Assembly: GCA_030680795.1 (NCBI GenBank) | Contig: JAUXUL010000048.1 | Span: 1 to 64,000, forward strand | Direction of reading: 5' to 3' | Source of the DNA: Anaerolineales bacterium | GTDB taxonomy: Bacteria > Chloroflexota > Anaerolineae > Anaerolineales > Villigracilaceae | Length of the DNA: 64,000 nucleotides | Shown here: piece after piece, positions 1 to 64,000 of the stretch | Numbering within the stretch: the first letter of the stretch is position 1 | Layout of the letters: each line of letters begins with the position of its first letter | Position numbers and translations under genes: made by a program | The notes under the pieces: generated by a model | What the model was told of the DNA's origin: nothing | Database searches by the model: none | The model's input: only the letters and a program-made list of their open reading frames with translations

Positions 1-1395
1 GTTGCGAGCAAAAATCCGGAATATCTCGAACCCGTCAAACATTGTTTGCAAGCCATGGCTCGCGGCGGCATGTATGATGTCGTCGGAGGCGGCTTCGCCC
101 GTTACAGCACCGACAACCTTTGGCGGGTGCCGCATTTTGAAAAAATGCTCTACGACAACGCCCTGCTCGTCCGCGCATATTTGCATGCCTGGCAGGTTAC
201 CAAAGAGCCAGCCTTCAAACGCATCGTTGAAGAAACGCTAAATTTCGTCGCACGCGAAATGACCCACGAGCAAGGCGGTTTTTACTCATCGCTCGATGCA
301 GATTCTGAAGGTGAAGAAGGCAAGTTCTACGTTTGGTCCCGCGCTGAAATTCGGGTTGTCCTGAAAGATGATTCAGATTTTTTTGAAGCGGCTTACGGGA
401 TCAGCGCACAAGGAAATTGGGAGGGCCAGACAGTTCTCCAACGCACATTGGACGACGCCTCCCTGGCCGCCCGCTTCGGACTTAATCCGGAGGCTGTTCC
501 TGCAAAACTGGGGGACTCTCACTCCAGGCTATTATCTGCACGCGTTCTACGCATCCGCCCCCTCACAGATGACAAAGTCCTCACCGCGTGGAATGGACTC
601 ATGCTTTCGGCATTTGCAGAAGCGGCAAGAGTACTCCCAGACTCAAGTCCGCGCTCCGGCTATCTTGGTATGGCTACGCGCAGCGCAGAGTTCTTACTTT
701 CGGAATTAAGACCCGATGGAAAACTACGCCGCGTCTGGCGAAATGGACAAACGACAAACCAGGTTTTTCTCGAAGATTACGCCGCGTTGATAGCAGGATT
801 GCTGGAGTTATATCAAACTGACTTCAACAATAAATGGTTCACATCTGCAAAAGAACTGGCAGATGAAATGATCGAACGATTTGGCGACCCCGCCGGCGGC
901 TTCTTCGATACTCCACACGATAGCGAAAAACTCCTTATCCGCCCCAAAGATATCCAGGATCAGGCCACGCCTTCTGGAAATTCATTGGCTTGTCAGGCCT
1001 TGATAAAATTGGCCGCATATACAGATCAAGGAAGCTACCGCGACCTCGCAGAGAAATCACTGACCTTGATCACGGGCTTTGTTTTACGCCACCCACTCGG
1101 CTTTGCCAACTGGCTGTCAGCGGCGCAGAATGCTTGGGGAAACATGAAGCAGGTGGCAGTCTTGGGCGAAGCGCAGGATGACAACTTCCAGCGTATGCTC
1201 AATGTCCTTCGCGCGGAATACAGACCAAATGTGGTAACTGCCGCTTCATCCCATCCAATAAACGAGTGCGCCCCCGCCCTGCTGAGCGACAGGTCCATGA
1301 TAAAAAACAAAACCACCGCATATGTTTGCGAAGGATTTGTTTGCAAACAACCCACCACTGAAGTTGATGGTTTGATCGAACAATTAAGATTTTAA
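1..1395 (+). CDS. YyaL/DUF255-family protein, C-terminal part (5' end outside window)
   Basis: The frame is open from base 1 with no convincing start, so this is the C-terminal ~465 residues of a longer protein. Motifs GGGFARYSTDN, WRVPHFEKMLYDNA and GGFYSSLDADSEGEEGKFYVW are hallmarks of the YyaL/SPATA20 family (DUF255), where an N-terminal thioredoxin-like domain (not in the window) is followed by an alpha/alpha six-barrel like that of glycan-processing enzymes. Further family motifs are DDKVLTAWNGLM and ATPSGNSLA. The biochemical role is not established. A TTG at 46 is internal and is not a sensible start because homology extends upstream. It ends just before a convergent terminator shared with tatA. 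Family assignment is confident. Confidence 0.9.
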   Translation, partial: VASKNPEYLEPVKHCLQAMARGGMYDVVGGGFARYSTDNLWRVPHFEKMLYDNALLVRAYLHAWQVTKEPAFKRIVEETLNFVAREMTHEQGGFYSSLDADSEGEEGKFYVWSRAEIRVVLKDDSDFFEAAYGISAQGNWEGQTVLQRTLDDASLAARFGLNPEAVPAKLGDSHSRLLSARVLRIRPLTDDKVLTAWNGLMLSAFAEAARVLPDSSPRSGYLGMATRSAEFLLSELRPDGKLRRVWRNGQTTNQVFLEDYAALIAGLLELYQTDFNNKWFTSAKELADEMIERFGDPAGGFFDTPHDSEKLLIRPKDIQDQATPSGNSLACQALIKLAAYTDQGSYRDLAEKSLTLITGFVLRHPLGFANWLSAAQNAWGNMKQVAVLGEAQDDNFQRMLNVLRAEYRPNVVTAASSHPINECAPALLSDRSMIKNKTTAYVCEGFVCKQPTTEVDGLIEQLRF

Positions 1396-1474
1396 AAGCA
1401 ATCACCCGGATCCATTATATAAAGTATGAGGAAAGACCGGAACAATAATGGCATGGATTCACTAAACCAATAAC

Positions 1475-1505
1475 AAAAAGCTCCCCAGATCGGAGAGCCT
1501 TGTTT
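1475..1505. terminator. Bidirectional hairpin terminator between YyaL gene and tatA
   Basis: GCTCCCC (1480-1486) pairs with GGAGAGC (1492-1498), with one G-T wobble, around a short loop. The minus-strand side is followed by a T-run (AAAAA at 1475-1479 on plus), the plus side by CTTGTTTTA. It lies between convergent genes, so it could serve both. Confidence 0.6.
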
Positions 1506-1511
1506 TATCAC

Positions 1512-1691
1512 TTACTTATTATCTTCGCCTTCAGGCTTGTCAACTTCTTCTTCCTTTTTCCCCAATCCTTCGCGGAAGGATTTAATACTGCGCCCTAACT
1601 CCCCAGCGATCTTACCAATGCGCCCCGGACCAAAGATGAGAATCACTATGATGAGAATGATGATCCATTCCCAACCGCCTAATCGAAACAT
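1512..1691 (-). CDS. tatA: Sec-independent translocase TatA/E-family subunit (59 aa)
   Basis: A 59-residue ORF starts MFRLGGWEWIIILIIVILIF and then has FGPGRIGKIAGELGRSIK: one short N-terminal membrane helix, the FGPG hinge, an amphipathic helix with the GxxxxxxGxSIKxF pattern, and an acidic/lysine tail. This is the classic TatA architecture, although slightly shorter than usual. TatA multimers form the pore for folded twin-arginine substrates in the cytoplasmic membrane. No tatC or tatB lies nearby in this window. A GGAG sequence (GGAGTTAACC on the minus strand) precedes the ATG. It follows fabH on the same strand with a gap of about 56 bp and may be cotranscribed with it. Confidence 0.88.
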   Translation of the reverse strand: MFRLGGWEWIIILIIVILIFGPGRIGKIAGELGRSIKSFREGLGKKEEEVDKPEGEDNK

Positions 1692-1747
1692 GGTTAACTC
1701 CTTTTGTGATATTGCAAGTATCGTACCACGTTTGAACGAAAAAGTGG

Positions 1748-2851
1748 TTAGAGTTCTTTTCGCGAGAAGAAGCCTTCAATGAAACGAATGGCGCGGCGGA
1801 CAAACGAACGCAGGCGCGCAAAGAAGCGATATTGTTCGGGATGGACATGTTTCTTTGCCGGGATGGGGCCTGTCCATTCGACGACCATGGCACCCCAGGT
1901 TAAGCCTGCTCCGAAGCCGACGAACACAACCTTATCTCCGGGCTTTACCCGTCCATCTTGCGCCGCTTCGACTGTGGCAATCGGAATGGAGGCTGTGGAA
2001 GTATTTCCATAGCGATCCACATTGACTACAAATTTATCCATTGGAAGTTTGAGGTATTTTGCTGCTGTTTCCACAATGCGGTAATTTGCCTGGTGGGGAA
2101 TGATACATTGCACATCATCGAGGGTCATGCCAGCCAACTGCAACGCTTCAAGGGTGGCACGCCCCATCACGCGGGTGGCAAACCGAAAAACTTCCTTGCC
2201 ATCCATTTGAATAAAATGTTTGCCTTCGTAAATGGTTGCTTCGCTTGCCGGATGGCGTGAACCGCCGCCAAGCAGAGTCAACGAATCTGCCCCGGAACCA
2301 TCCGAGTGCATCACAGCGGATAAAACTCCGCCCGGTCTTTCACTTGCCTGCAGAACAAAAGCCCCCGCCCCATCCCCAAAAAGGATGCAGGTATTACGGT
2401 CTTTCCAATCTATAAAACGAGAAAGGGTTTCGGTGCCAATCACCAAAGCATTCTTTATGGAACCACTCCGAATAGCTTGCGTTGCCATATTGGCTGCATA
2501 AATAAAACCCGAACAGGCGGCGGATAGATCGAAAGCGCCTGCTTTGGTTGCGCCGATTTGATCTTGAATAAGACAAGCGGTTGCAGGAAAAATATATTCA
2601 GGCGAGGAGGATGCGCAAATAATCAAATCCAACTCGGTGGGCGCAAGGTTAGCAACTTTCAAGGCTTTGATGGAAGCCTTCACGGCCAGGGTGGACGGAA
2701 ATTCATTCTCCCTGGCAATGTGACGCTCACGAATACCCGTTCGATCACGGATCCACTCATCGTTGGTATCTACAAGCTTGGCAATATCGTCGTTGGTCAG
2801 AACGGGCTCAGGTACATACATGCCCCAGCCCGTAATATGCGCAAATGGCAT
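1748..2851 (-). CDS. fabH: 3-oxoacyl-ACP synthase III (KAS III)
   Basis: FabH initiates type II fatty acid synthesis by condensing acetyl-CoA (or a branched acyl-CoA) with malonyl-ACP in the cytoplasm. Visible signatures are TNDEWIRDRTGI near residue 30, the active-site cysteine in AACSGF (about Cys114), IIPHQANYRI (catalytic His) and NVDRYGNTSTASIP (catalytic Asn), and a glycine-rich GFGAGLTWG end. At 367 aa it is ~40 residues longer than typical FabH. The extra C-terminal tail is basic and aromatic and could be an amphipathic membrane-associating helix (inference). An AAAGGAG ribosome site precedes the ATG. fabF lies 10 bp upstream, so the two are one operon. Confidence 0.95.
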   Translation of the reverse strand: MPFAHITGWGMYVPEPVLTNDDIAKLVDTNDEWIRDRTGIRERHIARENEFPSTLAVKASIKALKVANLAPTELDLIICASSSPEYIFPATACLIQDQIGATKAGAFDLSAACSGFIYAANMATQAIRSGSIKNALVIGTETLSRFIDWKDRNTCILFGDGAGAFVLQASERPGGVLSAVMHSDGSGADSLTLLGGGSRHPASEATIYEGKHFIQMDGKEVFRFATRVMGRATLEALQLAGMTLDDVQCIIPHQANYRIVETAAKYLKLPMDKFVVNVDRYGNTSTASIPIATVEAAQDGRVKPGDKVVFVGFGAGLTWGAMVVEWTGPIPAKKHVHPEQYRFFARLRSFVRRAIRFIEGFFSRKEL

Positions 2852-2861
2852 TCTTGCTCCT

Positions 2862-4100
2862 TTATTTGAAACGGCTTAAGATCAATGTGGCATTATGGCC
2901 GCCAAATCCAAACGAGTTGGACATGACATTATTTACGGTTGCTTTGCGCGGCTGGTTGGGAACATAATCCAGATCACAGACGGGATCGGGGGTTTCATAG
3001 TTAATGGTAGGAGGCAGGATATTCTCCAGGATCGTCAGCGTGCCGATGACCGCTTCCAATGCGCCGGATGCCCCCAGCAAATGTCCTGTCATGGATTTGG
3101 TGGAAGAAACAGGGGTTTGATATGCCTGTTCGCCAAACACGCTCTTGATTGCGGCAGTTTCGCTCTTATCGTTCAAATATGTGGAAGTGCCATGAGCATT
3201 GATGTAACTAATATCAGCGGGTTTAAGTCCGGCATTTTCCAGCGCGAGAGTCATGGAGATCGCCGCCCCTACTCCATTTTCCGCAGGCGCAGAGACATGA
3301 TGCGCGTCATCCGTTGTCCCGTAACCTGTAAACTCACATAAGATATTCGCACCGCGTGCCTGTGCATATTCAAGCGACTCGAGAATCAAAATGGCTGAAC
3401 CTTCACCCATCAAGAACCCGTCCCGATCTTTGTCAAATGGGCGGGATGCTTTTTGCGGATCATCATTGCGGGTGGACAAAGCGGTCATAACATTCATGCC
3501 CGCCATGGAGATTGATGTAATTGGGGCTTCTGACGCTCCTGCGATCATGGCATCGGCCGAACCACGTCGAATCATTTCAGCGGCTTCACCGACCGAATTT
3601 GTACCAGATGCACAGGCAGTGGCAAGCGACATGTTAGGCCCGCGCGCGCCCACCCGAATGGCAATACTCCCAGCGGCGCTATCTGAAATCATCATCGGGA
3701 TGAGGAATGGGCTGACGCGTTCAGGTCCGCGCTCGCGCAAAACATCGTATTGTTCAAGCAGGGTGATGATTCCGCCGATGCCGGTTCCGATCAATATACC
3801 CACGCGATTATGATTCGATTCATCTATCTTGAAATTTGCATGTTCCATGGCTTCCAGTGTTGCCGCAGTGGCGAATTGAGTAAAACGGTCCATCTTGCGG
3901 GCATCGCGTGTGCCAAACATAGCGGCAGCGTCAAATCCTTTCACTTCTGCCGCAAACTTTGTTTTGTGGGCGCTCGCATCAAATGCAGTTATGGGAGCCG
4001 CGCCAGATTTCCCTGCCAGCAGCGCACCCCAGGTGTCTTTCACATTATTTCCGACCGGGCTTACACAACCCAGACCTGTCACAACTACGCGTTTCCTCAT
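2862..4100 (-). CDS. fabF: 3-oxoacyl-ACP synthase II (KAS II)
   Basis: FabF carries out the elongation condensations of fatty acid synthesis, joining acyl-ACP with malonyl-ACP. The 412-aa length is standard. The catalytic triad is visible: nucleophile Cys163 in TACASGTNSVG, first histidine in NAHGTSTYLNDKSE, second in KSMTGHLLGASGA, with the C-terminal NSFGFGGHNA loop. TAAGGAG lies upstream of the ATG. It is the first gene of a fabF-fabH pair. The acpP gene that is often a neighbour in other bacteria is not next to it here. Confidence 0.96.
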   Translation of the reverse strand: MRKRVVVTGLGCVSPVGNNVKDTWGALLAGKSGAAPITAFDASAHKTKFAAEVKGFDAAAMFGTRDARKMDRFTQFATAATLEAMEHANFKIDESNHNRVGILIGTGIGGIITLLEQYDVLRERGPERVSPFLIPMMISDSAAGSIAIRVGARGPNMSLATACASGTNSVGEAAEMIRRGSADAMIAGASEAPITSISMAGMNVMTALSTRNDDPQKASRPFDKDRDGFLMGEGSAILILESLEYAQARGANILCEFTGYGTTDDAHHVSAPAENGVGAAISMTLALENAGLKPADISYINAHGTSTYLNDKSETAAIKSVFGEQAYQTPVSSTKSMTGHLLGASGALEAVIGTLTILENILPPTINYETPDPVCDLDYVPNQPRKATVNNVMSNSFGFGGHNATLILSRFK

Positions 4101-4251
4101 TATTCTGATACTCCTTAAACATTGTATTTCAGTTGACCTCTTGCATAAGTATTCGCAGGAGCCCGCGCTGATCCATTCGCGTACGATGTCGCCTGAGGTC
4201 AGACAAATAACATGTCCTCACTCCGCTCAGCGAAAATCCTGGGTATAACAA

Positions 4252-4285
4252 ATAAGGGACAAGTGAATTTGTCCCCTATTTTTGT
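4252..4285. terminator. Hairpin terminator downstream of the HAD-DinB gene
   Basis: GGGACAA (4256-4262) pairs with TTGTCCC (4269-4275). The minus-strand reading continues into TTATTTGTT and the plus reading into CTATTTTTG. It lies just past the stop of the minus-strand gene ending at 4323. The remaining spacer to fabF (about 4110-4250) shows nothing else recognisable. Confidence 0.6.
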
Positions 4286-4322
4286 AATAACACTGGCACA
4301 GGCTGGAAGACACGCAAAAACC

Positions 4323-5513
4323 TTACATTTTTTTCAAAGTAGTCCAGGCTTGTTGCATATGCATTCGGTCATGGTCGGCCATAAAACTGATCACTTCAAG
4401 AAAATTTGTCGGACCAAATATGGCATGACGCGCTTTACGCTGCCAGTCTATCTGCGCCATATTTTTCAGCAGCGCCAGCGTTTCACATCTCGCATCATTA
4501 AATTCTTTTAAAGCAGAATTGCCACATTCATGCAAATAATCACGCTGGCTCGCCCACACTGCCGTATCCGGGCGCGGAATAAAAGGCTCGCTTTGTTCTT
4601 TGAAAAGTCTGATCTGCATCTGGTGGACTTCGCGTTCGCTATCACGCAGATGGCAGACAAGTTCTGTTAATGACCAATCGTCAGGAGCAGGCTTGCGCGA
4701 CCATGAAGCAGAATCTAATCCATGCAGCAACCCATTCAACGCGGCCGGAGTTGCGGATATGATTCCCATTACAGAGGCCATTGATTTGAAGGATGGCATT
4801 AAGGATGCGGGATCAGTGGATTCAAGCCACAGACGTAGATCATCTAATTTACCGCGGGGTCCCGCCTTGTGTCCAAAACTGGAAGCGGGTTCTACATCCA
4901 CGTGATAGGCAGACAGCCCAAGCTTTTTCGCGGGGAGGATGTCGCGTTCCATATCGTTCCCGACCATCAGTACAGGACCCGCGGGCCAGCCCAAGCGGGC
5001 GAGAATTTCAGCATAATAGGCGGGATGTGTTTTTGAAAAATGAAAATTTTCGTAAGTTGAAATAAGTTCAAACTGCTGTGGGTCAAAACCAGCCCAACGC
5101 AAACGATGATACGTGGCTTTACGAGGCAAAAGTGGGTCCGTGGCAATTGCAATGCGATACCCTTTTGATAGCGCCCAATCTACAAATGGTTTTGCTTCAG
5201 GGATCTGCGATGTCAGGCCCGCCAGGCTTGGAAAAATATTGTCGTAAAAATTTTCAATAGCAGGTTCAAGATCACTGCGGGAAATGTTGAGCTGCGGATA
5301 AAATTCGGCCTCGAAGACTTCCTGCAGAGATCGGGAAAAATCATCACTTTCATTCATCTGACGGGTGCCGGAAAGCAAAGCGCGGAACATGAGGTCGGGA
5401 GCGATGTGCGGCGCAAGTTCCTTGGATAAAGCCTGAAAACATGCAGGCATAAAAACCTGCAAATTTGTATTAAGCAGTGTGTCGTCCAGGTCAAGCAGGA
5501 GTGTGAGCGTCAT
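4323..5513 (-). CDS. HAD-superfamily hydrolase fused to a DinB-like domain
   Basis: Residues ~1-235 are a haloacid-dehalogenase phosphatase: motif I LLDLDDTLLNTN, motif II region AIATDPLLPRKA, and motif III/IV with KTHPAYYAEILARLG and MVGNDMERDILPAKKLGL. From ~245 to 396 the sequence changes to a four-helix-bundle DinB/YfiT-type domain: WSLTELVCHLRDSEREVHQMQ and SFMADHDRMHMQQ place histidines where this family binds a divalent metal. HAD enzymes usually dephosphorylate small metabolites, while DinB-like proteins include thiol transferases of unknown substrate. I infer one cytoplasmic bifunctional protein. No frameshift joins the halves, so the fusion is genuine in this sequence. Substrate unknown. 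Confidence 0.85.
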   Translation of the reverse strand: MTLTLLLDLDDTLLNTNLQVFMPACFQALSKELAPHIAPDLMFRALLSGTRQMNESDDFSRSLQEVFEAEFYPQLNISRSDLEPAIENFYDNIFPSLAGLTSQIPEAKPFVDWALSKGYRIAIATDPLLPRKATYHRLRWAGFDPQQFELISTYENFHFSKTHPAYYAEILARLGWPAGPVLMVGNDMERDILPAKKLGLSAYHVDVEPASSFGHKAGPRGKLDDLRLWLESTDPASLMPSFKSMASVMGIISATPAALNGLLHGLDSASWSRKPAPDDWSLTELVCHLRDSEREVHQMQIRLFKEQSEPFIPRPDTAVWASQRDYLHECGNSALKEFNDARCETLALLKNMAQIDWQRKARHAIFGPTNFLEVISFMADHDRMHMQQAWTTLKKM

Positions 5514-5541
5514 TTTTTTAAGACCCCCCGGGGTCTGGGGT

Positions 5542-5871
5542 TTACTCTTTTATTTCAAATGTGAATGGCAGGGCATGACATTCTCCACACCCGACCTGCA
5601 GTTCTGAAACTTCCCGTTTTGATTTTTCGCAAAACGCGCTGACCTGCACTCGACGTTGAAAAATGGCTGTGATCGGACGAGCCGTCACAGCCTTCAATTT
5701 CATATGCTGGCAGGAATTGGCGCGCGCAATACCTGGCACTGGGCAGGTATTGCACAGGTCACGCGACCAGTTCTGTCCCTGTACCTGCAATAAGCGGCAT
5801 TCTTCCACATTGCGGCCGCGATAATAATCGCCAAAGAAGTGTGGGCATTCGCGCCCGGCGGGTGTTTTCAT
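5542..5871 (-). CDS. Small cysteine-rich conserved protein, function unknown
   Basis: The 109-aa product is unrecognised by name. It has cysteines spaced as ECPHF, EECRLLQ, LCNTCPVPGIARANSCQHM, FCEKSK and VGCGECHALPF, suggesting a metal (zinc or iron-sulfur) site. I chose the ATG at 5871 (MKTPAGRECPHFFG) because residues upstream of it read through a repeat-like spacer. It lies between efp and the HAD-DinB gene on the same strand. The CxxC motifs and lack of signal peptide suggest a cytoplasmic protein. Confidence 0.6.
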   Translation of the reverse strand: MKTPAGRECPHFFGDYYRGRNVEECRLLQVQGQNWSRDLCNTCPVPGIARANSCQHMKLKAVTARPITAIFQRRVQVSAFCEKSKREVSELQVGCGECHALPFTFEIKE

Positions 5872-5946
5872 AGGGAAGGTAGATAAGTACACAAGTAAGC
5901 AGGTGGACAATATGCGCCTGCATATTTGTTTCCTTGTTTACGAACT

Positions 5947-6504
5947 TTACACACGTGTAACGTATTCGCCTGTGCGGGTATCCACGCGAATCGTGTCGCC
6001 AATGTTGACGAAGTTGGGACATTGCACGGTCACGCCGCTTTCTGTGGTGACTTTCTTGGTTACGCCTGTGGCCGTATCGCCGCGAATTGCCATTTCAGCC
6101 TCGACAACTTTGAGATCTACGGAGGTGGGTAATTCCACATCAATGGCTTCGCCTTTGTAGAAAGTCAGCTTGACTTCCATGCCTTCTTTAAGATATAAAG
6201 CGCTTTCACCGAGTGATTCCTTTTTGATGGCCGGTTGATCAAAAGTCTGGTTATCCATAAAGAAGTACATGTCGCCATCGTTGTACATGTATGAAACATT
6301 TGCGAAGTCGAGGCTGACATCCTGCACCGACTGGCCAGAGCTGAATGTACGTTCAATTGTAGAGCCGGTTAACAAATTGCGGGCTTTCACTTTAATATTG
6401 GCATTACCGCGGCCGGTTTTGTTATGGCTGTAATCCAATACCTTTAAGAGATTGCCGTCCAATTCAAAAGTGACACCTTTGCGAAGTTCATTTACATCGA
6501 TCAT
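5947..6504 (-). CDS. efp: Elongation factor P
   Basis: EF-P enters the ribosomal E site and rescues ribosomes stalled at polyproline stretches. The 185-aa protein shows the KOW-like domain I, two OB domains and the C-terminal signature GDTIRVDTRTGEYV. The loop tip that inserts near the peptidyl-transferase centre reads NKTGRGNANIKV, so the tip residue is Arg32 rather than the lysine modified by EpmA/B in Escherichia coli. Thermus EF-P also has arginine there, as I recall. AAGGAAAG precedes the ATG. No modification enzyme is encoded nearby. Confidence 0.96.
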   Translation of the reverse strand: MIDVNELRKGVTFELDGNLLKVLDYSHNKTGRGNANIKVKARNLLTGSTIERTFSSGQSVQDVSLDFANVSYMYNDGDMYFFMDNQTFDQPAIKKESLGESALYLKEGMEVKLTFYKGEAIDVELPTSVDLKVVEAEMAIRGDTATGVTKKVTTESGVTVQCPNFVNIGDTIRVDTRTGEYVTRV

Positions 6505-6535
6505 ACTTAAACTTTCCTTAACTATTTGATTTTAT

Positions 6536-6668
6536 TAACTCACCTTATGCACTTTGATATCTTTTAGCGTATCACCCTGACCCTGAACGATAGTGAAGGG
6601 GAAGGGTCTCCACGATATTCTCAGAGATTCTTCGCTTCGCTCAGAACGACACTGCGCAAGGTGAGTTA
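6536..6668. repeat. MITE-like element, copy 1 (133 bp)
   Basis: The left end TAACTCACCTTATGCACT is matched by an inverted right end AGTGCGCAAGGTGAGTTA-type sequence (ACTGCGCAAGGTGAGTTA, ending 6668). Inside is the recurrent string AGATTCTTCGCTTCGCTCAG. It carries no ORF. TTA/TAA lies at both flanks, compatible with a short AT target duplication. It occupies most of the efp-mogA spacer. Related copies are at 23546-23780 and 49178-49294. Confidence 0.75.
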
Positions 6669-6732
6669 TTAATAAAGCGGGCGGATTATACCAATGAGTT
6701 TAGAGCAATGTCCAGTTTTCAGTGAACAGTTA

Positions 6733-7227
6733 TCAGTGGGAGGATTCGGAGGATGGATCCTCTTTGAGTAGTTGAACAGCGTGAGACAGAACAGGTATGA
6801 CGGTTTGTAAATTTTCGACTGCGCCTGTGGGGCTGCCGGGTAAATTGATGATCAGGGTTCGTCCACGGATGCCGGCGATGGCCCGTGAGAGCATGGCGTG
6901 CGGGGTCATCTTAAGGCTTTCCGCGCGCATGGTTTCAACCAGCCCGGGCGTATCTCTTTGAATGACTGCGCGAGTGGCTTCCGGGGCAACATCCCGCGCG
7001 GCAAAGCCTGTACTTCCAGTCGTGAGGATGACGTCCATTTCACCGCTGTCTGCCCATTCTGTCAAAGTAGCGCGGATGACAGATAATTCGTCCGGGAGGA
7101 TTTTCTCTCTGGCGATTGACCAGTTTTGAGCACGAATAAGCTGCGCGAGGGCAGGGCCGGAGGCGTCTTCCCGTTCCCCGCGCGAGGAGCGGTCAGAGAG
7201 AGTTAGGATCCCAAATCGAATTGTCAT
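6733..7227 (-). CDS. mogA: MogA/MoaB-family molybdopterin adenylyltransferase
   Basis: Residues carry the MoCF-biosynthesis fold: IRFGILTLSDRSSRGEREDASGP at the N-terminus, the substrate loop LTTGSTGFAARDVAPEAT, and NLPGSPTGAVENL near the C-terminus. Enzymes of this family adenylate molybdopterin before molybdate insertion. MoaB-like members are close relatives, so the exact name is not certain. I start at the internal ATG (MTIRFG), because the five extra codons upstream do not resemble the family. It is the last gene of a minus-strand series lon - receiver - GNAT - mogA, although the 70-bp gap before it could hold its own promoter. Confidence 0.85.
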   Translation of the reverse strand: MTIRFGILTLSDRSSRGEREDASGPALAQLIRAQNWSIAREKILPDELSVIRATLTEWADSGEMDVILTTGSTGFAARDVAPEATRAVIQRDTPGLVETMRAESLKMTPHAMLSRAIAGIRGRTLIINLPGSPTGAVENLQTVIPVLSHAVQLLKEDPSSESSH

Positions 7228-7297
7228 TACCGCTCGTTGCATAAATTACCAAACTTTCTTGAAAATATTCTGTGTAAAAATCACGACTCTGGTTTGG

Positions 7298-7750
7298 TTA
7301 TTCGGGCGGCACGCTGTAAAATTCTTTTGCAAAAACAAGGTCAGCTTTTACATGCTGCCAGCCGCGATTTTTATAGAACTGGATGGCTTCTGCGTTATCG
7401 TCGAGTACGTGCAATAAACATTTGAGACAGCCTTTGGCTTGCAGGCGTTTTTCCACTTCTGTAAGAAGCATGACGCCAATACCCTGTCCGCGAAATTCTT
7501 TATGAACCGCAAGGTGATAGATCGCGCCGCGGCGGCCGTCAAACGCGCCAATGACTGTGCCGATAATCTCGTTGTTTGTTTCAGCAACCAAAAACAACTC
7601 GGGGTCGCGTTCAAGTTTTTTCTGGGTTTCCTCAGGAGTATCTGAACGCCCCACATTCATCCCTGTTTCAATGCTCTGCCATAACTTTAATATGCGGTCA
7701 TAATCATTTGTAAAGGAAAATTCACGAATATTTATTGACGGATTCATCAT
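7298..7750 (-). CDS. GNAT-family N-acetyltransferase
   Basis: The 150-aa protein has the GNAT acetyl-CoA site: IYHLAVHKEFRGQGIGVMLL (motif A, the R/Q-x-x-G-x-G/A pyrophosphate loop) followed by the NAEAIQFYKNRGW motif B. It resembles the RimI-like/small-molecule acetyltransferases; the acceptor is unknown. The ATG overlaps the stop of the receiver gene (ATGATGA), indicating translational coupling. Confidence 0.85.
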   Translation of the reverse strand: MMNPSINIREFSFTNDYDRILKLWQSIETGMNVGRSDTPEETQKKLERDPELFLVAETNNEIIGTVIGAFDGRRGAIYHLAVHKEFRGQGIGVMLLTEVEKRLQAKGCLKCLLHVLDDNAEAIQFYKNRGWQHVKADLVFAKEFYSVPPE

Positions 7751-8112
7751 GCAGATCGAATGGTTTGTTTCAAGATCGCGATCAGGTCATCGGGCATGTA
7801 AGGCTTGAGTAAAAAGCCGTTTGCGCCGCGACGAATACATTCATTTTTTACACTTGCGCCGGATGACATCACAACGCGCACATCAGTTGTATCTTGTGAA
7901 TTGCGCAGGCTGTCTAAAATATCCAACCCGTTCTGTTGCGAAAGATGCACATCCAACAATATCACATCCGGTTTTTCCCTCCGCACAACCGCAAGCACAT
8001 CTGCATCTGCCTGCAATGCCACCACATCGAATCCTTCCATTTTTAACAATGTTTTTAATAGTGACACCATGTTCTGATCATCTTCGGCGAGCAGGACTTT
8101 TGCCTTTGACAT
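7747..8112 (-). CDS. Stand-alone response-regulator receiver (CheY-like)
   Basis: A 121-aa single REC domain with no output domain. The acidic pair is in LLAEDDQN, the phospho-acceptor Asp is in VILLDVHLS (about residue 54), the switch Ser is in VVMSSGAS and the conserved Lys is in [10 protein letters not shown]. It would act by phosphorylation-dependent protein contact. No histidine kinase is encoded nearby. Its first 35 bases overlap the 3' end of lon on the same strand, and it is coupled to the GNAT gene downstream. Confidence 0.92.
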
Positions 8113-10705
8113 TCTTTTTTGCCTTGGTTAATTTTGTTTTTTTCTTGGGGGAATTCTTCTTTTGTTTCTTCTGCACTTTTGGTTTTTCCAGTGCGGCATT
8201 GATCACTTCATCCACAGATTCAGCAAAAATGAATTTCATGGTATTTCTGATTTCATCTGGAACGTCATCAATATCCGGCTCATTGGGCTTTGGCAGGATC
8301 ACTGTGGTGAGACCATTGCGATGCGCCGCCAGAACTTTCTCTTTGACGCCGCCAATGGCCAGAACCTGACCTCGAAGGGTGATCTCACCAGTCATTCCAA
8401 CCTGAGATTTCACGTTGCGCCCGGTGATCAACGAGACCAGAGAGGTTGCCATTGCCACCCCTGCTGATGGTCCATCTTTTGGCTGCGCGCCGGACGGGAT
8501 GTGCAGGTGTAGATCAAATTTATCGAAAAACTCATGCGGAATATTCAGGGAATCGGCGCGTGAACGGACATAGGATAATGCCGCGCGCGCCGATTCCTGC
8601 ATGACGTTGCCGATGGAACCTGTCACCTGAAAGCCGCGCCCACCGGGCATGGCTGTGGTTTCTATGAATAAAATATCACCGCCAAAGGAAGTCCAGGCCA
8701 GGCCAGGAACGACGCCGGGAATGGAGGTGCGCTTGCTCAGTTCTTCCGGTCCAAGGAAGATCGGGTGGTCGAGATATTCTTCGACAAGTTTGGGAGTGAT
8801 CTCGAACTTATCAAGACTGCCTTCCGCAATTTTCGTGCCGACCTTGCGGCAAACTGCGCCGATCTTACGCTCCAGATTACGCACACCAGCCTCGCGCGTA
8901 TATTGACGCACGATCATCTGCAAGGCTTCGTCGGTAAATCTAACTTCATCTTCACGCAGGCTGTTCTCGCGTATCTGGCGCGGGATCAGATAGCCGCGCG
9001 CAATTGCCATCTTTTCATTTTCGGTATAACCCGAAAGATAGATGATTTCCATTCTGTCACGCAATGCGCGTGGAATTGTCTCGAGTGTGTTGGCGGTGGT
9101 GATGAAAAATACCTGCGAAAGATCATAAGAGACTTCGAGATAATTATCGCGAAATTCGCTGTTCTGTTCCGGGTCGAGTACTTCAAGCAATGCCGAAGCC
9201 GGGTCACCATGAAAATCATTGGTGAGTTTATCCACCTCGTCCAGCATGAAAACCGGGTTCTTTGAATCCACGCGGCGCAGGGATTGCAAAATGCGCCCCG
9301 GCATGGCGCCGATATATGTGCGGCGATGTCCGCGGATCTCGGCCTCGTCCCGCACGCCGCCCAGCGAGGCACGGATGAATTTCCGCTCCATGGCGCGTGC
9401 GATGGATTGACCAAGCGAGGTCTTGCCAACTCCCGGAGGGCCGACAAAACACAAGATCACACCTTCGCGCTCACGACGAATTGCGTCGTCAGAAGCAGGT
9501 TTCACTTCATCCTGGCGGTCAATCCGTAATTTGCGAATTGCAAGAAATTCCAGAATGCGGTCTTTCACGTCTTCCAGCCCGAAATGATCTTTGTTTAAAA
9601 TTTCGCGGGCATGCTTAATTTCAAGATTATCCAGCGTGGATTTTGACCATGGCAGGGTGACCAGCCAATCCAAATAGGTGCGGATGACGCCATACTCTGC
9701 GGCCGCGGTTGGCAAACGGGAGAGGCGATCCAACTCCCTTTTGGCCTGCTTCAGCGCTTCTTCGGGCATTTTCGCATCTTCGATCTTTTTACGAAATTCC
9801 TCGGTCTCTTCGGATTGCTCATCCTTTTCACCCAACTCACGCTGGATGGCTTTCAGCTGCTCGCGCAGGAAGTATTCACGTTGGACTTTTTCGATCTCTC
9901 CACGCGCCTCGTTCTGAATCTTCTGCCCGATTGTCAGGACTTCAGCTTCGCGGACAAGCAGTCCGATCAATTTTTTCAACTTATCGTAAACGGAATCCAA
10001 TTCAAGAATTTCCTGCGCGTCTTTTAAGTCAATGCGCTGGAAGTTGGCAATCGTATAGGCGGTTTGAAGTGGGTCTTCAAGCGAAGTGATCGAGTTGACC
10101 AGTTCATCCGGGAAGGAGGGGATCATTTGCGTGATCTGTTGGAACTGATCTCTCGCATTACGCGCGAGCGCATCCGTCTCAATATTGGTTTCATCATTTT
10201 CAGGCGCAAGGTGGATATGCGCTTTTAGATACGGTTCTTCCGCTACAAATTCGCCGAGACGGAAGCGCGCCATACCCTGCACAAGCAAGCGGACTGTGCC
10301 ATCCGGGGCGCGCAGCAAACGGTGCACGGTTGCAATCGTGCCGAACTGGTATAACTCATTGGGACCGGGGATTTCCTGCTCAGGATTAAGCGCAGCAACA
10401 AGGCCGACCAGTTTATCGCCGCCAACGACTTCATCCACCAATCTGATGGAGCGCGCCTGTCCCACAGTCAGCGGGACTGCGGAGTTGGGATAGACTACCA
10501 CTCCGCGCAAAGGCAGGATAGGAAGCACGTCGGGGAACTTCTGTCCCTCGTTTTTGTCATCAGTTTGGGTGTCGGATGAGATATTTTCCTTGTCTTGAAA
10601 ACGCGAAAAGACCGACGCCATGAAAGAGTTCATCAATTCGTCGTCAGATTCGCCCAGCGCTTGAAAGAATTGTTGTATACCGGATTGCCATCTTTGTGCA
10701 GGCAT
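8078..10705 (-). CDS. lon: ATP-dependent protease Lon
   Basis: Lon degrades misfolded and regulatory cytoplasmic proteins. Order visible: LON substrate-binding N-domain ([21 protein letters not shown]), coiled-coil helical region, AAA+ module (Walker [12 protein letters not shown], Walker [11 protein letters not shown]), and C-terminal protease domain with the catalytic Ser in [11 protein letters not shown] and Lys in [13 protein letters not shown] ~40-residue N-terminal extension and a strongly basic lysine-rich C-terminal tail (~35 residues) are unusual and might add nucleic-acid affinity (inference). I use the ATG at 10705, four bases past the hsp20 stop. A TTG at 10717 overlaps hsp20 and has its Shine-Dalgarno abutting the codon. 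hsp20-lon is a heat-shock-like pair. Confidence 0.96.
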
Positions 10706-10709
10706 TGTT

Positions 10710-11108
10710 TTATTCAACCTTGATCTGATTTGGTTTTGCTTTAGGGATAATAATGGTCAGGAAGCCATTCACATATTCGGCCTGCGCCTGCTCAACATTG
10801 ACGGGGACTGGCAGGCCAATGGCTGTTGCAAACTTTCCAAACCTTATTTCCATTTGATGAAATGCGCGCCGCCCGGAAGAATCAGGACGCAGGCCCATGA
10901 CAAGTAATGTGTCGTTTTCGAGGGAAACTTCAAAATCCTCTTCGCGCATCCCCGCTATTTCCACGCGTACGATGTAGGCATCCTCAGTTTCATATGCATC
11001 AGTTGGAGGGCTCCAGACGTTTGAGCGTACCTGCCAACTCACCATACGCAAATTATCACGCCTGGTTTCGATCAGTGTTTCGCTTGATTTGCGAATAACG
11101 GTAGGCAT
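10710..11108 (-). CDS. Hsp20/alpha-crystallin small heat-shock protein
   Basis: 132 aa with an alpha-crystallin domain: [20 protein letters not shown] strands, [12 protein letters not shown], and the conserved [15 protein letters not shown] and [13 protein letters not shown] motifs (the A-x-x-x-n-G-v-L box appears as EYVNGFLTI). The short C-terminus holds PNQIKVE in place of the usual IxI anchor. It acts as an ATP-independent holdase and is placed directly before lon, consistent with joint proteostasis control. The upstream ~170 bp show no CIRCE inverted repeat. Confidence 0.93.
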
Positions 11109-11283
11109 TGAGATTTCTCCTTCTGATTCGCTTTCATCATTAATCAGGACTTTCGCTTGCTAATAAATTATCCGCAAATCTGCATAAATCTTTCAAAAAT
11201 ATTCGTGAGGACTGGCGCAGGTTTATCCTGAGCTGATCGAAGGATGTGCGGAAAAAAGCGAACGTACTAATTATCTTTGTCAG

Positions 11284-11356
11284 TGCCCCCGGCGGGATTC
11301 GAACCCACAACCTCCTGCTTAGAAGGCAGTTGCTCTGTCCATTGAGCTACGGGGGC
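11284..11356 (-). tRNA. tRNA-Arg (anticodon UCU)
   Basis: On the minus strand the acceptor stem GCCCCCG pairs with CGGGGGC, with discriminator A. The D-arm is GCTC..GAGC, the anticodon loop CTTCTAA gives UCU, and the T-arm contains GGTTCGAATCC. CCA is not encoded. It reads AGA/AGG codons. Confidence 0.96.
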
Positions 11357-11367
11357 AATACACCATT

Positions 11368-11811
11368 TTACCCGCCAGATAAAACGCTGGGTTCCTGGCT
11401 CTGGTAAGGTCTTAATCCACGATACACGCGCGGGCCGGCAATCGTTTTCAAGATAATGTCGGCGGAACGGCTAAGCCTCTCGCCAAGTTCTTCGGCAGAC
11501 ATGGGAATATTGCCATTTACCAGAAAAATTCGGAAGACAGCTTCGACCATTGCAGTTCGTTCATTCGTGAACTCAGGGAGCAATGCGCAATGACTTATCA
11601 AGGCATGTTGGACACCATCCACCTGTTTTACTTCAGCGGTTTGGGGGTTGATCCAGTCGATCATTTCGTCTTCTTCGATGTTCGCAAAGGCTTCCTGATG
11701 CTCGGCGCATAACAACGAACGCAGAAAAACACGCCAGTCGCGTTCGTTCTTTTGCCACCATTCAAAATCAATGTGGAATGGTGTTTTTGGAGTTGGTTTT
11801 AGCAGGCTCAT
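11368..11811 (-). CDS. Conserved hypothetical protein (147 aa), paired with the next gene
   Basis: Unrecognised. The sequence is soluble, acidic and tryptophan-rich at the N-terminus (FEWWQKNERDW), with a helical middle and a possible winged-helix-like C-terminal stretch IPMSAEELGERLSRSADIILKTI preceding a YRGLRPY end. Its start overlaps the stop of the upstream 523-aa gene by 4 bp (ATGA), so the two are translationally coupled and probably act together. Confidence 0.6.
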   Translation of the reverse strand: MSLLKPTPKTPFHIDFEWWQKNERDWRVFLRSLLCAEHQEAFANIEEDEMIDWINPQTAEVKQVDGVQHALISHCALLPEFTNERTAMVEAVFRIFLVNGNIPMSAEELGERLSRSADIILKTIAGPRVYRGLRPYQSQEPSVLSGG

Positions 11812-13379
11812 ACAACCTCCTCAGCAAGGCGGAAGTGTAAATCGCCGACATGTTTGAAGACAGGGTTGGTTTCCAACATGGTAAATAGAGGCGCGGGCGG
11901 CACTCGGCGGACGAGATTGACTGCTGCATACATTTCCTGCGCGTGCACATGTCCCTGCGGGTTTGATTTTGCCAATTCACGCATCACAAGTAAAGCCAAA
12001 TCTTCAAACGCGCGTTTCTTTTCCCAAATGGGATCCAATGTTTTGAAATCAGACACATGGATCACCATGCGGTCGTTGAACTCGGCTGTAATGGACTGTT
12101 TCAGCATCGCGAAAACAAATCCGCCGTCAGTGCCAACCATGACCGTGCGCACCCAATCTTTTGAGGAGCGCTGACTTTTTACTTCAACGATCACTTCGCC
12201 GGGTTGTTCGCCTTTGCGTACCTGCACAAGTGAGCCTGGAATTAATTGGTGTGATTTATACCATTCGCGCAATCCAAAGACATAGCCATGCTCGAGCACT
12301 ACCCAGGCAGGGATACGTTGTTTGGTCTTGCCATCTACCAGTGTAAAACGCACGCGCGGCGTTTCATAAGCTGTCGGAAATAATTTGCGAGCCCGCTCAG
12401 ACATGGGTAATGTCCCTGCGCGCAGATGAGGATAGATCAATGAGATCGTGACCGCGGAAATCTCCTCGCGAGGATCAAGTTCCTCGGAGGGAGTCAGTTC
12501 ATCGTCAAGTTGTGATTCGAGGTCCTTCATCGCAGGGCTCATCACAGATCGGTCATGTTCGATCTCAATATAATCCAGCGGCGGTGGGATTTCGCGCACA
12601 TAGTCTGGCTCCAGGCGGCGCAAGCACCACAATACCTGACCCGCAGGACCCACCTCATCAAAGCGGTCATCATCCTGCAACGCATAATTCAAAGAGAATT
12701 CAGCCAGCTTTGGGTTCACACCAGCGGGCAATTCAATATCCTTCATTAATGCTTGAGTGGGAAGCGGTTCGCCGGCGGACATATCCAAAACTGCTTCGGC
12801 AAGATTTAACTGACCTTGATTAATTTCAATCAGCAGCGCGCTCGGGAACCAACGCCCCGCGATCTTCACCAAACCTTCATCGGTATTGAATGCCGCTTCC
12901 AGTTTCGTTTCAACCACATCCCCATGCTCCCGCAAAATATGGGCAGAACTGACCTCGTCACTTTCAGGTGTGGAAAGCGATGTATCATTCAAAAGATGAG
13001 AATCCAGCCTTGCTGCAAACATCCGCTCGGTGCTGTCATCCATTTCAACGATAAGCACATCAAAATCGCTGACGGACGGATTCACGCCCGAACGTACAGC
13101 AAATACTTTACCGCGTACCCAATTCAATGCAGGAAAAACAAGCTGATCGCCAACCTCATATTTTTCCTTCGGGAGAAAACTTCTACCGCCGGCATTTTGC
13201 TTGCTCTCTGCGGCGCTGCGTTCTGCGCGAATGCGCGCCTCCACATATTCAGCGGCAAGATCGCGGGTTGTTAACGGCGTCTCTCGCTCAAAAAGAATAG
13301 TGTGTAGATTTTCAACGTCTTGCGGGGTGACTTGAATGGATAACCAATATTCGTGGGGAAGTTTAAATGCGCCTGCCAT
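11808..13379 (-). CDS. Large conserved hypothetical protein with HARE-HTH-like ends
   Basis: 523 aa, not confidently assignable. The C-terminal segment LALLVMRELAKSNPQGHVHAQEMYAAVN... ending LHFRL, and the N-terminal segment around TILFERETPLTTRDLAAEYV, look like winged-helix/HARE-HTH modules (the fold of HB1/ASXL and RNA polymerase delta), which link DNA or RNA handling proteins. The middle has beta-rich regions (VGDQLVFPALNWVRGKVFAVRSG) reminiscent of SH3/Tudor-like folds. No catalytic motif is seen. It is cotranscribed with the 147-aa gene downstream. The role is unknown; a DNA-binding function is inference only. Confidence 0.6.
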   Translation of the reverse strand: MAGAFKLPHEYWLSIQVTPQDVENLHTILFERETPLTTRDLAAEYVEARIRAERSAAESKQNAGGRSFLPKEKYEVGDQLVFPALNWVRGKVFAVRSGVNPSVSDFDVLIVEMDDSTERMFAARLDSHLLNDTSLSTPESDEVSSAHILREHGDVVETKLEAAFNTDEGLVKIAGRWFPSALLIEINQGQLNLAEAVLDMSAGEPLPTQALMKDIELPAGVNPKLAEFSLNYALQDDDRFDEVGPAGQVLWCLRRLEPDYVREIPPPLDYIEIEHDRSVMSPAMKDLESQLDDELTPSEELDPREEISAVTISLIYPHLRAGTLPMSERARKLFPTAYETPRVRFTLVDGKTKQRIPAWVVLEHGYVFGLREWYKSHQLIPGSLVQVRKGEQPGEVIVEVKSQRSSKDWVRTVMVGTDGGFVFAMLKQSITAEFNDRMVIHVSDFKTLDPIWEKKRAFEDLALLVMRELAKSNPQGHVHAQEMYAAVNLVRRVPPAPLFTMLETNPVFKHVGDLHFRLAEEVV

Positions 13380-13509
13380 ACTCAGCCTTGTAATGAATTT
13401 GCGCCTAACGCGCGGCGATGATTATACCTTACCTTGCACAGGCTATCTATATTACGCAGGGACGCACCGTATTGGTGTACGGCGCTTGTGTCGGGACGAT
13501 GGAAGGGGC

Positions 13510-13555
13510 GCCTCCTCCAAAACGCGACGAACTTCTGTCGCATTTTGGAGGAGGC
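13510..13555. repeat. 19-bp-arm hairpin downstream of the SIMPL lipoprotein gene
   Basis: GCCTCCTCCAAAACGCGAC (13510-13528) is the near-perfect inverse of the arm at 13537-13555, with one mismatch, around an 8-base loop. There is no T-run on either side, so Rho-independent termination is doubtful; it may be an mRNA 3' stabiliser or a repeat. Confidence 0.65.
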
Positions 13556-13577
13556 TGGTTGGTGGCAGAATGACTGT

Positions 13578-14300
13578 TTATTTGATCGTGTATGTGACGT
13601 TGACGGTTACAGAAATTGCCAGTTGTCCAGGTTGGATCGGCACTGCCGCGCTTTCGTAGGCAACACCACCGCCGCCGCCCTTGCCCTCGTAGTAGGGATA
13701 TGGGCTGTTATCGTAGAAGTTGATGGTTTGGATGGCGTCGAGTGTCAGGCCAGCGGCATCTGCCAATTCCTGAGCCTGCACTTTTGCATCTGCCACCGCA
13801 TTCGCGCGGGCTTCCTTTGTGGCTGCGGTTTTATCGGCTACGTCAAATTGAATGCTGTAGATGCTATTCGCGCCCGCGTTGATCGCGGAGTCGAGCAGGT
13901 CGCCGAGCTTGTCGAGGTCGCGCATGGTCACATTGACGGTGTTATCCACTACATAGGTCGTGCCAGAGATTTGGCCAAAGTCATCATACTGCGGGTTCGA
14001 CCAGATGCTGAAATTGGTGGTGTGGATGTCTTTTGCATTCACGCCGGCAGCCTTGATGGCTTCGATCACAGCGTTGGATTGCTCCTTGTTAGTTGCCACT
14101 GCATCAGAAGCGCTCGGACCCTGGGTGTTTACGCCGATGTTGATGTAAGCAATATCGGGGGTCAGGTAGATTTGTCCTAAACCGTTCACATTCAGGGTGC
14201 GAAGGTTTTCGGAAGCGGCCTGGTTAATGGTGGTGGGTCCACAGGCGCTCAAGACGAGGGCCAAAACCAGTACTGCAAAAACAAAAATTTTTGTACGCAT
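13578..14300 (-). CDS. SIMPL-domain (DUF541) lipoprotein
   Basis: Starts MRTKIFVFAVLVLALVLSAC: a lipoprotein signal peptide with lipobox LSAC, so the mature protein is lipidated at the cysteine and anchored outside the membrane. The body has the SIMPL/DUF541 pattern (LNVNGLGQIYLTPDIAYINIGV... YVVDNTVNVTMRDLDKLGDLLDSAINAGAN and AVADAKVQAQELADAAGL). A glycine run precedes the final beta strand. The function of these oligomeric periplasmic/surface proteins is unclear (stress or oxidative phenotypes in some bacteria). The ATG at 14300 is chosen for its GGAGATAAAC ribosome site; longer starts would spoil the signal peptide. Confidence 0.85.
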   Translation of the reverse strand: MRTKIFVFAVLVLALVLSACGPTTINQAASENLRTLNVNGLGQIYLTPDIAYINIGVNTQGPSASDAVATNKEQSNAVIEAIKAAGVNAKDIHTTNFSIWSNPQYDDFGQISGTTYVVDNTVNVTMRDLDKLGDLLDSAINAGANSIYSIQFDVADKTAATKEARANAVADAKVQAQELADAAGLTLDAIQTINFYDNSPYPYYEGKGGGGGVAYESAAVPIQPGQLAISVTVNVTYTIK

Positions 14301-14601
14301 GTTTATCTCCTTTTGTGTTGTAAGCTGTTTCATAGACGAGCCCGCCTTAAAAAAGTTCCCTGGCACCGCAACTATTATAAATTTGCAGGAAGGCGCGGTA
14401 CCTTGTATTTTAGTTCATTTACGGCTAAAATTTTGCAACAAATGTTCTAAATAGGAACTCATGCCGATAAACTATCAGGGAATTTATAAGCAGATCGAAG
14501 AGATTGGCAAAGGCGAGAAGGAAAGAAAAAAGAAGAAAGAAGAGGTGCGAAGCGTCTCGGGTCTTTCTGGACGGGACGCCCTGCGCGGTATGCTGGCGCG
14601 T

Positions 14602-14763
14602 CTGCAGCCGAAAGAGGAAGTTCTGCTGTTGGGCTGGGGCCTGCCGATACAGCTGCCTGCCCGCAGGGGTCACGCAGATATAATGATGCCTTCTGGAATG
14701 TTGGGAGGAGGAGGGAACGCAAAGCGGAGTGAGGCGCAGAATATGAAGGAGTTGGGGTTTTGA
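14602..14763 (+). repeat. Long direct repeat, copy A, upstream of brnT1/brnA1
   Basis: About 162 bp beginning CTGCAGCCGAAAGAGGAAG and ending GGGGTTTTGA. It aligns along its whole length with 15380-15547. It ends 10 bp before the toxin promoter. A plus-strand ORF from 14461 runs through it but breaks in copy B and is not supported as a gene. Confidence 0.85.
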
Positions 14764-14773
14764 AAGAGTATGA

Positions 14774-14806
14774 TTGACGCCATTCTGTATATTATGATAA
14801 TATACA
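14774..14806 (+). promoter_or_regulatory. Promoter and 9-bp-arm operator of brnT1/brnA1
   Basis: TTGACG (14774-14779) and TAATAT (14798-14803) are 18 bp apart. Overlapping the -10 is the palindrome TGTATATTA/TGA/TAATATACA (14786-14806), a good site for the ribbon-helix-helix antitoxin to autorepress. The -10 ends only 6 bases before the ATG at 14810 and no Shine-Dalgarno is present, so the transcript is probably leaderless. Confidence 0.7.
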
Positions 14807-14809
14807 CTC

Positions 14810-15109
14810 ATGATTGACTTGAGCTACGTCACGGGCTTTGATTGGGATGAAAATAACCGCGTGAAGAATTGGGAAAAACACCAGGTTCTAGCAGGTGAAT
14901 GTGAAGAAGTGTTTTTCAATTTACCTCTTCTGCTTGAGTCAGATCCCGATCATTCCCAAAAAGAGCCGCGATACTATGTGCTTGGTCATACAATTGCTGG
15001 CAGGCGTTTGTTTATAGCATTTACGATCCGAGAAGACAAAATTCGAGTTATTTCTGCCCGCGACATGAGTAAAAAGGAGCGCAGTATTTATGAGCAAACC
15101 AATTCCTAA
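14810..15109 (+). CDS. brnT: BrnT-family toxin (type II toxin-antitoxin), copy 1
   Basis: 99 aa with the BrnT ribonuclease pattern: FDWDENNRVKNWEKHQVLAGECEEVF, then YYVLGHTIAGRRLFIAFTIREDKIRVISARDMSKKER. This RelE-like fold cleaves RNA and arrests translation when free. It overlaps the antitoxin gene by 20 bp, toxin first, the usual BrnTA order. It sits between two long direct repeats, which suggests acquisition as a unit. Confidence 0.88.
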   Translation: MIDLSYVTGFDWDENNRVKNWEKHQVLAGECEEVFFNLPLLLESDPDHSQKEPRYYVLGHTIAGRRLFIAFTIREDKIRVISARDMSKKERSIYEQTNS

Positions 15110-15377
15110 ATTCAAAAACGAAGACGAGGAACGCGCTTTTTGGAACGAACATGATTCCTCCGAATATCTGAATTGGAAAAGCGCCGAGCGGGTTTTATTT
15201 CCAAATTTGAAACCATCCACTCGCGCAATTTCCCTGCGCTTGTCAGAATCGCTTCTGGATGCTCTGCGCCAGATGGCAAATGAGCGCGATGTGCCGTATC
15301 AGTCATTAATAAAAATTTTTTTGCAGGAACGGATTGAACGGGACCTAAAATCGCGCCAGTTATCAAACGGGGGATAA
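15090..15377 (+). CDS. brnA: BrnA/CopG-like ribbon-helix-helix antitoxin, copy 1
   Basis: 95 aa. The N-terminal half (KFKNEDEERAFWNEHDSSEYLNW) is the toxin-wrapping region of CopG-type antitoxins and the C-terminal half AISLRLSESLLDALRQMANERDVPYQSLIKIFLQERI is a ribbon-helix-helix DNA-binding domain. It should bind the palindrome at 14786-14806. Its stop is immediately followed by direct repeat copy B. Confidence 0.87.
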   Translation: MSKPIPKFKNEDEERAFWNEHDSSEYLNWKSAERVLFPNLKPSTRAISLRLSESLLDALRQMANERDVPYQSLIKIFLQERIERDLKSRQLSNGG

Positions 15378-15379
15378 AA

Positions 15380-15547
15380 CTGCAGCCGAAAGAGGAAGTC
15401 CCACTGTTGGACTGGGGCCTGCCGATATAGCTGCCTGCCCGCAGGTGATCACGCAGGTATGACGATGCGTTTTGGAAGGAGCTGTTGGGAGGAGGGGGGA
15501 ACGCAAAGCGGAGCGAGGCGCAGAATTTGAAGGAACTTGGATTTTGA
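15380..15547 (+). repeat. Long direct repeat, copy B, downstream of brnA1
   Basis: About 168 bp with the same order of blocks as copy A (CTGCAGCCGAAAGAGGAAG ... GAAGGAACTTGGATTTTGA), with substitutions and small indels that interrupt the ORF present in copy A. It starts two bases after the brnA1 stop. Confidence 0.85.
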
Positions 15548-15621
15548 TAATTGACACTGGTCTCTTAACCAACAATACTCTTGTTTTGTTAAAAGGCACC
15601 GAATTGATGCCTTTTATTTGC

Positions 15622-15656
15622 TTGACAGAAAATATATCATATGATATATTTTCTGT
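15622..15656 (+). promoter_or_regulatory. Promoter with 32-bp perfect palindrome for the MqsR-like/Panacea module
   Basis: TTGACA (15622-15627) and TATATT (15645-15650) are exactly 17 bp apart, a near-consensus sigma-70-type promoter. The spacer and -10 lie in a flawless palindrome whose half-site is ACAGAAAATATATCAT (15625-15640) with its inverse at 15641-15656. A dimeric HTH antitoxin bound here would block RNA polymerase. Confidence 0.85.
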
Positions 15657-15690
15657 GTCAATCATACCAATTGATACAAAAGGAGAAATC

Positions 15691-15720
15691 ATGAGACGAA
15701 AATATCACTTACCCCCTTAG
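15691..15720 (+). other. 9-codon leader ORF, in frame with the toxin but ended by TAG
   Basis: An AAAGGAG ribosome site precedes ATG at 15691, which encodes MRRKYHLPP and then TAG (15718-15720). The same frame resumes three codons later at the toxin TTG. The TAG is part of the toxin Shine-Dalgarno (TAGGAGGT). It could be a coupling leader peptide, or the toxin could originally start at this ATG with the TAG a later nonsense change. Confidence 0.5.
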
Positions 15721-15729
15721 GAGGTTATT

Positions 15730-16089
15730 TTGGCTACGTCGATGGAATCTGTGTTGGATTTCCTGAGGAATTTCAAGGAAATTATGACAAATGGTCAACG
15801 AGGATTGGATATTATTCCCAGAGAAGAGAATAATCAAACAATTATCGAATTGGGTCTGACAAGAAAAAATATAGAAAAAGAAATACTTGAGCTGACTGCA
15901 CAAGATTATTGTTCTGGTCCCGAGGAAGATCACACCAGACCAGGTGTGATATGGAAGTTCGGCAAGAATATTATGCAACGCGAAATTTACATTAAACTCA
16001 AAATAGCCGAAATTGGCAGCGAAAAAATTGCAAAATGTATCTCGTTTCATAAAGCAAATCATAGAATAAATTATCCGTTGAAGAACTAA
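15730..16089 (+). CDS. MqsR-like type II toxin
   Basis: 119 aa. The core LTRKNIEKEILELTAQDYCSGPEEDHTRPG-VIWKFGK-IYIKLKI matches the MqsR-related toxin family (RelE-fold, mRNA interferase), including the Asp-Tyr-x-x-Gly-Pro...D region and the strand that ends with CISFHKANH. It starts with TTG preceded by TAGGAGGT at good spacing. The antitoxin gene follows after 46 bp. The gene is visibly more AT-rich than the flanking housekeeping genes, consistent with transfer. Confidence 0.75.
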   Translation: MATSMESVLDFLRNFKEIMTNGQRGLDIIPREENNQTIIELGLTRKNIEKEILELTAQDYCSGPEEDHTRPGVIWKFGKNIMQREIYIKLKIAEIGSEKIAKCISFHKANHRINYPLKN

Positions 16090-16135
16090 TTCATAGAAAG
16101 ACTATAAAAGATTATAAAAAGAAAGAGAGTTTGCA

Positions 16136-17137
16136 ATGTTAGGCATTTGCCCAAATTGCGAGAAGGAAACTACACTGGAGTTTATTAAGCGTGATGAAAA
16201 TATCATCGTGCGTAATGAACCAATAAAAGTAAATGTTGAATTCTACAAATGTGTGGAATGTGGTGTTGAGTTTAGAGACCCTAAATCTTTAAACGACCCC
16301 TTAGCTATAGCTTATAGAGAATACCGACATGTTCATAATATGGTTCAACCTGAGCAGATAAAAGAGTTTAGGGAACAATACAATATCACTCAGCAAGAGT
16401 TGTCAAACCTTTTAGGTTGGGGAGGCGCAACTTTGAGCCGATACGAAAATGGCGCTTTGCAAGATGAAGCTCATGATACGGTTTTGCGCTTAATTCTTGA
16501 GCCGCGCAATTTCAGAGATTTGTTGGAAAATAAACCTGAGGTGGTTTCTGAGTTGAAAAGAAAAAAGATCAACGGTCTTCTAGTTGACAGCATGAAAGGT
16601 TTTGAAAAATCTTTTATGATCATGTATGAAGAATTGTTTGGTAGATATAAACCAAGTAAATATAGCGGATATAAAGAACTAGAAATTGCAAAAATATTTA
16701 ACTCGATTATTTTCTTTTGCAAAGATAGTGATGTTCCTAAAACCAAGTTAAATAAACTACTTTTTTATGCTGATTTCAAGCATTTTAAGGAATACACTGT
16801 TTCTATTACTGGGGCTCAATATGCTCATTTGCCTTTTGGTCCTGCGCCAGATCATTATCAATATTATCTTGCTGCATTGGATAATGAAGAGGAAAATATA
16901 CGGATTGAAGAGAGGGTTTTCGCTGATTATATTGGAGAGTTTTTAGTGGTAACAACTAATCCGAATTTATCGTATTTCTCGACTAGTGAATTGAAAATCT
17001 TGACTACGGTAAAGGAGTATTTTTCTAATTTTACTGCTAAGGCAATAAGCGAACTTTCTCATAGAGAAATCGGCTATCAATCAACAAAAGATGGAGACCT
17101 TATTTCTTATGAATATGCTGCAAGTTTGAATATTTGA
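16136..17137 (+). CDS. MqsA-type antitoxin with C-terminal Panacea (DUF4065/SocA-like) domain
   Basis: 333 aa in three parts. Residues 1-45 are a zinc ribbon (CPNCEKE...CVECG, as in MqsA). Residues ~75-125 are an XRE-type helix-turn-helix (FREQYNITQQELSNLLGWGGATLSRYENG). Residues ~170-330 are a Panacea/DUF4065 domain (LNKLLFYADFKHFKEYTVSITGAQYAHLPFGPAPDHY). Panacea domains are known from proteins that neutralise diverse toxins and from SocA, an adaptor of Caulobacter. The combination with the preceding toxin gene makes a toxin-antitoxin operon, here toxin first. The HTH is the likely ligand of the 32-bp palindrome. Confidence 0.85.
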   Translation: MLGICPNCEKETTLEFIKRDENIIVRNEPIKVNVEFYKCVECGVEFRDPKSLNDPLAIAYREYRHVHNMVQPEQIKEFREQYNITQQELSNLLGWGGATLSRYENGALQDEAHDTVLRLILEPRNFRDLLENKPEVVSELKRKKINGLLVDSMKGFEKSFMIMYEELFGRYKPSKYSGYKELEIAKIFNSIIFFCKDSDVPKTKLNKLLFYADFKHFKEYTVSITGAQYAHLPFGPAPDHYQYYLAALDNEEENIRIEERVFADYIGEFLVVTTNPNLSYFSTSELKILTTVKEYFSNFTAKAISELSHREIGYQSTKDGDLISYEYAASLNI

Positions 17138-17173
17138 TTTTTGAGCTGGCAATTTAGAATTTTTATTATCTTT

Positions 17174-17215
17174 AATCCTCCCTGTAATGTTGTTGGCATA
17201 GGGAGGATTTATTTC
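17174..17215 (+). terminator. Terminator of the MqsR-like/Panacea operon
   Basis: AATCCTCCCT (17174-17183) pairs perfectly with AGGGAGGATT (17200-17209), followed by TATTTC. Confidence 0.7.
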
Positions 17216-17280
17216 AAAGTTTTGTGTCTGTATTATTATTTGTGAATGAAGAACTGGCTTAGATTTGAGATGTGTGTTTG

Positions 17281-17320
17281 TGCGAGGGGCTGATTAATGA
17301 TGAGTCATGTCCGCGTGAGG
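17281..17320 (+). repeat. 40-bp repeat R1
   Basis: Begins TGCGAGGGGCTGATTAATGA and continues TGAGTCATGTCCGCGTGAGG. It is nearly identical to R2 (17465-17504) and related to R3 (17857-17896). Confidence 0.8.
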
Positions 17321-17464
17321 TGGTCAACGGGTGGAAACGGCGGGATAAATCCCTGTCTTATTGCGTGGAAGTCCGCTCAAAGCGGACTCGCGCAATTAGC
17401 ACGAAGTGCTTCCATGTATTATGCGAGGGGTTTACCCCGAACGTGATGTGGAGATGCACACGTC
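17321..17464 (+). other. Hairpin-dense non-coding spacer between repeats R1 and R2
   Basis: No supported ORF. Four nested or tandem stems are visible in about 110 bases: GGGAT/ATCCC; ATTGCG..CGCAAT enclosing GTCCGCT-CAA-AGCGGAC; AGCAC/GTGCT; and GGGGT-TTA-CCCC. TGGAAG (17368 region) can also pair with CTTCCA (17410 region). It may be a structured RNA or a recombination site; no known RNA family is recognised. Confidence 0.45.
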
Positions 17465-17504
17465 TGCGAAGGGCTGATTAATGATGAGTCATGTCCGCGC
17501 GAGG
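17465..17504 (+). repeat. 40-bp repeat R2
   Basis: TGCGAAGGGCTGATTAATGA followed by TGAGTCATGTCCGCGCGAGG. Two differences from R1 in 40 bases. It precedes the hicB relic. Confidence 0.8.
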
Positions 17505-17552
17505 GGGAGTATCGTAAAAGAGTATAATCACTTCAACGAAAGGCAGGCTGAA

Positions 17553-17811
17553 ATGACTTTTACTGTCGAATATGAACAGGAAGAAGACGGTCGCTGGCTG
17601 GCGGAGGTGAAAGAATTGCCAGGCGTGATGGTCTATGGAAAAGACCCAGACGATGCAATGGCTCATGCACAAGCATTGGCGTTACGAGTAGTTGCAGATC
17701 GCCTTGAAAACGGGGAAAGTATTTCCTGCTATTCATGATAATGATGAAATTGGGCCGAAGATGTTGGCGAGAATGGCAAGGGTCACTGGTTTGAAACCAG
17801 AAGATTTGTAG
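17553..17811 (+). pseudogene. hicB: HicB-family antitoxin, apparently frameshifted near codon 58
   Basis: The open frame encodes 61 aa: MTFTVEYEQEEDGRWLAEV, then KELPGVMVYGKDPDDAMAHAQALALRVVADRLENGESI, a HicB partial-RNase-H fold with the usual LPGV-x-YG turn. After GESI the frame stops, but skipping one T in the run at about 17720 continues PAIHDNDEIGPKMLARMARV to a TAG at 17809-17811. I infer a one-base insertion (or a sequencing error). No HicA toxin gene is adjacent, so it is an orphan. A terminator follows. Confidence 0.6.
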
Positions 17812-17813
17812 GC

Positions 17814-17850
17814 AAACGAGTAGCGGAAAAGAACCTGCTGCTCGTTTTAT
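17814..17850 (+). terminator. Terminator downstream of hicB
   Basis: AAACGAGTAG (17814-17823) pairs with CTGCTCGTTT (17838-17847), one G-T wobble, with a T-rich tail TTTTATTTTAT. Confidence 0.7.
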
Positions 17851-17856
17851 TTTATC

Positions 17857-17896
17857 CGCGAGGGGCTGATTAATAATGAGCCGTGTTCAACTGAGG
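17857..17896 (+). repeat. 40-bp repeat R3 (diverged)
   Basis: Same framework as R1 and R2 (CGCGAGGGGCTGATTAATAA ... CTGAGG) with several substitutions. It lies immediately after the hicB terminator and 40 bp before the lysoplasmalogenase-like gene. Confidence 0.7.
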
Positions 17897-17935
17897 AATA
17901 CATCTCATGATACGATATAAATTGGGAGGCTTTCT

Positions 17936-18604
17936 TTGAATATCCTATTGATCGCCGCGTTTGTGTTTGCCGCGCTTGAGGCGCTGGCTTTGTCAAAGAA
18001 TTTGCTGAGGCTGGAATACATTGCCAAGCCTGCTGTGATGCTGGCCCTGTTCTTCTGGCTGTGGACCTCCGCTGGATTGAACGGGGTTTTGCTGTGGTTC
18101 GGGCTGGGGCTTCTTCTGTCACTTGTGGGGGATGTACTGCTGATGATCTCACTTGACCGTTTATTCCTGGCGGGACTGGTCGCATTTTTGTCCGCGCATA
18201 TCGCGTATGTGATCGGCTTCAATATTCCTTTGCCAGAGATGTCTGTCTGGGGGATAGCCCTGGCGGTCATGATCGGCGTGGGCGGGGCGAGAGTCATTCG
18301 CAGGATCATTGCTGCGCTGGCCGCGCGTGGGCAAGGTCACATGCGAGGGCCGATCTTGGTTTACAGTATCGTCATCTCGCTGATGGTCCTGTCTGCCATG
18401 TTGAAGCTGACCGACGTTAAGTGGGAAGCGGGCGCGGCGCTACTTGTCAGCCTTGGCGCATTCCTGTTCTATATCTCCGACATTATTCTCGCGTGGCACA
18501 AATTCGTCGCTCCCATCCAGCATGGGCGCATTTATAACATCGCTGCATATCATCTCGGTCAAATAGCTTTGATCGCGGGGGTTATCACGCAATATTCGCT
18601 TTAA
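17936..18604 (+). CDS. Lysoplasmalogenase-like YhhN/TMEM86 membrane protein
   Basis: 222 aa, eight predicted membrane segments. The YhhN hallmarks are GLGLLLSLVGDVLLMISLDRLFLAGLVAFLSAHIAYV and LVSLGAFLFYISDIILAWHKF followed by YNIAAYHLGQIALI, with conserved Asp residues in membrane helices. TMEM86B cleaves the vinyl-ether bond of lysoplasmalogens; bacterial members are poorly studied. The start is TTG at 17936 after GGGAGG. It is monocistronic, downstream of the toxin-antitoxin strip. Confidence 0.85.
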   Translation: MNILLIAAFVFAALEALALSKNLLRLEYIAKPAVMLALFFWLWTSAGLNGVLLWFGLGLLLSLVGDVLLMISLDRLFLAGLVAFLSAHIAYVIGFNIPLPEMSVWGIALAVMIGVGGARVIRRIIAALAARGQGHMRGPILVYSIVISLMVLSAMLKLTDVKWEAGAALLVSLGAFLFYISDIILAWHKFVAPIQHGRIYNIAAYHLGQIALIAGVITQYSL

Positions 18605-18618
18605 GATTCCAATTCTTT

Positions 18619-18691
18619 AAACACGAAGGCGGTGCGTTGACCCTGCCGAAACAATACAAAGTGCACAAAGGTTATAAACAAACCTTCGTGT
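18619..18691. repeat. Inverted repeat in the convergent spacer after the YhhN gene
   Basis: AACACGAAGG (18619-18628) is inverted as CCTTCGTGTT (18682-18691), ~53 bp apart, followed by CTTTGTGTCCTTTGTGG. It lies between convergent genes and contains no ORF. Confidence 0.55.
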
Positions 18692-18728
18692 TCCTTTGTG
18701 TCCTTTGTGGTTAATTGATTTTCAAATA

Positions 18729-20606
18729 TCATTCCAGCGTCACAATGTGTTGATGGATCAAGTGCGCGTAGCGGTTTTGCAAACGGATGAAATGGTTTTG
18801 GATCGCATCCGCTTCGGAGCCTTCCAGCACAAGGAACTTTCCTTTTTCGACACCGTTGCGCGCGATCTCGCGGCAGACTGCTTCAGTGATCAACTCTGCC
18901 AAGAGCACCTGACCCTGCCGGGTGGTATCGAGACGGTAGATTTCATCCAAATAAATTTTTACCGAAGGCGCGGCAGTTGCGATCACAATGCTCGAATTGA
19001 CACGGTCAAAATAAACTCGCTGACGCGGATCGGAGCGGTCATCAAAACGAATATCTGTGAACAAAGCATGGCTGCTTCTTGTTGGCGGCGCAGCCAGTGT
19101 TTCTTTTTTGGAATGCACCTGCACGATTGCCTGGGCCCTGTTCCTGCCAAGATACGCGGTCACAACCCCTTCACTGCCCACCTGCCTGCCTTCCACTTTC
19201 ACGCGCGCTTCCAAAATGGTCGCGTCCGTTTTATGCGGCTTGAGCAGCACCTGCGGAGTTAACGTAATGATTTCAGGGCTGTTGGAAATAACGGTGACCG
19301 TTGCACCCGCTCTTCCATTTTCACCTAATCCAACGCGCAAGATCAATGCGGCGGTTTGTCCTGTTTGCACATAAAGCCGTTCGGGAAAAAACCCAATCCC
19401 GGATTCTGGCAATTCAATTGCCTTATGAAAATCGCCTTCTCTTTGATCGCGGAGTTCGGTCAGTGCAATCGTATTCAACTCATGCAAGGCATGGTCTAAT
19501 TTATTACGTAACTTTTTATCCAGTTTTGTTTGCTCATCATGGAGCGAATGTTCGCGTTCCGCTTGAACGAGCGGTTCAAGTTTACTTTCCACTGCAAGTT
19601 TCAACGCCTTCGCAAATGGATGCGTCCAGTTTATGCCGTCTCGTGTTGCCGTCAAGACGGGTTCGTCGTTCTTTAACAAATCATGCAAATGGTCGCATTG
19701 GATCGAACCGTAAAAATAAGCCGCATACGGGTCACTCTCAAACTTGAGCATGGTCAGCGAAACCACGGTCGCCTTGCTGATCACCAGCAAACCGCCGTCT
19801 GCATAATCACCCTCCTCGCTTCTTGTTGATAATTGGATTCCCGACCGATAGACCTCCAGTTTGGCTGTGGCAGGATAGCCCTCAATTTTGATCCTCTCGC
19901 TCAGGACTTTTTCGCCTCGCGGTGACTTGTAGCTGAGTAGGTGTTCCTGACGAATATTCCCGTCTGACGCAATATCCCGCAAAATGATCTTGCGCCTCGG
20001 GTTGCTCATAATCGGACGGAGTTCAAAATGCCTCTGCAGATAATTCCTGAAATTATCGAACTGCGGCACTTTTACATCACCGCGCGAAATATTGATCTCA
20101 AGGACCGTTCCATTCCCTTCAAAGACCCCATACTTCTCGCGCAGAGGGACAGTGGCTCTGATTGGCTCATCGAGGTCAAAGGTTGGGACACCTTTCTTGA
20201 TCAGCAGGGAGCATGAATAAAAATTGCCGCCTTTGAACGACGAGACATAGCCATGTCCCAGCCCAAAAATGGAATCTTTCAGACCGCGCCCCCACAAGCC
20301 GCGCACATGTTTATCTTCCTTCAATCCGCTGGTCGCTTCGCCATACGTGCCGACCACCTTGTCCATGCGCAGGTCGGTCATTCCCTCGGCATGGTCGCGC
20401 ACGCGGATGATGGAATTTTTATGTTTCCTCTTCACGTCAATGACGATCTCACCGTCCACTGCCCAGCCTGCATGTTCGAGGCGTGAATAACTGTCATTGC
20501 AATTGGTAATCACCTCCACCAGCGCGCGCAAGACATCTTTTCTGATCGCCTGGTCTGCTTGTTGCAGTGCCACCCGGTCTGCGTATTGTAATTTTCTACT
20601 GCTCAC
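18729..20606 (-). CDS. GHKL (MORC/Hsp90-like) ATPase, 625 aa
   Basis: The N-terminal GHKL ATP-binding module is clear: N-box RALVEVITNCNDSYSR (~27-42), G1 box IIRVRDHAEGMT (~65-76), and G2 box GLWGRGLKDSIFGLGHG (~103-119). A second-domain transducer-like segment follows (YRSGIQLSTRSEEGDYADGG), then a helical region and a C-terminal beta-rich part. This resembles the bacterial MORC-like ATPases described next to restriction-modification genes. The starting codon is GTG. It lies 70 bp after a histone-H1-like gene on the same strand, with a strong hairpin between them. A nucleic-acid or defence role is inference. No methylase or nuclease is adjacent. Confidence 0.8.
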   Translation of the reverse strand: MSSRKLQYADRVALQQADQAIRKDVLRALVEVITNCNDSYSRLEHAGWAVDGEIVIDVKRKHKNSIIRVRDHAEGMTDLRMDKVVGTYGEATSGLKEDKHVRGLWGRGLKDSIFGLGHGYVSSFKGGNFYSCSLLIKKGVPTFDLDEPIRATVPLREKYGVFEGNGTVLEINISRGDVKVPQFDNFRNYLQRHFELRPIMSNPRRKIILRDIASDGNIRQEHLLSYKSPRGEKVLSERIKIEGYPATAKLEVYRSGIQLSTRSEEGDYADGGLLVISKATVVSLTMLKFESDPYAAYFYGSIQCDHLHDLLKNDEPVLTATRDGINWTHPFAKALKLAVESKLEPLVQAEREHSLHDEQTKLDKKLRNKLDHALHELNTIALTELRDQREGDFHKAIELPESGIGFFPERLYVQTGQTAALILRVGLGENGRAGATVTVISNSPEIITLTPQVLLKPHKTDATILEARVKVEGRQVGSEGVVTAYLGRNRAQAIVQVHSKKETLAAPPTRSSHALFTDIRFDDRSDPRQRVYFDRVNSSIVIATAAPSVKIYLDEIYRLDTTRQGQVLLAELITEAVCREIARNGVEKGKFLVLEGSEADAIQNHFIRLQNRYAHLIHQHIVTLE

Positions 20607-20635
20607 GATAAAAATACCTTTTCATTTCACATGCC

Positions 20636-20673
20636 TTTGCGCCATCGCGAAATCACACTCTCGATGGCACAAA
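20636..20673 (-). promoter_or_regulatory. Intra-operon hairpin between the lysine-rich gene and the GHKL ATPase
   Basis: TTTGCGCCATCG (20636-20647) and CGATGGCACAAA (20662-20673) form a 12-bp stem with one wobble and a 14-base loop, just after the upstream gene's stop. It could attenuate or process the message. Confidence 0.5.
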
Positions 20674-20676
20674 AGA

Positions 20677-21846
20677 CTACCTCTTCTTATTTATTTTCTT
20701 TCGAGTCGGTCTCAACAAGGCAGAAAAACTTTCCTCGCAAAAATTCAGGAAAGTCGTCAGGTCTCTTCTGTTGTGGATATTGACATAGCCTCTGAACAGG
20801 TTCACATTCCGTGCCAGCGTTTCTGGTGGCGACTCCATTGTGCATAGCAGCAGGCTTCTAAAGTCAAATTCACTGATTCTTGATTTACTGCCATTCTTTT
20901 TATATTGGCGAAAAGCGTCTGATGATTCCATCAAACGTATGACTTTTCCTGCTTTCGCCTTCTCTTCCCTGGATACATGGCTCGCTGCAGCTGGCGCAAT
21001 GGTCTTGACCGGCTGAGGCGCAATGGCTTTTTTCCTTTGAGTTGAAGGTTGTACGGGTTTTACTTTCTTATCTTGAGGCAGCAGTGAATGCGCCATGCTC
21101 AGTTGGGCTGGCTGCGCAATTTTTCCAGCGCTTGGTTTCCGCGGTTTTTTCCTAAGGGGCGCTTTTTTAACAGAAACTGGCGCTGGCAATTTCACTAACT
21201 TTTTACCAGGTTTCTCTGCCTTCTTTTTCAAAGGAAGAGTCGCTTGTTTTACTTTAACAGGTTTTGTCTCAATCGTTGGTTTAGCAGGCTTAAAATGTTT
21301 TGGGACGATCTTCTTAACAAACCTGCTCACCTGCTTTTTAAGTGATTTCTTCTTTGCAGCCGGTGCAACGAATTTTTTCTTTTGCAGAATAACTTTTGTT
21401 TTCATTACCCGTTTTTTAATAGGTTTAACAGGAGCAGCCTTCTTTATTACTAAACCAGTCTCTTTCTTTACCTTTACAGGCACAGGCTTGACCAGCCCCA
21501 ACGCCCTGGCAATTCTTTTTGCAAGTTGTTTCCCTTTGTACTTCAGGGAAAAACCATCCGCTGCATTGCCTTTGATATTTCCTTTTTCCCTGCCAGCATT
21601 CAAACGACGGATCACCAGCGCGGAATCAGGCCAGTGTGGATAATGCTTCAGCGAGAAACTGTGTGGAAACAACCTGAAACAAACTGAAACGATTTCCTCT
21701 ACTGTGGCAGTCACTCCCTGTTCCTGCAAATAATGCACAACATAAACGATGAGTTTATTCAACGCGATCTTTGAATAAACATCCAGCTCGATTTTGGGAA
21801 GATTCTTTATTTTTATTTTTTTTGCAACGGTCGCCCTGGATGCCAT
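20677..21846 (-). CDS. Lysine-rich, histone-H1-like protein with winged-helix-like N-domain
   Basis: 389 aa from the ATG at 21846. Residues ~10-110 are a compact helical domain (LIVYVVHYLQEQGVTATVEEIV ... WPDSALVIRRLNAGREKGNI) that looks like a winged helix. Residues ~115-285 are a low-complexity linker of KKxxPxK/KPxKK repeats. The last ~90 residues are another folded domain (DFRSLLLCTMESPPETLARNVNLFRGYVNIHNRRDLTTFLNFC). The design is like nucleoid-type proteins. It precedes the GHKL ATPase in a two-gene unit, so I infer that it targets or loads that ATPase on DNA. No family name recognised. Confidence 0.65.
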   Translation of the reverse strand: MASRATVAKKIKIKNLPKIELDVYSKIALNKLIVYVVHYLQEQGVTATVEEIVSVCFRLFPHSFSLKHYPHWPDSALVIRRLNAGREKGNIKGNAADGFSLKYKGKQLAKRIARALGLVKPVPVKVKKETGLVIKKAAPVKPIKKRVMKTKVILQKKKFVAPAAKKKSLKKQVSRFVKKIVPKHFKPAKPTIETKPVKVKQATLPLKKKAEKPGKKLVKLPAPVSVKKAPLRKKPRKPSAGKIAQPAQLSMAHSLLPQDKKVKPVQPSTQRKKAIAPQPVKTIAPAAASHVSREEKAKAGKVIRLMESSDAFRQYKKNGSKSRISEFDFRSLLLCTMESPPETLARNVNLFRGYVNIHNRRDLTTFLNFCEESFSALLRPTRKKINKKR

Positions 21847-21910
21847 AATTACAATTTGCCTTCTCTGCTTTATTGTGGTTCGCAATATTCTAACTGACTC
21901 TCAAATTTTT

Positions 21911-23461
21911 TTATTGATTTGCGTCACCTTCAACCTTATATACCGTTACATTATATTCGGGGTTGGCATATACCACCACAAATTTGCCTGACTCTGAATT
22001 TAAAACAGGCAAAATCTGCTTTTCAGTGAACTCATCCAACTCCGATGTACGAGGCGACTGTAGTTTCGGTGAGATGATAATATAGTCAATCCCCTGATTG
22101 TTCAGGTATTTCTCCAGGTCCTGTCCCTCATTTGGATAGCCGATGGTTTTTCTTTGCGTATGCACATAAACAGGGACAGGTTCATTTACCATGACGATTG
22201 CGTCTGACGGTGCATTTTCTGCGACCCAGCTTGTTCCGATAGACAGATCCGTCATCTGTTCCATGACCGGGTTGCGCCAATCCTGAAGATTGCGTACCAG
22301 CAGCGTTAAGGCGATGATGCCGCCCACACCCGCCGCAATGCGCATCCCGAGCATGATCTTGTTGCGAGTCAATTTGATAATGATCCAGGTTATTCCCTGC
22401 ATCAAATAAAAATAAAGAAATGGTATGATCGGGATCAGAAAGCGCGCCTTTACACTCCCAACTCTGGGATTCCAAAATGCCAGAATTCCAAAAATGTAAA
22501 TGATGAAATATATATCCATCGCATGGATTTTATTGCGCGAACCTGCCATTCCGAAAATGACCAGAAGTATGATGGCTGCATTGAGAATCGCTGGCAATAT
22601 CTGTAATCCGTAATGGCTTAAAAGTGACGTCACTTTTGAGCCGAAGATGGGGAACAAGGAACCCGCGAAAACCTCGTTGAAATAGCCGAGTGCGTTCGAC
22701 CACATCTGCCCGATCTTTTCGATGACTGAACCGTTGAATACCTGTGACTGATAACTCGCTGAGACCAGCGCGCCGCCATTGCTCAGGTTGATCCACATTT
22801 GTAAGAGCGCGCCCACCATGAACACGCCCATCGTAAGCCCTGCTTCGCGAAAGCGGCGGGTAAGCAGGAAGGTAATAAACAGCGCAATAGGCAATGAAAT
22901 CCCGATCGTTCTAATTAATTGAGAATATAAAGCAATGACTGCGATCAGAATGATAAGCCAGTCCTTTTTGCCTCCAGTCTTGCTTTTCCATGAGTCGAAA
23001 AAGTCCAGCGCGAGCAAAGAGAAAAATAGATAAGCAGATTCAGACATCACCGTAACGGATGTCCCAACCAGCAGTGGATTCACTGCAACCAGGCCAGTGA
23101 CAATCTCAAGGTGGGGGGATTCGATCCGCCTTGAGAAAAGTTTGTAAATTAATAGTATGGATGCCAGCCAGAGCAAAAGTGAGAATAATTTTAGAATTGT
23201 ATAATTGCCTGGGAAAAGAAAGGTGAAGAGGGTCAGTAAAATAGGCCAGCCGGGTGGGAAGGCACGCTCCATTTGCGGACGTGGAAAGTTGATCAACTGA
23301 TACCCCTGTCCGCTGGAGAGGCTTTCAGCGAGGATAATGTAATGTGCGTCGTCGTAGGATGCGCCCAATTGAAGCGAATTGAAGCGCATTAATCCCAGCG
23401 CTGCGCTGATTGTTATGAAGATTATCAGGATATATTTTGAGAAACGATGGGTCTGTTGCAT
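21911..23461 (-). CDS. GT-C fold membrane glycosyltransferase (ArnT/PMT-like)
   Basis: 516 aa with about ten membrane helices and a C-terminal extracytoplasmic domain. The first loop holds SYDDAHYIILAESLSSGQGY, carrying the acidic catalytic residue region of GT39/ArnT-type enzymes that use polyprenyl-phosphate sugars. FPPGWPILLTLFTFLFP is another typical motif. It probably transfers a sugar to lipid or protein at the outer face of the membrane; donor and acceptor are unknown. It is divergent from the YdcZ-like gene across a MITE-like element. Confidence 0.8.
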   Translation of the reverse strand: MQQTHRFSKYILIIFITISAALGLMRFNSLQLGASYDDAHYIILAESLSSGQGYQLINFPRPQMERAFPPGWPILLTLFTFLFPGNYTILKLFSLLLWLASILLIYKLFSRRIESPHLEIVTGLVAVNPLLVGTSVTVMSESAYLFFSLLALDFFDSWKSKTGGKKDWLIILIAVIALYSQLIRTIGISLPIALFITFLLTRRFREAGLTMGVFMVGALLQMWINLSNGGALVSASYQSQVFNGSVIEKIGQMWSNALGYFNEVFAGSLFPIFGSKVTSLLSHYGLQILPAILNAAIILLVIFGMAGSRNKIHAMDIYFIIYIFGILAFWNPRVGSVKARFLIPIIPFLYFYLMQGITWIIIKLTRNKIMLGMRIAAGVGGIIALTLLVRNLQDWRNPVMEQMTDLSIGTSWVAENAPSDAIVMVNEPVPVYVHTQRKTIGYPNEGQDLEKYLNNQGIDYIIISPKLQSPRTSELDEFTEKQILPVLNSESGKFVVVYANPEYNVTVYKVEGDANQ

Positions 23462-23545
23462 GGTGGCTTAATCTTATCAGGTTTGGGGGCAGCAGGTGCA
23501 TCATTTCGAAATTATCAACCCGTCGTGAAGGGTTGATGCAATTTA

Positions 23546-23780
23546 TAATCACTCACCTTACGCACTCAGTCGTGATTCTCTGAGCAGAGCGAAGGGTCTC
23601 TATCTCTGAAAACCGAGTTTCTCACCGCACTGGCGCGCGGCGCAAGTGTCGCTACGCTACCAAGGAACAAGATTGGTTGTTGTGCGGCATGAATGTCGCG
23701 CTACGTTTCTTCCGCTTTAACAGCGACTTTTTTTTCGCTGTGGGTTTACTCAGAATGACACTGCGTAAGGTAAGTAATTA
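23546..23780. repeat. MITE-like element, copy 2 (235 bp)
   Basis: The left end TAATCACTCACCTTACGCACT and right end ACTGCGTAAGGTAAGTAATTA are inverted copies. The internal start GATTCTCTGAGCAGAGCGAAGGG matches copy 3. The interior is longer than in the other copies and includes an AACAGCGACTTTTTTTTCGCTG hairpin. No ORF. It fills the spacer 23462-23798. Confidence 0.75.
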
Positions 23781-23798
23781 AATAAAAAAGGATAAATC

Positions 23799-24233
23799 AT
23801 GCAGTCAATAATTTTCATTATTCTTGTTGGTTTGATAGGCGGGGTGGCGGTAGGGGTACAGGCACCACTTTCCAGCCTGATGAGTCAGCGCCTGGGTGTG
23901 CTTGAAAGTATATTCATTGTTCATATCGGAGGCGCGCTTGTGGCGCTTGTTCTGCTCTTGATCTTCGGGAATAAATTTTCTCTTTGGCGAACAGTGCCCT
24001 GGTATGCCTTCGGCGCGGGCGTGTTTGGTCTGGTTGTGATATCTGCCATGAGTTATATGATCCCGCGCGCAGGCGTTGCGACATCTCTGATCATTCTGCT
24101 TGCGGGTCAACTTTTGATCGGCACGCTACTCGATCACTTTGGGTTGTTGGGAGCCGCGCAAAAACCAATCGATCTTACGCGTGTGTTTGGTCTCTCTGTG
24201 GTGCTGGCAGGCGTTTGGCTGACCGTGAAATAA
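23799..24233 (+). CDS. YdcZ-like DMT-family membrane protein (DUF606)
   Basis: 144 aa, about five hydrophobic helices. The N-terminal half IGGVAVGVQAPLSSLMSQRLGVLESIFIVHIGGALVALVLL is the DUF606/YdcZ signature, and the C-terminus GLSVVLAGVWLTVK is typical of DMT half-transporters. Members are small inner-membrane proteins thought to pair as dimers and export small molecules. It directly follows a MITE copy, so its promoter may lie in that element. Confidence 0.82.
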   Translation: MQSIIFIILVGLIGGVAVGVQAPLSSLMSQRLGVLESIFIVHIGGALVALVLLLIFGNKFSLWRTVPWYAFGAGVFGLVVISAMSYMIPRAGVATSLIILLAGQLLIGTLLDHFGLLGAAQKPIDLTRVFGLSVVLAGVWLTVK

Positions 24234-24271
24234 AAAGCGTATAATCCACGCAGCCTGAAAGGATTATTGTT

Positions 24272-26002
24272 ATGATGAACAACCGTCAACTTGCAGATAC
24301 ATTTACCCTGATTGGAAATCTTTGTGAAATTAAGGGTGAGGTTATTTATGTCATTCTCGCCTACCGCAAGGCTGCCGAGAACTTAATGAGTCTCAGCCGC
24401 GCAGCCAGTGAATATTGGAAAGAGGGAAAACTGCGTGAGATCCCCGGTGTGGGCAAAGCCATTGCCGAAAAAATTGACGAGTTATTGCGGACAGGTAAAC
24501 TTGAATTTCTTGAAAAACTTAAAGAAGAAGTGCCTGAAAGTTTGGCAGGCTGGCTGCAAGTACCCGGACTTGGACCAAAGAAGATCGCACTGATCTGGAA
24601 GACGTTAAACATCACGGCTCTTTCCGAGCTGGGAGCTGCCGCGAAAAACGGACAGCTGCGTGGCCTCCCTGGCATGGGCGCCAAGTCCGAAAGCGCCATC
24701 CTTGAGGGGCTCGCCTCCCTCGCCCGCAGGTCAGGGCGGATTCCGCTGGGGCGGGCATATCCGCTGGCGCAGGAAATCATTGGAGTCCTCAAAGGCGTGA
24801 AGGGAGTCGTCGCAGCAGAATCCGCTGGCAGTTTAAGAAGGATGCGTTCCACCGTCGGAGATCTCGATATTTTGGTGGCGGCTAAGAATTCATCCGCTGT
24901 GATGGAAGCCTTTGTCAACCTTAAAGGGGTCAGCCGCGTTTTAGGAAAAGGTGAAACTAAAGCAAGCATCGAATTTACGGATGGTGTGCGAGCGCAAGTG
25001 TGGATCCATCCGCCTGAAAAATTCGGCACGGCTCTGCAATATGCAACGGGTTCAAAAGATCATAATGTTGCGCTGCGTCAAATTGCGTTGGATAAGGGCT
25101 TATCTTTATCGGAACATTCATTAACCAAGCTAAAAGGTAAGGGCGAGATTTTATGTGCGACGGAAGAGGAAGTTTATGTAACTTTGGGTTTGCCATGGAT
25201 ACCGCCAGAATTGCGTGAAGACCACGGCGAGGTACAGGCAGCCAAGGCGAACAAGCTCCCAAAGTTAATTGAAGTGAAGGATATCAAATCGAATTTGCAA
25301 ACCCATTCCACATGGAGCGATGGCAAGTTAAGCATGTTGGAGATGGCGCGTGCCGCCGCAAAGCGCGGTATAAAAGTGATTGCATTTACCGATCATTCTG
25401 TGGGGCTGGGCGTTGCTGGCGGCATGAAAATGGAAGACCATAAAAAGCAATCCGCTGAGATCAAAAAGATTCAAAAACAACTGGACGATGAAATCCTTGT
25501 TTTGCATTCGACCGAAGTCGAGATCAAAGCCGATGGCTCGCTGGATTATCCTGATGAGTTTCTTGCCACGCTTGATATTGTGGTGGCTTCATTGCATACA
25601 AGTTTGCGGCAGCCGCGTGAGAAGATCACGCAACGATTACTCAAGGCGGTGAGAAATCCGCATGTCGATGTTATCGGTCACCCAACGGGACGTGAAATCC
25701 CAGACAGGGAAGCGGCAGACCTCGATATGGAAGTCATTTTACAAGCCGCCGCGGAATCCGGCGTAGCGATGGAGATCAACGCCCACCCTTCCCGCCTCGA
25801 TCTGGACGATTTGTTTGCCCGCCGCGCGAGGGAATTGGGTGTGCTGCTCAGCATCAACACCGATGCACATTCTGAGGGTGATCTTGATATGCTTCATTAT
25901 GGTGTCGCCATTGCGCGCCGCGCATGGCTGGAGCCAAAGGACGTGATCAATACCTGGTCTACAAAGAAGTTATTGGATTGGTTGGGGAAGCGCGGCGCAT
26001 GA
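24272..26002 (+). CDS. polX: DNA polymerase X / 3'-5' exonuclease PolX, with altered polymerase site
   Basis: 576 aa: an 8-kDa HhH domain (REIPGVGKAIAEKIDELL), a nucleotidyltransferase palm (SLRRMRSTVGDLDIL), then a C-terminal PHP nuclease domain (NLQTHSTWSDGKLSMLEMARAA, FTDHS). PolX fills gaps in base-excision repair and edits ends. The first two palm carboxylates are present (Asp197, Asp199), but the third, expected in a V-x-D-L/F-R-V strand, is Gln242 in GVRAQVWI, so nucleotide addition may be lost. The length is normal for the family. Confidence 0.93.
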   Translation: MMNNRQLADTFTLIGNLCEIKGEVIYVILAYRKAAENLMSLSRAASEYWKEGKLREIPGVGKAIAEKIDELLRTGKLEFLEKLKEEVPESLAGWLQVPGLGPKKIALIWKTLNITALSELGAAAKNGQLRGLPGMGAKSESAILEGLASLARRSGRIPLGRAYPLAQEIIGVLKGVKGVVAAESAGSLRRMRSTVGDLDILVAAKNSSAVMEAFVNLKGVSRVLGKGETKASIEFTDGVRAQVWIHPPEKFGTALQYATGSKDHNVALRQIALDKGLSLSEHSLTKLKGKGEILCATEEEVYVTLGLPWIPPELREDHGEVQAAKANKLPKLIEVKDIKSNLQTHSTWSDGKLSMLEMARAAAKRGIKVIAFTDHSVGLGVAGGMKMEDHKKQSAEIKKIQKQLDDEILVLHSTEVEIKADGSLDYPDEFLATLDIVVASLHTSLRQPREKITQRLLKAVRNPHVDVIGHPTGREIPDREAADLDMEVILQAAAESGVAMEINAHPSRLDLDDLFARRARELGVLLSINTDAHSEGDLDMLHYGVAIARRAWLEPKDVINTWSTKKLLDWLGKRGA

Positions 26003-26145
26003 AAATTTTTTTCATTGCATTTCATCTATTTGTTCTGCTATATGAAGAACCCACTTTGAAAAAGAAATTTGGCAGGTCTTACGAAAATTATTTGAAAACT
26101 GTACCGCGTTGGTTTCCGCGCTTTAATAGATCAGGAGAGAGATGA
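25999..26145 (+). CDS. Truncated isoprenylcysteine-methyltransferase-like C-terminal fragment
   Basis: 48 aa starting at an ATG that overlaps the polX stop. FHLFVLLYEEPTLKKKFGRSYENYLKTVPRWFPRF is the C-terminal signature of ICMT/PEMT-like membrane methyltransferases (E-EP-L, Y-x-Y, VPRW-P). The membrane helices and the rest of the SAM site that should precede it are absent, so it is probably a relic retained between polX and the acetyltransferase. It is coupled to the next gene by an ATGA overlap. Confidence 0.55.
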   Translation: MKIFFIAFHLFVLLYEEPTLKKKFGRSYENYLKTVPRWFPRFNRSGER

Positions 26146-26582
26146 AAATAGTCATTCGCCGGATTACACAGGCAGACAGCCATGAATGGTTCAAGATGCG
26201 AAAAGGGATTTGGCCCGATGCGCCGGATGAAGATCTGAATATTGATATGGTTGACATCCTTGCAAGCGAACGGGATGCGGTCTTCTTCGCGCTGGTGGAT
26301 GGCAAGCCGGTTGGAATGCTTGAGGCGCGTTTAAGAGACTATGGGGAAGGATGTGAAACCAGTCCCATTGGATATATTGAGGGGTGGTTTGTGTATCCAG
26401 AAATTCGTGGAAACGGGGTGGCGGGCGCATTAACTCAAGCGGCGGAGGATTGGGCGCGGGAAAAAGGCTGTACTGAGATGGCTTCCGATACCTGGCTGGA
26501 TAACGAGACGAGTATCCGCGCACATTTAAAACTTGGGTATATTGAGGCGGAGCGGCTGGTGCATTTTGTAAAGCAGTTATAG
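26142..26582 (+). CDS. GNAT acetyltransferase resembling aminoglycoside 6'-N-acetyltransferase
   Basis: 146 aa. The order of motifs W-x-MR-x-GIWPDAPDEDL, YGEGCETSPIGYIEGWFVYPEIRGNGVAGALTQAAEDWA and KGCTEMASDTWLDNETSIRAHLKLGY follows the AAC(6')-I branch closely (for example the EGWFV-P-x-R-x-x-GV-G-L acetyl-CoA loop and the ASDT-N-S-H motif). Such chromosomal enzymes may acetylate other amines. Resistance is not claimed. It starts inside the preceding fragment's stop codon (ATGA). Confidence 0.72.
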   Translation: MKIVIRRITQADSHEWFKMRKGIWPDAPDEDLNIDMVDILASERDAVFFALVDGKPVGMLEARLRDYGEGCETSPIGYIEGWFVYPEIRGNGVAGALTQAAEDWAREKGCTEMASDTWLDNETSIRAHLKLGYIEAERLVHFVKQL

Positions 26583-26644
26583 GGGATGGAAAGCGCGGCC
26601 AAAAAAGATTGTAGATAAGCCAACTCATTAGCAGGAAGTGAACT

Positions 26645-27352
26645 ATGACTGAATCCAATTCCAAGCCAACCTATCGAATTGCAGATTTGCATGAATCAGA
26701 CCGCCCGCGTGAGAGGCTGGCTTCTCTTGGCCCGCAGGCGTTGACCAGCGCGGAGTTGATCGCCATCTTGCTGCGTGTGGGTGTTCAAGGCGAAAATGCT
26801 GTGGAGGTGGGTCAGCGCTTGTTACAAAAATTTATTGGATTAAGAGGCTTGCATCGCGCCCCGCTTTCGGAATTGACCGACCAGCATGGAATTGGCGAAG
26901 CCAAAGCGGCGCAGATCAAGGCTGCCATTGAATTGGGCAGAAGGCTGACACTTGAATCGCCTGAGGAGCGACCTGCCATCAACAGCCCCGCCGATGCGGC
27001 CTCGCTTGTGCAGTATGAAATGTCTGCCCTGGAACAGGAACACCTACGGGTCATTCTGCTGGATCGGAGGAATCGGGTGCTGGAGATATTGGAAGTATAT
27101 AAAGGCTCGGTCAATTCTTCGCAGGTGAGAGTGGGCGAATTATTCAAGGATGCGATCCGCACGAATGCCTCAGCGATCATCGTTGTGCATAACCATCCCA
27201 GCGGCGACCCCACACCCAGCCCCGATGATGTGGCTGTGACGCGCGCCATTGTGCAGGCGGGAAAATTATTGGATATAGATGTGATCGACCATTTGGTGAT
27301 CGGGCAGGAAAAATGGGCCTCGCTCAAGGAACGCGGGTTGGGGTTTGTGTAA
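26645..27352 (+). CDS. radC: RadC-family JAB/MPN domain protein
   Basis: 235 aa: N-terminal helix-hairpin-helix (LREL-type region around [26 protein letters not shown]) and the C-terminal JAMM motif [14 protein letters not shown] with the upstream Glu in [23 protein letters not shown]. RadC proteins are conserved but their role, formerly DNA repair, is unsettled. The HTH-like [19 protein letters not shown] precedes the core. Confidence 0.95.
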
Positions 27353-27410
27353 GCAAAATTTCTGCGCTCCGAAGCGCCCAAATCCTAATAATAAAGTACT
27401 GGAGAATTTT

Positions 27411-28508
27411 ATGAAACACAATGACGAACACGAGCATAGAGAGCGCGAACACCATCAAGACCATGACCATAATCATGATCACAACCACGGGCATGAACAT
27501 TCATACTCAAATAATAAGGTGATTGCGTGGCTGAAGCATTTATTCATGCCGCACAGTCACGGACATCAACAAGCCGCTCTCGATCCCAACCTCGCTACCG
27601 ATCGCGGCATCTGGGCTTTGAAAATTTCACTGGCGGGATTGCTTGTCACCGCGATCTTCCAGGTGTTCATTGTGGCAATCAGTGGAAGCGTCGCGCTTTT
27701 GGCGGATACCATCCACAACTTCTCCGATGCGCTGACCGCCATCCCGCTCGGACTGGCCTTCTGGCTCTCGCGCCGCGCGCGCAACCGTCGTTACACCTAT
27801 GGTTACGGACGCGCCGAAGATATTGCCGGTGTGATCATCGTGTTGATGATCGCCTTCAGCGCGGGCGTAGCGATTTATCAATCCGTTATGAAGATCATCA
27901 ATCCACAGCCGATCAGCCATCTTGGCTGGGTTGCGGCGGCGGCCGTCATCGGCTTTCTTGGAAATGAACTCGTGGCTGTTTTCAGAATCCGCGTTGGAAA
28001 AGAGATCGGCTCCGCTGCACTGGTCGCGGACGGATATCACGCTCGTACCGATGGATTCACATCACTGGCAGTGCTGGCAGGGGCGATCGGGGTATGGCTT
28101 GGCTTTCCGTTGCTCGACCCAATTGTCGGCCTGGGAATTGGAGCCGCGATCCTTGGCATCGTCTCGAAATCCGCGCAGGATATGTGGCATCGCATGATGG
28201 ATGCGGTTGATCCTGAAATCCATGCGGAATTCAAGCACACAGCTTCCCACATTCCCGGGGTAATGGATGTTCACAATACTGCCATACGCTGGCTGGGTCA
28301 TCGTCTATATGGCGAAATGCACATTACTGTGAATTGCCAGCAGACCACCTTGCAGAGTCACTTCATTGCCGAAGAGGTACGCCACAATCTGTTTCACAAA
28401 ATACCTTCGTTAGTGGAAGTTGTAGTTCATACTGACCCATGCGAATGTGATGAAAAGATCGAATATCATCCAACCAGTCATCATAACTTCATGCCTGTCG
28501 CAGAATAA
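27411..28508 (+). CDS. CDF-family divalent-cation efflux transporter with His-rich N-terminus
   Basis: Begins MKHNDEHEHREREHHQDHDH and continues with HDHNHGHEH, a histidine-rich cytosolic loop expected to bind zinc. Six membrane helices follow, with the metal site motifs LLADTIHNFSDALT (TM2, HxxxD) and LVADGYHARTDGFTS (TM5, DxxxHxxxD), and a C-terminal ferredoxin-like domain ending HTDPCE. It exports Zn/Co/Cd-type ions in exchange for protons. The start at 27411 follows GGAGAAT; the longer ORF upstream overlaps radC and lacks homology. Confidence 0.92.
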   Translation: MKHNDEHEHREREHHQDHDHNHDHNHGHEHSYSNNKVIAWLKHLFMPHSHGHQQAALDPNLATDRGIWALKISLAGLLVTAIFQVFIVAISGSVALLADTIHNFSDALTAIPLGLAFWLSRRARNRRYTYGYGRAEDIAGVIIVLMIAFSAGVAIYQSVMKIINPQPISHLGWVAAAAVIGFLGNELVAVFRIRVGKEIGSAALVADGYHARTDGFTSLAVLAGAIGVWLGFPLLDPIVGLGIGAAILGIVSKSAQDMWHRMMDAVDPEIHAEFKHTASHIPGVMDVHNTAIRWLGHRLYGEMHITVNCQQTTLQSHFIAEEVRHNLFHKIPSLVEVVVHTDPCECDEKIEYHPTSHHNFMPVAE

Positions 28509-28559
28509 GACGGGCACTTGATTTTTATGACAAGATTCAACTACCTGTCTGTGGTGAAA

Positions 28560-28859
28560 TTACAAGCTTCTCTTCACAATAAACGCTTTCAGCTGAGCTG
28601 TGGTGGGTTCGTATTCTATGCGCGCTTCATCCACGCGTGAGGCGCCTGGACCTTGCTTGACCATCTCAGTGAATTCATCAATTTGAACGCGAGTTCCTTC
28701 GGCGACTGTTTCCACTGTATCCCACCCTATATTGCGTACCCAGCCGAGAACACCGATTTGCAAGGCCTTGGATTCCACATGCGCACGAAAACCTACGGCT
28801 TGCACGCGTCCTTTTACCCAGATATGCACACGAATTTTTTCATTTGGGCTGGCTTCCAT
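28560..28859 (-). CDS. acyP: Acylphosphatase
   Basis: 99 aa. GRVQAVGFRAHVE holds the phosphate-binding loop with the catalytic Arg, and GWVRNIGWDTVETVAEG holds the catalytic Asn. It hydrolyses carboxyl-phosphate bonds of acyl phosphates. It overlaps the 3' end of the peptidase gene by 20 bp, so it is downstream in the same operon. Confidence 0.92.
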   Translation of the reverse strand: MEASPNEKIRVHIWVKGRVQAVGFRAHVESKALQIGVLGWVRNIGWDTVETVAEGTRVQIDEFTEMVKQGPGASRVDEARIEYEPTTAQLKAFIVKRSL

Positions 28860-30069
28860 CTTTTCTCCTTTGGCTCAGCATGTTGATGGCGCCCCAGATC
28901 GGAACAACCAATACCAATACCATCAGCAGCACAAAAGGCGCGAGGTTACGCATGGCAACACCGGTAACATTCTGCCCCAAGACACTTTCGCGCCAGCGCG
29001 CATCCAATTGGCTGAGCGGAGCGCCGAGTGCGTTTGTCGCGCCCAGTTCGCAGCTGAACCCATCGCTGTATGAATTGGTTAACCTGCCCAATCCGGATGT
29101 GCCAAAGGAATTGCGAATGTAGGTGACGAATGATTGGGACTGGGCATATGCCAGAAACGCTGAGCCTGCGTCAGCGGGGAAGGAGGCGCACAAGTCGTCA
29201 AATGCAAGTAATGAATTATTTCTGCTCGCAATATCCAGCGCGCGGGCATAATCCGGGTTCGGATAGAGTTCCACCATCGAAGCGATGCCTTCGATCAGCC
29301 AGGTGGGCTGGCGCGCATATTTATCGCCGAGAGAGCGGTATAACATGATGTGCGCAAGTTCATGCGGTATCTTTGTTTCCATTTCAATGGATTGGCTTGG
29401 GCCGGGAGCGATGGCAACCAGCGCCACACCAAGTTTTGGGTTGGCGTGCCCACCTGACCATTCCTCGCCACCAAGTAGTAATGTGTTTTGCTGGTCAGAG
29501 ATGTTTGAGTAAATATAAACTTCAATTGGGTCACTAAGCGAGATCAGGAGGATCTCATTCATGGCGAGCATGCCCGCGCCGGCGGCATCCACTGCGGCAG
29601 CACCAAATGCATCATCCCCTGCGTACCAGTTCACAGTTATATTTGCCTGGGTGTTATACCGCCAGGGAAAGCGGTCATCCTTGTATTGAAATTGGGTTGG
29701 CGCGCTTGTGTATGTGATGTTGTCATTGCGTGTGGCTTGAAACCAAAACACGATCCAACTGAAGGGTGGGAAAATATTTAGTGAAGCGTCATACGTAAAA
29801 CTCACCGAGCCGTCCTCCGCCACTTGCAGGGTTTCAACACGCGTCACATCCTCGTTTATGCCGCGAAAGAGAAGCGATACCTGCCGGGTGGGGATCGGGG
29901 TTTTGATCCTCGCCTGGAATGTGATCGTCTGCCCAAAGTTAATCACCACGTTTGGATTCTCCACCTCGATTCCACCCTGACCGTTTACCTGCTCGGGTTT
30001 CATAGACATGGTCACCGCTAGGAGTGTGACCATGATCGTCTGTAAAATAAATTTGCGCGGGTTGAACAT
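28840..30069 (-). CDS. Secreted membrane-anchored zinc peptidase (peptidase MA-like, gluzincin)
   Basis: 409 aa: N-terminal signal/anchor (LQTIMVTLLAVTMS), an N-terminal beta-sandwich-like region, then a catalytic segment PHELAHIMLYRSLGDKY...QPTWLIEGIASMVE. HELAH is the HExxH zinc motif and the Glu of WLIEGIAS is the third ligand. A C-terminal hydrophobic helix (FVLLMVLVLVVPIWGAIN) and a basic tail anchor it, probably in the cytoplasmic membrane. The substrate is unknown. Confidence 0.82.
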   Translation of the reverse strand: MFNPRKFILQTIMVTLLAVTMSMKPEQVNGQGGIEVENPNVVINFGQTITFQARIKTPIPTRQVSLLFRGINEDVTRVETLQVAEDGSVSFTYDASLNIFPPFSWIVFWFQATRNDNITYTSAPTQFQYKDDRFPWRYNTQANITVNWYAGDDAFGAAAVDAAGAGMLAMNEILLISLSDPIEVYIYSNISDQQNTLLLGGEEWSGGHANPKLGVALVAIAPGPSQSIEMETKIPHELAHIMLYRSLGDKYARQPTWLIEGIASMVELYPNPDYARALDIASRNNSLLAFDDLCASFPADAGSAFLAYAQSQSFVTYIRNSFGTSGLGRLTNSYSDGFSCELGATNALGAPLSQLDARWRESVLGQNVTGVAMRNLAPFVLLMVLVLVVPIWGAINMLSQRRKDGSQPK

Positions 30070-30073
30070 TTCA

Positions 30074-30991
30074 TCACCTAGATAAATACACGATCAATGG
30101 TGTCAGTGTAAGCGGACTTAATATCGTACCTAGAAAAACAATGGCTGTGACAAGCGACGGTTCTAGTTTATATTCCGATGCGATCACTGTGGTCGCAACT
30201 GCGGCTGGCATGGCGGCTTCAACTACACTTCCCTGATGGGTGTGCCCCTGCAAGTCGAATAAACTAGCGAGCAGGAGTCCGACAATTGGTCCAAGGATCA
30301 ATTTTGTAAGCACACCCACACCCAATGCGCGGAAATTATGCGACCATTGGATCTTCGTCAATTCCAATCCCAGCAAAACGATCATCAGCGGGATCGCGCC
30401 GTTCGCGGCAATCTCAATTGTACGTGAAAGCGGAACGGGAATCTGGAAGCCTGTGGCCTTGACCAATAAAGCCAGTATCACGCCGTAGACAATCGGCAGT
30501 TTGAACACTCCCAGTATAGCGGATTTCAGGTCTGAATGTCCAAGCGAGGCAATAATTACACCAACCGTGTTGAAGAGGACGGTGGTGGTCACATAAAAAA
30601 TGGACGCGACTGCCAGCGCCTCATCCCCAAACGCAAATTTTACCAAAGGCAGGCCGTAGTTGCCCGTGTTGCCAAATGCAACGGTGAGAATAACGGCTAA
30701 TAATTGGGAGCGTTCGAGTTGAAAGATTTTTCCGAAGATGAAGGCAAGCATTCCCATGACGGCAATCACGGCGGCAGTGTATTCAACGGTTGTGACGGCC
30801 TGTTTCAAATTCAACTGGCTGGTGACCATCAAATTAAAAACCAGCAAAGGGCTGAAGATATAAAAGACAATGCGCCCAATCGTGCGCGAGTCAACCGTGA
30901 GAAATTTGCCGAGGATGTAGCCTGCGGTTGCGATCAGCAAAATCGGGAGCAGGTTGTTTGCGAAGGTGGTGAAGAGTTCATTGAGGGTCAT
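30074..30991 (-). CDS. AEC-family transporter (auxin-efflux-carrier-like permease)
   Basis: 305 aa with about ten hydrophobic helices in the AEC pattern: N-terminal LLPILLIATAGYILGKFLTVDSRTIGRIVFYIFSPLLVFNLM, middle GNTGNYGLPLVKFAFG, and a C-terminal repeat with LGLELTKIQW...GPIVGLLLASLFDLQG and EAAMPAAVATTVIASEYKLEP. Substrate unknown; relatives move malate or other carboxylates. It lies 5 bp before the peptidase gene on the same strand. Confidence 0.88.
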   Translation of the reverse strand: MTLNELFTTFANNLLPILLIATAGYILGKFLTVDSRTIGRIVFYIFSPLLVFNLMVTSQLNLKQAVTTVEYTAAVIAVMGMLAFIFGKIFQLERSQLLAVILTVAFGNTGNYGLPLVKFAFGDEALAVASIFYVTTTVLFNTVGVIIASLGHSDLKSAILGVFKLPIVYGVILALLVKATGFQIPVPLSRTIEIAANGAIPLMIVLLGLELTKIQWSHNFRALGVGVLTKLILGPIVGLLLASLFDLQGHTHQGSVVEAAMPAAVATTVIASEYKLEPSLVTAIVFLGTILSPLTLTPLIVYLSR

Positions 30992-31115
30992 AAGATGATT
31001 TTTGTATTGGGATTATAAACCGATGTTTGCCTCTGGAGTCGAGCGGCTCGCTTGCTATATGGGTACCGCCCAAGCTTTTTTATTACCCCAATCCATCAGT
31101 TTGCTAATGGACTCC

Positions 31116-31154
31116 AGAATAAAATTAGGACACAGCGGTGCTGTGTCCTAATTT
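31116..31154 (-). terminator. Terminator of miaB
   Basis: A perfect 15-bp stem AAATTAGGACACAGC (31122-31136) and its inverse (31140-31154) with a 3-base loop, two bases past the miaB stop. On the minus strand the tail is TTTTATT. Confidence 0.85.
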
Positions 31155-31155
31155 G

Positions 31156-32505
31156 TTATATCGTGAGTAACGCGGGCTGCCTCTGCAGCAGTACCGCCTG
31201 CATGGACCAAGGTCCTGTCCAGGTGACGGTGACGGGGAGCACTTTTCCGCGCAGATCATCTTCGGATTCAACGAAGATGATTTTATTGGTGGGAGTGCGT
31301 CCGCGCCAGCGGCCTTTGACTTTCTCTTCGAACAAAACTTCCACAGTTTCGCAGAGATATTTTTTATTGATCTGGCCGAGAATCTGCTCTTGTAGATCAT
31401 CAAGGATATGCAGGCGGCGAAGTTTGTCTTCTTCAGGGACGTTATCGTCCATGCGGCGGGTGGCGACGGTACCCTCTCGCAGGGAATAACGTGCCAGATG
31501 TGCCACATCCAGTTTCAGGTCAGATAAGACGCGGTAGGTCTCCATAAATTGTTCCTCGGTCTCGCCGGGGAATCCAACGATGATGTCCGTCGCGATGGAA
31601 CAGTCAGGGATTTGAGAGCGGATCTTTGCCACGAGGTCGCGGTATTGCTGTTGAGTGTATCCGCGCTTCATGTTCGCAAGCACTTCGTCATCGCCCGCTT
31701 GAATGGGGAGTTCGATGTGCGGCATCACGCGCGGAAGTTCGGCGATGGCTTGAATGAGATCATCGTCAAAATAATTTGGATGTGATGTCAGGAAGCGGAT
31801 GCGCTCAATGCCTTCCGCGCCCTGCGCGTCATGCAGGATGCGCAAAAGCGCCGCCAGGTTTGGACCATCAGGAATATCCTTGCCGTAACGATCCACGATC
31901 TGACCGAGCAGAGTCACTTCTTTTACGCCCTGCCGCGCCAGCGAGCGGACTTCCGACACAATATCGCCAACGGAACGTGAACGCTCACCGCCGCGTTTGG
32001 ATGGGATAATGCAGAAAGTGCAGGCATGTGAACAACCATACACGATCGGCACATGCGCGCTGACGAGCTTGCCCTGCTCGGCAACGGGGAGGATCAACTC
32101 ATCGTCCATCATCAGGAATCGGCGCGTGGTCTCCGCGTTTTCCATCGAATGGATTTCGCCCTGCGTGAGATGAGAGATCAACGGGCCAGGGTCAGAGGGC
32201 GGCGAAAAGACATCCACGAAGAAAAGTTTCTCGCGCAATTTTTCCGCGCCGCGCACGCCGACCATGCAGCCCATCAAGTTGATGACGAGATTGGGATTCT
32301 TCTTCTTAAGCGGCGCAAGTGAGGTGACGCGCCCCATGGCTTTATCTTCCGCAGATTGGCGCACGACACATGTGTTTAAAACAATAACATCTGCTTCTTC
32401 GATGGTTTCGGTGAGGGTGTAGCCAAGATGCTCCAATGAAGAACCAACCCGCTGTGAGTCGGCTACGTTCATTTGGCATCCTTCGGTCCAGATGTGATAT
32501 TTCAT
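31156..32505 (-). CDS. miaB: tRNA-2-methylthio-N6-dimethylallyladenosine synthase
   Basis: About 449 aa from ATG 32505 (MKYHIWTEGCQMNVADSQRV). N-terminal UPF0004 domain with the three cysteines (EGCQMN, LNTCVV, MGCMVG), radical-SAM domain with the CxxxCxxC in YGCSHACTFCII, and C-terminal TRAM domain (KGRWRGRTPTNKIIFVESEDD...). It methylthiolates A37 of tRNAs reading UNN codons using two 4Fe-4S clusters. The longer start at 32571 overlaps the divergent gene and is rejected. MiaB rather than MtaB/RimO is supported by the EGCQMN and TNK motifs. Confidence 0.93.
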   Translation of the reverse strand: MKYHIWTEGCQMNVADSQRVGSSLEHLGYTLTETIEEADVIVLNTCVVRQSAEDKAMGRVTSLAPLKKKNPNLVINLMGCMVGVRGAEKLREKLFFVDVFSPPSDPGPLISHLTQGEIHSMENAETTRRFLMMDDELILPVAEQGKLVSAHVPIVYGCSHACTFCIIPSKRGGERSRSVGDIVSEVRSLARQGVKEVTLLGQIVDRYGKDIPDGPNLAALLRILHDAQGAEGIERIRFLTSHPNYFDDDLIQAIAELPRVMPHIELPIQAGDDEVLANMKRGYTQQQYRDLVAKIRSQIPDCSIATDIIVGFPGETEEQFMETYRVLSDLKLDVAHLARYSLREGTVATRRMDDNVPEEDKLRRLHILDDLQEQILGQINKKYLCETVEVLFEEKVKGRWRGRTPTNKIIFVESEDDLRGKVLPVTVTWTGPWSMQAVLLQRQPALLTI

Positions 32506-32569
32506 AGTGGGCGGAATTATACCAAGAGCAGTCGGGATTCGAGATTTGAAGGTGGGGTAAAATAAAGTC

Positions 32570-33106
32570 ATGGCAACCTTTACGCGTCAGGATATTGAAG
32601 AAGGCTTAAGACGCCTTGGTGAAATCGCACTGACAAAAGATTTGCGTATTGAACTGACGCTTGTCGGTGGAGCTGTAATGACGCTTCGCTTTAACGCGCG
32701 CCCATCCACTCGTGATGTGGACGCAGTCATCCTTTCACCGCGCGAGGCGCGGCTTGTCCGCGAAATGGCAAAGCAGGTTGCAGAAGAGCGGGATTGGCCC
32801 GAAGACTGGTTGAATGATGGCGCAAAAGGATATTTGGTGGGAATCAGCGATGGGCCGATCATTTTTCAAGCGCCAGGGATCGAAGCTCGCGCCCCATCCA
32901 TGGAACAGTTGCTTGCGATGAAACTATCTGCCTGGCGTGACGATGTGGATATTTCAGATGCGCGCAGATTGTTACAGGAAATTGCTGGAGGACAAAAACA
33001 AGAGGATCTCTGGAAAACTCTTGAGCCTTATCTTGTCAAAGGCGACGAGTTGACCGCGCAATATGCTTTTTGGGATCTATGGGAGTCTTTATATGGACCA
33101 GATTGA
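32570..33106 (+). CDS. DUF6036-like nucleotidyltransferase of a putative toxin-antitoxin pair
   Basis: 178 aa. LTLVGGAVMTLRF-x-ARPSTRDVDAVIL is a minimal polymerase-beta-fold nucleotidyltransferase motif (GG...D-x-D), and MEQLLAMKLSAWRDD-x-DISDARRLL follows as in AbiEii/DUF6036 proteins. Similar proteins modify tRNA or proteins with nucleotides and act as toxins, but this specific function is unverified. It overlaps the next gene by 14 bp, so the pair is coupled. Confidence 0.75.
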   Translation: MATFTRQDIEEGLRRLGEIALTKDLRIELTLVGGAVMTLRFNARPSTRDVDAVILSPREARLVREMAKQVAEERDWPEDWLNDGAKGYLVGISDGPIIFQAPGIEARAPSMEQLLAMKLSAWRDDVDISDARRLLQEIAGGQKQEDLWKTLEPYLVKGDELTAQYAFWDLWESLYGPD

Positions 33107-33449
33107 GCAACTTGCAAAAGCCGCACTCATGCGCGACCCCTTAAAATTACGCAGTCTGACGCAGGATTTGACGCGCTCAAAAATGGATTTTGGTAAAGCG
33201 GCGCGTCCAACAACAAGCGATGTAAGATTGTTGGCTATGTCTGCCGCGCTTGTGGAGTTATTAGCCGCCCGAAATAAGCAAACTCCCCCTGCATGGACAA
33301 AAGAAATTGGAGCGTTTCCTGAGCCATTCTTTTTGCTCAAGTCAGCGACAACCATGAAACGCTTGCGGATTTTATGTGAAAAAGAATCGCCTGAACCGAT
33401 GCGGAAACGTCACCTGTATGCCCCGCCGCATTTTCTGGAATTTGCTTAA
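33093..33449 (+). CDS. Partner of the nucleotidyltransferase, unknown function (118 aa)
   Basis: Begins MDQIEQLAKAALMRDPLKLR at an ATG inside the end of the upstream gene. Mostly helical: an N-terminal helix, then TTSDVRLLAMSAALVELLAARN, TPPAWTKEIGAFPEPFFLL and an end RHLYAPPHFLEFA. No family name recalled with confidence. Coupling to the nucleotidyltransferase suggests an antitoxin or accessory role (inference). Confidence 0.65.
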   Translation: MDQIEQLAKAALMRDPLKLRSLTQDLTRSKMDFGKAARPTTSDVRLLAMSAALVELLAARNKQTPPAWTKEIGAFPEPFFLLKSATTMKRLRILCEKESPEPMRKRHLYAPPHFLEFA

Positions 33450-33491
33450 ACACATAGGAGCAATTCAATAGACATTGTCGGAAATTAATTC

Positions 33492-33565
33492 GGGACGCTG
33501 ATTCACACAGAAAAACGCAGAATTCTCCTTTTGAATCAGCGAAAATCAGCGTTCATCTGCGTCCC
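33492..33565. repeat. Inverted repeat element truncating the GT-C relic
   Basis: GGGACGCTGAT (from 33492) is inverted as ATCTGCGTCCC (ending 33565), one mismatch, with internal TTGAATCAGCGAAAATCAGCG. The 3' end of the upstream-read glycosyltransferase relic runs into it. Confidence 0.6.
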
Positions 33566-34158
33566 ACGAGATGTTTTTCGCTATTACCGATAAAGGCTAA
33601 AAGAAGAAAGAGGAGAGGAATTAATTCCTGATTCACATGGGTCAATGCCACCCATTGCTGTTGATAAGCGGGATAAACGGTAAAAAGAAAGACCACCCAC
33701 ATCAAGTTCTGCTTTTGGGTGGGCCATATCAATCGAAGCACAAACCAAACTTATAGCGAGAGCAGGAAGCGGGTGATTAATTCAATCACCTGCCAGGTAA
33801 GAGCACCGCCTCCAAAGCGGGCGGTGGTCAATTGAAAGATCGGTCTGAGAAATGGGCGAAATGTACGGAACGATTTAATAAACTCTGCGGGACTAAAAAA
33901 TCGCAGAACCCAGGCAAAGGGCCAGTCGTCCCAATAAAATCCCATCCAGGGGATCAGCAATCCGTATGCCAGCAGAACCAGCATCAGGATCACAGCTGTT
34001 ACAGATAATTTTTCTTTTTGAAGGTATTTTTGATCTTTTCTTTTAACACAGGTATTCTTCCTATTGAAATAATATTTGGTTTTACCATCAAGGATAAACT
34101 GCCCATTCGTGGGCGGCAGAGCAGGTCTTGGCAGGTATAATCCCCACATCATTCTCAC
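33553..34158 (-). pseudogene. Glycosyltransferase-like membrane protein relic (nonsense codon and truncation)
   Basis: The open frame on the minus strand has VILMLVLLAYGLLIPWMGFYWDDWPFAWVLRFFSPAEF (GT-C style first helix and catalytic Asp pair DDWP), then ends at TAA (33751-33753) inside FLLSL*VWFVLRLIW. The same frame continues as NLMWVVFLFTVYPAYQQQWVALTHVNQELIPLLFLLLAF, so the stop is an internal nonsense codon. The frame then enters a repeat and stops at 33553, far short of the ~500-aa length of relatives. A real start cannot be fixed, so the upstream bound is the ORF limit. Confidence 0.7.
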
Positions 34159-34174
34159 TCAAGGAGTTATCTTC

Positions 34175-35059
34175 ATGCTCAAAATTGGATACATCGGTTT
34201 GGGATTAATGGGCAAGTCAATTGCACGGAATATTCTGAGGGCAGGCTTTCCCCTCGTTGTGCACAATCGTTCCCGCGCCGCAGTGGATGAACTCGTTGCG
34301 GAAGGCGCAAGCTCCGCAAATTCACCCAAGGAAGTTGCCGGGCAAGTGGAGGTAGTCTTCACCAACCTGCCCGATTCACCGGACGTGGAAAAAGTAGCGC
34401 TCGGCGAAAACGGGATCGTTGAAGGCGCGCGCCAGGGACTGATCATGGTGGATAACTCCACCATCAAGCCAGCCACCGCGCGCATGATCGCGGAGAAGTT
34501 AAAAGAGAAAGGCGTGTTCTCACTTGATGCGCCCGTTTCAGGCGGCGATATAGGCGCGAAAAACGCCACGCTGACCATCATGGTCGGCGGCGAGGCGAAA
34601 GCGTTGGAAAAGGTCATGCCTGTTTTTCAGGCAATCGGCAAGACCATCACACATGTCGGTGATGCGGGCGCGGGGCAGGTTGCGAAAGCCGCCAACCAGA
34701 TCATGGTGGCCGCGCAAATGGTGGCTATGGGCGAGTTACTTGTCTTCTCGAAGAAGGCCGGCGTTGATCCACGCAAGGTTGTGGATGCCATCAAAGCCGG
34801 CGCCGCGCAATGCTGGGCTTTGGATATCAAACCGCCAAGATTATTTGAAGGCAATCGCAGGCCTGGCTTTAAATCCTACATGCAGCTCAAAGACATGAGA
34901 ATCGTTTTGGATACCGCAAAGGAATATAACGTCCCCATTTCAGCGACAGAAGAAAACACAAAGTTCTATCAAATGATGATCGAGCAAGGCCTGGGCGAGT
35001 TGGATAACTCCGCTGTGGTGGGTGTGATCGAAAAACTTGCGGGCGTGGAGATCGTCTGA
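34175..35059 (+). CDS. NAD(P)-dependent beta-hydroxyacid dehydrogenase (GarR/MmsB-like)
   Basis: 294 aa from the ATG after AAGGAG. The Rossmann loop is IGYIGLGLMGKSIARNI. DAPVSGGDIGAKNATLTIMVGG is the substrate-binding signature of the 3-hydroxyisobutyrate/tartronate-semialdehyde reductase family, and GAGQVAKAANQIMVAAQ contains the catalytic Lys. Substrate could be tartronate semialdehyde, 3-hydroxyisobutyrate or a related acid. It is preceded by a relic and followed by an inverted-repeat spacer. Confidence 0.9.
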   Translation: MLKIGYIGLGLMGKSIARNILRAGFPLVVHNRSRAAVDELVAEGASSANSPKEVAGQVEVVFTNLPDSPDVEKVALGENGIVEGARQGLIMVDNSTIKPATARMIAEKLKEKGVFSLDAPVSGGDIGAKNATLTIMVGGEAKALEKVMPVFQAIGKTITHVGDAGAGQVAKAANQIMVAAQMVAMGELLVFSKKAGVDPRKVVDAIKAGAAQCWALDIKPPRLFEGNRRPGFKSYMQLKDMRIVLDTAKEYNVPISATEENTKFYQMMIEQGLGELDNSAVVGVIEKLAGVEIV

Positions 35060-35136
35060 ATGTTGGAAAGTTGGAAGCTTGAAAGTTTAAGGTTACAACC
35101 TGTAAACCTGCAAGCTTCAACCTGCGACCTGCAAAC
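35059..35136. repeat. Palindromic spacer element directly abutting a start codon
   Basis: GTTGGAAGCTTGAAAGTTT (left half) is the imperfect inverse of AACCTGCAAGCTTCAAC (right half). It occupies the entire gap between the dehydrogenase stop and the redoxin ATG and leaves no Shine-Dalgarno. A sister lies before recF (38124-38182). Confidence 0.6.
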
Positions 35137-35649
35137 ATGTCTTTAGAAATCAATCAACCCGCTCCCGATTTTGAATTGCCTGATCTTGACGATAAAATTC
35201 ATCGTCTCGGCGATTATCGCGGCAGGATCGTTATCCTCAATTTTTGGTCGTGTGAATGTCCGCACTCGGAGCGCACGGATAAGACGATCATGTCCATGTT
35301 TGTGCAATGGCGCGCGCAGCGTGTGGTGATGCTGTCCATTGCGTCAAATCGAAGCGAAAATGCCGAGGCGTTGAAAACTGCCGCTGATGCCCGGCGCCTG
35401 CGGACGGTCCTGATTGACGCGCAGTGTTTCGTCGCAGATATATATGAAGCGCAGACCACTCCGCATGTCTTTGTAATTGACCGTGAGGGGGTCTTGCGTT
35501 ACCGCGGCGCGATAGATGACGTTACATTTCGAAAACGGATTCCCACCCGCTTCTTTCTGGACCTGGCAGTTGAGTCGCTGCTCGCAGGGCATTTGCCAGA
35601 GCTAACGGATTCGCCTGCCTACGGTTGTACGATTGTGCGTGAAGTTTGA
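35137..35649 (+). CDS. Peroxiredoxin/TlpA-type thioredoxin-fold protein
   Basis: 170 aa. NQPAPDFELPDLDDKIHRLGDYRGRIVILNFWSCECPHSERT is an AhpC-TSA/redoxin core, with FWSCECPH in place of the CxxC site (Cys-Glu-Cys), and TTPHVFVIDREGVLRYRGAIDD is the cis-proline strand. It lacks a signal peptide, so it acts in the cytoplasm. It may be a thiol peroxidase or reductase; the CEC site is unusual. It has no apparent ribosome site because a repeat abuts the ATG. Confidence 0.82.
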   Translation: MSLEINQPAPDFELPDLDDKIHRLGDYRGRIVILNFWSCECPHSERTDKTIMSMFVQWRAQRVVMLSIASNRSENAEALKTAADARRLRTVLIDAQCFVADIYEAQTTPHVFVIDREGVLRYRGAIDDVTFRKRIPTRFFLDLAVESLLAGHLPELTDSPAYGCTIVREV

Positions 35650-35661
35650 TAGAATAATACT

Positions 35662-37467
35662 GTGATTGAGATTAATGAACGCAGCGTATTTTTAAACAGG
35701 ATCCATCTCTTCAAGGGTTTGAATGAGGATCAGTTGACGGGTATTTCAGTAAAACTTGAAGAGCGCGTTTACCCGGCGGATGCCATCATCTTTGATTTTG
35801 GCGCAAAACCTGATGGGTTTTATTTGATCTACAAGGGGAATGTGAATGTAGTCCATCCGCGTGAGCACGGCGGGGACTTTCTGGCCTGGCTCGCGGCGGG
35901 AGATTATTTCGGCGAAGAGGCTTTGATTGAACACCGTAGCCGTTCGGCAACCGTGAAAACCGCTGAAGAGACTTCGATTCTTTTTCTCTCAAAAGAGGGA
36001 TTTGAAGACCTGCTTACCAAATACGAAACATTAAGACCGAATTTTCTGGTTTCCATCAAAAGCCGTAAATTGGCGCGCACCTCCATGTTCAAATGGCTGA
36101 GTCCCAATGAAGTGATTTTATTCATTGCCCGCAGACATATCATCAGGTTATACCAGGCTTTGGTCGCTCCATTTTTTTTCCTGACTTTCCCCATTGCACT
36201 TTTTGCATGGGCATTTCTCTCAGGCACGATCACACTCGTCGTACTTGGGATGATCGTGCTGATCGGCATCCTTTTATGGGTGGTTTGGCAGGCGATTGAC
36301 TGGAGCAATGATTATTTTATAGTGACTAACCGGCGCGTAGTCTCGGTGGAGCGTGTGATCGGCATTTACGACAGCCGCCAGGAAGTGCCGCTCGGGACGA
36401 TTCTCTCCGTCAATGTGGAAACGGACATCATTGGCCGCGCATTCGACTATGGCAATGTGGCCGTGCGTACCTTCATTGGCAATCTCAAGTTTGACTATGT
36501 GGATCATCCCAACCAGGCGGCTGATATGATCCGCGAGCATTGGGAACGCACAAAGTCACAGGGCACACAGGCGCAAAAAGATGCGATGAAGAATGCCCTG
36601 CGCGCGAAGCTGGGGCTGACGGTGGAGAATAAACCGCAGGAAGATCCGCCTCCCCATAATGTATCGAAAGAGCAGGAAGTCCAAAAAAAAGGATTGATTC
36701 GCATAGTGCTTTCCAGCCTGTTCAAACTGCGCGTTGAAGATGGCGAAACGATCATTTATCACAAACATTGGTTTGTGTTATTGCAACAATTGAGTCGTCC
36801 ATTGATCTTCTTTTTGATTATGTCCGCCTTGATGATTGTGCGCATGTGGAATCTGATCCTATCCCCTGATAACGTAATTGTGAAACGGCTTGAAGGAGGC
36901 GGGTTTAAACCAGACACGATCCTCGTCACAATTCCCCTTCTCATGCTGCCCATCATTGGCTGGATGGTCTGGGAATATATAGACTGGAAGAATGATATTT
37001 ATCTGGTAACTCCCGATGAAATAGTGGACCTGGATAAAACCCCACTGGGCACAGAGGAACGACGCTCCGCACAGCTCGAAAACATCTTAAGCACTGAATA
37101 CAAACGGATGGGGCTGACGGGATATTTATTAAACTTTGGCACGGTCTTTATTTCAGTAGGCGGCTCAAACCTTGAGTTTCAAGATGTGCTGGACCCCGCC
37201 GGTGTGCAAGCAGACATCAACCGCCGCCGCATGGCGCGCCTCGCCAGGAATAGCGAAGATACCGTTAACGTGGAACGGGAACGCATGGCCGCCTGGCTGG
37301 CAGCGTATCACCAAAATCTGAAGGAGTTTGATGTACCGGTAACCGCTATGGAAGATGACGAAATGAACAAGATTGGCTTTGCGAGCCAGACAATGAATGA
37401 CAATGAGATTGATGACCAAATAGACAATCTGGTGGATGACCAATCCATGAATGATATGGACTTCTAA
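35662..37467 (+). CDS. cNMP-binding domain protein with two membrane/bPH modules
   Basis: 601 aa. Residues ~10-125 are a cyclic-nucleotide-binding beta-roll (LFKGLNEDQLTGISVKLEERVYPADAIIFDFGAKPDGFYLIYKGNVNVV ... GDYFGEEALIEHRSRSATVKTAEETSILFL). Two similar modules follow, each a pair of membrane helices ending in a bacterial PH domain: FFFLTFPIALFAWAFLSG then DYFIVTNRRVVSVERVIGIYDSRQEVPLGTILSVNVETD; and LIFFLIMSALMIVRMW then DIYLVTPDEIVDLDKTPLGTEERRSAQLENI. The role is unknown; a ligand-regulated membrane scaffold is inferred. GTG start. Confidence 0.85.
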   Translation: MIEINERSVFLNRIHLFKGLNEDQLTGISVKLEERVYPADAIIFDFGAKPDGFYLIYKGNVNVVHPREHGGDFLAWLAAGDYFGEEALIEHRSRSATVKTAEETSILFLSKEGFEDLLTKYETLRPNFLVSIKSRKLARTSMFKWLSPNEVILFIARRHIIRLYQALVAPFFFLTFPIALFAWAFLSGTITLVVLGMIVLIGILLWVVWQAIDWSNDYFIVTNRRVVSVERVIGIYDSRQEVPLGTILSVNVETDIIGRAFDYGNVAVRTFIGNLKFDYVDHPNQAADMIREHWERTKSQGTQAQKDAMKNALRAKLGLTVENKPQEDPPPHNVSKEQEVQKKGLIRIVLSSLFKLRVEDGETIIYHKHWFVLLQQLSRPLIFFLIMSALMIVRMWNLILSPDNVIVKRLEGGGFKPDTILVTIPLLMLPIIGWMVWEYIDWKNDIYLVTPDEIVDLDKTPLGTEERRSAQLENILSTEYKRMGLTGYLLNFGTVFISVGGSNLEFQDVLDPAGVQADINRRRMARLARNSEDTVNVERERMAAWLAAYHQNLKEFDVPVTAMEDDEMNKIGFASQTMNDNEIDDQIDNLVDDQSMNDMDF

Positions 37468-37481
37468 GCTTGAAAATACCC

Positions 37482-37541
37482 GTTTGGCAGTTTGCCCGCC
37501 AAACCCATTAGTTTCAAAAAATGTCAGGCTGCAAGCCTGAC
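37482..37541. repeat. Two small hairpins before def
   Basis: GTTTGGC (37482-37488) pairs with GCCAAAC (37498-37504), and GTCAGGCT (37523-37530) pairs with AGCCTGAC (37534-37541). They may end transcription of the upstream gene or be repeat fragments. Confidence 0.5.
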
Positions 37542-37594
37542 CTACTTGAGATTTTCGTAAAAGGCCTTATAAAACAATGAGGAAAATAACCAGC

Positions 37595-38122
37595 ATGGCA
37601 TTAAGACAAATTGTGAACTTGCCCGAACCCATTTTGCGGCGCAAGGCAAAACCAGTCAAAAAGTTCGATAAAGACCTGCAAACACTAATAGATGACATGA
37701 TCGAGACCATGCGCGAAGCGCCGGGCGTTGGGCTGGCCGCGCCGCAGATCAACGTCTCACAACAACTGGCTGTCGTTGAATACGCAGAGGGCGAAGATGA
37801 AGATGATAACGAAGATGCCCCGCCCAAGCCCAAGAAACTTTATGTGTTGATCAACCCTGAGATCATTAAAGTTTCAGAAGAAAAAGTAATCGGCGTGGAG
37901 GGCTGCCTGTCCGTTCCCAGCTTACTGGGAGAAGTGGAGCGGTACGAGTCCGTTCAAGTGAAAGCGCTCAACCGCCACGGCAACATCGTCAAACTGAAAG
38001 CAGAAGGCTGGACGGCGCGCATCTTCCAGCATGAGATCGATCACTTGAACGGGGTGTTGTTCACGGACCGCGCCACCAGTGTGTGGACTCCCCGAGTTGA
38101 TGAAGAAGTAGATTTGGCCTAA
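37595..38122 (+). CDS. def: Peptide deformylase
   Basis: 175 aa from the ATG at 37595. The three Def motifs are GVGLAAPQI, EGCLSVP and HEIDHLNG. This metalloenzyme removes the formyl group from nascent proteins. A short acidic insert (EGEDEDDNEDAPPKPKK) lies between motif 1 and motif 2, replacing the usual loop. It is followed by recF after a palindromic repeat. Confidence 0.96.
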   Translation: MALRQIVNLPEPILRRKAKPVKKFDKDLQTLIDDMIETMREAPGVGLAAPQINVSQQLAVVEYAEGEDEDDNEDAPPKPKKLYVLINPEIIKVSEEKVIGVEGCLSVPSLLGEVERYESVQVKALNRHGNIVKLKAEGWTARIFQHEIDHLNGVLFTDRATSVWTPRVDEEVDLA

Positions 38123-38123
38123 A

Positions 38124-38182
38124 CAAGTTACAAGTTGGAAAGGTACAGGTTGAAAGTAACCTTCAACCTTTGACCTGCAACC
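38124..38182. repeat. Palindromic spacer element directly abutting the recF start codon
   Basis: GTTGGAAAGGTACAGGTTGAA and TTCAACCTTTGACCTGCAAC are imperfect inverses. The last base is next to the recF ATG. This is the same family as 35059-35136 and removes any normal Shine-Dalgarno. Confidence 0.6.
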
Positions 38183-39394
38183 ATGTATTTAAAACATCTC
38201 TCCCTGACCAACTTTCGCAGCCTCACCCGCCTGGATGCAGAACTTCCACGGCGGGCTGTTTTGCTTGTGGGCGAAAATGCGCAAGGCAAGTCCAGCGTGC
38301 TTGAGGCCATTTACTTTCTGGCAGCATTCGCATCCTTTCAAACTCATGTGGATCGGCAGATCGTTAACTTTCACGAAGCAAAAAATCCACTGGCGGTTAC
38401 GCGGCTTGTGGCAGAATATCAACGCGGAAAAACAAAGCATCGGCTTGAAGCGCGGCTTATTCTGGAACCAACGGGAAGCAATGGCCAACGCCTGCGCAGG
38501 GAAATATTGCTGGATGGAGCCAAGCGGCATGCCAATGATGTCATTGGTCATTTCAACGCGGTCATTTTCGTGCCGCAAATGTCACAGATCATCGAGGGCG
38601 GACCCGATGAACGCCGCCGCTATCTCAACCTCGCGCTCGCGCAGGCTGTCCCCTCTTATGCGCGCGCATTGAGCGAATATAATCAGGCACTCACGCAACG
38701 CAATGCACTCCTCAAATCGTTGAATGAACGTTTAGGAGACGCGAACCAGCTTCAAGTCTGGGATGAAGCGCTCGTTCGACTAGGCGCGCAGATCATTATG
38801 TGGCGTATCCAGGCTGTTCAGGAGATCGAACGCTTCGCATCCCGCATTCATCACGAGTTGACTCGCGGAACCGAGGTGCTTCGTCTCGCCTATGAACCTG
38901 CGTACGATCCGCTTCCCAAGCCTGAGATGCAAATGGGATTAAAATTGGATACGCCCGTTGACCGCTCTGATTTGGAATTGGATGAAATCCAAAATGGATT
39001 TTTAGCGCGTTTGAAAACTATACGAAGCGAAGAGATCGCTCGCGGCGTGACGACGATTGGTCCGCACCGCGATGACCTGCGCTTCATCATCAACAAAGCG
39101 GATGTCAGCGATTATGGCTCGCGCGGTCAAATGCGGACGACCCTGCTGGCCCTGAAACTTGCCGAAGTGGAATGGATGAAGGAACGCACTGGCGAATGGC
39201 CCGTCATTTTGTTCGACGAAGTGATGGCAGAGTTGGACGCGAACCGCCGCGCCGATTTATTGAAATATGTAAACAAGGAACAGCAGGTCTTATTCACAAC
39301 GACAGACACGAACTCGTTCGCACCCGAATTTGTTGAGCAGGCAGAGATTTGGGATGTGCGCGGCGGCGTGGTGCAGCCGGGAAGAATAAAATAA
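38183..39394 (+). CDS. recF: DNA replication and repair protein RecF
   Basis: 403 aa. Walker A is VGENAQGKSSVLEAI; the family motifs HFNAVIFVPQ and EGGPDERRRYLN are present; the ABC-type signature SRGQMRTTLLALKLAE and Walker B VILFDEVMAELD complete the SMC-like ATPase. RecF loads RecA at single-strand gaps together with RecO and RecR. It sits alone rather than in the dnaA-dnaN cluster. Confidence 0.95.
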   Translation: MYLKHLSLTNFRSLTRLDAELPRRAVLLVGENAQGKSSVLEAIYFLAAFASFQTHVDRQIVNFHEAKNPLAVTRLVAEYQRGKTKHRLEARLILEPTGSNGQRLRREILLDGAKRHANDVIGHFNAVIFVPQMSQIIEGGPDERRRYLNLALAQAVPSYARALSEYNQALTQRNALLKSLNERLGDANQLQVWDEALVRLGAQIIMWRIQAVQEIERFASRIHHELTRGTEVLRLAYEPAYDPLPKPEMQMGLKLDTPVDRSDLELDEIQNGFLARLKTIRSEEIARGVTTIGPHRDDLRFIINKADVSDYGSRGQMRTTLLALKLAEVEWMKERTGEWPVILFDEVMAELDANRRADLLKYVNKEQQVLFTTTDTNSFAPEFVEQAEIWDVRGGVVQPGRIK

Positions 39395-39406
39395 ATAGGA
39401 AAAAAC

Positions 39407-40120
39407 ATGAGCACAAAAAATTATCGGTTCTTCGACATTATTCTGGGAATTTTTGTTGCTGTGCTGTTGATCAGTAATATCGCCTCATCTGCCAAAATCG
39501 TGGATTTGGGCTTCAGCGTTTTCAATATCCGCATGGCATTCGATGCGGGCACGATCCTCTTCCCGATTGGATATGTCTTTGGTGACATTCTCACCGAAGT
39601 GTATGGTTATAAACGCTCGCGCCGCGTGATCTGGACGGGCTTCTTTTCACTTGCATTGGCGGCCTTCATCTTTTGGGTCATCAGCAATTTACCTGGTGAG
39701 TCCACCTGGCAGGGATACGCAGGCGATAACGCTTATCAAGCCATTCTGGGCGGCATGAGCAGCGGCGGGATTGTCGCGGCCAGCCTGGCCGGTTTCTGGC
39801 TCGGTGAATTTACCAATTCTTTCACTTTGGCAAAAATGAAGGTGTTCACCAATGGGCGCTGGCTTTGGTTGCGCACGATTGGCAGCACGCTCGTCGGCGA
39901 ATTGGTGGATACAGTTATGTTTGTTGTGGTCGCTTCCGCCTTTGGTGTTTTCCCTTGGGGTCTTTTCTTAACGCTCACGGTCACAAATTACCTCTTCAAG
40001 GTGGCAGTGGAAGTACTATTCACGCCTCTCACATATGCAGTCGTGCGGACATTGAAACGCGCAGAGCATGAAGATTACTATGACCGCGATACGAACTTTA
40101 ATCCGTTCGTGATGGATTGA
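39407..40120 (+). CDS. yhhQ: Queuosine-precursor transporter (YhhQ/VUT family)
   Basis: 237 aa with about six membrane helices. ISNIASSAKIV, FPIGYVFGDILTEVYGYKRSRRVIWTGF and FANLPG-like helix content, then GSTLVGELVDTVMFVVVASAFG, are the hallmarks of the VUT/YhhQ family that takes up preQ0/preQ1 for tRNA queuosine synthesis. It is separated by a strong terminator from the convergent PAP2 gene. Confidence 0.92.
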   Translation: MSTKNYRFFDIILGIFVAVLLISNIASSAKIVDLGFSVFNIRMAFDAGTILFPIGYVFGDILTEVYGYKRSRRVIWTGFFSLALAAFIFWVISNLPGESTWQGYAGDNAYQAILGGMSSGGIVAASLAGFWLGEFTNSFTLAKMKVFTNGRWLWLRTIGSTLVGELVDTVMFVVVASAFGVFPWGLFLTLTVTNYLFKVAVEVLFTPLTYAVVRTLKRAEHEDYYDRDTNFNPFVMD

Positions 40121-40134
40121 TGTGTTTTGGTAAT

Positions 40135-40178
40135 ATTGAAAACACGGAGTCGAGCAATCTCGACTCCGTGTTTTCAAT
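40135..40178. terminator. Strong bidirectional terminator
   Basis: A 20-bp inverted repeat ATTGAAAACACGGAGTCGAG with a 4-base CAAT loop, A-rich and T-rich at its ends. It lies between convergent yhhQ and the PAP2 gene and is typical of a two-way terminator. Confidence 0.9.
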
Positions 40179-40191
40179 TCAAATCAATCAA

Positions 40192-40752
40192 CTACCAAAG
40201 CGGAAAGCCGATCAACGCAGTCAACCAGTCTATCATTGGCTGATACACTTGCAAGCCGATCAAGCCAATTATCATTCCCAGGATTGCGCCGGCGAAAACG
40301 TCTGAGACATAATGGACGCCCATCGCCGTACGTGCCAACGCTACCAGCGGCGCCCAAATCCAAAGAACAACAGCAAGCCAGGGCGGGGCAAGAACCGATG
40401 CGATGACTGCTATCAGAAATGAACGGGCGGCATGACCTGATGGAAAGGAATGCGGGTCCGTGTTGCGATAAATCATGCCCCACTCGCCTTCCGGTCTTTC
40501 CCTGCGGACGAGAAATTTTATGACAAGCACTACGCCAGCCAGACCCAGCATGCCGAAGAATTCAACCACTTCCCACTGTTTCCACGCCGAGTTGCTAAAG
40601 AACCAAAGGCTGATCAGCGCCACGGCCCAAAACCATGAGTCGCCGGAGTGCGCGAAGAAGGCGGCCAGATTACGCAAAAAACCCGGATTTTCAGCCACGC
40701 GCAATTGACTGGAGAGTCGGGCGTCAAACTCAAGAATGGAGCGAAGACTCAT
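40192..40752 (-). CDS. PAP2-superfamily membrane phosphatase
   Basis: 186 aa with about five membrane segments. The three phosphatase motifs are KFLVRRERP, PSGHAARS and ARTAMGVHYVSDV. It dephosphorylates lipid phosphates such as undecaprenyl pyrophosphate or phosphatidic acid; the substrate is not identifiable. The start overlaps the stop of the upstream NTP-transferase gene (4 bp). Confidence 0.92.
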   Translation of the reverse strand: MSLRSILEFDARLSSQLRVAENPGFLRNLAAFFAHSGDSWFWAVALISLWFFSNSAWKQWEVVEFFGMLGLAGVVLVIKFLVRRERPEGEWGMIYRNTDPHSFPSGHAARSFLIAVIASVLAPPWLAVVLWIWAPLVALARTAMGVHYVSDVFAGAILGMIIGLIGLQVYQPMIDWLTALIGFPLW

Positions 40753-41636
40753 TTTTTCTTTGCCTTCACTCTAGCTTTTGTTTTGGGAGCAGAGGTTTTT
40801 TTATCCGGTTTCGCTTTGACGCTTTTCTTTTTGGGGATGGATTTCCATACCGCCGCAATCGTCTTACGTTTTTGACGGGCAAAATCCTCACGCATCAATT
40901 CCAATTGATGCGGTTTATCCACATCCATGCACGGTTCGGCCTGCGGCCAGATGAGGGCGCGCCCCTTGATGCCGATCCTCTCTGAAGCGCGCTTCACCAA
41001 CCCTTGCAATGTGAATTGACGTGTGAACAATTGAAAAAGGGTATCCCAGCCGATGACCGCGGCCTGGCGCAAGGGACTCTTGCGATTGCCGATCAACTCC
41101 TCCCAGGTATCCAGGTGTAGTGTGGTTTGATTTACATGAATCACATTAATATCCGCGCCGCACACTTCCATGTCTTTTAATTTTGTATAAGTGCGTTTGG
41201 ATGTGGGAAAACGGGTTTCCATCACTTCACGCGGACAAACACCGTAATACAGATCATCCCTGGTCTGCATGGCGGTTTTCACCAGCCAATCCACCATGTC
41301 ACTTTTGAGGGCGGGGATGTCAGACGAAACGACCAGGACATATTCGCTCTTTTTGTTCAATTCAAGTGACTTGTTCACGCCCGCAACGATATTGGCAAGC
41401 ATGCGTCCCTGATTGGAGATGTAATGCAAAGGTTTTTTGCATGTCAAATCACTTTTTGGGGAAAGCCCAATCACGATCACATTGTCAACTTTTTTGGCAT
41501 CGCCCAGCGCATCCAAAACCCATTGCACCATGGGTTTGCCTGCAATGTCAATCAAGGCTTTCGAGTCGCCTTTGGAATAAGTGTATAAAGGCTCACCGGG
41601 CAGCGGAATTCCGCCAGCTGCTATTATGGCATCCAT
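40749..41636 (-). CDS. MobA-like NTP-transferase domain protein
   Basis: 295 aa. MDAIIAAGGIPLPGEPLY, then KALIDIAGKPMVQWVLDALG, is a nucleotidyltransferase fold of the MobA/GlmU type, with the metal-site region VVSSDIPALKSD and a late DVDKPHQLELMREDF. The last ~40 residues are a lysine-rich tail. It lies directly beside the 301-aa gene (2-bp gap) and coupled to PAP2. It may guanylate or cytidylylate a cofactor or sugar; the substrate is unknown. Confidence 0.8.
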   Translation of the reverse strand: MDAIIAAGGIPLPGEPLYTYSKGDSKALIDIAGKPMVQWVLDALGDAKKVDNVIVIGLSPKSDLTCKKPLHYISNQGRMLANIVAGVNKSLELNKKSEYVLVVSSDIPALKSDMVDWLVKTAMQTRDDLYYGVCPREVMETRFPTSKRTYTKLKDMEVCGADINVIHVNQTTLHLDTWEELIGNRKSPLRQAAVIGWDTLFQLFTRQFTLQGLVKRASERIGIKGRALIWPQAEPCMDVDKPHQLELMREDFARQKRKTIAAVWKSIPKKKSVKAKPDKKTSAPKTKARVKAKKK

Positions 41637-41638
41637 AA

Positions 41639-42544
41639 TTAATTCAACTCCTGCAATTGAGGTTCAAAGCCGAGTTTATCGAGCATTTCATTCAGTTCAT
41701 CCCAACTCAGGGCGCGTCCCTTGCCCGCAATCGCCACGAGTGCGGCTTCCATCATATTCGTGCCAAAGGAACGTCCGTCCATGACGGGCGTGGTGGTGAT
41801 GAGATATTTCACGCCCGCTTTCTTGAATTGGGCTACATCTTCGGGTGTGGTTGTGTTGGTAACGATGACTTTCCCTTGCAGGTCATCGGGCATAAAGCGT
41901 TTGATGTAGTGACAGTCGCCCGCGATCACGGTTGCCCATGTATAGTATTTTCCCCACTTGGGTGTGCGCTTCTCCTGTTTTTCGCCTGTAGGATAGATCC
42001 ACGAGAAAGGAAGGCGGCTTGCAATCGGCATAAGCAGGGCGGCCGCAAACTTAAGCTGGCTGAGTTTGTGTATGGCAATCGGAATATCTAGCCCAAACAT
42101 CAGATCGCCATAGATGGTTTCATAGCCTGCATCCGCAAACGCCCGGGAAAGTCCCCAGCGATCTATTCCCAAGGTGACAAGCACCTTGCGTCCGCGGGAG
42201 TTGATGTAATCGCCAATTTTCTGATCTAAAAATGCAGGGGCTTTATTTTCAAGCGTGTTCTTTAATCCCCCGCCGTCCACGAGCGGGGTTTTTTTTACAA
42301 ACCGCGCCATGGGTGCCACTGAATGTAAGGTATACCATTTTCCATCAACGATGGCGCCGAGATCCGCGCCGCCCACGCCAAAGGCGTCTACAGTACCGTC
42401 CAGTTCTTTGAATTTTAAAGCGGCGGCTTCCATATCGCCATCTGTGCCAATGCGTTCAATGCGAACCTTTTCGCCTAGCAATGTAACTTCCACGACCTTG
42501 TCCCGTTTGGATGAGCCGATGCTGATGCTGACTGCGCGTTTCAT
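41639..42544 (-). CDS. Conserved protein, possible Rossmann-fold dehydrogenase-like (301 aa)
   Basis: I do not know a firm function. The N-terminus is beta-rich (VVEVTLLGEKVRIERIGTDGD), the middle has DAFGVGGADLGAIVDGKWY and a segment RKVLVTLGIDRWGLSRAFADAG, and the end has KVIVTNTTTPEDVAQFKKAGVKYLITTTP. Homologues are sometimes labelled quinate 5-dehydrogenase, as I recall, but I see no diagnostic NAD-binding GxGxxG. Its 2-bp spacing to the NTP-transferase and overlap chain to PAP2 suggest a three-gene operon. No signal peptide. Confidence 0.6.
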   Translation of the reverse strand: MKRAVSISIGSSKRDKVVEVTLLGEKVRIERIGTDGDMEAAALKFKELDGTVDAFGVGGADLGAIVDGKWYTLHSVAPMARFVKKTPLVDGGGLKNTLENKAPAFLDQKIGDYINSRGRKVLVTLGIDRWGLSRAFADAGYETIYGDLMFGLDIPIAIHKLSQLKFAAALLMPIASRLPFSWIYPTGEKQEKRTPKWGKYYTWATVIAGDCHYIKRFMPDDLQGKVIVTNTTTPEDVAQFKKAGVKYLITTTPVMDGRSFGTNMMEAALVAIAGKGRALSWDELNEMLDKLGFEPQLQELN

Positions 42545-42742
42545 GAAGAATGCTCCTCAAGATGAGATAGTGCCATTTATATCACGAATCAAGAATTGGA
42601 TTGGGCGGGGTGTGAAAGCCTGCGCGCAAATATATTAGGCGGGTCGCCACTAACTAGGATGGCTTGTGCTGGTGTGCAACGCAAGCATCAGAATTGGGAA
42701 AGGTGTAAAATATCACTAAAACAAATTATTCCTGGAGGAAAA

Positions 42743-44233
42743 ATGAACTCACTGAATTTTCGCAAAGAAAAAGATTCACTCGGTGATATGCAGGTGCCAG
42801 CCTCGGCTTTGTATGGCGTGCAGACCCAGCGCGCAGTGGAAAACTTTCCCATCAGCGGTTTGAAGCCCTGGCGCGCCTTCATCTGGTCTATTGCGGCGGT
42901 GAAACGCGCGGCGGCGATTGTGAATTTAGAACTAGGCTTGTTCAATGACCGCGAAGTGGACGGTAAACATTTCACTGCAAAGCAATTGGCTGAGTCGATT
43001 GCACTGGCGGCGGAGGAAGTAATGGATGGCAATTGGGATAACCAGTTTGTTGTCGATCCTTTTCAGGCGGGCGCGGGAACGAGTCACAACATGAATGCGA
43101 ATGAAGTCATTGCCAACCGCGCTACACAAATTTTGGGCGGCGAACTCGGCAAGTATTACGTCCACCCGAACGATCATGTCAACATGGCGCAATCCACGAA
43201 CGATGTCATTCCAACTTCGATCCGTCTCGGCGCATTATGGCGGCTGGCTGAATTGTTAACTTCATTGAAGAATTTACGATCTGCACTTGAGACCAAGGCG
43301 CACGAATTTGATGAAATTGTTAAATCAGGACGCACGCATTTACAAGATGCAGTACCTGTACGTTTGGGTCAGGAATTTTCCGCGTATGCCAAGGCGGTGG
43401 AACGCGACGTGGAACGAGTCCGCAGATCGGCTGAGGGGCTGGGTCGTTTGGGAATTGGCGGAACAGCTGTCGGGTCGGGTTTGAATGCGCATCCCGAATA
43501 TCATGCGCGCATGGTGAAGAAATTATCCGAATTAACAAAGCTCCACTTAACCGAATCAGATAATCTGTTTGAGTCGATGCAATCCATGGCGGATGCGGCG
43601 GATTTCTCCGCTTCACTGCGGACTCTGGCTCTGACTCTGATCCGCATCGCAAACGATTTTCGCCTCCTCTCTTCTGGTCCTTCAACCGGTTTCGACGAAA
43701 TCAGATTACCCGCCGTTCAGCCTGGTTCATCCATCATGCCGGGCAAAGTTAACCCCGTAATGGCTGAAATGCTTGACCAAGCCATGTTCCATGTGATCGG
43801 TTGTGATACAACGGTGGCGATGGCGGCGCAGGCGGGACAATTGGAATTGAACGTGATGATGCCGATCCTGGCGCATAATTTATTTGAGATGATGCAGGTG
43901 GTGATCGGCTCAGTGAATGCGTTTACTGAGCGAACCGTGAAAGGCGTGACCGCCAACCGCGAAAAAGCTGAGGGCTGGCTGGCAAAGAATGCGATCATTG
44001 TGACCGCCTTAAATCCTGTCATCGGGTACTCGCAAGGAGCCGCGCTGGTAAAAGAAGCAATTGCAAATAATGCCTCCATCCGTGAACTGGCCATTGAAAA
44101 AGCAAAAGCTGGCACGCTGAAACACCGCGATGAAGACCGCGCTGTGAGTGTGGCAGAGATTGAGTCCGCGTTGGGGGATTTACGTAAGTTGACGGAGGGA
44201 GGGATTGCGGGAGGCGGGGGTGGAGGAGGATAA
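42743..44233 (+). CDS. aspA: Aspartate ammonia-lyase (or class II fumarase)
   Basis: 496 aa in the fumarase/aspartase superfamily. Motifs: GTSHNMNANEVIANRA, SGRTHLQDAVPVRLGQEF, IGGTAVGSGLNAHPEY and the signature GSSIMPGKVNPVMAEM. The GTSHNMNANEV and HLQDAVP forms fit aspartase better than fumarase C (GSQSNMN, HTQDATP), so I favour L-aspartate to fumarate and ammonia. The start follows CTGGAGGAAAA; an earlier ATG adds 49 non-homologous residues. It ends in a glycine run. Confidence 0.88.
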   Translation: MNSLNFRKEKDSLGDMQVPASALYGVQTQRAVENFPISGLKPWRAFIWSIAAVKRAAAIVNLELGLFNDREVDGKHFTAKQLAESIALAAEEVMDGNWDNQFVVDPFQAGAGTSHNMNANEVIANRATQILGGELGKYYVHPNDHVNMAQSTNDVIPTSIRLGALWRLAELLTSLKNLRSALETKAHEFDEIVKSGRTHLQDAVPVRLGQEFSAYAKAVERDVERVRRSAEGLGRLGIGGTAVGSGLNAHPEYHARMVKKLSELTKLHLTESDNLFESMQSMADAADFSASLRTLALTLIRIANDFRLLSSGPSTGFDEIRLPAVQPGSSIMPGKVNPVMAEMLDQAMFHVIGCDTTVAMAAQAGQLELNVMMPILAHNLFEMMQVVIGSVNAFTERTVKGVTANREKAEGWLAKNAIIVTALNPVIGYSQGAALVKEAIANNASIRELAIEKAKAGTLKHRDEDRAVSVAEIESALGDLRKLTEGGIAGGGGGGG

Positions 44234-44298
44234 AAAGGAAGATACGTTTATTAAATCGTGAATAATTCCTTATAACAATCTACATTCATATGCATTCA

Positions 44299-45414
44299 TT
44301 ACCTAGTTAGAATGATATCTACTTCTCCTTGCTTGCTACTTGTATTTCCCAAAACTATCGTTTGGGTCTTGCCTGTAACAGGTGCTTCAACAATTTTTTC
44401 GTCCCAATCAGGGAAATACTTCCGCAAAATCTCCAAAGTTGTTGTTCTTGTGAAATCTCGTATATCAGTACGCACATAGACAGTGCCAGTGTCATCCATA
44501 ATTTCTGACGCAACTGAAAAAACACTCTCTAATAACTCTATATACTCGACCTGTGACTCAAATCTGCCTTTATGCTTCTCACTCACCCACAACGGCAATT
44601 CTTCTCCGCCTAACATCCATAACCTAAGCCATTGATCTTTATGGTAATTTGTTAATCCATAATAAGGAGGGGATGTAAAAAACAAAGAACAACGTTTATC
44701 AATCTTTTTTTCAAAAGCTTCAACTTCTTTCTTCAAAACTTTAGAGCTATCAGCCATTTTGACCTTGCTAGATGTGATTTGCGGAAAACCTATTTCATAT
44801 CGCCAACGAATTCTATGCAATAGAAATTCATTAATGTCAATTTGAGGTGCTCGCAATTTCCTTTCCTTCCACCAACGAACTGAATATAAATGCCCCATTG
44901 CCTTCGATTGTCGCATTTGATTAGATAGATTTTGACCTAATTTACCGTGTAAATAAACAAGGATAAACGACATCAAAGTTCTATCAACCTTATTTGCCCG
45001 CCAGTTTAGTAAATTCCTTCCTGCCAACAGAAACGCAAGAATCTCCTTCGAATAGCACCACCGAAAAAATTCTGGCAAATCCTTTGCTAAGTCAATATAT
45101 TTTTCTCTTTTACTCGCCATCACAACTGCCCTAAAACGATCTTCAACTTGTTGCAATGGCGCGGGATTTAATTTTGTTTGGGCATAAATCCATCCCAAAG
45201 GATTAATTTCAATCCCTAATCCATGTCTTCCCTTAGTTGCCGCTGCATAAATACTGGATGCTCTGCCAGCAAACGGATCAACCACCAAATCACCTGGTTT
45301 TGAATAATTTTCTATTACTTCAAAGGCAAAATCCAATGGAAACATAGCATAATAAGGACCCACTGCCGCCCAGCGTCCTATTGGAGTACTAAGTCCCGGT
45401 TTGTATTCTCCCAT
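44299..45414 (-). CDS. Site-specific DNA methyltransferase of the HerA-NurA cassette
   Basis: 371 aa. Motif I (SAM binding) is DLVVDPFAGRASS at residues 43-54, followed by GHGLGIEINPLGW-like motif II; the catalytic motif IV is FFTSPPYYGL at 245-254, a TSPPY type that points to m4C or m6A transfer on DNA. The ~195 residues between them probably hold target recognition. It is the last gene of the operon, one base after NurA, and is AT-rich. It could mark host DNA against the HerA/NurA machine. The target site is unknown. Confidence 0.85.
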   Translation of the reverse strand: MGEYKPGLSTPIGRWAAVGPYYAMFPLDFAFEVIENYSKPGDLVVDPFAGRASSIYAAATKGRHGLGIEINPLGWIYAQTKLNPAPLQQVEDRFRAVVMASKREKYIDLAKDLPEFFRWCYSKEILAFLLAGRNLLNWRANKVDRTLMSFILVYLHGKLGQNLSNQMRQSKAMGHLYSVRWWKERKLRAPQIDINEFLLHRIRWRYEIGFPQITSSKVKMADSSKVLKKEVEAFEKKIDKRCSLFFTSPPYYGLTNYHKDQWLRLWMLGGEELPLWVSEKHKGRFESQVEYIELLESVFSVASEIMDDTGTVYVRTDIRDFTRTTTLEILRKYFPDWDEKIVEAPVTGKTQTIVLGNTSSKQGEVDIILTR

Positions 45415-45415
45415 G

Positions 45416-46786
45416 TTATTTCTTTCTTTCCTTTATTAGCCTTTTTGTCATTTCCTCAAGGACACGAGAACCAAGATTCATAGGAATAGCAGCCTCAGCA
45501 TTTGCTGAAATCAATGGGGATAACGCATTGGGGAATCGAGAGGACGCAACTTGATCGAAAAGTGCTAAAGTATCCGCCAAACGTGGGTATTGGTCAGGCT
45601 CGGCTCTTTTTTGATCTTCATGGGCTACATCCAGCATTGGCAAAGATGCAACAATCCTTGCTCCAGATTTGGTTTTATAGAAAAATTTTCTGCCAAAATA
45701 TGTTTCTTGACCATAAGGTTTCATACTATCAGAAAACACAATGTTTTTCTTGATATATTCATCAGATAACAAAGCTACAGTTTGCGGCACAAAAAGACCA
45801 CTTGTACCATTTTTATTTTGGTCTATTCGCTCAAAATGATTGACAAAAAAACCTGTTTTTTCAATACCAACAAGCAAAATACTTACTCCGTCAGTTTTCT
45901 TTTTTGCTTCTTCGTTAATTCTTCTTATCTCTCTAATAATTGGCAAAAGCAATCCAGCAGGGTGTCCAAAAAGTGCAAGAGGTCCATCCACCACTAGAGC
46001 GATGTCTGTCAGAAGATACAACAAGTTTTTTCGTTCAAACCACCGTAAAACATGAACAACTAACACACGCTCAATAGTCTGCATTATCTCAGCAAACATA
46101 GCGCCATTTGTGCTATCAGGAACCATTCCTTCATGAATACGCAGAGCATCAGTGGAATAAAGCGTCCCTTGCTTTACACAATGACATTTATACATACCAT
46201 TATTTATTTTGTATTTCGAGTCAACTGAGAGACAATTGTCGCCATAAGGGCAATTTTGCTTAACATCATCTTGATTCTTGTAACCTAGTAACGCTTCATA
46301 AGTTTCAAGCAATGTCTCGCCATCAGAGAAAAGCCTCGTTTCATTGAAAGTCTCAAATAGAGCCTTTCGTAAGGATGCATCAGAAGATTGTTCATCATCA
46401 ATAATAATGTTACACCCTGGAAAAGCACGATCAACAGATGTTGCATTTTCTGTAGCCCTGAATGCTTTAGGATCTACGGGTCTTTTTTTATCCAACTCTC
46501 GAATCTTAGCAACATCCATTAGGACGGCTGCAACTGTAACGTAACCAACCTCAGAACCAGGGAAACCTTTCTCGACAAGAACGGGTTGGTGGCTTCCATC
46601 TATCGCAAGCACCAGTTCGGGTTGCCATTTACTTGGCTCAATATCAGAATAACTTAGGGTTGATAGGGGAATACTATCTTGACTTGTATCTCTTTCCTTA
46701 GCACGACCTAAAAGACCCTTAACTTTCTCGTTTTCAACAAGTCGCCTAATTGATTTATATTCTGCAAATTCACCTTGATAGGGCAT
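45416..46786 (-). CDS. NurA-domain nuclease with a cysteine cluster
   Basis: 456 aa. LVLAIDGSHQPVL (Asp63) and ALVVDGPLALFGHPAG (Asp267) carry the acidic residues of the NurA RNase-H-like nuclease fold; RLADTLALFDQ is near the end. Between them is an insert with cysteines at 179, 184, 201 and 203 (CPYGDNC and CHC), probably a zinc site not seen in archaeal NurA. NurA is the 5'-3' exo/endonuclease partner of HerA. It lies 14 bp after HerA and 1 bp before the methyltransferase. Confidence 0.83.
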   Translation of the reverse strand: MPYQGEFAEYKSIRRLVENEKVKGLLGRAKERDTSQDSIPLSTLSYSDIEPSKWQPELVLAIDGSHQPVLVEKGFPGSEVGYVTVAAVLMDVAKIRELDKKRPVDPKAFRATENATSVDRAFPGCNIIIDDEQSSDASLRKALFETFNETRLFSDGETLLETYEALLGYKNQDDVKQNCPYGDNCLSVDSKYKINNGMYKCHCVKQGTLYSTDALRIHEGMVPDSTNGAMFAEIMQTIERVLVVHVLRWFERKNLLYLLTDIALVVDGPLALFGHPAGLLLPIIREIRRINEEAKKKTDGVSILLVGIEKTGFFVNHFERIDQNKNGTSGLFVPQTVALLSDEYIKKNIVFSDSMKPYGQETYFGRKFFYKTKSGARIVASLPMLDVAHEDQKRAEPDQYPRLADTLALFDQVASSRFPNALSPLISANAEAAIPMNLGSRVLEEMTKRLIKERKK

Positions 46787-46800
46787 ATCTTCCTCGTAAT

Positions 46801-48933
46801 CTATAGAACTGGCAACTCAAACTTTTTAACTTGGACAGGAATTACAAACAAATTACTGAGGGTTTTTACTCGTAGAAATCCTTTATCCTGAGCACGAATT
46901 ATTGATGACTCAAAATCTGCAAAATCATAGAACTTTTTCAATTCACGAGTTTCATCGGTATTATTCAAATGACCAATGAACCAATTTGCAGTATTTTTTA
47001 GGATGTTTTTCTGAATACTACTCACCTCTTGAGTCACATACACCATTCCCAGCATATACTTTGCTCCCTCTTTTGCAGTTCTTACCCAAACATCGTCTAA
47101 ATCAGTTTCTTTATCGGATGGCAACAAGTTATGTGCTTCTTCGATATAAATTAAAATATCGGGGGGTATTTGTCCCTCTCTAAATTTCTTTTGGTTTTCT
47201 CTGAAAATTTTCCACATGACACGTTCTGCAACAGACACATTAAGTTTAGGTTCACCACTGGATTGATCTACAATAACCAATCGCCCTGCAACAAGATCAT
47301 CATAAATATTGTCTGCGTAATCAGTTGAAACACTTGATGTATGTTGAGGAGCTACAATCCCAAGTAAATTGGCGGCTTTAGGATAAGCAAACATTTCCAA
47401 TAATCGTATTAAATCAGGGTCTGCCCATCCCTGACCAGTGCTAGATTTTTTGATGTAATCGGCATTGAATGCTGTATAAGCATCCGTTTTCATAAAGTAG
47501 AAAAGACCTTCAAATGCAGTCGCTAGAGCATCCCAATTTGGCGATTTGCTTTGCAGAATTTCTCCCGCTGCTTTGACCGCTTGCTCATAGTCTTGTTCTT
47601 TTTTTCCTGGAATGAAGTTAGCCATTTGTTCAACGAGCTTTGGATTAAATAATCTTTCGATTCGAGGCTTGATTGAAGATGGAACTTCAAAACCCGCTTT
47701 TTTGAGTAAAGTTCGATAAGCCAAAACCCTTCGATTAAATCTGATTAATTCGCCTTGATATTCACTGTCGTCAAAATACTTCGGATCAGGCTTATAAAAT
47801 TCAACCAATTTAAAGTTGGTTATATACTGTGCAGTGCTAATATTAGACAAAGCTTGGTTATTTATCATTTCCTTGCCTATTTGCAACATTGCTTCGTCAT
47901 AAAAATTTATAAGCATCAAATTTCGATCTGGATCATCTGGATGTTTTAGAATCCCATAGGTGACCACATCTTTTTTATTTCCACTTTTATGAGAACGCCA
48001 CACATTTTTCAACGCCGTCTTATTGATAGAAGATTTATCGGAACTGTCTTGTGTATTTTCATTTGCATATTCGCCATTAGGATCAAAAACAATCTGACCA
48101 ATTCGCAATGGCTCATTGCTAGAGAAGCGTAAATCAAAAATCGAATTAGCAATAATCTTAGTTGTGTTTGATTTCCCTGTTCTGGTCATTCCAAACAAGG
48201 CTGTTTTCTGTTGTAACAGGTCGGCTGGACTGATACTAACTTCTACATTCGAAACACCTTGAAAAGAGCGATTCGTCGAGGCATATCGAATTTCTCCAAT
48301 CGGAACACGAGAACGACTCTTCAAGTCTGCCTGACGGTCAGGGTCTTGATAATTCACAATTATTTTCAAAGCATTTTCATTGGGCTTGAAAACTTTCAAA
48401 CCTCTATTAGGATAATAGTTTGATAGGTCACTTCCAAATTTCAAAGCTAATTCCCCTTTACTATCAGTTTCCAGGAAAAATGTACCGATAACACGGCATG
48501 CAATGCCTGCAAACGACAATAAATTATTGGTTTGAGCATCCATAGTTTCAGGACTATCCCAATGTTGCTCGACTTCTCCACTTACTCGTTGAGCACTCTG
48601 TGCTCTGATACGTTGGGCTTCCACATCTCCAGGAAGTTGCGCTGCATCCATAACACGCAACAAGATAATTGAACTGTCCTCTTGTGAGAACTCAATTTTT
48701 TCTTCTAAATCAGTAATTCGAGTTGCTATTAGGAAACTTAAACTTGGAATTCCTCCAACCCTCTTTCGATGGTGGTCATGAATCTGAACCAAAGCAGTTT
48801 CATAACTTATTGAAAAGACTTCGCCAATATATTGATTTGGTTGAACAAGTTCCTTGAACCATTTTCTGGCAGAATCAACCAATTTGTTTGCATCTTTTTC
48901 TTTCAGCTCATTTTCAAGCGATGACATAGACAC
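46801..48933 (-). CDS. herA: HerA-family ATP-dependent DNA translocase
   Basis: 710 aa: an N-terminal OB-like HAS-barrel region, Walker A GMTRTGKS at residues 248-255 (FtsK/HerA clade), Walker B ILIYIEEAH at 593-601, and the following QEVSSIQKNILKNTANWFIGHLNNTDE, where the arginine-finger/sensor region of HerA occurs. It pumps DNA as a hexameric ring. A long insert (residues ~300-540) separates Walker A and B. It is the first gene of the cassette; the promoter region would be 48934-49040. Confidence 0.92.
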   Translation of the reverse strand: MSMSSLENELKEKDANKLVDSARKWFKELVQPNQYIGEVFSISYETALVQIHDHHRKRVGGIPSLSFLIATRITDLEEKIEFSQEDSSIILLRVMDAAQLPGDVEAQRIRAQSAQRVSGEVEQHWDSPETMDAQTNNLLSFAGIACRVIGTFFLETDSKGELALKFGSDLSNYYPNRGLKVFKPNENALKIIVNYQDPDRQADLKSRSRVPIGEIRYASTNRSFQGVSNVEVSISPADLLQQKTALFGMTRTGKSNTTKIIANSIFDLRFSSNEPLRIGQIVFDPNGEYANENTQDSSDKSSINKTALKNVWRSHKSGNKKDVVTYGILKHPDDPDRNLMLINFYDEAMLQIGKEMINNQALSNISTAQYITNFKLVEFYKPDPKYFDDSEYQGELIRFNRRVLAYRTLLKKAGFEVPSSIKPRIERLFNPKLVEQMANFIPGKKEQDYEQAVKAAGEILQSKSPNWDALATAFEGLFYFMKTDAYTAFNADYIKKSSTGQGWADPDLIRLLEMFAYPKAANLLGIVAPQHTSSVSTDYADNIYDDLVAGRLVIVDQSSGEPKLNVSVAERVMWKIFRENQKKFREGQIPPDILIYIEEAHNLLPSDKETDLDDVWVRTAKEGAKYMLGMVYVTQEVSSIQKNILKNTANWFIGHLNNTDETRELKKFYDFADFESSIIRAQDKGFLRVKTLSNLFVIPVQVKKFELPVL

Positions 48934-49049
48934 CCTCCAAATATTGGTGATAAGGCTTACTCAGGTTTGTCTGAATTCGAGTATAGCACAATGCACAGCT
49001 ATGTTAAATAGTAGTTCGATTGTTTTGTGTTTTCCTTGTAAAACTCGAA

Positions 49050-49139
49050 TCACGGTTTAATCACCCTCGCCCTCATCACATATTGATTGACCGTGCCGAA
49101 GCGATATTTGTATTCTTCATCGCCGCGCATGAAATCGAA
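49050..49139 (-). pseudogene. 3'-end relic of a FemAB-like GNAT gene
   Basis: 30 codons including a TGA encode FDFMRGDEEYKYRFGTVNQY followed by VMRARVIKP, matching the C-terminus of the gene at 49815-50846 (FDFMRGDEEYKYRFGAVNQY, VMRARVSKT). Synonymous differences show it is a diverged paralogue, not an exact duplicate. The rest of the gene is gone. Confidence 0.8.
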
Positions 49140-49177
49140 AGTGGAGCAGGCTTCACATAGCCCGCTCCACTTTTTTG
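49138..49177 (+). terminator. Nested hairpin with T-run between the GNAT relic and MITE copy 3
   Basis: AAGTGGAGC pairs with GCTCCACTT, with an inner GGCT/AGCC stem, followed by TTTTTTG on the plus strand. No plus-strand gene uses it now. It may belong to a lost gene. Confidence 0.6.
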
Positions 49178-49294
49178 ATTAACTCACTTTACGCACTCAA
49201 TTGTGATTCCCTGAGCGGAGCGAAGGGTCTCTACTGAGGAAATACGAGATGCTTCGCTTCGCTCAGCACGACACTACGTAAGGTGGGTGATTAA
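49178..49294. repeat. MITE-like element, copy 3 (about 117 bp)
   Basis: The left end GATTAACTCACTTTACGCACT and right end ACACTACGTAAGGTGGGTGA are inverted. The interior GTGATTCCCTGAGCGGAGCG continues AAGGGTCTCTAC and ends GATGCTTCGCTTCGCTCAGC, shared with copies 1 and 2. It lies just before brnA2. Confidence 0.75.
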
Positions 49295-49300
49295 GGAAAT

Positions 49301-49531
49301 TTACTGTCCTGCCTGCAAATGTTCCGCCAGCCACATTTTGATGATCCCCTGGCGGGTAACGCCGCGTCGCTTCGCTTCACGGTCGAGCGCGGCAATCATC
49401 CAGACAGGAAAGTCCACATTGATTCGTTTCTGTTCCTCGGCAGGACGGCGCGCTTTGGTTAGGTCAAGATGTTCGATGATGCTATCGCCATCATCGAATT
49501 TTTTATCAAAGGTAGATGCTTTAGTTTTCAT
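49301..49531 (-). CDS. brnA: BrnA-family antitoxin, copy 2
   Basis: 76 aa from the ATG at 49531 (MKTKASTFDKKFDDGDSIIE). The C-terminal half RINVDFPVWMIAALDREAKRRGVTRQGIIKMWLAEHL is a ribbon-helix-helix with the canonical BrnA RxGVTRQxxIKxWLAEHL ending. It overlaps BrnT by 11 bp and is the second gene of the operon. Confidence 0.92.
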   Translation of the reverse strand: MKTKASTFDKKFDDGDSIIEHLDLTKARRPAEEQKRINVDFPVWMIAALDREAKRRGVTRQGIIKMWLAEHLQAGQ

Positions 49532-49781
49532 ACAAGTCAATCTCCTCATCTGTTGAACGCCGCATCGAAATAATACGGATGTTTTTGCTGCGATATGTAA
49601 TCACTGCCGACCAATATTTGCCTTTGATTTTTCCAATAACAAGAAAACGCGGCTCGTCCGTAGTCTTTGAAGGGATTTCAATATATTGTTCATCATCCCA
49701 TAATGCCTGTGCGTCAGCAAAATCGATCTTGTGTTTGACAAGATTTAAATCGCTTTTGCGTGGATCATATTCAAAAGGCAT
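49521..49781 (-). CDS. brnT: BrnT-family toxin, copy 2
   Basis: 86 aa: FEYDPRKSDLNLVKHKIDFADAQALW, RFLVIGKIKGKYWSAVITY, NIRIISMRRSTDEEIDLYEN, a textbook BrnT ribonuclease. It differs clearly from copy 1 at 14810, so the two modules were acquired separately. It lies between the MITE and the GNAT gene's 3' end. Confidence 0.94.
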   Translation of the reverse strand: MPFEYDPRKSDLNLVKHKIDFADAQALWDDEQYIEIPSKTTDEPRFLVIGKIKGKYWSAVITYRSKNIRIISMRRSTDEEIDLYEN

Positions 49782-49814
49782 AATGAAATTATACCTGACT
49801 TCAGGAGCGCCCCG

Positions 49815-50846
49815 CTACGTTTTACTCACCCTCGCCCTCATCACATATTGATTGACCGCCCCAAAGCGGTATTTATATTCCTCATCGCCGCGCATGAAAT
49901 CGAATTCGTAGCGTTTGTTTTCGCAGCACCACTGTAAAACATAACTAAGCAAGACCCAGCCGGGGGAAAGATCCATGAAAGCGCGGTTGACGCCGGCGTT
50001 GTAGCCCCATAGTTTATTGTTGTAATCAAAATTGAGATAAGCCGCGATGCGCTTACCATCTGCTTCGAGGAAGGCCAGCCACAGCCAGCCGTTTTCGTGC
50101 GCGGCGCGGATGATCGCGCGCATTTGAGCGCGCATGGGTTCATGCAGAAAACCTGCTTTGCCCTGATCGTATTCCATCAGACCGAGAAACAAATCTATTT
50201 CAGCTTCGGGATTTTCCATGTCTGATATGAACCAGCGCACACCGCGTCTGCTTTCTTCGGCGCGGCGCATTTTACGTCGGATCTCGTGGCGTTGTTTCTT
50301 TTCCACGCGACTGAGGTATTCATCGAAATCACCGTTCAAGGCGATGCGCGGGGTCGGACGATACATCTCTTCGTGATGAGTCCAGCCGCGTAGCGCAGAT
50401 TCTGTTTTGAGCACGGCCAGGGTTGGGGATGTATCGGGCAGGTTATACCAATCGAGGCCAGACCAATTGTAGGGGCGGGGTGACCCCGGCCGTACTTGAT
50501 CCGATGCCAGAAAGTCCAATAATCCAGTGATGAAACGCGCGTGGTCATTCATCCGCACGATCAGATCGAGATAATCGGATATTTCAATGCTTCCGATTAA
50601 AAGAAGCGCGGGCTGGTTTTCGTATTCCGCAATGAAGAGCGGCGCGATACCGATGAGTTTTTCATCCTCGCGCGCGGTTATTAAAACCAACTGGGCATTT
50701 TGCCATTCACCGCCGCCGCGATGTTCCCACCAGGCATATTGATATTCATAACGCAAAAATGGAGTATTACTGACCGAGTCTTTCAACAGGTCGTTCCACT
50801 CCTGCACGTTTATTTCCGAGAAATCTTTGTGAAGTGTATATTCCAT
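49815..50846 (-). CDS. FemAB/BioF2-like GNAT acetyltransferase
   Basis: 343 aa with a double GNAT/FemX fold: N-terminal TPFLRYEYQYAWWEHRGGGEWQNAQLVLITA, middle KKQRHEIRRKMRRAEESRR and C-terminal LAFLEADGKRIAAYLNFDYNNKLWGYNAGVNRAFMDLSPGWVLL (PF13480-type). These enzymes add acyl groups or amino acids in envelope or polysaccharide work; the substrate is unknown. Residues 117-127 (QVRPGSPRPYN) lie in a GC-rich repeat-like sequence, described separately. Its 3' end is duplicated as the relic at 49050. Confidence 0.83.
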   Translation of the reverse strand: MEYTLHKDFSEINVQEWNDLLKDSVSNTPFLRYEYQYAWWEHRGGGEWQNAQLVLITAREDEKLIGIAPLFIAEYENQPALLLIGSIEISDYLDLIVRMNDHARFITGLLDFLASDQVRPGSPRPYNWSGLDWYNLPDTSPTLAVLKTESALRGWTHHEEMYRPTPRIALNGDFDEYLSRVEKKQRHEIRRKMRRAEESRRGVRWFISDMENPEAEIDLFLGLMEYDQGKAGFLHEPMRAQMRAIIRAAHENGWLWLAFLEADGKRIAAYLNFDYNNKLWGYNAGVNRAFMDLSPGWVLLSYVLQWCCENKRYEFDFMRGDEEYKYRFGAVNQYVMRARVSKT

Positions 50847-50939
50847 AACCGCCGAATTTTACCAGTATAATGATGGCGTAGTGTATCCTTTAGGAAGTTG
50901 AAACGCATACTTGGATAGGCGCTTAAGGTTTATTCTTAC

Positions 50940-53390
50940 ATGACTCTCGATCTTACTCTTGCACCCCTCTATCGAATTAATGGACAGGAAATTGCCAGCC
51001 TGCCCGGTTTGTTTGTGCAAAGACCGCCGCGAACTGCGACGCGCGGCCGCGCGCAGGATAGGCTGGTGGTATATTTATTGTTGACAGGCAATGCGGTTTT
51101 TTCTGTAGCTGAATACATGCAAACAGCGCAGAATGCGGCAAATGTTTTTTACAAAACCTCGGGGTCACTGACCAGCGCCCTGCGCGCCGCAACAGAAAAT
51201 GTAAATAAAGACCTGCTCGAACGCAACATGTCCACCAGCGGGCGAGGTCAATATGCAAGCGGCTGGCTGACACTCGCCGCGCTGCGTGATTCACAATGCA
51301 CGCTTTCAATGAGCGGTCCCATGCAGGTTTTTTGGTTTGGGCAAAACGAAACCCGCCACATCCACGAACCTGGCACATCAGGCAAGGGGCTGGGCACAAG
51401 CCAGAAGACAAATATTTATTATGCTCAAATCTCTTTGAATACAAGGGATCGTATGCTTTTTTTTGGAAGAGCGCCTGGCGCCTGGGAAAGCACATTGATT
51501 GACCCGCGCCCCTCCTCATTGGAAGCCATGCGCCGCCGCCTTTCCACGTTGACAAGGGAAGACTTGAACGCAGTCTTGATCCAGGCAACGGAAGGCAAAG
51601 GCGCTTTGAATCTATTAAAGGGGACTGCTGAATTAATTGAACAAAAAGAAGAAGAAGACCAAACACCGCCTCCTTCTTTAACCCTTCGACACGCTCAGGG
51701 CGACGCTTCAAGCCTGCCTGGCCGCGAGCAGGCAGAATCCACGCCTCAGCCCTACGACTCGGCTCACAGCGTCCCGCTGCCTGCGCGCGAGGACGAGCCG
51801 GATTCCACCACCGATTTACCCGCGCATGTTCTGCATCCCTCGGCATACGCCATTCCACCGCAACAAGAACTATACGCCACCCCGCCAGCGAGCATGCCGC
51901 GTGATTTTCCAGTATCCATTCCGAGAGCGCAACACCCCAAGCCAGACGACTCAATTGAACCAACTTCTCTTGAAATTGAAGAGCACAGTGAAGTAGAAGA
52001 AATTTCCATCCCTGAAAAAGCGGGACTGCCCACCCCCCCGCGAGAACCATCCATACAAATGCGGCAAACTGCGAAGGCAATTGCAACCGGCATACAATCC
52101 ACCCGCCGCTTGAGCGATACCCTTGGCGAAAAATTCAGGAATTTCCTCCCGCGCTTGTTACCAAACACCGAGGCGGTTAAAACTCCGCTGCCTTCCTCCT
52201 CTTTGATGATCTTCATGGCGATCCTGATCCCCTTGATGGTGGTCACAATTGCCAGCGTGGTCTATCTGCGTTATGGGCGCAGTGAACAATATGACTCCTA
52301 TTTGAGACAGGCGCAGCAAACGCGTGATCAGGCGGGTTCTCTCAGCAACGCCGTAGAACAACGCATCGCCTGGGAAAATGTTTTACTGAATGTGGAGATC
52401 GCCGAATCACACCGCGAAACTTCTGATACGATCAGCCTCCGCCAGGAAGCGGAAACCAAGCTCGATCAACTCCTTGGCATTACCCGCATGCAGTTCAACC
52501 CTGCTTTCAGTAGTGACCTTGGCATTGATATCAGCCGCATGGCGGCCAGCCAAACAGACCTCTTCCTGCTCAACGCAGCAAAAGGAGAAGCGCTGCGGGC
52601 CTTTCCAGCCGCCGGCGGACGCGGCTTTCAATTGGATACAACTTTCAGCTGCAAGCCGGGCGTTTATGGCAATTACACTGTCGGCCCGTTTGTGGATATT
52701 TTGGCTCTGCCGGGGCTGAACTCCATCAACGCTACTTTGCTTGGTATTGATGCAAGCGGTAATCTCTTATATTGCGCGCCGGGGCAAGTGGCGCAAGCCA
52801 TTCCCCTGCCCCCACCAGATACAAACTGGGGACGCGTGACTGCCTTTACACTGGATAGCGGGAATCTGTTTGTCTTGGATTCGCCCGCGCGCGCCGTATG
52901 GGTCTATAATGGCAAAGATGGAACCTTCGTGGATCGTCCATATTTCTTCTTCGGTCAGCAAACCCCTACTCAGGATGTAATTGATTTCATCGTATCCGGC
53001 GATGAACTGTATATGCTTCACGCGGACGGACATCTCTCCAATTGCTCATACAGCCGCACTGTATCAAGTTCATCACAATGCCTGGATCCGCTCCCGATGA
53101 TAAATCCATTTAAAGCCTATCAGGATATTGACCTGTTCGCCACGGCGCACTTCACACAATTGCTTTTCGCCGCGCCCCCGGATCAATCCATCCTGTTACT
53201 GGATGCAGACACACAGGGTGTCTTGCGGTTTTCACCACGAACACTCGAATTGCAAAACCAACTCCGCCCAACAACGGGAACAGCCAACTCGATCCCCTCC
53301 GGAGCTATCGGCGCGGTAACTGTCAGCCCCAATCATGTATTATATCTGGCAGTGGATGGTCAGGTTTATTTCGCGTTGAACATGCCTTGA
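50940..53390 (+). CDS. Membrane protein with PP2C-like N-domain and C-terminal beta-propeller
   Basis: 816 aa. Residues ~1-235 resemble a PPM/PP2C fold (NVNKDLLERNMSTSGRGQYASGWLTLAALRDSQCTLSMSGPMQVFWFG), but the metal-binding DG pairs are not visible, so it is probably inactive. Residues ~245-410 are a proline/acid-rich linker, part of it repeat-like. A single membrane helix at ~420-442 (LMIFMAILIPLMVVTIASVVYL) is followed by a ~370-residue repetitive beta region with blocks like LFVLDSPARAVWVYNGKDGTF, suggesting a propeller. The topology puts the phosphatase-like part in the cytoplasm and the propeller outside. Not recognised by name. Confidence 0.65.
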   Translation: MTLDLTLAPLYRINGQEIASLPGLFVQRPPRTATRGRAQDRLVVYLLLTGNAVFSVAEYMQTAQNAANVFYKTSGSLTSALRAATENVNKDLLERNMSTSGRGQYASGWLTLAALRDSQCTLSMSGPMQVFWFGQNETRHIHEPGTSGKGLGTSQKTNIYYAQISLNTRDRMLFFGRAPGAWESTLIDPRPSSLEAMRRRLSTLTREDLNAVLIQATEGKGALNLLKGTAELIEQKEEEDQTPPPSLTLRHAQGDASSLPGREQAESTPQPYDSAHSVPLPAREDEPDSTTDLPAHVLHPSAYAIPPQQELYATPPASMPRDFPVSIPRAQHPKPDDSIEPTSLEIEEHSEVEEISIPEKAGLPTPPREPSIQMRQTAKAIATGIQSTRRLSDTLGEKFRNFLPRLLPNTEAVKTPLPSSSLMIFMAILIPLMVVTIASVVYLRYGRSEQYDSYLRQAQQTRDQAGSLSNAVEQRIAWENVLLNVEIAESHRETSDTISLRQEAETKLDQLLGITRMQFNPAFSSDLGIDISRMAASQTDLFLLNAAKGEALRAFPAAGGRGFQLDTTFSCKPGVYGNYTVGPFVDILALPGLNSINATLLGIDASGNLLYCAPGQVAQAIPLPPPDTNWGRVTAFTLDSGNLFVLDSPARAVWVYNGKDGTFVDRPYFFFGQQTPTQDVIDFIVSGDELYMLHADGHLSNCSYSRTVSSSSQCLDPLPMINPFKAYQDIDLFATAHFTQLLFAAPPDQSILLLDADTQGVLRFSPRTLELQNQLRPTTGTANSIPSGAIGAVTVSPNHVLYLAVDGQVYFALNMP

Positions 53391-53405
53391 TCCAAAGGAG
53401 AATTT

Positions 53406-54389
53406 ATGCCCAGTGGTTTAAGTTCGCTTCTAAAACTTTTCGTACCTGCCAAATACCCTGCAGATAGCGCCACGGAGCCTGCTCGGATCACACAGACCAA
53501 GGTTCTCCTGCTGGTGTATGACCCCGTCATGGATAAAACAACTGGGATGAAACTCTCTCAAAAACAAAAGTGGTTCCGCCCATCAGATTTGGTCACCGCC
53601 TGTATGTCCGATATGATCGAGGTCAGCGGCGGGATGGCTCGCTACCAGATCGTTGAGCGTGTGGAGGTGGATGAGTTCCCTGCCAAAACAGATGGATTCC
53701 GATACACCCCGCAGACTTACATGGATGTCCTGCGCGGCACAACCTCGCCGCACATGCCGCAGGAAGTCAATTACCAGGCCGTCATCAGCAAATATAATAT
53801 CCTGAAGCGCGTGGCAGGAAATGTTATAGACGAAGTGTGGATCTTTGGTTTCCCCCACGCAGGTTTTTACGAATCGGTCATGGGCGGGCCGGGCGCATTT
53901 TGGTGCAACGCGCTTCCATTGAACAATACGTCAGCCAGCAAACGCCGCTTTGTCATAATGGGATTTTCCTACGAAAGACAAGTCGGTGAAATGCTGGAAG
54001 CGTATGGACACCGTGCAGAATCGATCATGTACAAGACCTTTAGTAAATTAAACGGCGAAGCAAATTTGTGGAAACGCTACATGCAGTATGAAAAGATCGC
54101 ACCGGGCAGAGCCGCATGCGGCAATATCCACTTTGCTCCCAACAGCCAGGTGGAATATGATTGGAACAATGCTGCCCCTGTAAAAAGTGAATGCCATGAC
54201 TGGCTATTGAACTTTCCCAATTTTAAAGGAGACGTACGCACTGTTGTTTCTTCAGAATGGGGAAACGGCGACACCCGCGCACATCACAAGTGGTGGTTCA
54301 ACCACTTCCCACGCGTGGCAGGACGCAAAAACGGGATACACAACAACTGGTGGCAGTATGTTGCGGCTCCTCAGCAAGTAATCATTTAG
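53406..54389 (+). CDS. Conserved hypothetical protein (327 aa)
   Basis: Not recognised by name. Motifs such as VDEFPAKTDGFRYTPQTYMDVLRG, DEVWIFGFPHAGFYESVMGGPGAFWCNA and the end HHKWWFNHFPRVAGRKNGIHNNWW are strongly patterned, with many aromatic and histidine residues, and recall uncharacterised proteins of soil bacteria (from memory). GNIHFAPNSQVEYDWNNAAPV looks like another repeat strand. No signal peptide is evident. It follows the previous gene after 15 bp with an AAAGGAG site, so they are an operon and may be partners. Confidence 0.6.
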   Translation: MPSGLSSLLKLFVPAKYPADSATEPARITQTKVLLLVYDPVMDKTTGMKLSQKQKWFRPSDLVTACMSDMIEVSGGMARYQIVERVEVDEFPAKTDGFRYTPQTYMDVLRGTTSPHMPQEVNYQAVISKYNILKRVAGNVIDEVWIFGFPHAGFYESVMGGPGAFWCNALPLNNTSASKRRFVIMGFSYERQVGEMLEAYGHRAESIMYKTFSKLNGEANLWKRYMQYEKIAPGRAACGNIHFAPNSQVEYDWNNAAPVKSECHDWLLNFPNFKGDVRTVVSSEWGNGDTRAHHKWWFNHFPRVAGRKNGIHNNWWQYVAAPQQVII

Positions 54390-54401
54390 AATGGTTTCGT
54401 T

Positions 54402-54432
54402 ATTCGCGCTTGAGTTTGAGCGCGAATTTTCC
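54402..54432 (+). terminator. Terminator after the 50940-54389 gene pair
   Basis: ATTCGCGCT (54402-54410) pairs with AGCGCGAAT (54419-54427) and is followed by TTTTCC. Confidence 0.75.
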
Positions 54433-54439
54433 TTCAATG

Positions 54440-54458
54440 AATAACTCACCTGACGCAG
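54440..54458. repeat. Solo end of the MITE-like family
   Basis: AATAACTCACCTGACGCAG matches the right-end TIR of the elements at 6536 and 23546 (inverse of CTGCGTAAGGTGAGTTATT) with one or two differences. No opposite end follows. Confidence 0.55.
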
Positions 54459-54493
54459 ACAGCCGCATTTTAGGCATGTTACAATGCGACGCC

Positions 54494-55258
54494 TCAACCG
54501 CCCGACCAAACTTGATACAGACCCAGCCTGCCATTCTCTCCATCGGATAAAAAAGAATCGCTCACACTCATCCCGGCCTGCTCAGCCAGCCCAAGCAGTT
54601 CCTCCACTGAAAAATGATGGGCATACCGCAATCCCTGTCCCCCGCTGCGCCAATCGAGCAAATAATCCCCTTCATCCACATCGCTACTTGACAAACCAAC
54701 CATGTCCCAGGGTTGGATCCTGGCTTTCAATTTTTCACTGTTCAAAAACTGCCAGTTGGACAGAATGAATTTCCCATTTGGCTTCAATAATTTCTGCACG
54801 GTCCGCAATATATCCAAACGAATCTCGTTGGATGGGATATGATGCAAAGCTGCAAACATCGTGATCACTGACCACCCTCCGCTTTTTTCGCTCAAGGCGG
54901 AGTCCCCGCCGCCGTCCCCGGCGGCGGGAGCAGTTAATAATTGTTCACTGTTCGCTGATAACTGTGTCAGGTCAACTTTGCGGAAAATAACCTCGGGCGC
55001 AGATTCTGCATTTCGAAGCAAAGGCAGGTTAAAGTCCACGCCGAGAAGCGGCTGTTTGTGACCACGTCTGCTGATCTCGTGCAGGAAAATTCCGTTGCCG
55101 CATCCCAAATCCAAAACGGAATCATCATCCTGAATCGAATTGAGAATTTTTTTTACCCCGGGCTGCAAGCGCTGGCGCGTGGCTGAAAAAGAATCGCCGA
55201 AGCGGTTGTAAAATTCGCGGTTTATCGTAAGCAGGCGTTCGGCTGTGGCAGAATTCAT
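54494..55258 (-). CDS. Class I SAM-dependent methyltransferase
   Basis: 254 aa. SVLDLGCGNGIFLHEI (motif I), LLGVDFNLPLLRNA (acidic strand 2), SVITMFAALHHIPSNEIRLDILRTVQKLLKPNGKFILSNW (post-motif region). Residues ~97-121 (TQLSANSEQLLTAPAAGDGGGDSALSEKSGGW region) are a repeat-derived insert in a loop between strands. The substrate is unknown; it is divergent from elp3, and relatives may act on tRNA, but this is only context. Confidence 0.82.
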   Translation of the reverse strand: MNSATAERLLTINREFYNRFGDSFSATRQRLQPGVKKILNSIQDDDSVLDLGCGNGIFLHEISRRGHKQPLLGVDFNLPLLRNAESAPEVIFRKVDLTQLSANSEQLLTAPAAGDGGGDSALSEKSGGWSVITMFAALHHIPSNEIRLDILRTVQKLLKPNGKFILSNWQFLNSEKLKARIQPWDMVGLSSSDVDEGDYLLDWRSGGQGLRYAHHFSVEELLGLAEQAGMSVSDSFLSDGENGRLGLYQVWSGG

Positions 55259-55334
55259 AACGGCATTATAACGGTATAATCCCGGCAGTTATCGGTGCCC
55301 GAGATCATTCTATTCCCAAAGTAAATAAGGTTTT

Positions 55335-56966
55335 ATGGAAATTTCAGAGAAACGACAACGCTGGAGACAATTCAACACCCTGACCCCGCAGAAGCTGGCG
55401 CTGGCTCATCACGTATTGGATCAGATCCGTGAAGGCAGTGATGTGATGCGGGCGCTGCGCTCTCATCCGCTGGACGCGAAGCGTGGCGGAGGCTATCTGA
55501 CGAAAGCCGCGCTGGTGGCCGCCTACAACCAAATGGTGGCAGCGGGCACGATTGGACCTGACAGGGTTTTGCTCGAACGCATTCGCATGAAACCCATGCG
55601 GACTCTTTCGGGCGTGACCACGGTGACAGTTTTGACAAAGCCGTATCCATGCCCCGGCAAGTGCATCTTCTGCCCCACCGATGTACGCATGCCCAAGAGT
55701 TATCTACCTGACGAGCCTGGGGCGATGCGCGCGCTCGAACATCAATTTGATCCGTACGAGCAGGTCCACGCGCGGATTCGCGCACTTGAAAATCTGGGTC
55801 ACCCAACCGACAAGATCGAATTGCTAATCCTCGGCGGAACCTGGTCGTCTTACAAACGCGATTATCAGGAATGGTTTGTCAAACGCTGTTTCGATGCAAT
55901 GAATGCCTTCACCCCAACCCCTCCTCCAGAGGGAGAGGGGCAATTGGCAAAAGCACACGCGATCAACGAAACCGCGATTCATCGCAATGTCGGCCTCGTA
56001 ATCGAGACGCGCCCCGACGAAATTAATCCCGATGAATTGCGCTGGCTGCGTCATCTCGGCGTGACCAAAGTACAGATGGGCGCGCAAAGTTTTGACGACC
56101 ACATTTTGGAGATCAACAAACGCGGACACGATGTTGAATGCACACGCAAAGCCACAGCCTTACTGCGCGCTGCTGGCTTCAAGATCGTCCTACACTGGAT
56201 GCCAAATCTTTTAGGCGCAACCCCCGAATCAGACCGCAAAGATTTTGAAAAATTCTGGCAGGATTTCTGCCCCGATGAAATAAAAATCTACCCGAATCAA
56301 TTGCTCGCGAATGCTGAACTATATGAATATTGGCAGCGCGGAGAATTTCATCCATACACAACTGAAGAATTAGTGGAGCTCATCGCGGACATCAAACCGA
56401 GCATCCCGCGTTATTGTCGTGTCAACCGTGTAGTTCGTGATATTCCAGGCAATAACGTTGTGGAAGGAAACACGCGCACAAGTCTGCGGCAGGATATTCA
56501 AAGTGAAATGAAAAAGCGCGGCACACACTGTCAATGCATCCGCTGCCGCGAAGTGCGCGGCAAACCTGTCCAGTCAGAAACCTTACACCTCGACGACCTG
56601 ACCTACCAGGCAGGGACAGTCGAGGACCATTTCATTTCCTTCGTCACACCCGACGACGGACTGGCGGGTTTTATCCGCTTGTCATTGCCCGCAAAAGACG
56701 CACCGCTGACTGGCATGTCTGATCTCGATAATGCGGCGCTGATCCGCGAAGTACATGTCTACGGACAATCCCTCGCAGTCGGCGCGGAACAATCCGGCGC
56801 TGCCCAACATTTGGGCCTTGGCACGCGTCTGCTCGAAGAAGCGGAGAACGTGGCGCGCAAAAACGGCTTTTCGCGCATGGCTGTCATCTCTGCCATTGGA
56901 ACACGTCACTATTATCTGGATCGCGGCTTCGAACACGGGGAATACTATTTGGTAAAAAAGATTTAA
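55335..56966 (+). CDS. elp3: tRNA uridine-34 modification enzyme Elp3 (radical SAM / acetyltransferase)
   Basis: 543 aa. An N-terminal tRNA-binding region, a radical-SAM core with the cluster motif YPCPGKCIFCPTD (CxxxxCxxC spacing), and a C-terminal GNAT domain (AAQHLGLGTRLLEEAENVARKNGFSRMAVISAIGTRHYYLDRGFE). It builds the cm5U34 group from acetyl-CoA. Bacterial Elp3 without other Elongator subunits is known from Chloroflexi (Dehalococcoides). An insert with FTPTPPPEGEGQL (~residues 190-204) is a repeat-like sequence in a loop. Confidence 0.94.
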   Translation: MEISEKRQRWRQFNTLTPQKLALAHHVLDQIREGSDVMRALRSHPLDAKRGGGYLTKAALVAAYNQMVAAGTIGPDRVLLERIRMKPMRTLSGVTTVTVLTKPYPCPGKCIFCPTDVRMPKSYLPDEPGAMRALEHQFDPYEQVHARIRALENLGHPTDKIELLILGGTWSSYKRDYQEWFVKRCFDAMNAFTPTPPPEGEGQLAKAHAINETAIHRNVGLVIETRPDEINPDELRWLRHLGVTKVQMGAQSFDDHILEINKRGHDVECTRKATALLRAAGFKIVLHWMPNLLGATPESDRKDFEKFWQDFCPDEIKIYPNQLLANAELYEYWQRGEFHPYTTEELVELIADIKPSIPRYCRVNRVVRDIPGNNVVEGNTRTSLRQDIQSEMKKRGTHCQCIRCREVRGKPVQSETLHLDDLTYQAGTVEDHFISFVTPDDGLAGFIRLSLPAKDAPLTGMSDLDNAALIREVHVYGQSLAVGAEQSGAAQHLGLGTRLLEEAENVARKNGFSRMAVISAIGTRHYYLDRGFEHGEYYLVKKI

Positions 56967-56968
56967 CC

Positions 56969-57063
56969 CGTCATTGCGAGGGCGTTGCTCTTTCGCCTGA
57001 AGCAATCCCCGTTACAATGTTGGAGATTGCTTCATCGGGTAGAACACCCTCCTCGCAATGACG
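56969..57063. repeat. Long palindromic CGTCATTGCGAGG-type element
   Basis: CCGTCATTGCGAGG (start) is inverted as CCTCGCAATGACGG (end at 57063), with an inner GAAGCAATC/GATTGCTTC pair. It fills the elp3-DMT spacer. A diverged copy is at 61556-61680. Confidence 0.75.
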
Positions 57064-57084
57064 GAAAGTTTATATAGGAGAAAA

Positions 57085-58005
57085 TTGAAAACAAAACACT
57101 GGATCGTCTTTATCACCCTCGGCCTCATCTGGAGTTCATCCTTCCTGTGGATCAAAATCGGCGTGCAGGAAATCGGTCCCATGGCGCTGGTTGCATTCCG
57201 CATGTTATTTGGCGCGCTCACGGCGGCAGGCATTGCCATCTATCAAAAAGTGGAATGGCCGCGTGATTGGAAAACCTGGGGTATCTATGCCATTCTCGGT
57301 CCCACCAGCCTCGCCATTCCCATCTTCTTCATCTCGTGGGGCGAGCTGACCATCGACTCAGCCGTCGCGTCCATTCTCAACGCTACAGTTCCATTGTTCA
57401 CGCTTATCATTGCACACTACTGGCTGCACGACGATAAAATGACTGTCCCCAAAGTCGTTGGCTTGTTGATCGGCTTTGCAGGCATCATCCTTCTGTTCAG
57501 CGAAGACCTGCTTGCCAGCAAGCATCTCAATGTCATTGGGCAACTTGCAGTTGTGCTTGCCTCCCTCTTTTATGCGTGGAGCGCGGTTTTTGGACGCAAA
57601 TACACACAACATATTACAGGCGTAGAGCGCGGAGCGCTTCCACTTATTACCGCAACGATCTTTATGTGGGCGATTGGCCCCATTGCAGAAAAGCCATTTT
57701 TAATCCCCACACTTCCTATTACCTGGGTTGCAGTTCTTTGGCTCGGCATACCTGGCTCAGGCCTCGCCATCATCATGTTGTATTATCTTCTTCATGAAAT
57801 CGGACCAACCCGTACAACACTTGTCACTTATCTCTTTCCAGTTGGCGGCGTCATCCTCGGCGTGATCTTCCTCGATGAACAACTTTCGTGGCAATTGCTG
57901 GCGGGCAGTGCACTGATCATCGCGAGTCTTGCAGTCGTGAATTACAAATCCCGCACGTCTCCTTCTAATTTAATGAAACGTGCGGGGAAACCAAAAAACA
58001 CATGA
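57085..58005 (+). CDS. EamA/DMT-family transporter
   Basis: 306 aa from a TTG start after ATAGGAG. Ten hydrophobic helices in two EamA repeats: LGLIWSSSFLWIKIGVQEIGPMALVAFRMLFGAL and ... LFYAWSAVFGRKYTQHITGVERGALPLI, with repeat-end signatures SAVASILNATVPLFTLIIAHYWLHDDKMT and PTRTTLVTYLFPVGGVILGVIFLDEQLSW. It exports small metabolites or amino acids. Its stop overlaps the era start by four bases. Confidence 0.92.
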   Translation: MKTKHWIVFITLGLIWSSSFLWIKIGVQEIGPMALVAFRMLFGALTAAGIAIYQKVEWPRDWKTWGIYAILGPTSLAIPIFFISWGELTIDSAVASILNATVPLFTLIIAHYWLHDDKMTVPKVVGLLIGFAGIILLFSEDLLASKHLNVIGQLAVVLASLFYAWSAVFGRKYTQHITGVERGALPLITATIFMWAIGPIAEKPFLIPTLPITWVAVLWLGIPGSGLAIIMLYYLLHEIGPTRTTLVTYLFPVGGVILGVIFLDEQLSWQLLAGSALIIASLAVVNYKSRTSPSNLMKRAGKPKNT

Positions 58006-58910
58006 CACGCGCAGCGCATCATTCAGGTTTTATCGCCATCATCGGGCGCCCTAATGTGGGCAAATCCACATTGATCAACGCGCTGCTTGGGCAAAAAGTT
58101 GCGGCCGTTTCGCCGCGCCCGCAAACCACACGCCGCCGTCAGCTTGGCATCCTCACCCTCGAAAACGCCCAACTCGTTTTTGTAGATACACCCGGTATTC
58201 ATCAGGCTCGCCATAAATTAGGCGAGTTCCTAAACCACGAAGCTGAAGAAGCCGTGGCAGGCGTGGATGTGATCCTCTGGCTGGTGGATTCTTCCTCCGA
58301 ACCGACAGAAGACGACATCCGCATCTCTGACCTGCTCAACAAGCTTCCGCTTCGCGCTCACCGCTTGCTGGTCCTAAACAAAATAGACACCCTCAGCGCC
58401 GACGAAGAGTCTGCCCGGATGGAGACATTCTCCAAATTGCTGAATCATGCTGGGGCGATGAAAGTGTCCGCTACGAAAAGGCTTGGGCTTGGTGAACTGC
58501 TTGAGAAACTGATCAGCCTGCTTCCGCAGAGACCGCCTGATTATCCCGAAGAACAAGTGACCGACTCTTACGAGCGCGACATTGCCGCAGACCTCATCCG
58601 TGAATCCTGCCTGAAAATTTTACGCGACGAGGTGCCGCATAGTTTGGCCGTCCGCATAGACGAATTCAAAGAGCGTGAGAACGGCATGGCTTACATCGCC
58701 GCGACAATTTTTGTGGAACGCGAATCACAAAAGGGAATCGTGATCGGCGAAGGCGGCAAGATGTTGAAATCCATTGGAAGCGCGGCGCGCAAAGAGATCG
58801 AAGAAATGGGCGGAAGAAAAGTTTTTCTCGAAGTACGCGTGAAGGTTTCAAAAGACTGGCGCGACAATCAAAATATGTTGAATCAGTTTGGGTATATTAA
58901 GAGGAAGTAA
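58002..58910 (+). CDS. era: GTPase Era
   Basis: 302 aa. GTPase motifs GRPNVGKST (G1), DTPGIHQ (G3), NKID (G4), and a C-terminal KH domain (VIGEGGKMLKSIGSAARKEIEEMGGRKVFLEVRVKV). Era helps 16S rRNA maturation and 30S assembly, binding the 3' end of 16S rRNA. It is translationally coupled to the transporter before it (ATGA). A terminator follows. Confidence 0.96.
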   Translation: MTRAAHHSGFIAIIGRPNVGKSTLINALLGQKVAAVSPRPQTTRRRQLGILTLENAQLVFVDTPGIHQARHKLGEFLNHEAEEAVAGVDVILWLVDSSSEPTEDDIRISDLLNKLPLRAHRLLVLNKIDTLSADEESARMETFSKLLNHAGAMKVSATKRLGLGELLEKLISLLPQRPPDYPEEQVTDSYERDIAADLIRESCLKILRDEVPHSLAVRIDEFKERENGMAYIAATIFVERESQKGIVIGEGGKMLKSIGSAARKEIEEMGGRKVFLEVRVKVSKDWRDNQNMLNQFGYIKRK

Positions 58911-58931
58911 GCAGGTAGACAGGTAAACAAG

Positions 58932-58970
58932 AAGACCTCCGAGTTTTTGGAAAACTCGGAGGTCTTGGAT
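58932..58970 (+). terminator. Terminator downstream of era
   Basis: A perfect 16-bp stem AAGACCTCCGAGTTTT (58932-58947) with its inverse (58951-58966) and loop TGG. T-run on the plus strand is weak. Confidence 0.75.
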
Positions 58971-59020
58971 TATGCGCATCCGTTTATCCGTTACGCGAAG
59001 CGACCCATTGAGAACATCCG

Positions 59021-59911
59021 TTACCTTTCCTTCAAAGGCCTAAACCCCTCACCCAAGGCCTCGTGTGCGACCCCGATCACCATAAAGGCTTCGGGGTCAA
59101 TTTCATTAACGATGGTTTTTAGCGTTGCAACTTCCGCGCGTGTGATCACACAATATAATACAGGCCGCGATGTTCCAGTAAATGCGCCCGTGCCTTCCAG
59201 CACAGTCACGCCGCGTTCAAGATTTTCCATCACCCTTGCAGAAACATCCTCTGGCTTGTTCGTGACGATCATCGCCGTGCGGACAGTCCCGCCGCCCTCA
59301 AGCACTGTCTCGGCAACAATGCCGCTCACATAAAGTGTGATCAGGGCATATAGGGCCAGCTTCCAGCCAAAGATAAAACCCGCCGATAAAATGACCGCCG
59401 TATCCACGATCAAATAACTTTGCGTCATGGGAATACCACGCCATTTATTGAGGATGCGGGCCAGGATATCCGAGCCGCCGCTTGTGCCGCGCGCGCGATA
59501 GACCAATCCATAACCAATCCCACTGATGATCGCGCCGTATAAGGAGTTAAGAAAAATATCGCCTTTCAAGTCATTGATAAGTATACTTGCCGCGCCATTG
59601 GGGGCGAAGAATGGCAGTTGCAATAGTAAATCAGTGAGCAAAGAGTAAGTGACAATGGCAGCCGCAGTACGCACGGCAAAGCGCCGTCCGCCGAGGAAAC
59701 GCCAGCCAAGCGCGAAAAGCGGCGCGTTCCCGATCAAGATCATTAAACCGATCGGCCAGCCGGTAAAATGATTGATCAACTGCGAGATGCCGCTCACGCC
59801 GCCCAAAGCCAGATTCGCAGGGACAAAGAATATCCGCAAACTGACCGCCTGGATCAATGCGCCAAGCGCAATGAGAATGTAGTCCCGGCTATTTATCCAA
59901 TATTTTTTCAT
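59021..59911 (-). CDS. YitT-family membrane protein with DUF2179 domain
   Basis: 296 aa from ATG 59911. Five or six helices begin DYILIALGALIQAVSLRIFFVPANLALGGVSGISQLI, characteristic of YitT/DUF161, then GLVYRARGTSGGSDILARIL; the cytoplasmic C-terminal end (TNKPEDVSARVMENLERGVTVLEGTGAFTGTSRPVLYCVITRAEVATLK) is the DUF2179 domain that may bind a nucleotide or metabolite. The transported substance is unknown. Confidence 0.9.
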   Translation of the reverse strand: MKKYWINSRDYILIALGALIQAVSLRIFFVPANLALGGVSGISQLINHFTGWPIGLMILIGNAPLFALGWRFLGGRRFAVRTAAAIVTYSLLTDLLLQLPFFAPNGAASILINDLKGDIFLNSLYGAIISGIGYGLVYRARGTSGGSDILARILNKWRGIPMTQSYLIVDTAVILSAGFIFGWKLALYALITLYVSGIVAETVLEGGGTVRTAMIVTNKPEDVSARVMENLERGVTVLEGTGAFTGTSRPVLYCVITRAEVATLKTIVNEIDPEAFMVIGVAHEALGEGFRPLKER

Positions 59912-59957
59912 GGGGATGATTGTACTTTCTTTTTTATCACCAAACAAAGACCCACTT

Positions 59958-59995
59958 AAATTAAAAAGGCTGGATAAGGGAATATCCAGCCTTAA
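59958..59995 (-). terminator. Terminator of the small minus-strand pair
   Basis: AAGGCTGGATA (59966-59976) pairs with TATCCAGCCTT (59983-59993). On the minus strand the stem is followed by TTTAATTT. It lies just past the stop at 60011. Confidence 0.8.
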
Positions 59996-60010
59996 CGTAT
60001 CGCTTTTATT

Positions 60011-60241
60011 TTATACTGAAAGAGCCAACTCGACGATCAGTTCCTTCGGCAAAGAAATTGGCGAAAAGAGGCTGGCAGGAAACAAATAATCCTCGCCCGA
60101 TTCATCAATCACTCGGATCATTTTATGGGTCTCCGCCTCCTGATCTGGCAATGCCTGATAGATTTTTCGGGGTTCCAGGGAGGCTTCATAGCCATTATTT
60201 CTTAAGCACACTATAAATTGAGAGGTTATGTTTGTGTTCAT
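60011..60241 (-). CDS. Small conserved protein, second gene of a pair
   Basis: 76 aa from the ATG at 60241 (preceded by GGAAGATGAC). Sequence: MNTNITSQFIVCLRNNGYEASLEPRKIYQ..., ending SLFSPISLPKELIVELALSV. Not recognised by name. It lies one base after the 81-aa gene and shares its terminator. A toxin-antitoxin-like or regulatory pair is possible from the size and arrangement only. Confidence 0.5.
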   Translation of the reverse strand: MNTNITSQFIVCLRNNGYEASLEPRKIYQALPDQEAETHKMIRVIDESGEDYLFPASLFSPISLPKELIVELALSV

Positions 60242-60242
60242 G

Positions 60243-60488
60243 TCATCTTCCAATAATATGTTTTATTTTAATATCGCGTTTTCCAATACCATGCGCTTCG
60301 TACCAGTGAACTTCTGCAAACCAAGTTGTGTTATCTGGCAGGCGAACAGTGGCAACTCCTTTGAGTTTTCTCCAGCGACCTCTGCCATGTTTTTTCTGCA
60401 ATCTTTCCAGATCGCGAATGGAATTGCCGACGGCGATAGTTTCAATCTCAGTGATATCACCGATAACTTCAATCTGCTCATTCCACAT
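60243..60488 (-). CDS. Small conserved protein, first gene of a pair
   Basis: 81 aa from the ATG at 60488 (MWNEQIEVIGDITEIETIAV). GNSIRDLERLQKKHGRGRWRKLKGVATVRLPDNTTWFAEVHWYEAHGIGKRDIKIKH is a conserved-looking beta/alpha fold with many basic and aromatic residues, possibly nucleic-acid binding or an RNase-type toxin. Function unknown. It is adjacent to the 76-aa gene downstream (1 bp). Confidence 0.55.
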   Translation of the reverse strand: MWNEQIEVIGDITEIETIAVGNSIRDLERLQKKHGRGRWRKLKGVATVRLPDNTTWFAEVHWYEAHGIGKRDIKIKHIIGR

Positions 60489-60540
60489 CGTGATTTTATT
60501 ATACCTCTTTCTACTTCCGTCTCTGGTAAAATCACGCCCT

Positions 60541-61551
60541 ATGCAAATGAAAAAATGGCAATTTTGGCTCGGCGTATTAATCAGCACCGTATTTATCTGG
60601 CTTTCCCTGCGCGGACTACGCCTGAATGACTTCTGGAGCACAGTTCAAAAAGCAAATTACATCTGGCTTATCCCAGGCATTGGCGTATATTTCATGGGTG
60701 TGTGGATCAGGGCGTGGCGCTGGCATTACCTGCTTGGGCCCATCAAGAAAATCCCCACGAAAACCATGTTCCCCATCACAACCATTGGTTACATGGGCAA
60801 TAATATTTATCCCGCGCGCGCTGGCGAGGTATTACGCGCGGTGATTCTCAAACGCAAGGAAGGTGTACCTGTCTCCGCTTCACTTGCAACGATTATCGTC
60901 GAACGCATTTTCGACGGTGTGGTCATGCTGGCGTTTGTTTTTGTCAACCTGCCTGAGCTGGCAAAACTCACAAGCGCATCCGGCTTTGTGGGTAACATTC
61001 AACAAGCGGCGGTTATCGGCACAGGGGTTTTCCTCGGCGCGCTGGGCGTTTTTCTGCTGGCAGCCATGTTCCCGCAAGTTACTGCAAAGATCGGCTTGTG
61101 GATCATCAAGCGGATTATACCCAAAGGCCTGCACATTAAAACCATCGGCATCATGAATAAATTTCTGGATGGCTTGGCTTCGCTCCGTTCCCCCTTTAAC
61201 GTGTTGATGGTCTTCCTTACCTCGGTCATCATCTGGCTGTTGGAGACAGGCAAATACTGGTTCGTGATGCACGCTTTTAATTTCAACGTGTCATTCTTCG
61301 CGCTGATGCTGATGAACGGTATTGTCAATCTCGCCACGACCATCCCATCCGCGCCCGGCTACATCGGCACGTTTGATGCGCCGGGCATCGCGGTACTCAC
61401 AGCTTATGGAGTGGATCAAGCCACTGCGGCAGGATACACCATCACGTTACATGTCGCATTGTGGCTGCCCATCACATTGCTGGGTGCATATTACATGGCG
61501 CGCGAGGGGTTGAAGTGGAGCGATTCTTTGAGAATGGAACCAGAAAAATAA
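60541..61551 (+). CDS. Flippase-like membrane protein (UPF0104/LPG-synthase-TM family)
   Basis: 336 aa from ATG 60541, with about eight membrane helices. AWRWHYLLGPIKKIPTKTMFPITTIGYMGNNIYPARAGEVLRAVILKRKEGVPVSASLATIIVERIFDGVVML is the UPF0104/AglD-like signature (R/N-x-x-P-x-R-x-GE). NATTIPSAPGYIGTFDAPGIAVL-like conserved C-terminal motif is NLATTIPSAPGYIGTFDAPGI. Members take part in lipid or polysaccharide-linked translocation. It lies between a convergent pair and a repeat. Confidence 0.85.
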   Translation: MQMKKWQFWLGVLISTVFIWLSLRGLRLNDFWSTVQKANYIWLIPGIGVYFMGVWIRAWRWHYLLGPIKKIPTKTMFPITTIGYMGNNIYPARAGEVLRAVILKRKEGVPVSASLATIIVERIFDGVVMLAFVFVNLPELAKLTSASGFVGNIQQAAVIGTGVFLGALGVFLLAAMFPQVTAKIGLWIIKRIIPKGLHIKTIGIMNKFLDGLASLRSPFNVLMVFLTSVIIWLLETGKYWFVMHAFNFNVSFFALMLMNGIVNLATTIPSAPGYIGTFDAPGIAVLTAYGVDQATAAGYTITLHVALWLPITLLGAYYMAREGLKWSDSLRMEPEK

Positions 61552-61555
61552 TATT

Positions 61556-61680
61556 TTGTCGTGGCGAGGAGCGCTTTTGCTCTTTGCGACGCGGTGACCT
61601 GAGCCTGTCGAAGGGAAGCAATCTCCGGTTATGTAGGAGACTGCTTCTGGCGGACGAACACCGCCTTCGAAATGACATAA
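61556..61680. repeat. Diverged CGTCATTGCGAGG-type element
   Basis: Same block order as 56969-57063: TCGTGGCGAGG, GAAGCAATCTCC, GGAGACTGCTTC, CTTCGAAATGACA. It also carries CCTGAGCCTGTCGAAGGG, a REP-like motif seen in other spacers here. It fills the spacer to the FAD gene. Confidence 0.65.
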
Positions 61681-61692
61681 GAACGAGGAAAA

Positions 61693-62967
61693 ATGAAAAT
61701 AGCAATTATCGGGGCAGGCTACGGAGGCATGGTCGCCGCGTATGACTTGAAGAAGGCGGGTCATGATGTCACCATTTTCGAATCCGCTGATTATGTTGGC
61801 GGACTGGCTTCTGGTTTCAAGGAGCCGCATTGGGATTGGTCGGTGGAGAAGTACTATCATCACTGGTTTCAATCGGATAGCGAAATGCTGGGATTGATTC
61901 GGGAGCTTGGATGGGAAGACAAGGTGCGATTCCCGCGTCCATTGACGGTGATGCTGTATAAAAACAAATGGTATCCCTTTGACTCTGTTTTCAAAATGGC
62001 TTTATTCCCTGGCTTGGGCTGGGGAATAAACAAGATCCGCTTTGGTTTCGTCGGCTTATTTCTGCGCCTGACGAATAATTGGCGCGCGCTGGAAAAAGTC
62101 ACTGCCGATGAGTGGATGATGAAGTGGGCTGGACAAACAGTCTACGAGCAAATGTGGAAGCCGTTGTTGATCGGAAAATTTGGTCCGTATTATAAAGATG
62201 TCAACATGGCGTGGATGTGGGCGCGCATCAAAGCGCGCACAACGCGACTCGGCACATTCGAAGGCGGCTTTCAGAAATTCGCGGATTTGTTCGCGGAGAA
62301 ACTGCGCGAGATGGGAGTCGAGATTCGGCTGGGGGTGAAGGTAGGGTCAATTAAGCAGGGGCAGGCGTTGGGTAGTTTGAGCGTGGACGGTGAATCTTTC
62401 GATAGGGTACTGGTTACTTCGTCACCCAATCTGATGGCAAAGTTATCTCCCGATCTGCCTGAAAATTATTTAAAGGGTTTGCTGGAATTGAAATCCATGG
62501 GCGCGGTGGTGATGACTCTGGCGCTCAAACAGCCGTTATCGAAAGAGGGCTATTACTGGTTCAATGTGCCGAAGGATGAAGGCTATCCGTTTTTGGCGTT
62601 GGTGGAACACACGAATTTTGTGCCGAAGGGATATTTTGGCGGCGATCACATTATGTATGCAGGCGATTATTTGGAATCGGGCCACGAATATTTTTCGATG
62701 AGCGATGACGAGTTATTGGAAAGATTTATTCCCGCATTTCAAAAATTCAATCCGGAGTTCTCGCGCGAGTGGATCAGGAAAATTTGGGTGTCCAAAACAA
62801 ATTACGCCCAGCCCGTGCCTTTGGTGAATCATTCAAAGAATATCCCTGAGATACAAACGCCGATCGAAGGTTTGTATTTCGCTTCGATGAGTCAGGTGTA
62901 TCCGTGGGACAGGGGAACAAACTTCGCGGTTGAAATTGGGCGCAAAGCCGCGAGAATGATGAAATAA
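61693..62967 (+). CDS. FAD-dependent oxidoreductase (protoporphyrinogen-oxidase/desaturase-like)
   Basis: 424 aa. The FAD site MKIAIIGAGYGGMVAAYDLKKAGHDVTIFESADYVGGLA is a Rossmann dinucleotide-binding fold of the phytoene desaturase/amine-oxidase superfamily. Later RTTRLGTFEGGFQKFADLFAEKL and DRGTNFAVEIGRKAARM fit the C-terminal FAD fold. Homologues sometimes reside next to glycosyltransferases and are named UDP-galactopyranose-like or protoporphyrinogen oxidases; the substrate is unresolved. Confidence 0.85.
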   Translation: MKIAIIGAGYGGMVAAYDLKKAGHDVTIFESADYVGGLASGFKEPHWDWSVEKYYHHWFQSDSEMLGLIRELGWEDKVRFPRPLTVMLYKNKWYPFDSVFKMALFPGLGWGINKIRFGFVGLFLRLTNNWRALEKVTADEWMMKWAGQTVYEQMWKPLLIGKFGPYYKDVNMAWMWARIKARTTRLGTFEGGFQKFADLFAEKLREMGVEIRLGVKVGSIKQGQALGSLSVDGESFDRVLVTSSPNLMAKLSPDLPENYLKGLLELKSMGAVVMTLALKQPLSKEGYYWFNVPKDEGYPFLALVEHTNFVPKGYFGGDHIMYAGDYLESGHEYFSMSDDELLERFIPAFQKFNPEFSREWIRKIWVSKTNYAQPVPLVNHSKNIPEIQTPIEGLYFASMSQVYPWDRGTNFAVEIGRKAARMMK

Positions 62968-63300
62968 CTATTTTGGTTTATCTGTCCATAGGAATACAAG
63001 TAAAAAGACCTCAGCGGCTTTGGCGTAGTAACCGATGGCACTGGTTGTGCCCGCCACAAATTGCTTATTCCCCATGATTGCCCATAACACGATGGTAAGC
63101 AGTGTGTAACCTACAATCCCCCACCAGATCATTTTATGCCGCTGTTGAAAAAAGGCGATCGGCAAAAAATATGCTCCCAGTAAGCCGAGGTAGCCGAGAC
63201 CATTCAAGGTAAAGCCAGGATCTGGAAAAAGAGTAAGATGGAAATAGGCTGTTAGCAAGCCGCCCAGTATGATGCCATAATGTCTAACATTAAGTTTCAT
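62968..63300 (-). CDS. Small four-helix membrane protein, function unknown
   Basis: 110 aa from ATG 63300 (ATG preceded by AGGAGAAA). Hydrophobic segments: GIILGGLLTAYFHLTLFPD, LGYLGLLGAYFLPIAFF, MIWWGIVGYTLLTIVLWAIMG, and AAEVFLLVFLW. No family recognised. It is convergent with the FAD gene, which ends at the adjacent base. Confidence 0.65.
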   Translation of the reverse strand: MKLNVRHYGIILGGLLTAYFHLTLFPDPGFTLNGLGYLGLLGAYFLPIAFFQQRHKMIWWGIVGYTLLTIVLWAIMGNKQFVAGTTSAIGYYAKAAEVFLLVFLWTDKPK

Positions 63301-63511
63301 TTTTTTTCTCCTATTGGTAAGTTGGGCAAATGCTGGTTGGATAATCATTGAAAAGACAACATAAAGAACGGTCTTTCTTACTCAGGAGAACCCATAACTC
63401 GTCTTTGGGTTTCACTCGTTAACAAATACAGGAAGTGCGAGTAAAATACAGATTGTCTTATTTTCCCCGTCGTAATTCGCCGGGTACCTCAACCTATAAG
63501 GAGAAAATCCC

Positions 63512-63943
63512 ATGTATCACACAATTATTATCGTCGGCAATGTAGGGAAAGACCCCGAAATGCGTTACACACCATCAGGACAGGCTGTAACATCCTTCTC
63601 TGTAGCCACCAATCGTCAATATACTGCCGGGAATGGTGAGCAGGTAAAAGAAACCATCTGGTTCCGTATTTCCACATGGGGCAAGACCGCTGAGGTCTGC
63701 AATCAATATGTCAAGAAAGGCTCCAAGGTACTTGTTGAGGGACGCCTCACACCGGATAAAAATACTGGCGGTCCGCGCGTTTGGACAAAACAAGACGGTA
63801 CTACTGGTGCTTCGTTTGATGTAACAGCCTCCACTGTCCGTTTCCTCTCCTCACGCAGTGAAAGTGGTGAAAGCGGACCCATGGCAGGCAGCAGCGGCGT
63901 GGAAATGGCTGAGCTTCCTCCTGAGGATGACATCCCGTTCTAA
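63512..63943 (+). CDS. ssb: Single-stranded DNA-binding protein
   Basis: 143 aa. N-terminal OB fold with MYHTIIIVGNVGKDPEMRYTPSGQAVTSFSVATNRQY and WFRISTWGKTAEVCNQYVKKGSKVLVEGRL; a short disordered linker; and the acidic interaction tip ending EDDIPF. SSB coats unwound DNA and recruits repair and replication partners through that tip. It follows an AAGGAG site. A ~200-bp region before it contains a small inverted repeat (AACCCA/TGGGTT at 63389-63410). Confidence 0.96.
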   Translation: MYHTIIIVGNVGKDPEMRYTPSGQAVTSFSVATNRQYTAGNGEQVKETIWFRISTWGKTAEVCNQYVKKGSKVLVEGRLTPDKNTGGPRVWTKQDGTTGASFDVTASTVRFLSSRSESGESGPMAGSSGVEMAELPPEDDIPF

Positions 63944-64000
63944 TCACACAAGAATGTCCCAGACTTTAGAGATCTTTTTATAAACCTCATTGATATAAGT
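63944..64000. other. 3' edge of window, no feature seen
   Basis: Only 57 bases remain past ssb. Nothing is recognisable except an AT-rich stretch. Confidence 0.3.

Follow-up and report, generated by a model that had tools for sequence, protein, structure and literature searches.

What do two neighbouring genes of an Anaerolineales bacterium do, one encoding a GHKL ATPase and the other a lysine-rich protein with a predicted winged helix? They lie in the 64,000 nucleotides of contig JAUXUL010000048.1 that were analysed as a whole (the window; Table 1), and an earlier note had presented them as a MORC-like ATPase coupled to a histone-H1-like protein, i.e., a two-gene unit for compacting or sensing DNA. 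Apart from matches to the GHKL domain, neither protein has a name in Pfam, NCBIfam, PADLOC, or PHROGs, and term searches of the open-access PMC literature found no description of such an ATPase/winged-helix pair. The pair looks like an undescribed DNA-guarding machine because it is kept together in many lineages and joined to toxin or methylase genes in some; its link to DNA, already drawn in that note, is likely. The reading that we favour, with a probability of roughly 0.4, is a MORC-like DNA clamp that is gated by ATP and directed by a winged-helix adaptor, with foreign DNA as its probable target.

Table 1. Features of the gene pair (positions in the window; residues of the respective protein).
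Feature	Positions	Strand	Details
Partner gene P0002	20677..21846	minus	389 aa from ATG; first gene of the unit
Winged-helix domain of P0002	21496..21789	minus	residues ~20-117; AlphaFold2 pLDDT ~97
Lys/Pro/Ala-rich linker of P0002	20977..21474	minus	residues ~125-290; probably disordered; pLDDT ~50
C-terminal helical domain of P0002	20707..20973	minus	residues ~292-380; pLDDT ~97; all-helical
GHKL-S5 ATPase P0001	18729..20606	minus	625 aa; GTG start; AlphaFold2 mean pLDDT 86.7
GHKL (Bergerat) ATP-binding domain of P0001	20082..20588	minus	residues ~7-175, limits approximate; from invariant motif residues and model
S5-type transducer domain of P0001	19632..20081	minus	residues ~176-325; from VIA-align to MORC2
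Long helix of P0001	19452..19619	minus	residues ~330-385; DSSP on model
Putative Ig-like beta-sandwich of P0001	19113..19397	minus	residues ~404-498; DSSP
C-terminal alpha/beta domain of P0001	18744..19055	minus	residues ~518-621; DSSP; invariant R530

That the second gene encodes a GHKL ATPase with intact boxes, as first described, can be read directly from its open reading frame: the N-box spans residues 28-40 (ALVEVITNCNDSY, with E31 and N35), the G1 box is D71-H-A-E-G75-M, and the G2 box is RGLWGRGLK at residues 102-110. E31, N35, D71, G75, G103, and G108 are invariant across 48 aligned rows, as is R530 near the C-terminus (the structure alignments, of 48 and 54 rows, leave out solo ATPases, truncated copies, and near-duplicates), and the invariant R322 of the S5 domain is a candidate basic finger. 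The Pfam match of P0001 to HATPase_c_3 is weak (E 0.0031, below the cut-off), and two relatives, L030 (E 1.9e-7) and L066 (HATPase_c, 7.2e-6), have GHKL-domain scores above it; a PF13589 search of the window's own genome at E<=0.001 returned five other GHKL places, P0001 not among them. The name "Ig-like" for the beta-sandwich is suggested by the strand pattern of the model. Some relatives of 740-790 aa carry a second copy of this region, and profile positions ~395-500 gave two matches each in L066, L068, and L069.

Structural comparison of the P0001 model with VIA-align gave MORC2 as the top match, tied with Hsp90, with SMCHD1 and topoisomerase VI-B nearby. Residues 7-357 match DNA-bound MORC2 (9cdj) with Z 21.7 and rmsd 3.4 over 305 aligned residues, and the SMCHD1 ATPase module (6mw7) is matched with Z 20.6 and rmsd 4.3 over 315. 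The likeness to SMCHD1 lies in the fold of this module, which is what the comparison covered; neither an SMC hinge nor the very large size of that protein was seen here. On the model, the fold match cannot tell MORC from Hsp90, and the family profile is weakly similar to Hsp90 N-domains (E ~0.01), both of which would suit a chaperone of the Hsp90 type whose one client is the winged-helix protein. However, we consider this highly improbable: apart from the GHKL domain, Pfam gave no Hsp90-family match at E<=1, and the ATPase gene follows that of one small DNA-binding-type partner, unlike a general chaperone such as Hsp90.

Among the traits that define the MORC family, P0001 has the GHKL domain with N, G1, and G2 motifs and the S5 domain fused after it, a fusion that is common to Hsp90 and topoisomerase VI-B. 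The diagnostic S5 motif of MORC proteins is given as GhXhhpXXRhl (Iyer et al. 2008, PMC2292703, in the part available to us), and residues 272-282 of P0001 read GLLVISKATVV, in which T replaces the R and the remaining positions fit; no R was found at this position in the aligned relatives compared. Since the diagnostic arginine is absent, P0001 is, judged by the published motif description, not MORC proper; it has the GHKL and S5 domains without the MORC motif that characterize the paraMORC group and is best called paraMORC-like. "MORC-like" therefore holds for its GHKL-S5 architecture and not for membership of MORC proper. In L066, L068, and L069, an R sits one residue before the motif position. 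As far as the same source extends, the system shares with prokaryotic MORC/paraMORC proteins a GHKL+S5 ATPase, a sporadic distribution, and, in some relatives, adjoining DNA methyltransferases; it differs from them in the missing MORC-specific S5 arginine, in a core pair without helicase or nuclease, and in its recurrent winged-helix partner, extra beta-sandwich, and C-terminal domain (PMC2292703).

The partner P0002 is separated from the ATPase gene by 70 bp; its longest ORF would begin at TTG and encode 402 aa. The proposed layout of a winged-helix-like N-domain, a lysine/proline linker of ~170 residues, and a folded C-domain is borne out by the AlphaFold2 model, in which two confident domains are joined by a low-confidence linker, and by the composition of this linker (~165 aa; 27% K, 13% P, 12% A; net charge ~+45). 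AF1382 (2qvo) is the best VIA-align match of the winged helix (Z 10.8, rmsd 1.9 over 81), with MntR/DtxR at Z ~9-10. The comparison to histone H1 fared less well. No Pfam family was found for P0002 at E<=1, linker histone included; in fold, the N-domain is a winged helix, and the matches listed are other winged helices such as MntR, DtxR, and MarR. Because no linker-histone match was found by sequence and the long linker is confined to one Chloroflexota group on the ATPase tree, we reject histone H1 homology as a statement about the family. Linker histones are also not known to have a folded C-domain. What P0002 has in common with linker histone H1 and the bacterial H1-like proteins Hc2 and AlgP, within the portions of the sources on these proteins available to us, is a matter of composition, i.e., a basic Lys-rich tail that sits here beside a winged helix; it differs from them in its folded C-terminal domain and ATPase neighbour, and the tail is missing from most partner loci. 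Hc2-like tandem repeats were likewise rejected, as two short arrays both fall in the N-terminal-coding part and none in the linker. Partner length is 163-263 aa in 38/62 loci and 280-600 aa in 24/62, and relatives that lack the linker keep the helical domain. What is conserved of the partner is a core of ~200-260 aa, made up of the winged helix and the helical domain, and the histone-like tail is a local, late addition.

The idea of a two-gene unit is upheld by relatives. Both genes occur in the same 8 of 249 genomes in a class sample, and the partner adjoins the ATPase in all 28 loci fetched from kin (a subset of all matches, chosen for fetching) and in 62 of 80 GTDB loci under more than ten phylum labels, being upstream and overlapping or at most 20 bp away in 45 of these 62 (longest-ORF starts). 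The earlier note had named a lack of conservation of the lysine-rich gene beside the ATPase as what would refute its view; the gene is conserved there. Distances among ATPases and among partners are correlated (Mantel r 0.906 over 67 loci, a value reached in 0/2000 permutations, and r 0.748 among pairs whose ATPase distance is >0.5), a correlation of which some is accounted for by shared ancestry alone. Against the nearest relative, L119, the ATPase has a dN/dS of 0.13 and the folded domains of the partner have values of 0.19-0.25, and both genes are under purifying selection; the low ratios and the conservation of the pair elsewhere argue against a chance pair of ORFs.

The partner is absent from 18/80 GTDB loci, including L148, L151, and L162, where an upstream partner could have been lost from view because the ATPase lies <=600 bp from a contig end. 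A solo clade of 11 rows on the ATPase tree suggests that the ATPase can occur alone (the tree required an ORF of >=400 aa, and L146 and L149, both VapBC-associated, are among those removed). A search for unlinked partners in seven partnerless genomes gave one match, which lies beside a second, separate ATPase. A broken copy in G721 (L079), with both genes in pieces, was dropped as a case of decay, since its assembly has a reported completeness of 78% and indel errors would explain the pieces equally well.

Within the family, the pair keeps to a single conserved site on the chromosome, next to genes of housekeeping type, and at L085 and L086 it sits inside an ATP synthase operon, a setting that a defence island would not typically have. 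Searches of 50,697 phage and 72,556 plasmid records did not find P0001, two viral-contig scans returned 22 and 66 pattern matches of which none is a relative, and plasmid searches with a distant and with a solo-clade ATPase gave no match, so that we rejected cargo of a mobile element or phage. This stable setting, together with the purifying selection and the lack of phage or plasmid copies, is what one would expect of a pair that serves chromosome maintenance, i.e., nucleoid compaction, topology, or segregation, and not defence, with a lysine-rich tail that is chromatin-like in one family. Its distribution makes such a role unlikely, however. The pair was found in 15/400 genomes of a phylum sample, in 4/247, 3/247, and 3/198 genomes of three other phyla (centre genome counted, some matches fragments), and in one assembly labelled archaeal; it is thus patchy across phyla and missing from most genomes of each sampled phylum. 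Among 55 listed genomes of the same genus, 16, some of them incomplete assemblies, also gave no match to it, and three same-genus genomes show the vacant site. The toxin and methylase genes that adjoin it in some relatives speak against this role as well.

These neighbours make a defence role plausible. A VapBC-type toxin-antitoxin module lies directly upstream in 7/62 partner loci, and HARE-HTH, ORF6N, or DUF559 genes do so in some relatives. The small share of partner loci with a named upstream gene of conflict type, at least 11/62 (7 VapBC, 2 ORF6N, 1 HARE-type, 1 DUF559), weighs against that role. DNA methyltransferase genes overlap the partner gene in two further loci, L194 and L197, and stand on the opposite strand near L068 and L132 by Pfam and near L131, L089, and L119 by motif only. 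One ORF listed at L131 is probably spurious. No methylase was seen in or beside the window pair, nor an effector or nuclease gene in its unit; the earlier remark that there is no methylase is correct here and not family-wide, because some distant relatives have the overlapping genes.

A broader neighbour scan covered 34 diverse loci and 135 of 164 listed ORFs in sets of 70 and 65, the other 29 having been judged on inspection to be probable spurious ORFs, duplicates, or ATP synthase genes and set aside. Among the Pfam matches listed, many families are housekeeping and none exceeds 3/70 or 3/65 members (N6_N4_Mtase 3, PIN 3; Fic 3). PADLOC gave 97 families for the 70-set (among matches listed, mad2 with 6 members and Type II methyltransferase models with <=3) and 67 for the 65-set (among matches listed, PDC-S05 3 and SoFic 2), raw counts, uncorrected for background, in which many models overlap. 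The PADLOC matches lean towards a defence island, opposite to the Pfam tally, and with Pfam families this sparse (<=3 members among matches listed) a conserved defence island is not established as the general setting.

Could the pair instead be a sensing switch? The GHKL protein might read DNA damage, ends, or modification and alter a winged-helix repressor, so that its own operon is de-repressed or a toxin freed, as in CapK/CapS and VapK/VapS/VapC, which join a GHKL kinase with a STAS-wHTH protein and VapC (PMC13373217, as far as available to us). This is possible, though we doubt it. The GHKL and wHTH gene pair and the VapBC-type modules in some lineages resemble that published analogue, but no STAS match was found in P0001 or P0002 at E<=1, and the S5 and further C-terminal domains are those of clamp-type GHKL proteins and not the layout of an anti-sigma-like kinase. 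Furthermore, a VapB-like ORF precedes every VapC-type gene examined (the seven loci and L194), and close downstream of the window pair there is no same-strand gene that would be an obvious target of control, yhhN being on the opposite strand. A GHKL ATPase is also part of the phage-defence protein VcSduA, a GHKL-type Shedu, and proteins of this layout were formerly annotated paraMORC3 (PMC12137116, in the part available); here, two proteins take the place of one, and neither matches the DUF4263 nuclease domain at E<=1. PADLOC-DB 2.0.0 gave no match for P0001 or P0002 at E<=1 and none for 10 relatives' proteins at E<=0.01.

For the DNA clamp, we propose the following course. The two genes would encode one machine: the partner would bind DNA through its winged helix and bring in the ATPase through its C-terminal domain. 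The GHKL-S5 dimer would close on ATP like those of MORC, SMCHD1, Hsp90, and topoisomerase VI-B, forming, as its fold suggests, an ATP-gated clamp around DNA that may compact, silence, or stall what it holds, with foreign or wrongly marked DNA as the most likely target. The long Lys/Pro-rich linker that the partner gained in Villigracilaceae-like Chloroflexota might add non-specific DNA affinity and reach, and in some other lineages the same core would work with an add-on (VapBC toxin module, DNA methyltransferase, or HARE-HTH protein). More speculatively, clamp and winged-helix reader could be the core of a modular immune platform that detects DNA which is foreign or wrongly modified and controls swappable outputs (VapC RNase, methylation check, HARE-HTH reader), the Chloroflexota form standing alone and immobilising DNA itself with an H1-like tail evolved for that. 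In plants and animals, transposons are silenced by MORC proteins, whose prokaryotic members have been described from gene neighbourhoods; such a platform, if real, would be a bacterial parallel to MORC-driven chromatin silencing. As a minimal unit of clamp-type ATPase and DNA-binding-type adaptor without a nuclease, the pair is a tractable system across bacterial phyla that lets one ask whether GHKL clamps alone silence or exclude foreign DNA, and a role in defence or sensing can be tested directly at the loci that carry VapBC or methyltransferase genes.

Finally, a scan for transcription signals gave 4 promoter-like matches (shuffle mean 4.9) and 8 terminator-like matches (shuffle 4.4, sd 2.2), one of the latter on the minus strand just past the stop codon of the ATPase gene.

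The window's ATPase (P0001) and its neighbouring partner protein (P0002) form a real, conserved two-gene unit that has no name in the libraries searched and adds a new variant to the prokaryotic MORC/paraMORC proteins. Their coupling, proposed in an earlier note on this DNA, is borne out by gene context. In a class sample, the ATPase was found in 8 of 249 genomes and the partner in the same 8, and a partner match adjoins the ATPase match in all 28 fetched loci (the window and 27 from relatives; both genes are fragmented in one, L079). A GTDB scan with the ATPase profile found 157 relatives, of which we kept 80, a set that overlaps with the 28; here the partner family adjoins the ATPase in 62 of the 80 loci, at a distance of up to 424 bp (70 bp in the window, 18729-21846, minus strand). 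At L131, from a MAG labelled Nitrososphaerota archaeon, the partner lies on the downstream side. Across 67 loci, partner and ATPase distances are correlated (r 0.906), and dN/dS against the nearest relative, L119, is 0.13 for the ATPase, 0.25 for the winged helix, 0.31 for the linker, and 0.19 for the C-domain.

Of the 18 partnerless GTDB loci, six are Chloroflexota copies. Eleven of the remaining twelve group as a single solo clade with a long branch on the ATPase tree, though an upstream partner gene could be cut off at L148, L151, and L162, which lie near a contig end. This solo GHKL clade (ca. 630-680 aa; L142, L148, L151-L153, L155, L157, L159, L160, L162, L164) occurs in Pseudomonadota, Actinomycetota, Bacillota, and others, with Stutzerimonas stutzeri K1 among its named strains and no winged-helix gene seen alongside.

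Features of the pair and of genes upstream of it in relatives
Feature	Position or loci	Strand	Remarks
Partner P0002	20677-21846	minus	389 aa, first in transcription order
P0002 winged helix	residues 20-117		confident in structure model
P0002 linker	residues about 125-290		low confidence in structure model
P0002 helical domain	residues 292-380		confident in structure model
ATPase P0001	18729-20606	minus	625 aa, second in transcription order
P0001 GHKL, then S5 transducer	N-terminal to the residue 330 helix		structure model
P0001 long helix	residues 330-385		structure model
P0001 beta-sandwich	residues 404-498		structure model
P0001 C-terminal alpha/beta part	residues 518-621		structure model
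Upstream PIN gene and VapB-like ORF	L088, L091, L096, L104, L141, L146, L149		
Gene order	L194		VapB-like, PIN, N6/N4 methylase, partner, ATPase
Upstream methylase	L197		N6 methylase, overlaps partner gene

The same note was right to call the ATPase a MORC-like GHKL protein. Its GHKL motif residues, whose catalytic roles are known from the GHKL literature, do not vary across 48 aligned rows. Pfam matches the GHKL domain of P0001 weakly (E 0.0031, below cut-off) and that of relatives above cut-off (L030, E 1.9e-7; L066, E 7.2e-6); NCBIfam and PADLOC gave no match to P0001 at E<=1, nor PHROGs any to the ATPase at E<=0.01. The structure model (mean pLDDT 86.7) is closest in VIA-align to MORC2 with DNA (9cdj, Z 21.7, rmsd 3.4 over 305), but because Hsp90 (Z 21.0), SMCHD1 (Z 20.6), and topoisomerase VI-B (Z 20.6) tie or nearly tie with it, we describe the fold as clamp-type GHKL and not as MORC specifically. 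Residues 272-282 match the S5 motif uniting MORCs, GhXhhpXXRhl (PMC2292703), save a threonine for the arginine, and for this reason the sequence is called paraMORC-like; in three longer relatives, an arginine stands one residue before the motif position.

The conserved core of the partner is its winged helix and helical domain. The winged helix resembles AF1382 in structure (Z 10.8, rmsd 1.9 over 81) as well as MntR/DtxR repressors, and the DNA-binding domain of Rok is likewise a winged helix. Pfam gave no match to P0002 at E<=1; the L030 partner matches HVO_A0261_N below cut-off (E 3.9e-5). The P0002 linker is 27% lysine with a net charge of about +45, and a search for a tandem array in it found none. 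Of the 62 GTDB loci, 38 have a partner of 163-263 aa and 24 one of 280-600 aa. On the 87-row ATPase tree, all 25 rows labelled as long-linker, the window among them, fall inside a single 33-row group of Chloroflexota. The label needs one change when counted against rows of other labelled groups; this count falls short of showing a single origin in detail, since the group also holds unlabelled short-linker rows. Across ten partners whose linkers were delimited roughly, lysine stays at 19-28% while linker length varies several-fold. Given this single-group spread, steady lysine content, and variable length, the tail was probably added late and retained for its composition, and the earlier idea that a histone-like tail is the essence of the pair was wrong.

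The source assembly has 3.45 Mb in 54 contigs, and its nearest named relatives are Chloroflexota MAGs, one a Candidatus Villigracilaceae isolate. The ATPase is present in 39 of 55 listed same-genus genomes, several of the rest being incomplete, usually in the order yhhN - ATPase - partner - GT516 - DMT - polX, with DMT relocated in some genomes. From 12 pair-less genomes picked, 8 had a polX match and 7 were read: in L174, L175, and L176 (same genus), the yhhN or DMT gene meets GT516, L177 lacks GT516 as well as the pair, and L178-L180 (other genera) have fewer marker genes. Because other genera of the family keep the pair near polX (L070, L071, L073), the simpler reading is loss of the pair as a unit, a direction that we infer. 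One same-genus assembly (G713, contigs C56 and C74; L080, L081) has two pair copies flanked by the same marker genes; the bin may mix two strains.

The wider distribution is patchy: 15 of 400 genomes in the phylum sample were positive, one through a C-terminal fragment, and the phyla of three distant loci gave 4/247, 3/247, and 3/198, with the centre genome counted in each and some matches partial. Labels of kept loci, which come from records and may carry MAG binning errors, include Ignavibacteriae, Lentisphaerae, Aminicenantes, Acidobacteriota, Nitrospira-type, Nitrospinota, Bacteroidota, Cloacimonadota, KSB1, and candidate-phylum bacteria. Neither phages and plasmids searched with P0001 nor scanned viral contigs yielded a relative at the settings used. 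At L085 (147-5170) and L086 (4551-12992), the same contigs as L030 and L031, the pair and a 113-aa gene lie within an ATP synthase operon.

Directly upstream of the partner, on the same strand, 7 of the 62 loci carry a PIN-domain gene preceded by a VapB-like ORF (judged AbrB-type by eye). PF01850 was confirmed singly in five (L088, L141, L091, L146, L149); the PIN genes of L096 and L104 are phmmer homologues and mutual near-copies. Taken at its longest, the partner ORF runs 68 bp into the PIN gene in L091 and 106 bp in L149, with later start codons available. A phmmer scan of the loci, with two of their PIN proteins as queries, found one further PIN ORF (L115) in 1.11 Mb, which is not a formal enrichment test because the queries favour this PIN subfamily. 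The PIN label on the ATPase tree (7 rows, including L194 and L195 and excluding L146 and L149) needs 4 changes, 2 of them forced by well-supported branches. Shuffled labels need 6.7 on average (0/500 as low), so the observed label is the more clustered, partly through near-copies.

The claim that no methylase is present holds at the window pair and fails family-wide, as L194, a very long branch on the ATPase tree, and L197 each have a methyltransferase gene that overlaps the partner's. Pfam identifies opposite-strand methylases near L068 and L132, and motifs alone point to others near L131, L089, and L119. Among the upstream genes, one for a coiled-coil-type protein matches HARE-HTH below cut-off in L066, L067, and L069 and above it in L200; L150 encodes a sequence homologue to which Pfam gave no HARE-HTH name. 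A same-strand ORF6N gene precedes the pair by 87-133 bp in L130, L154 (a homologue of L130's), and L196, which has DUF2130 downstream, and DUF559 lies upstream in L143. Upstream genes of these kinds could be named in 11 of the 62 GTDB partner loci, annotation of the others being unsystematic; VapBC-type, methylase, HARE-HTH, ORF6N, and DUF genes are absent from the window pair's own unit. In genome G1440, L200 is a second, separate pair of HARE-HTH type, and the window-like ATPase (L112) has no adjoining partner. In L132, from a Chisholmbacteria MAG, one gene (5323-6732, minus strand) joins an N6/N4 DNA methyltransferase to a LexA-like protein, which has a LexA DNA-binding domain and an S24 peptidase.

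The direct facts are conserved pairing, predicted folds, and gene context, and the proposed mechanism that suits them best is a DNA clamp driven by ATP and guided by an adaptor. MORC-1 of C. elegans reportedly entraps and condenses DNA (PMC8277788), and winged helices act as methylation sensors and xenogeneic-silencer domains (PMC11037411, PMC6212790), in keeping with a role in silencing or excluding foreign DNA. The main rival would be a damage-sensing switch, with CapKS/VapKSC as precedent (PMC13373217).

Elsewhere in the window, a likely toxin-antitoxin pair (14810-15377, plus strand), presumably BrnT/BrnA, has a first gene matching PDB entry 'toxin' (7vd7, E 2.7e-5), and a similar ORF pair lies at L027 (3510-4062). 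The segment 15730-17137 (plus strand) encodes a protein of 333 aa. One part of it is an MqsA-like zinc/HTH region (3gn5, E 5.8e-5), and its C-terminal half seems to resemble a Panacea/DUF4065 antitoxin; the 119-aa ORF preceding it has no PDB match. GC content falls to 34% at 16000-16999, against about 42-53% in the surroundings.
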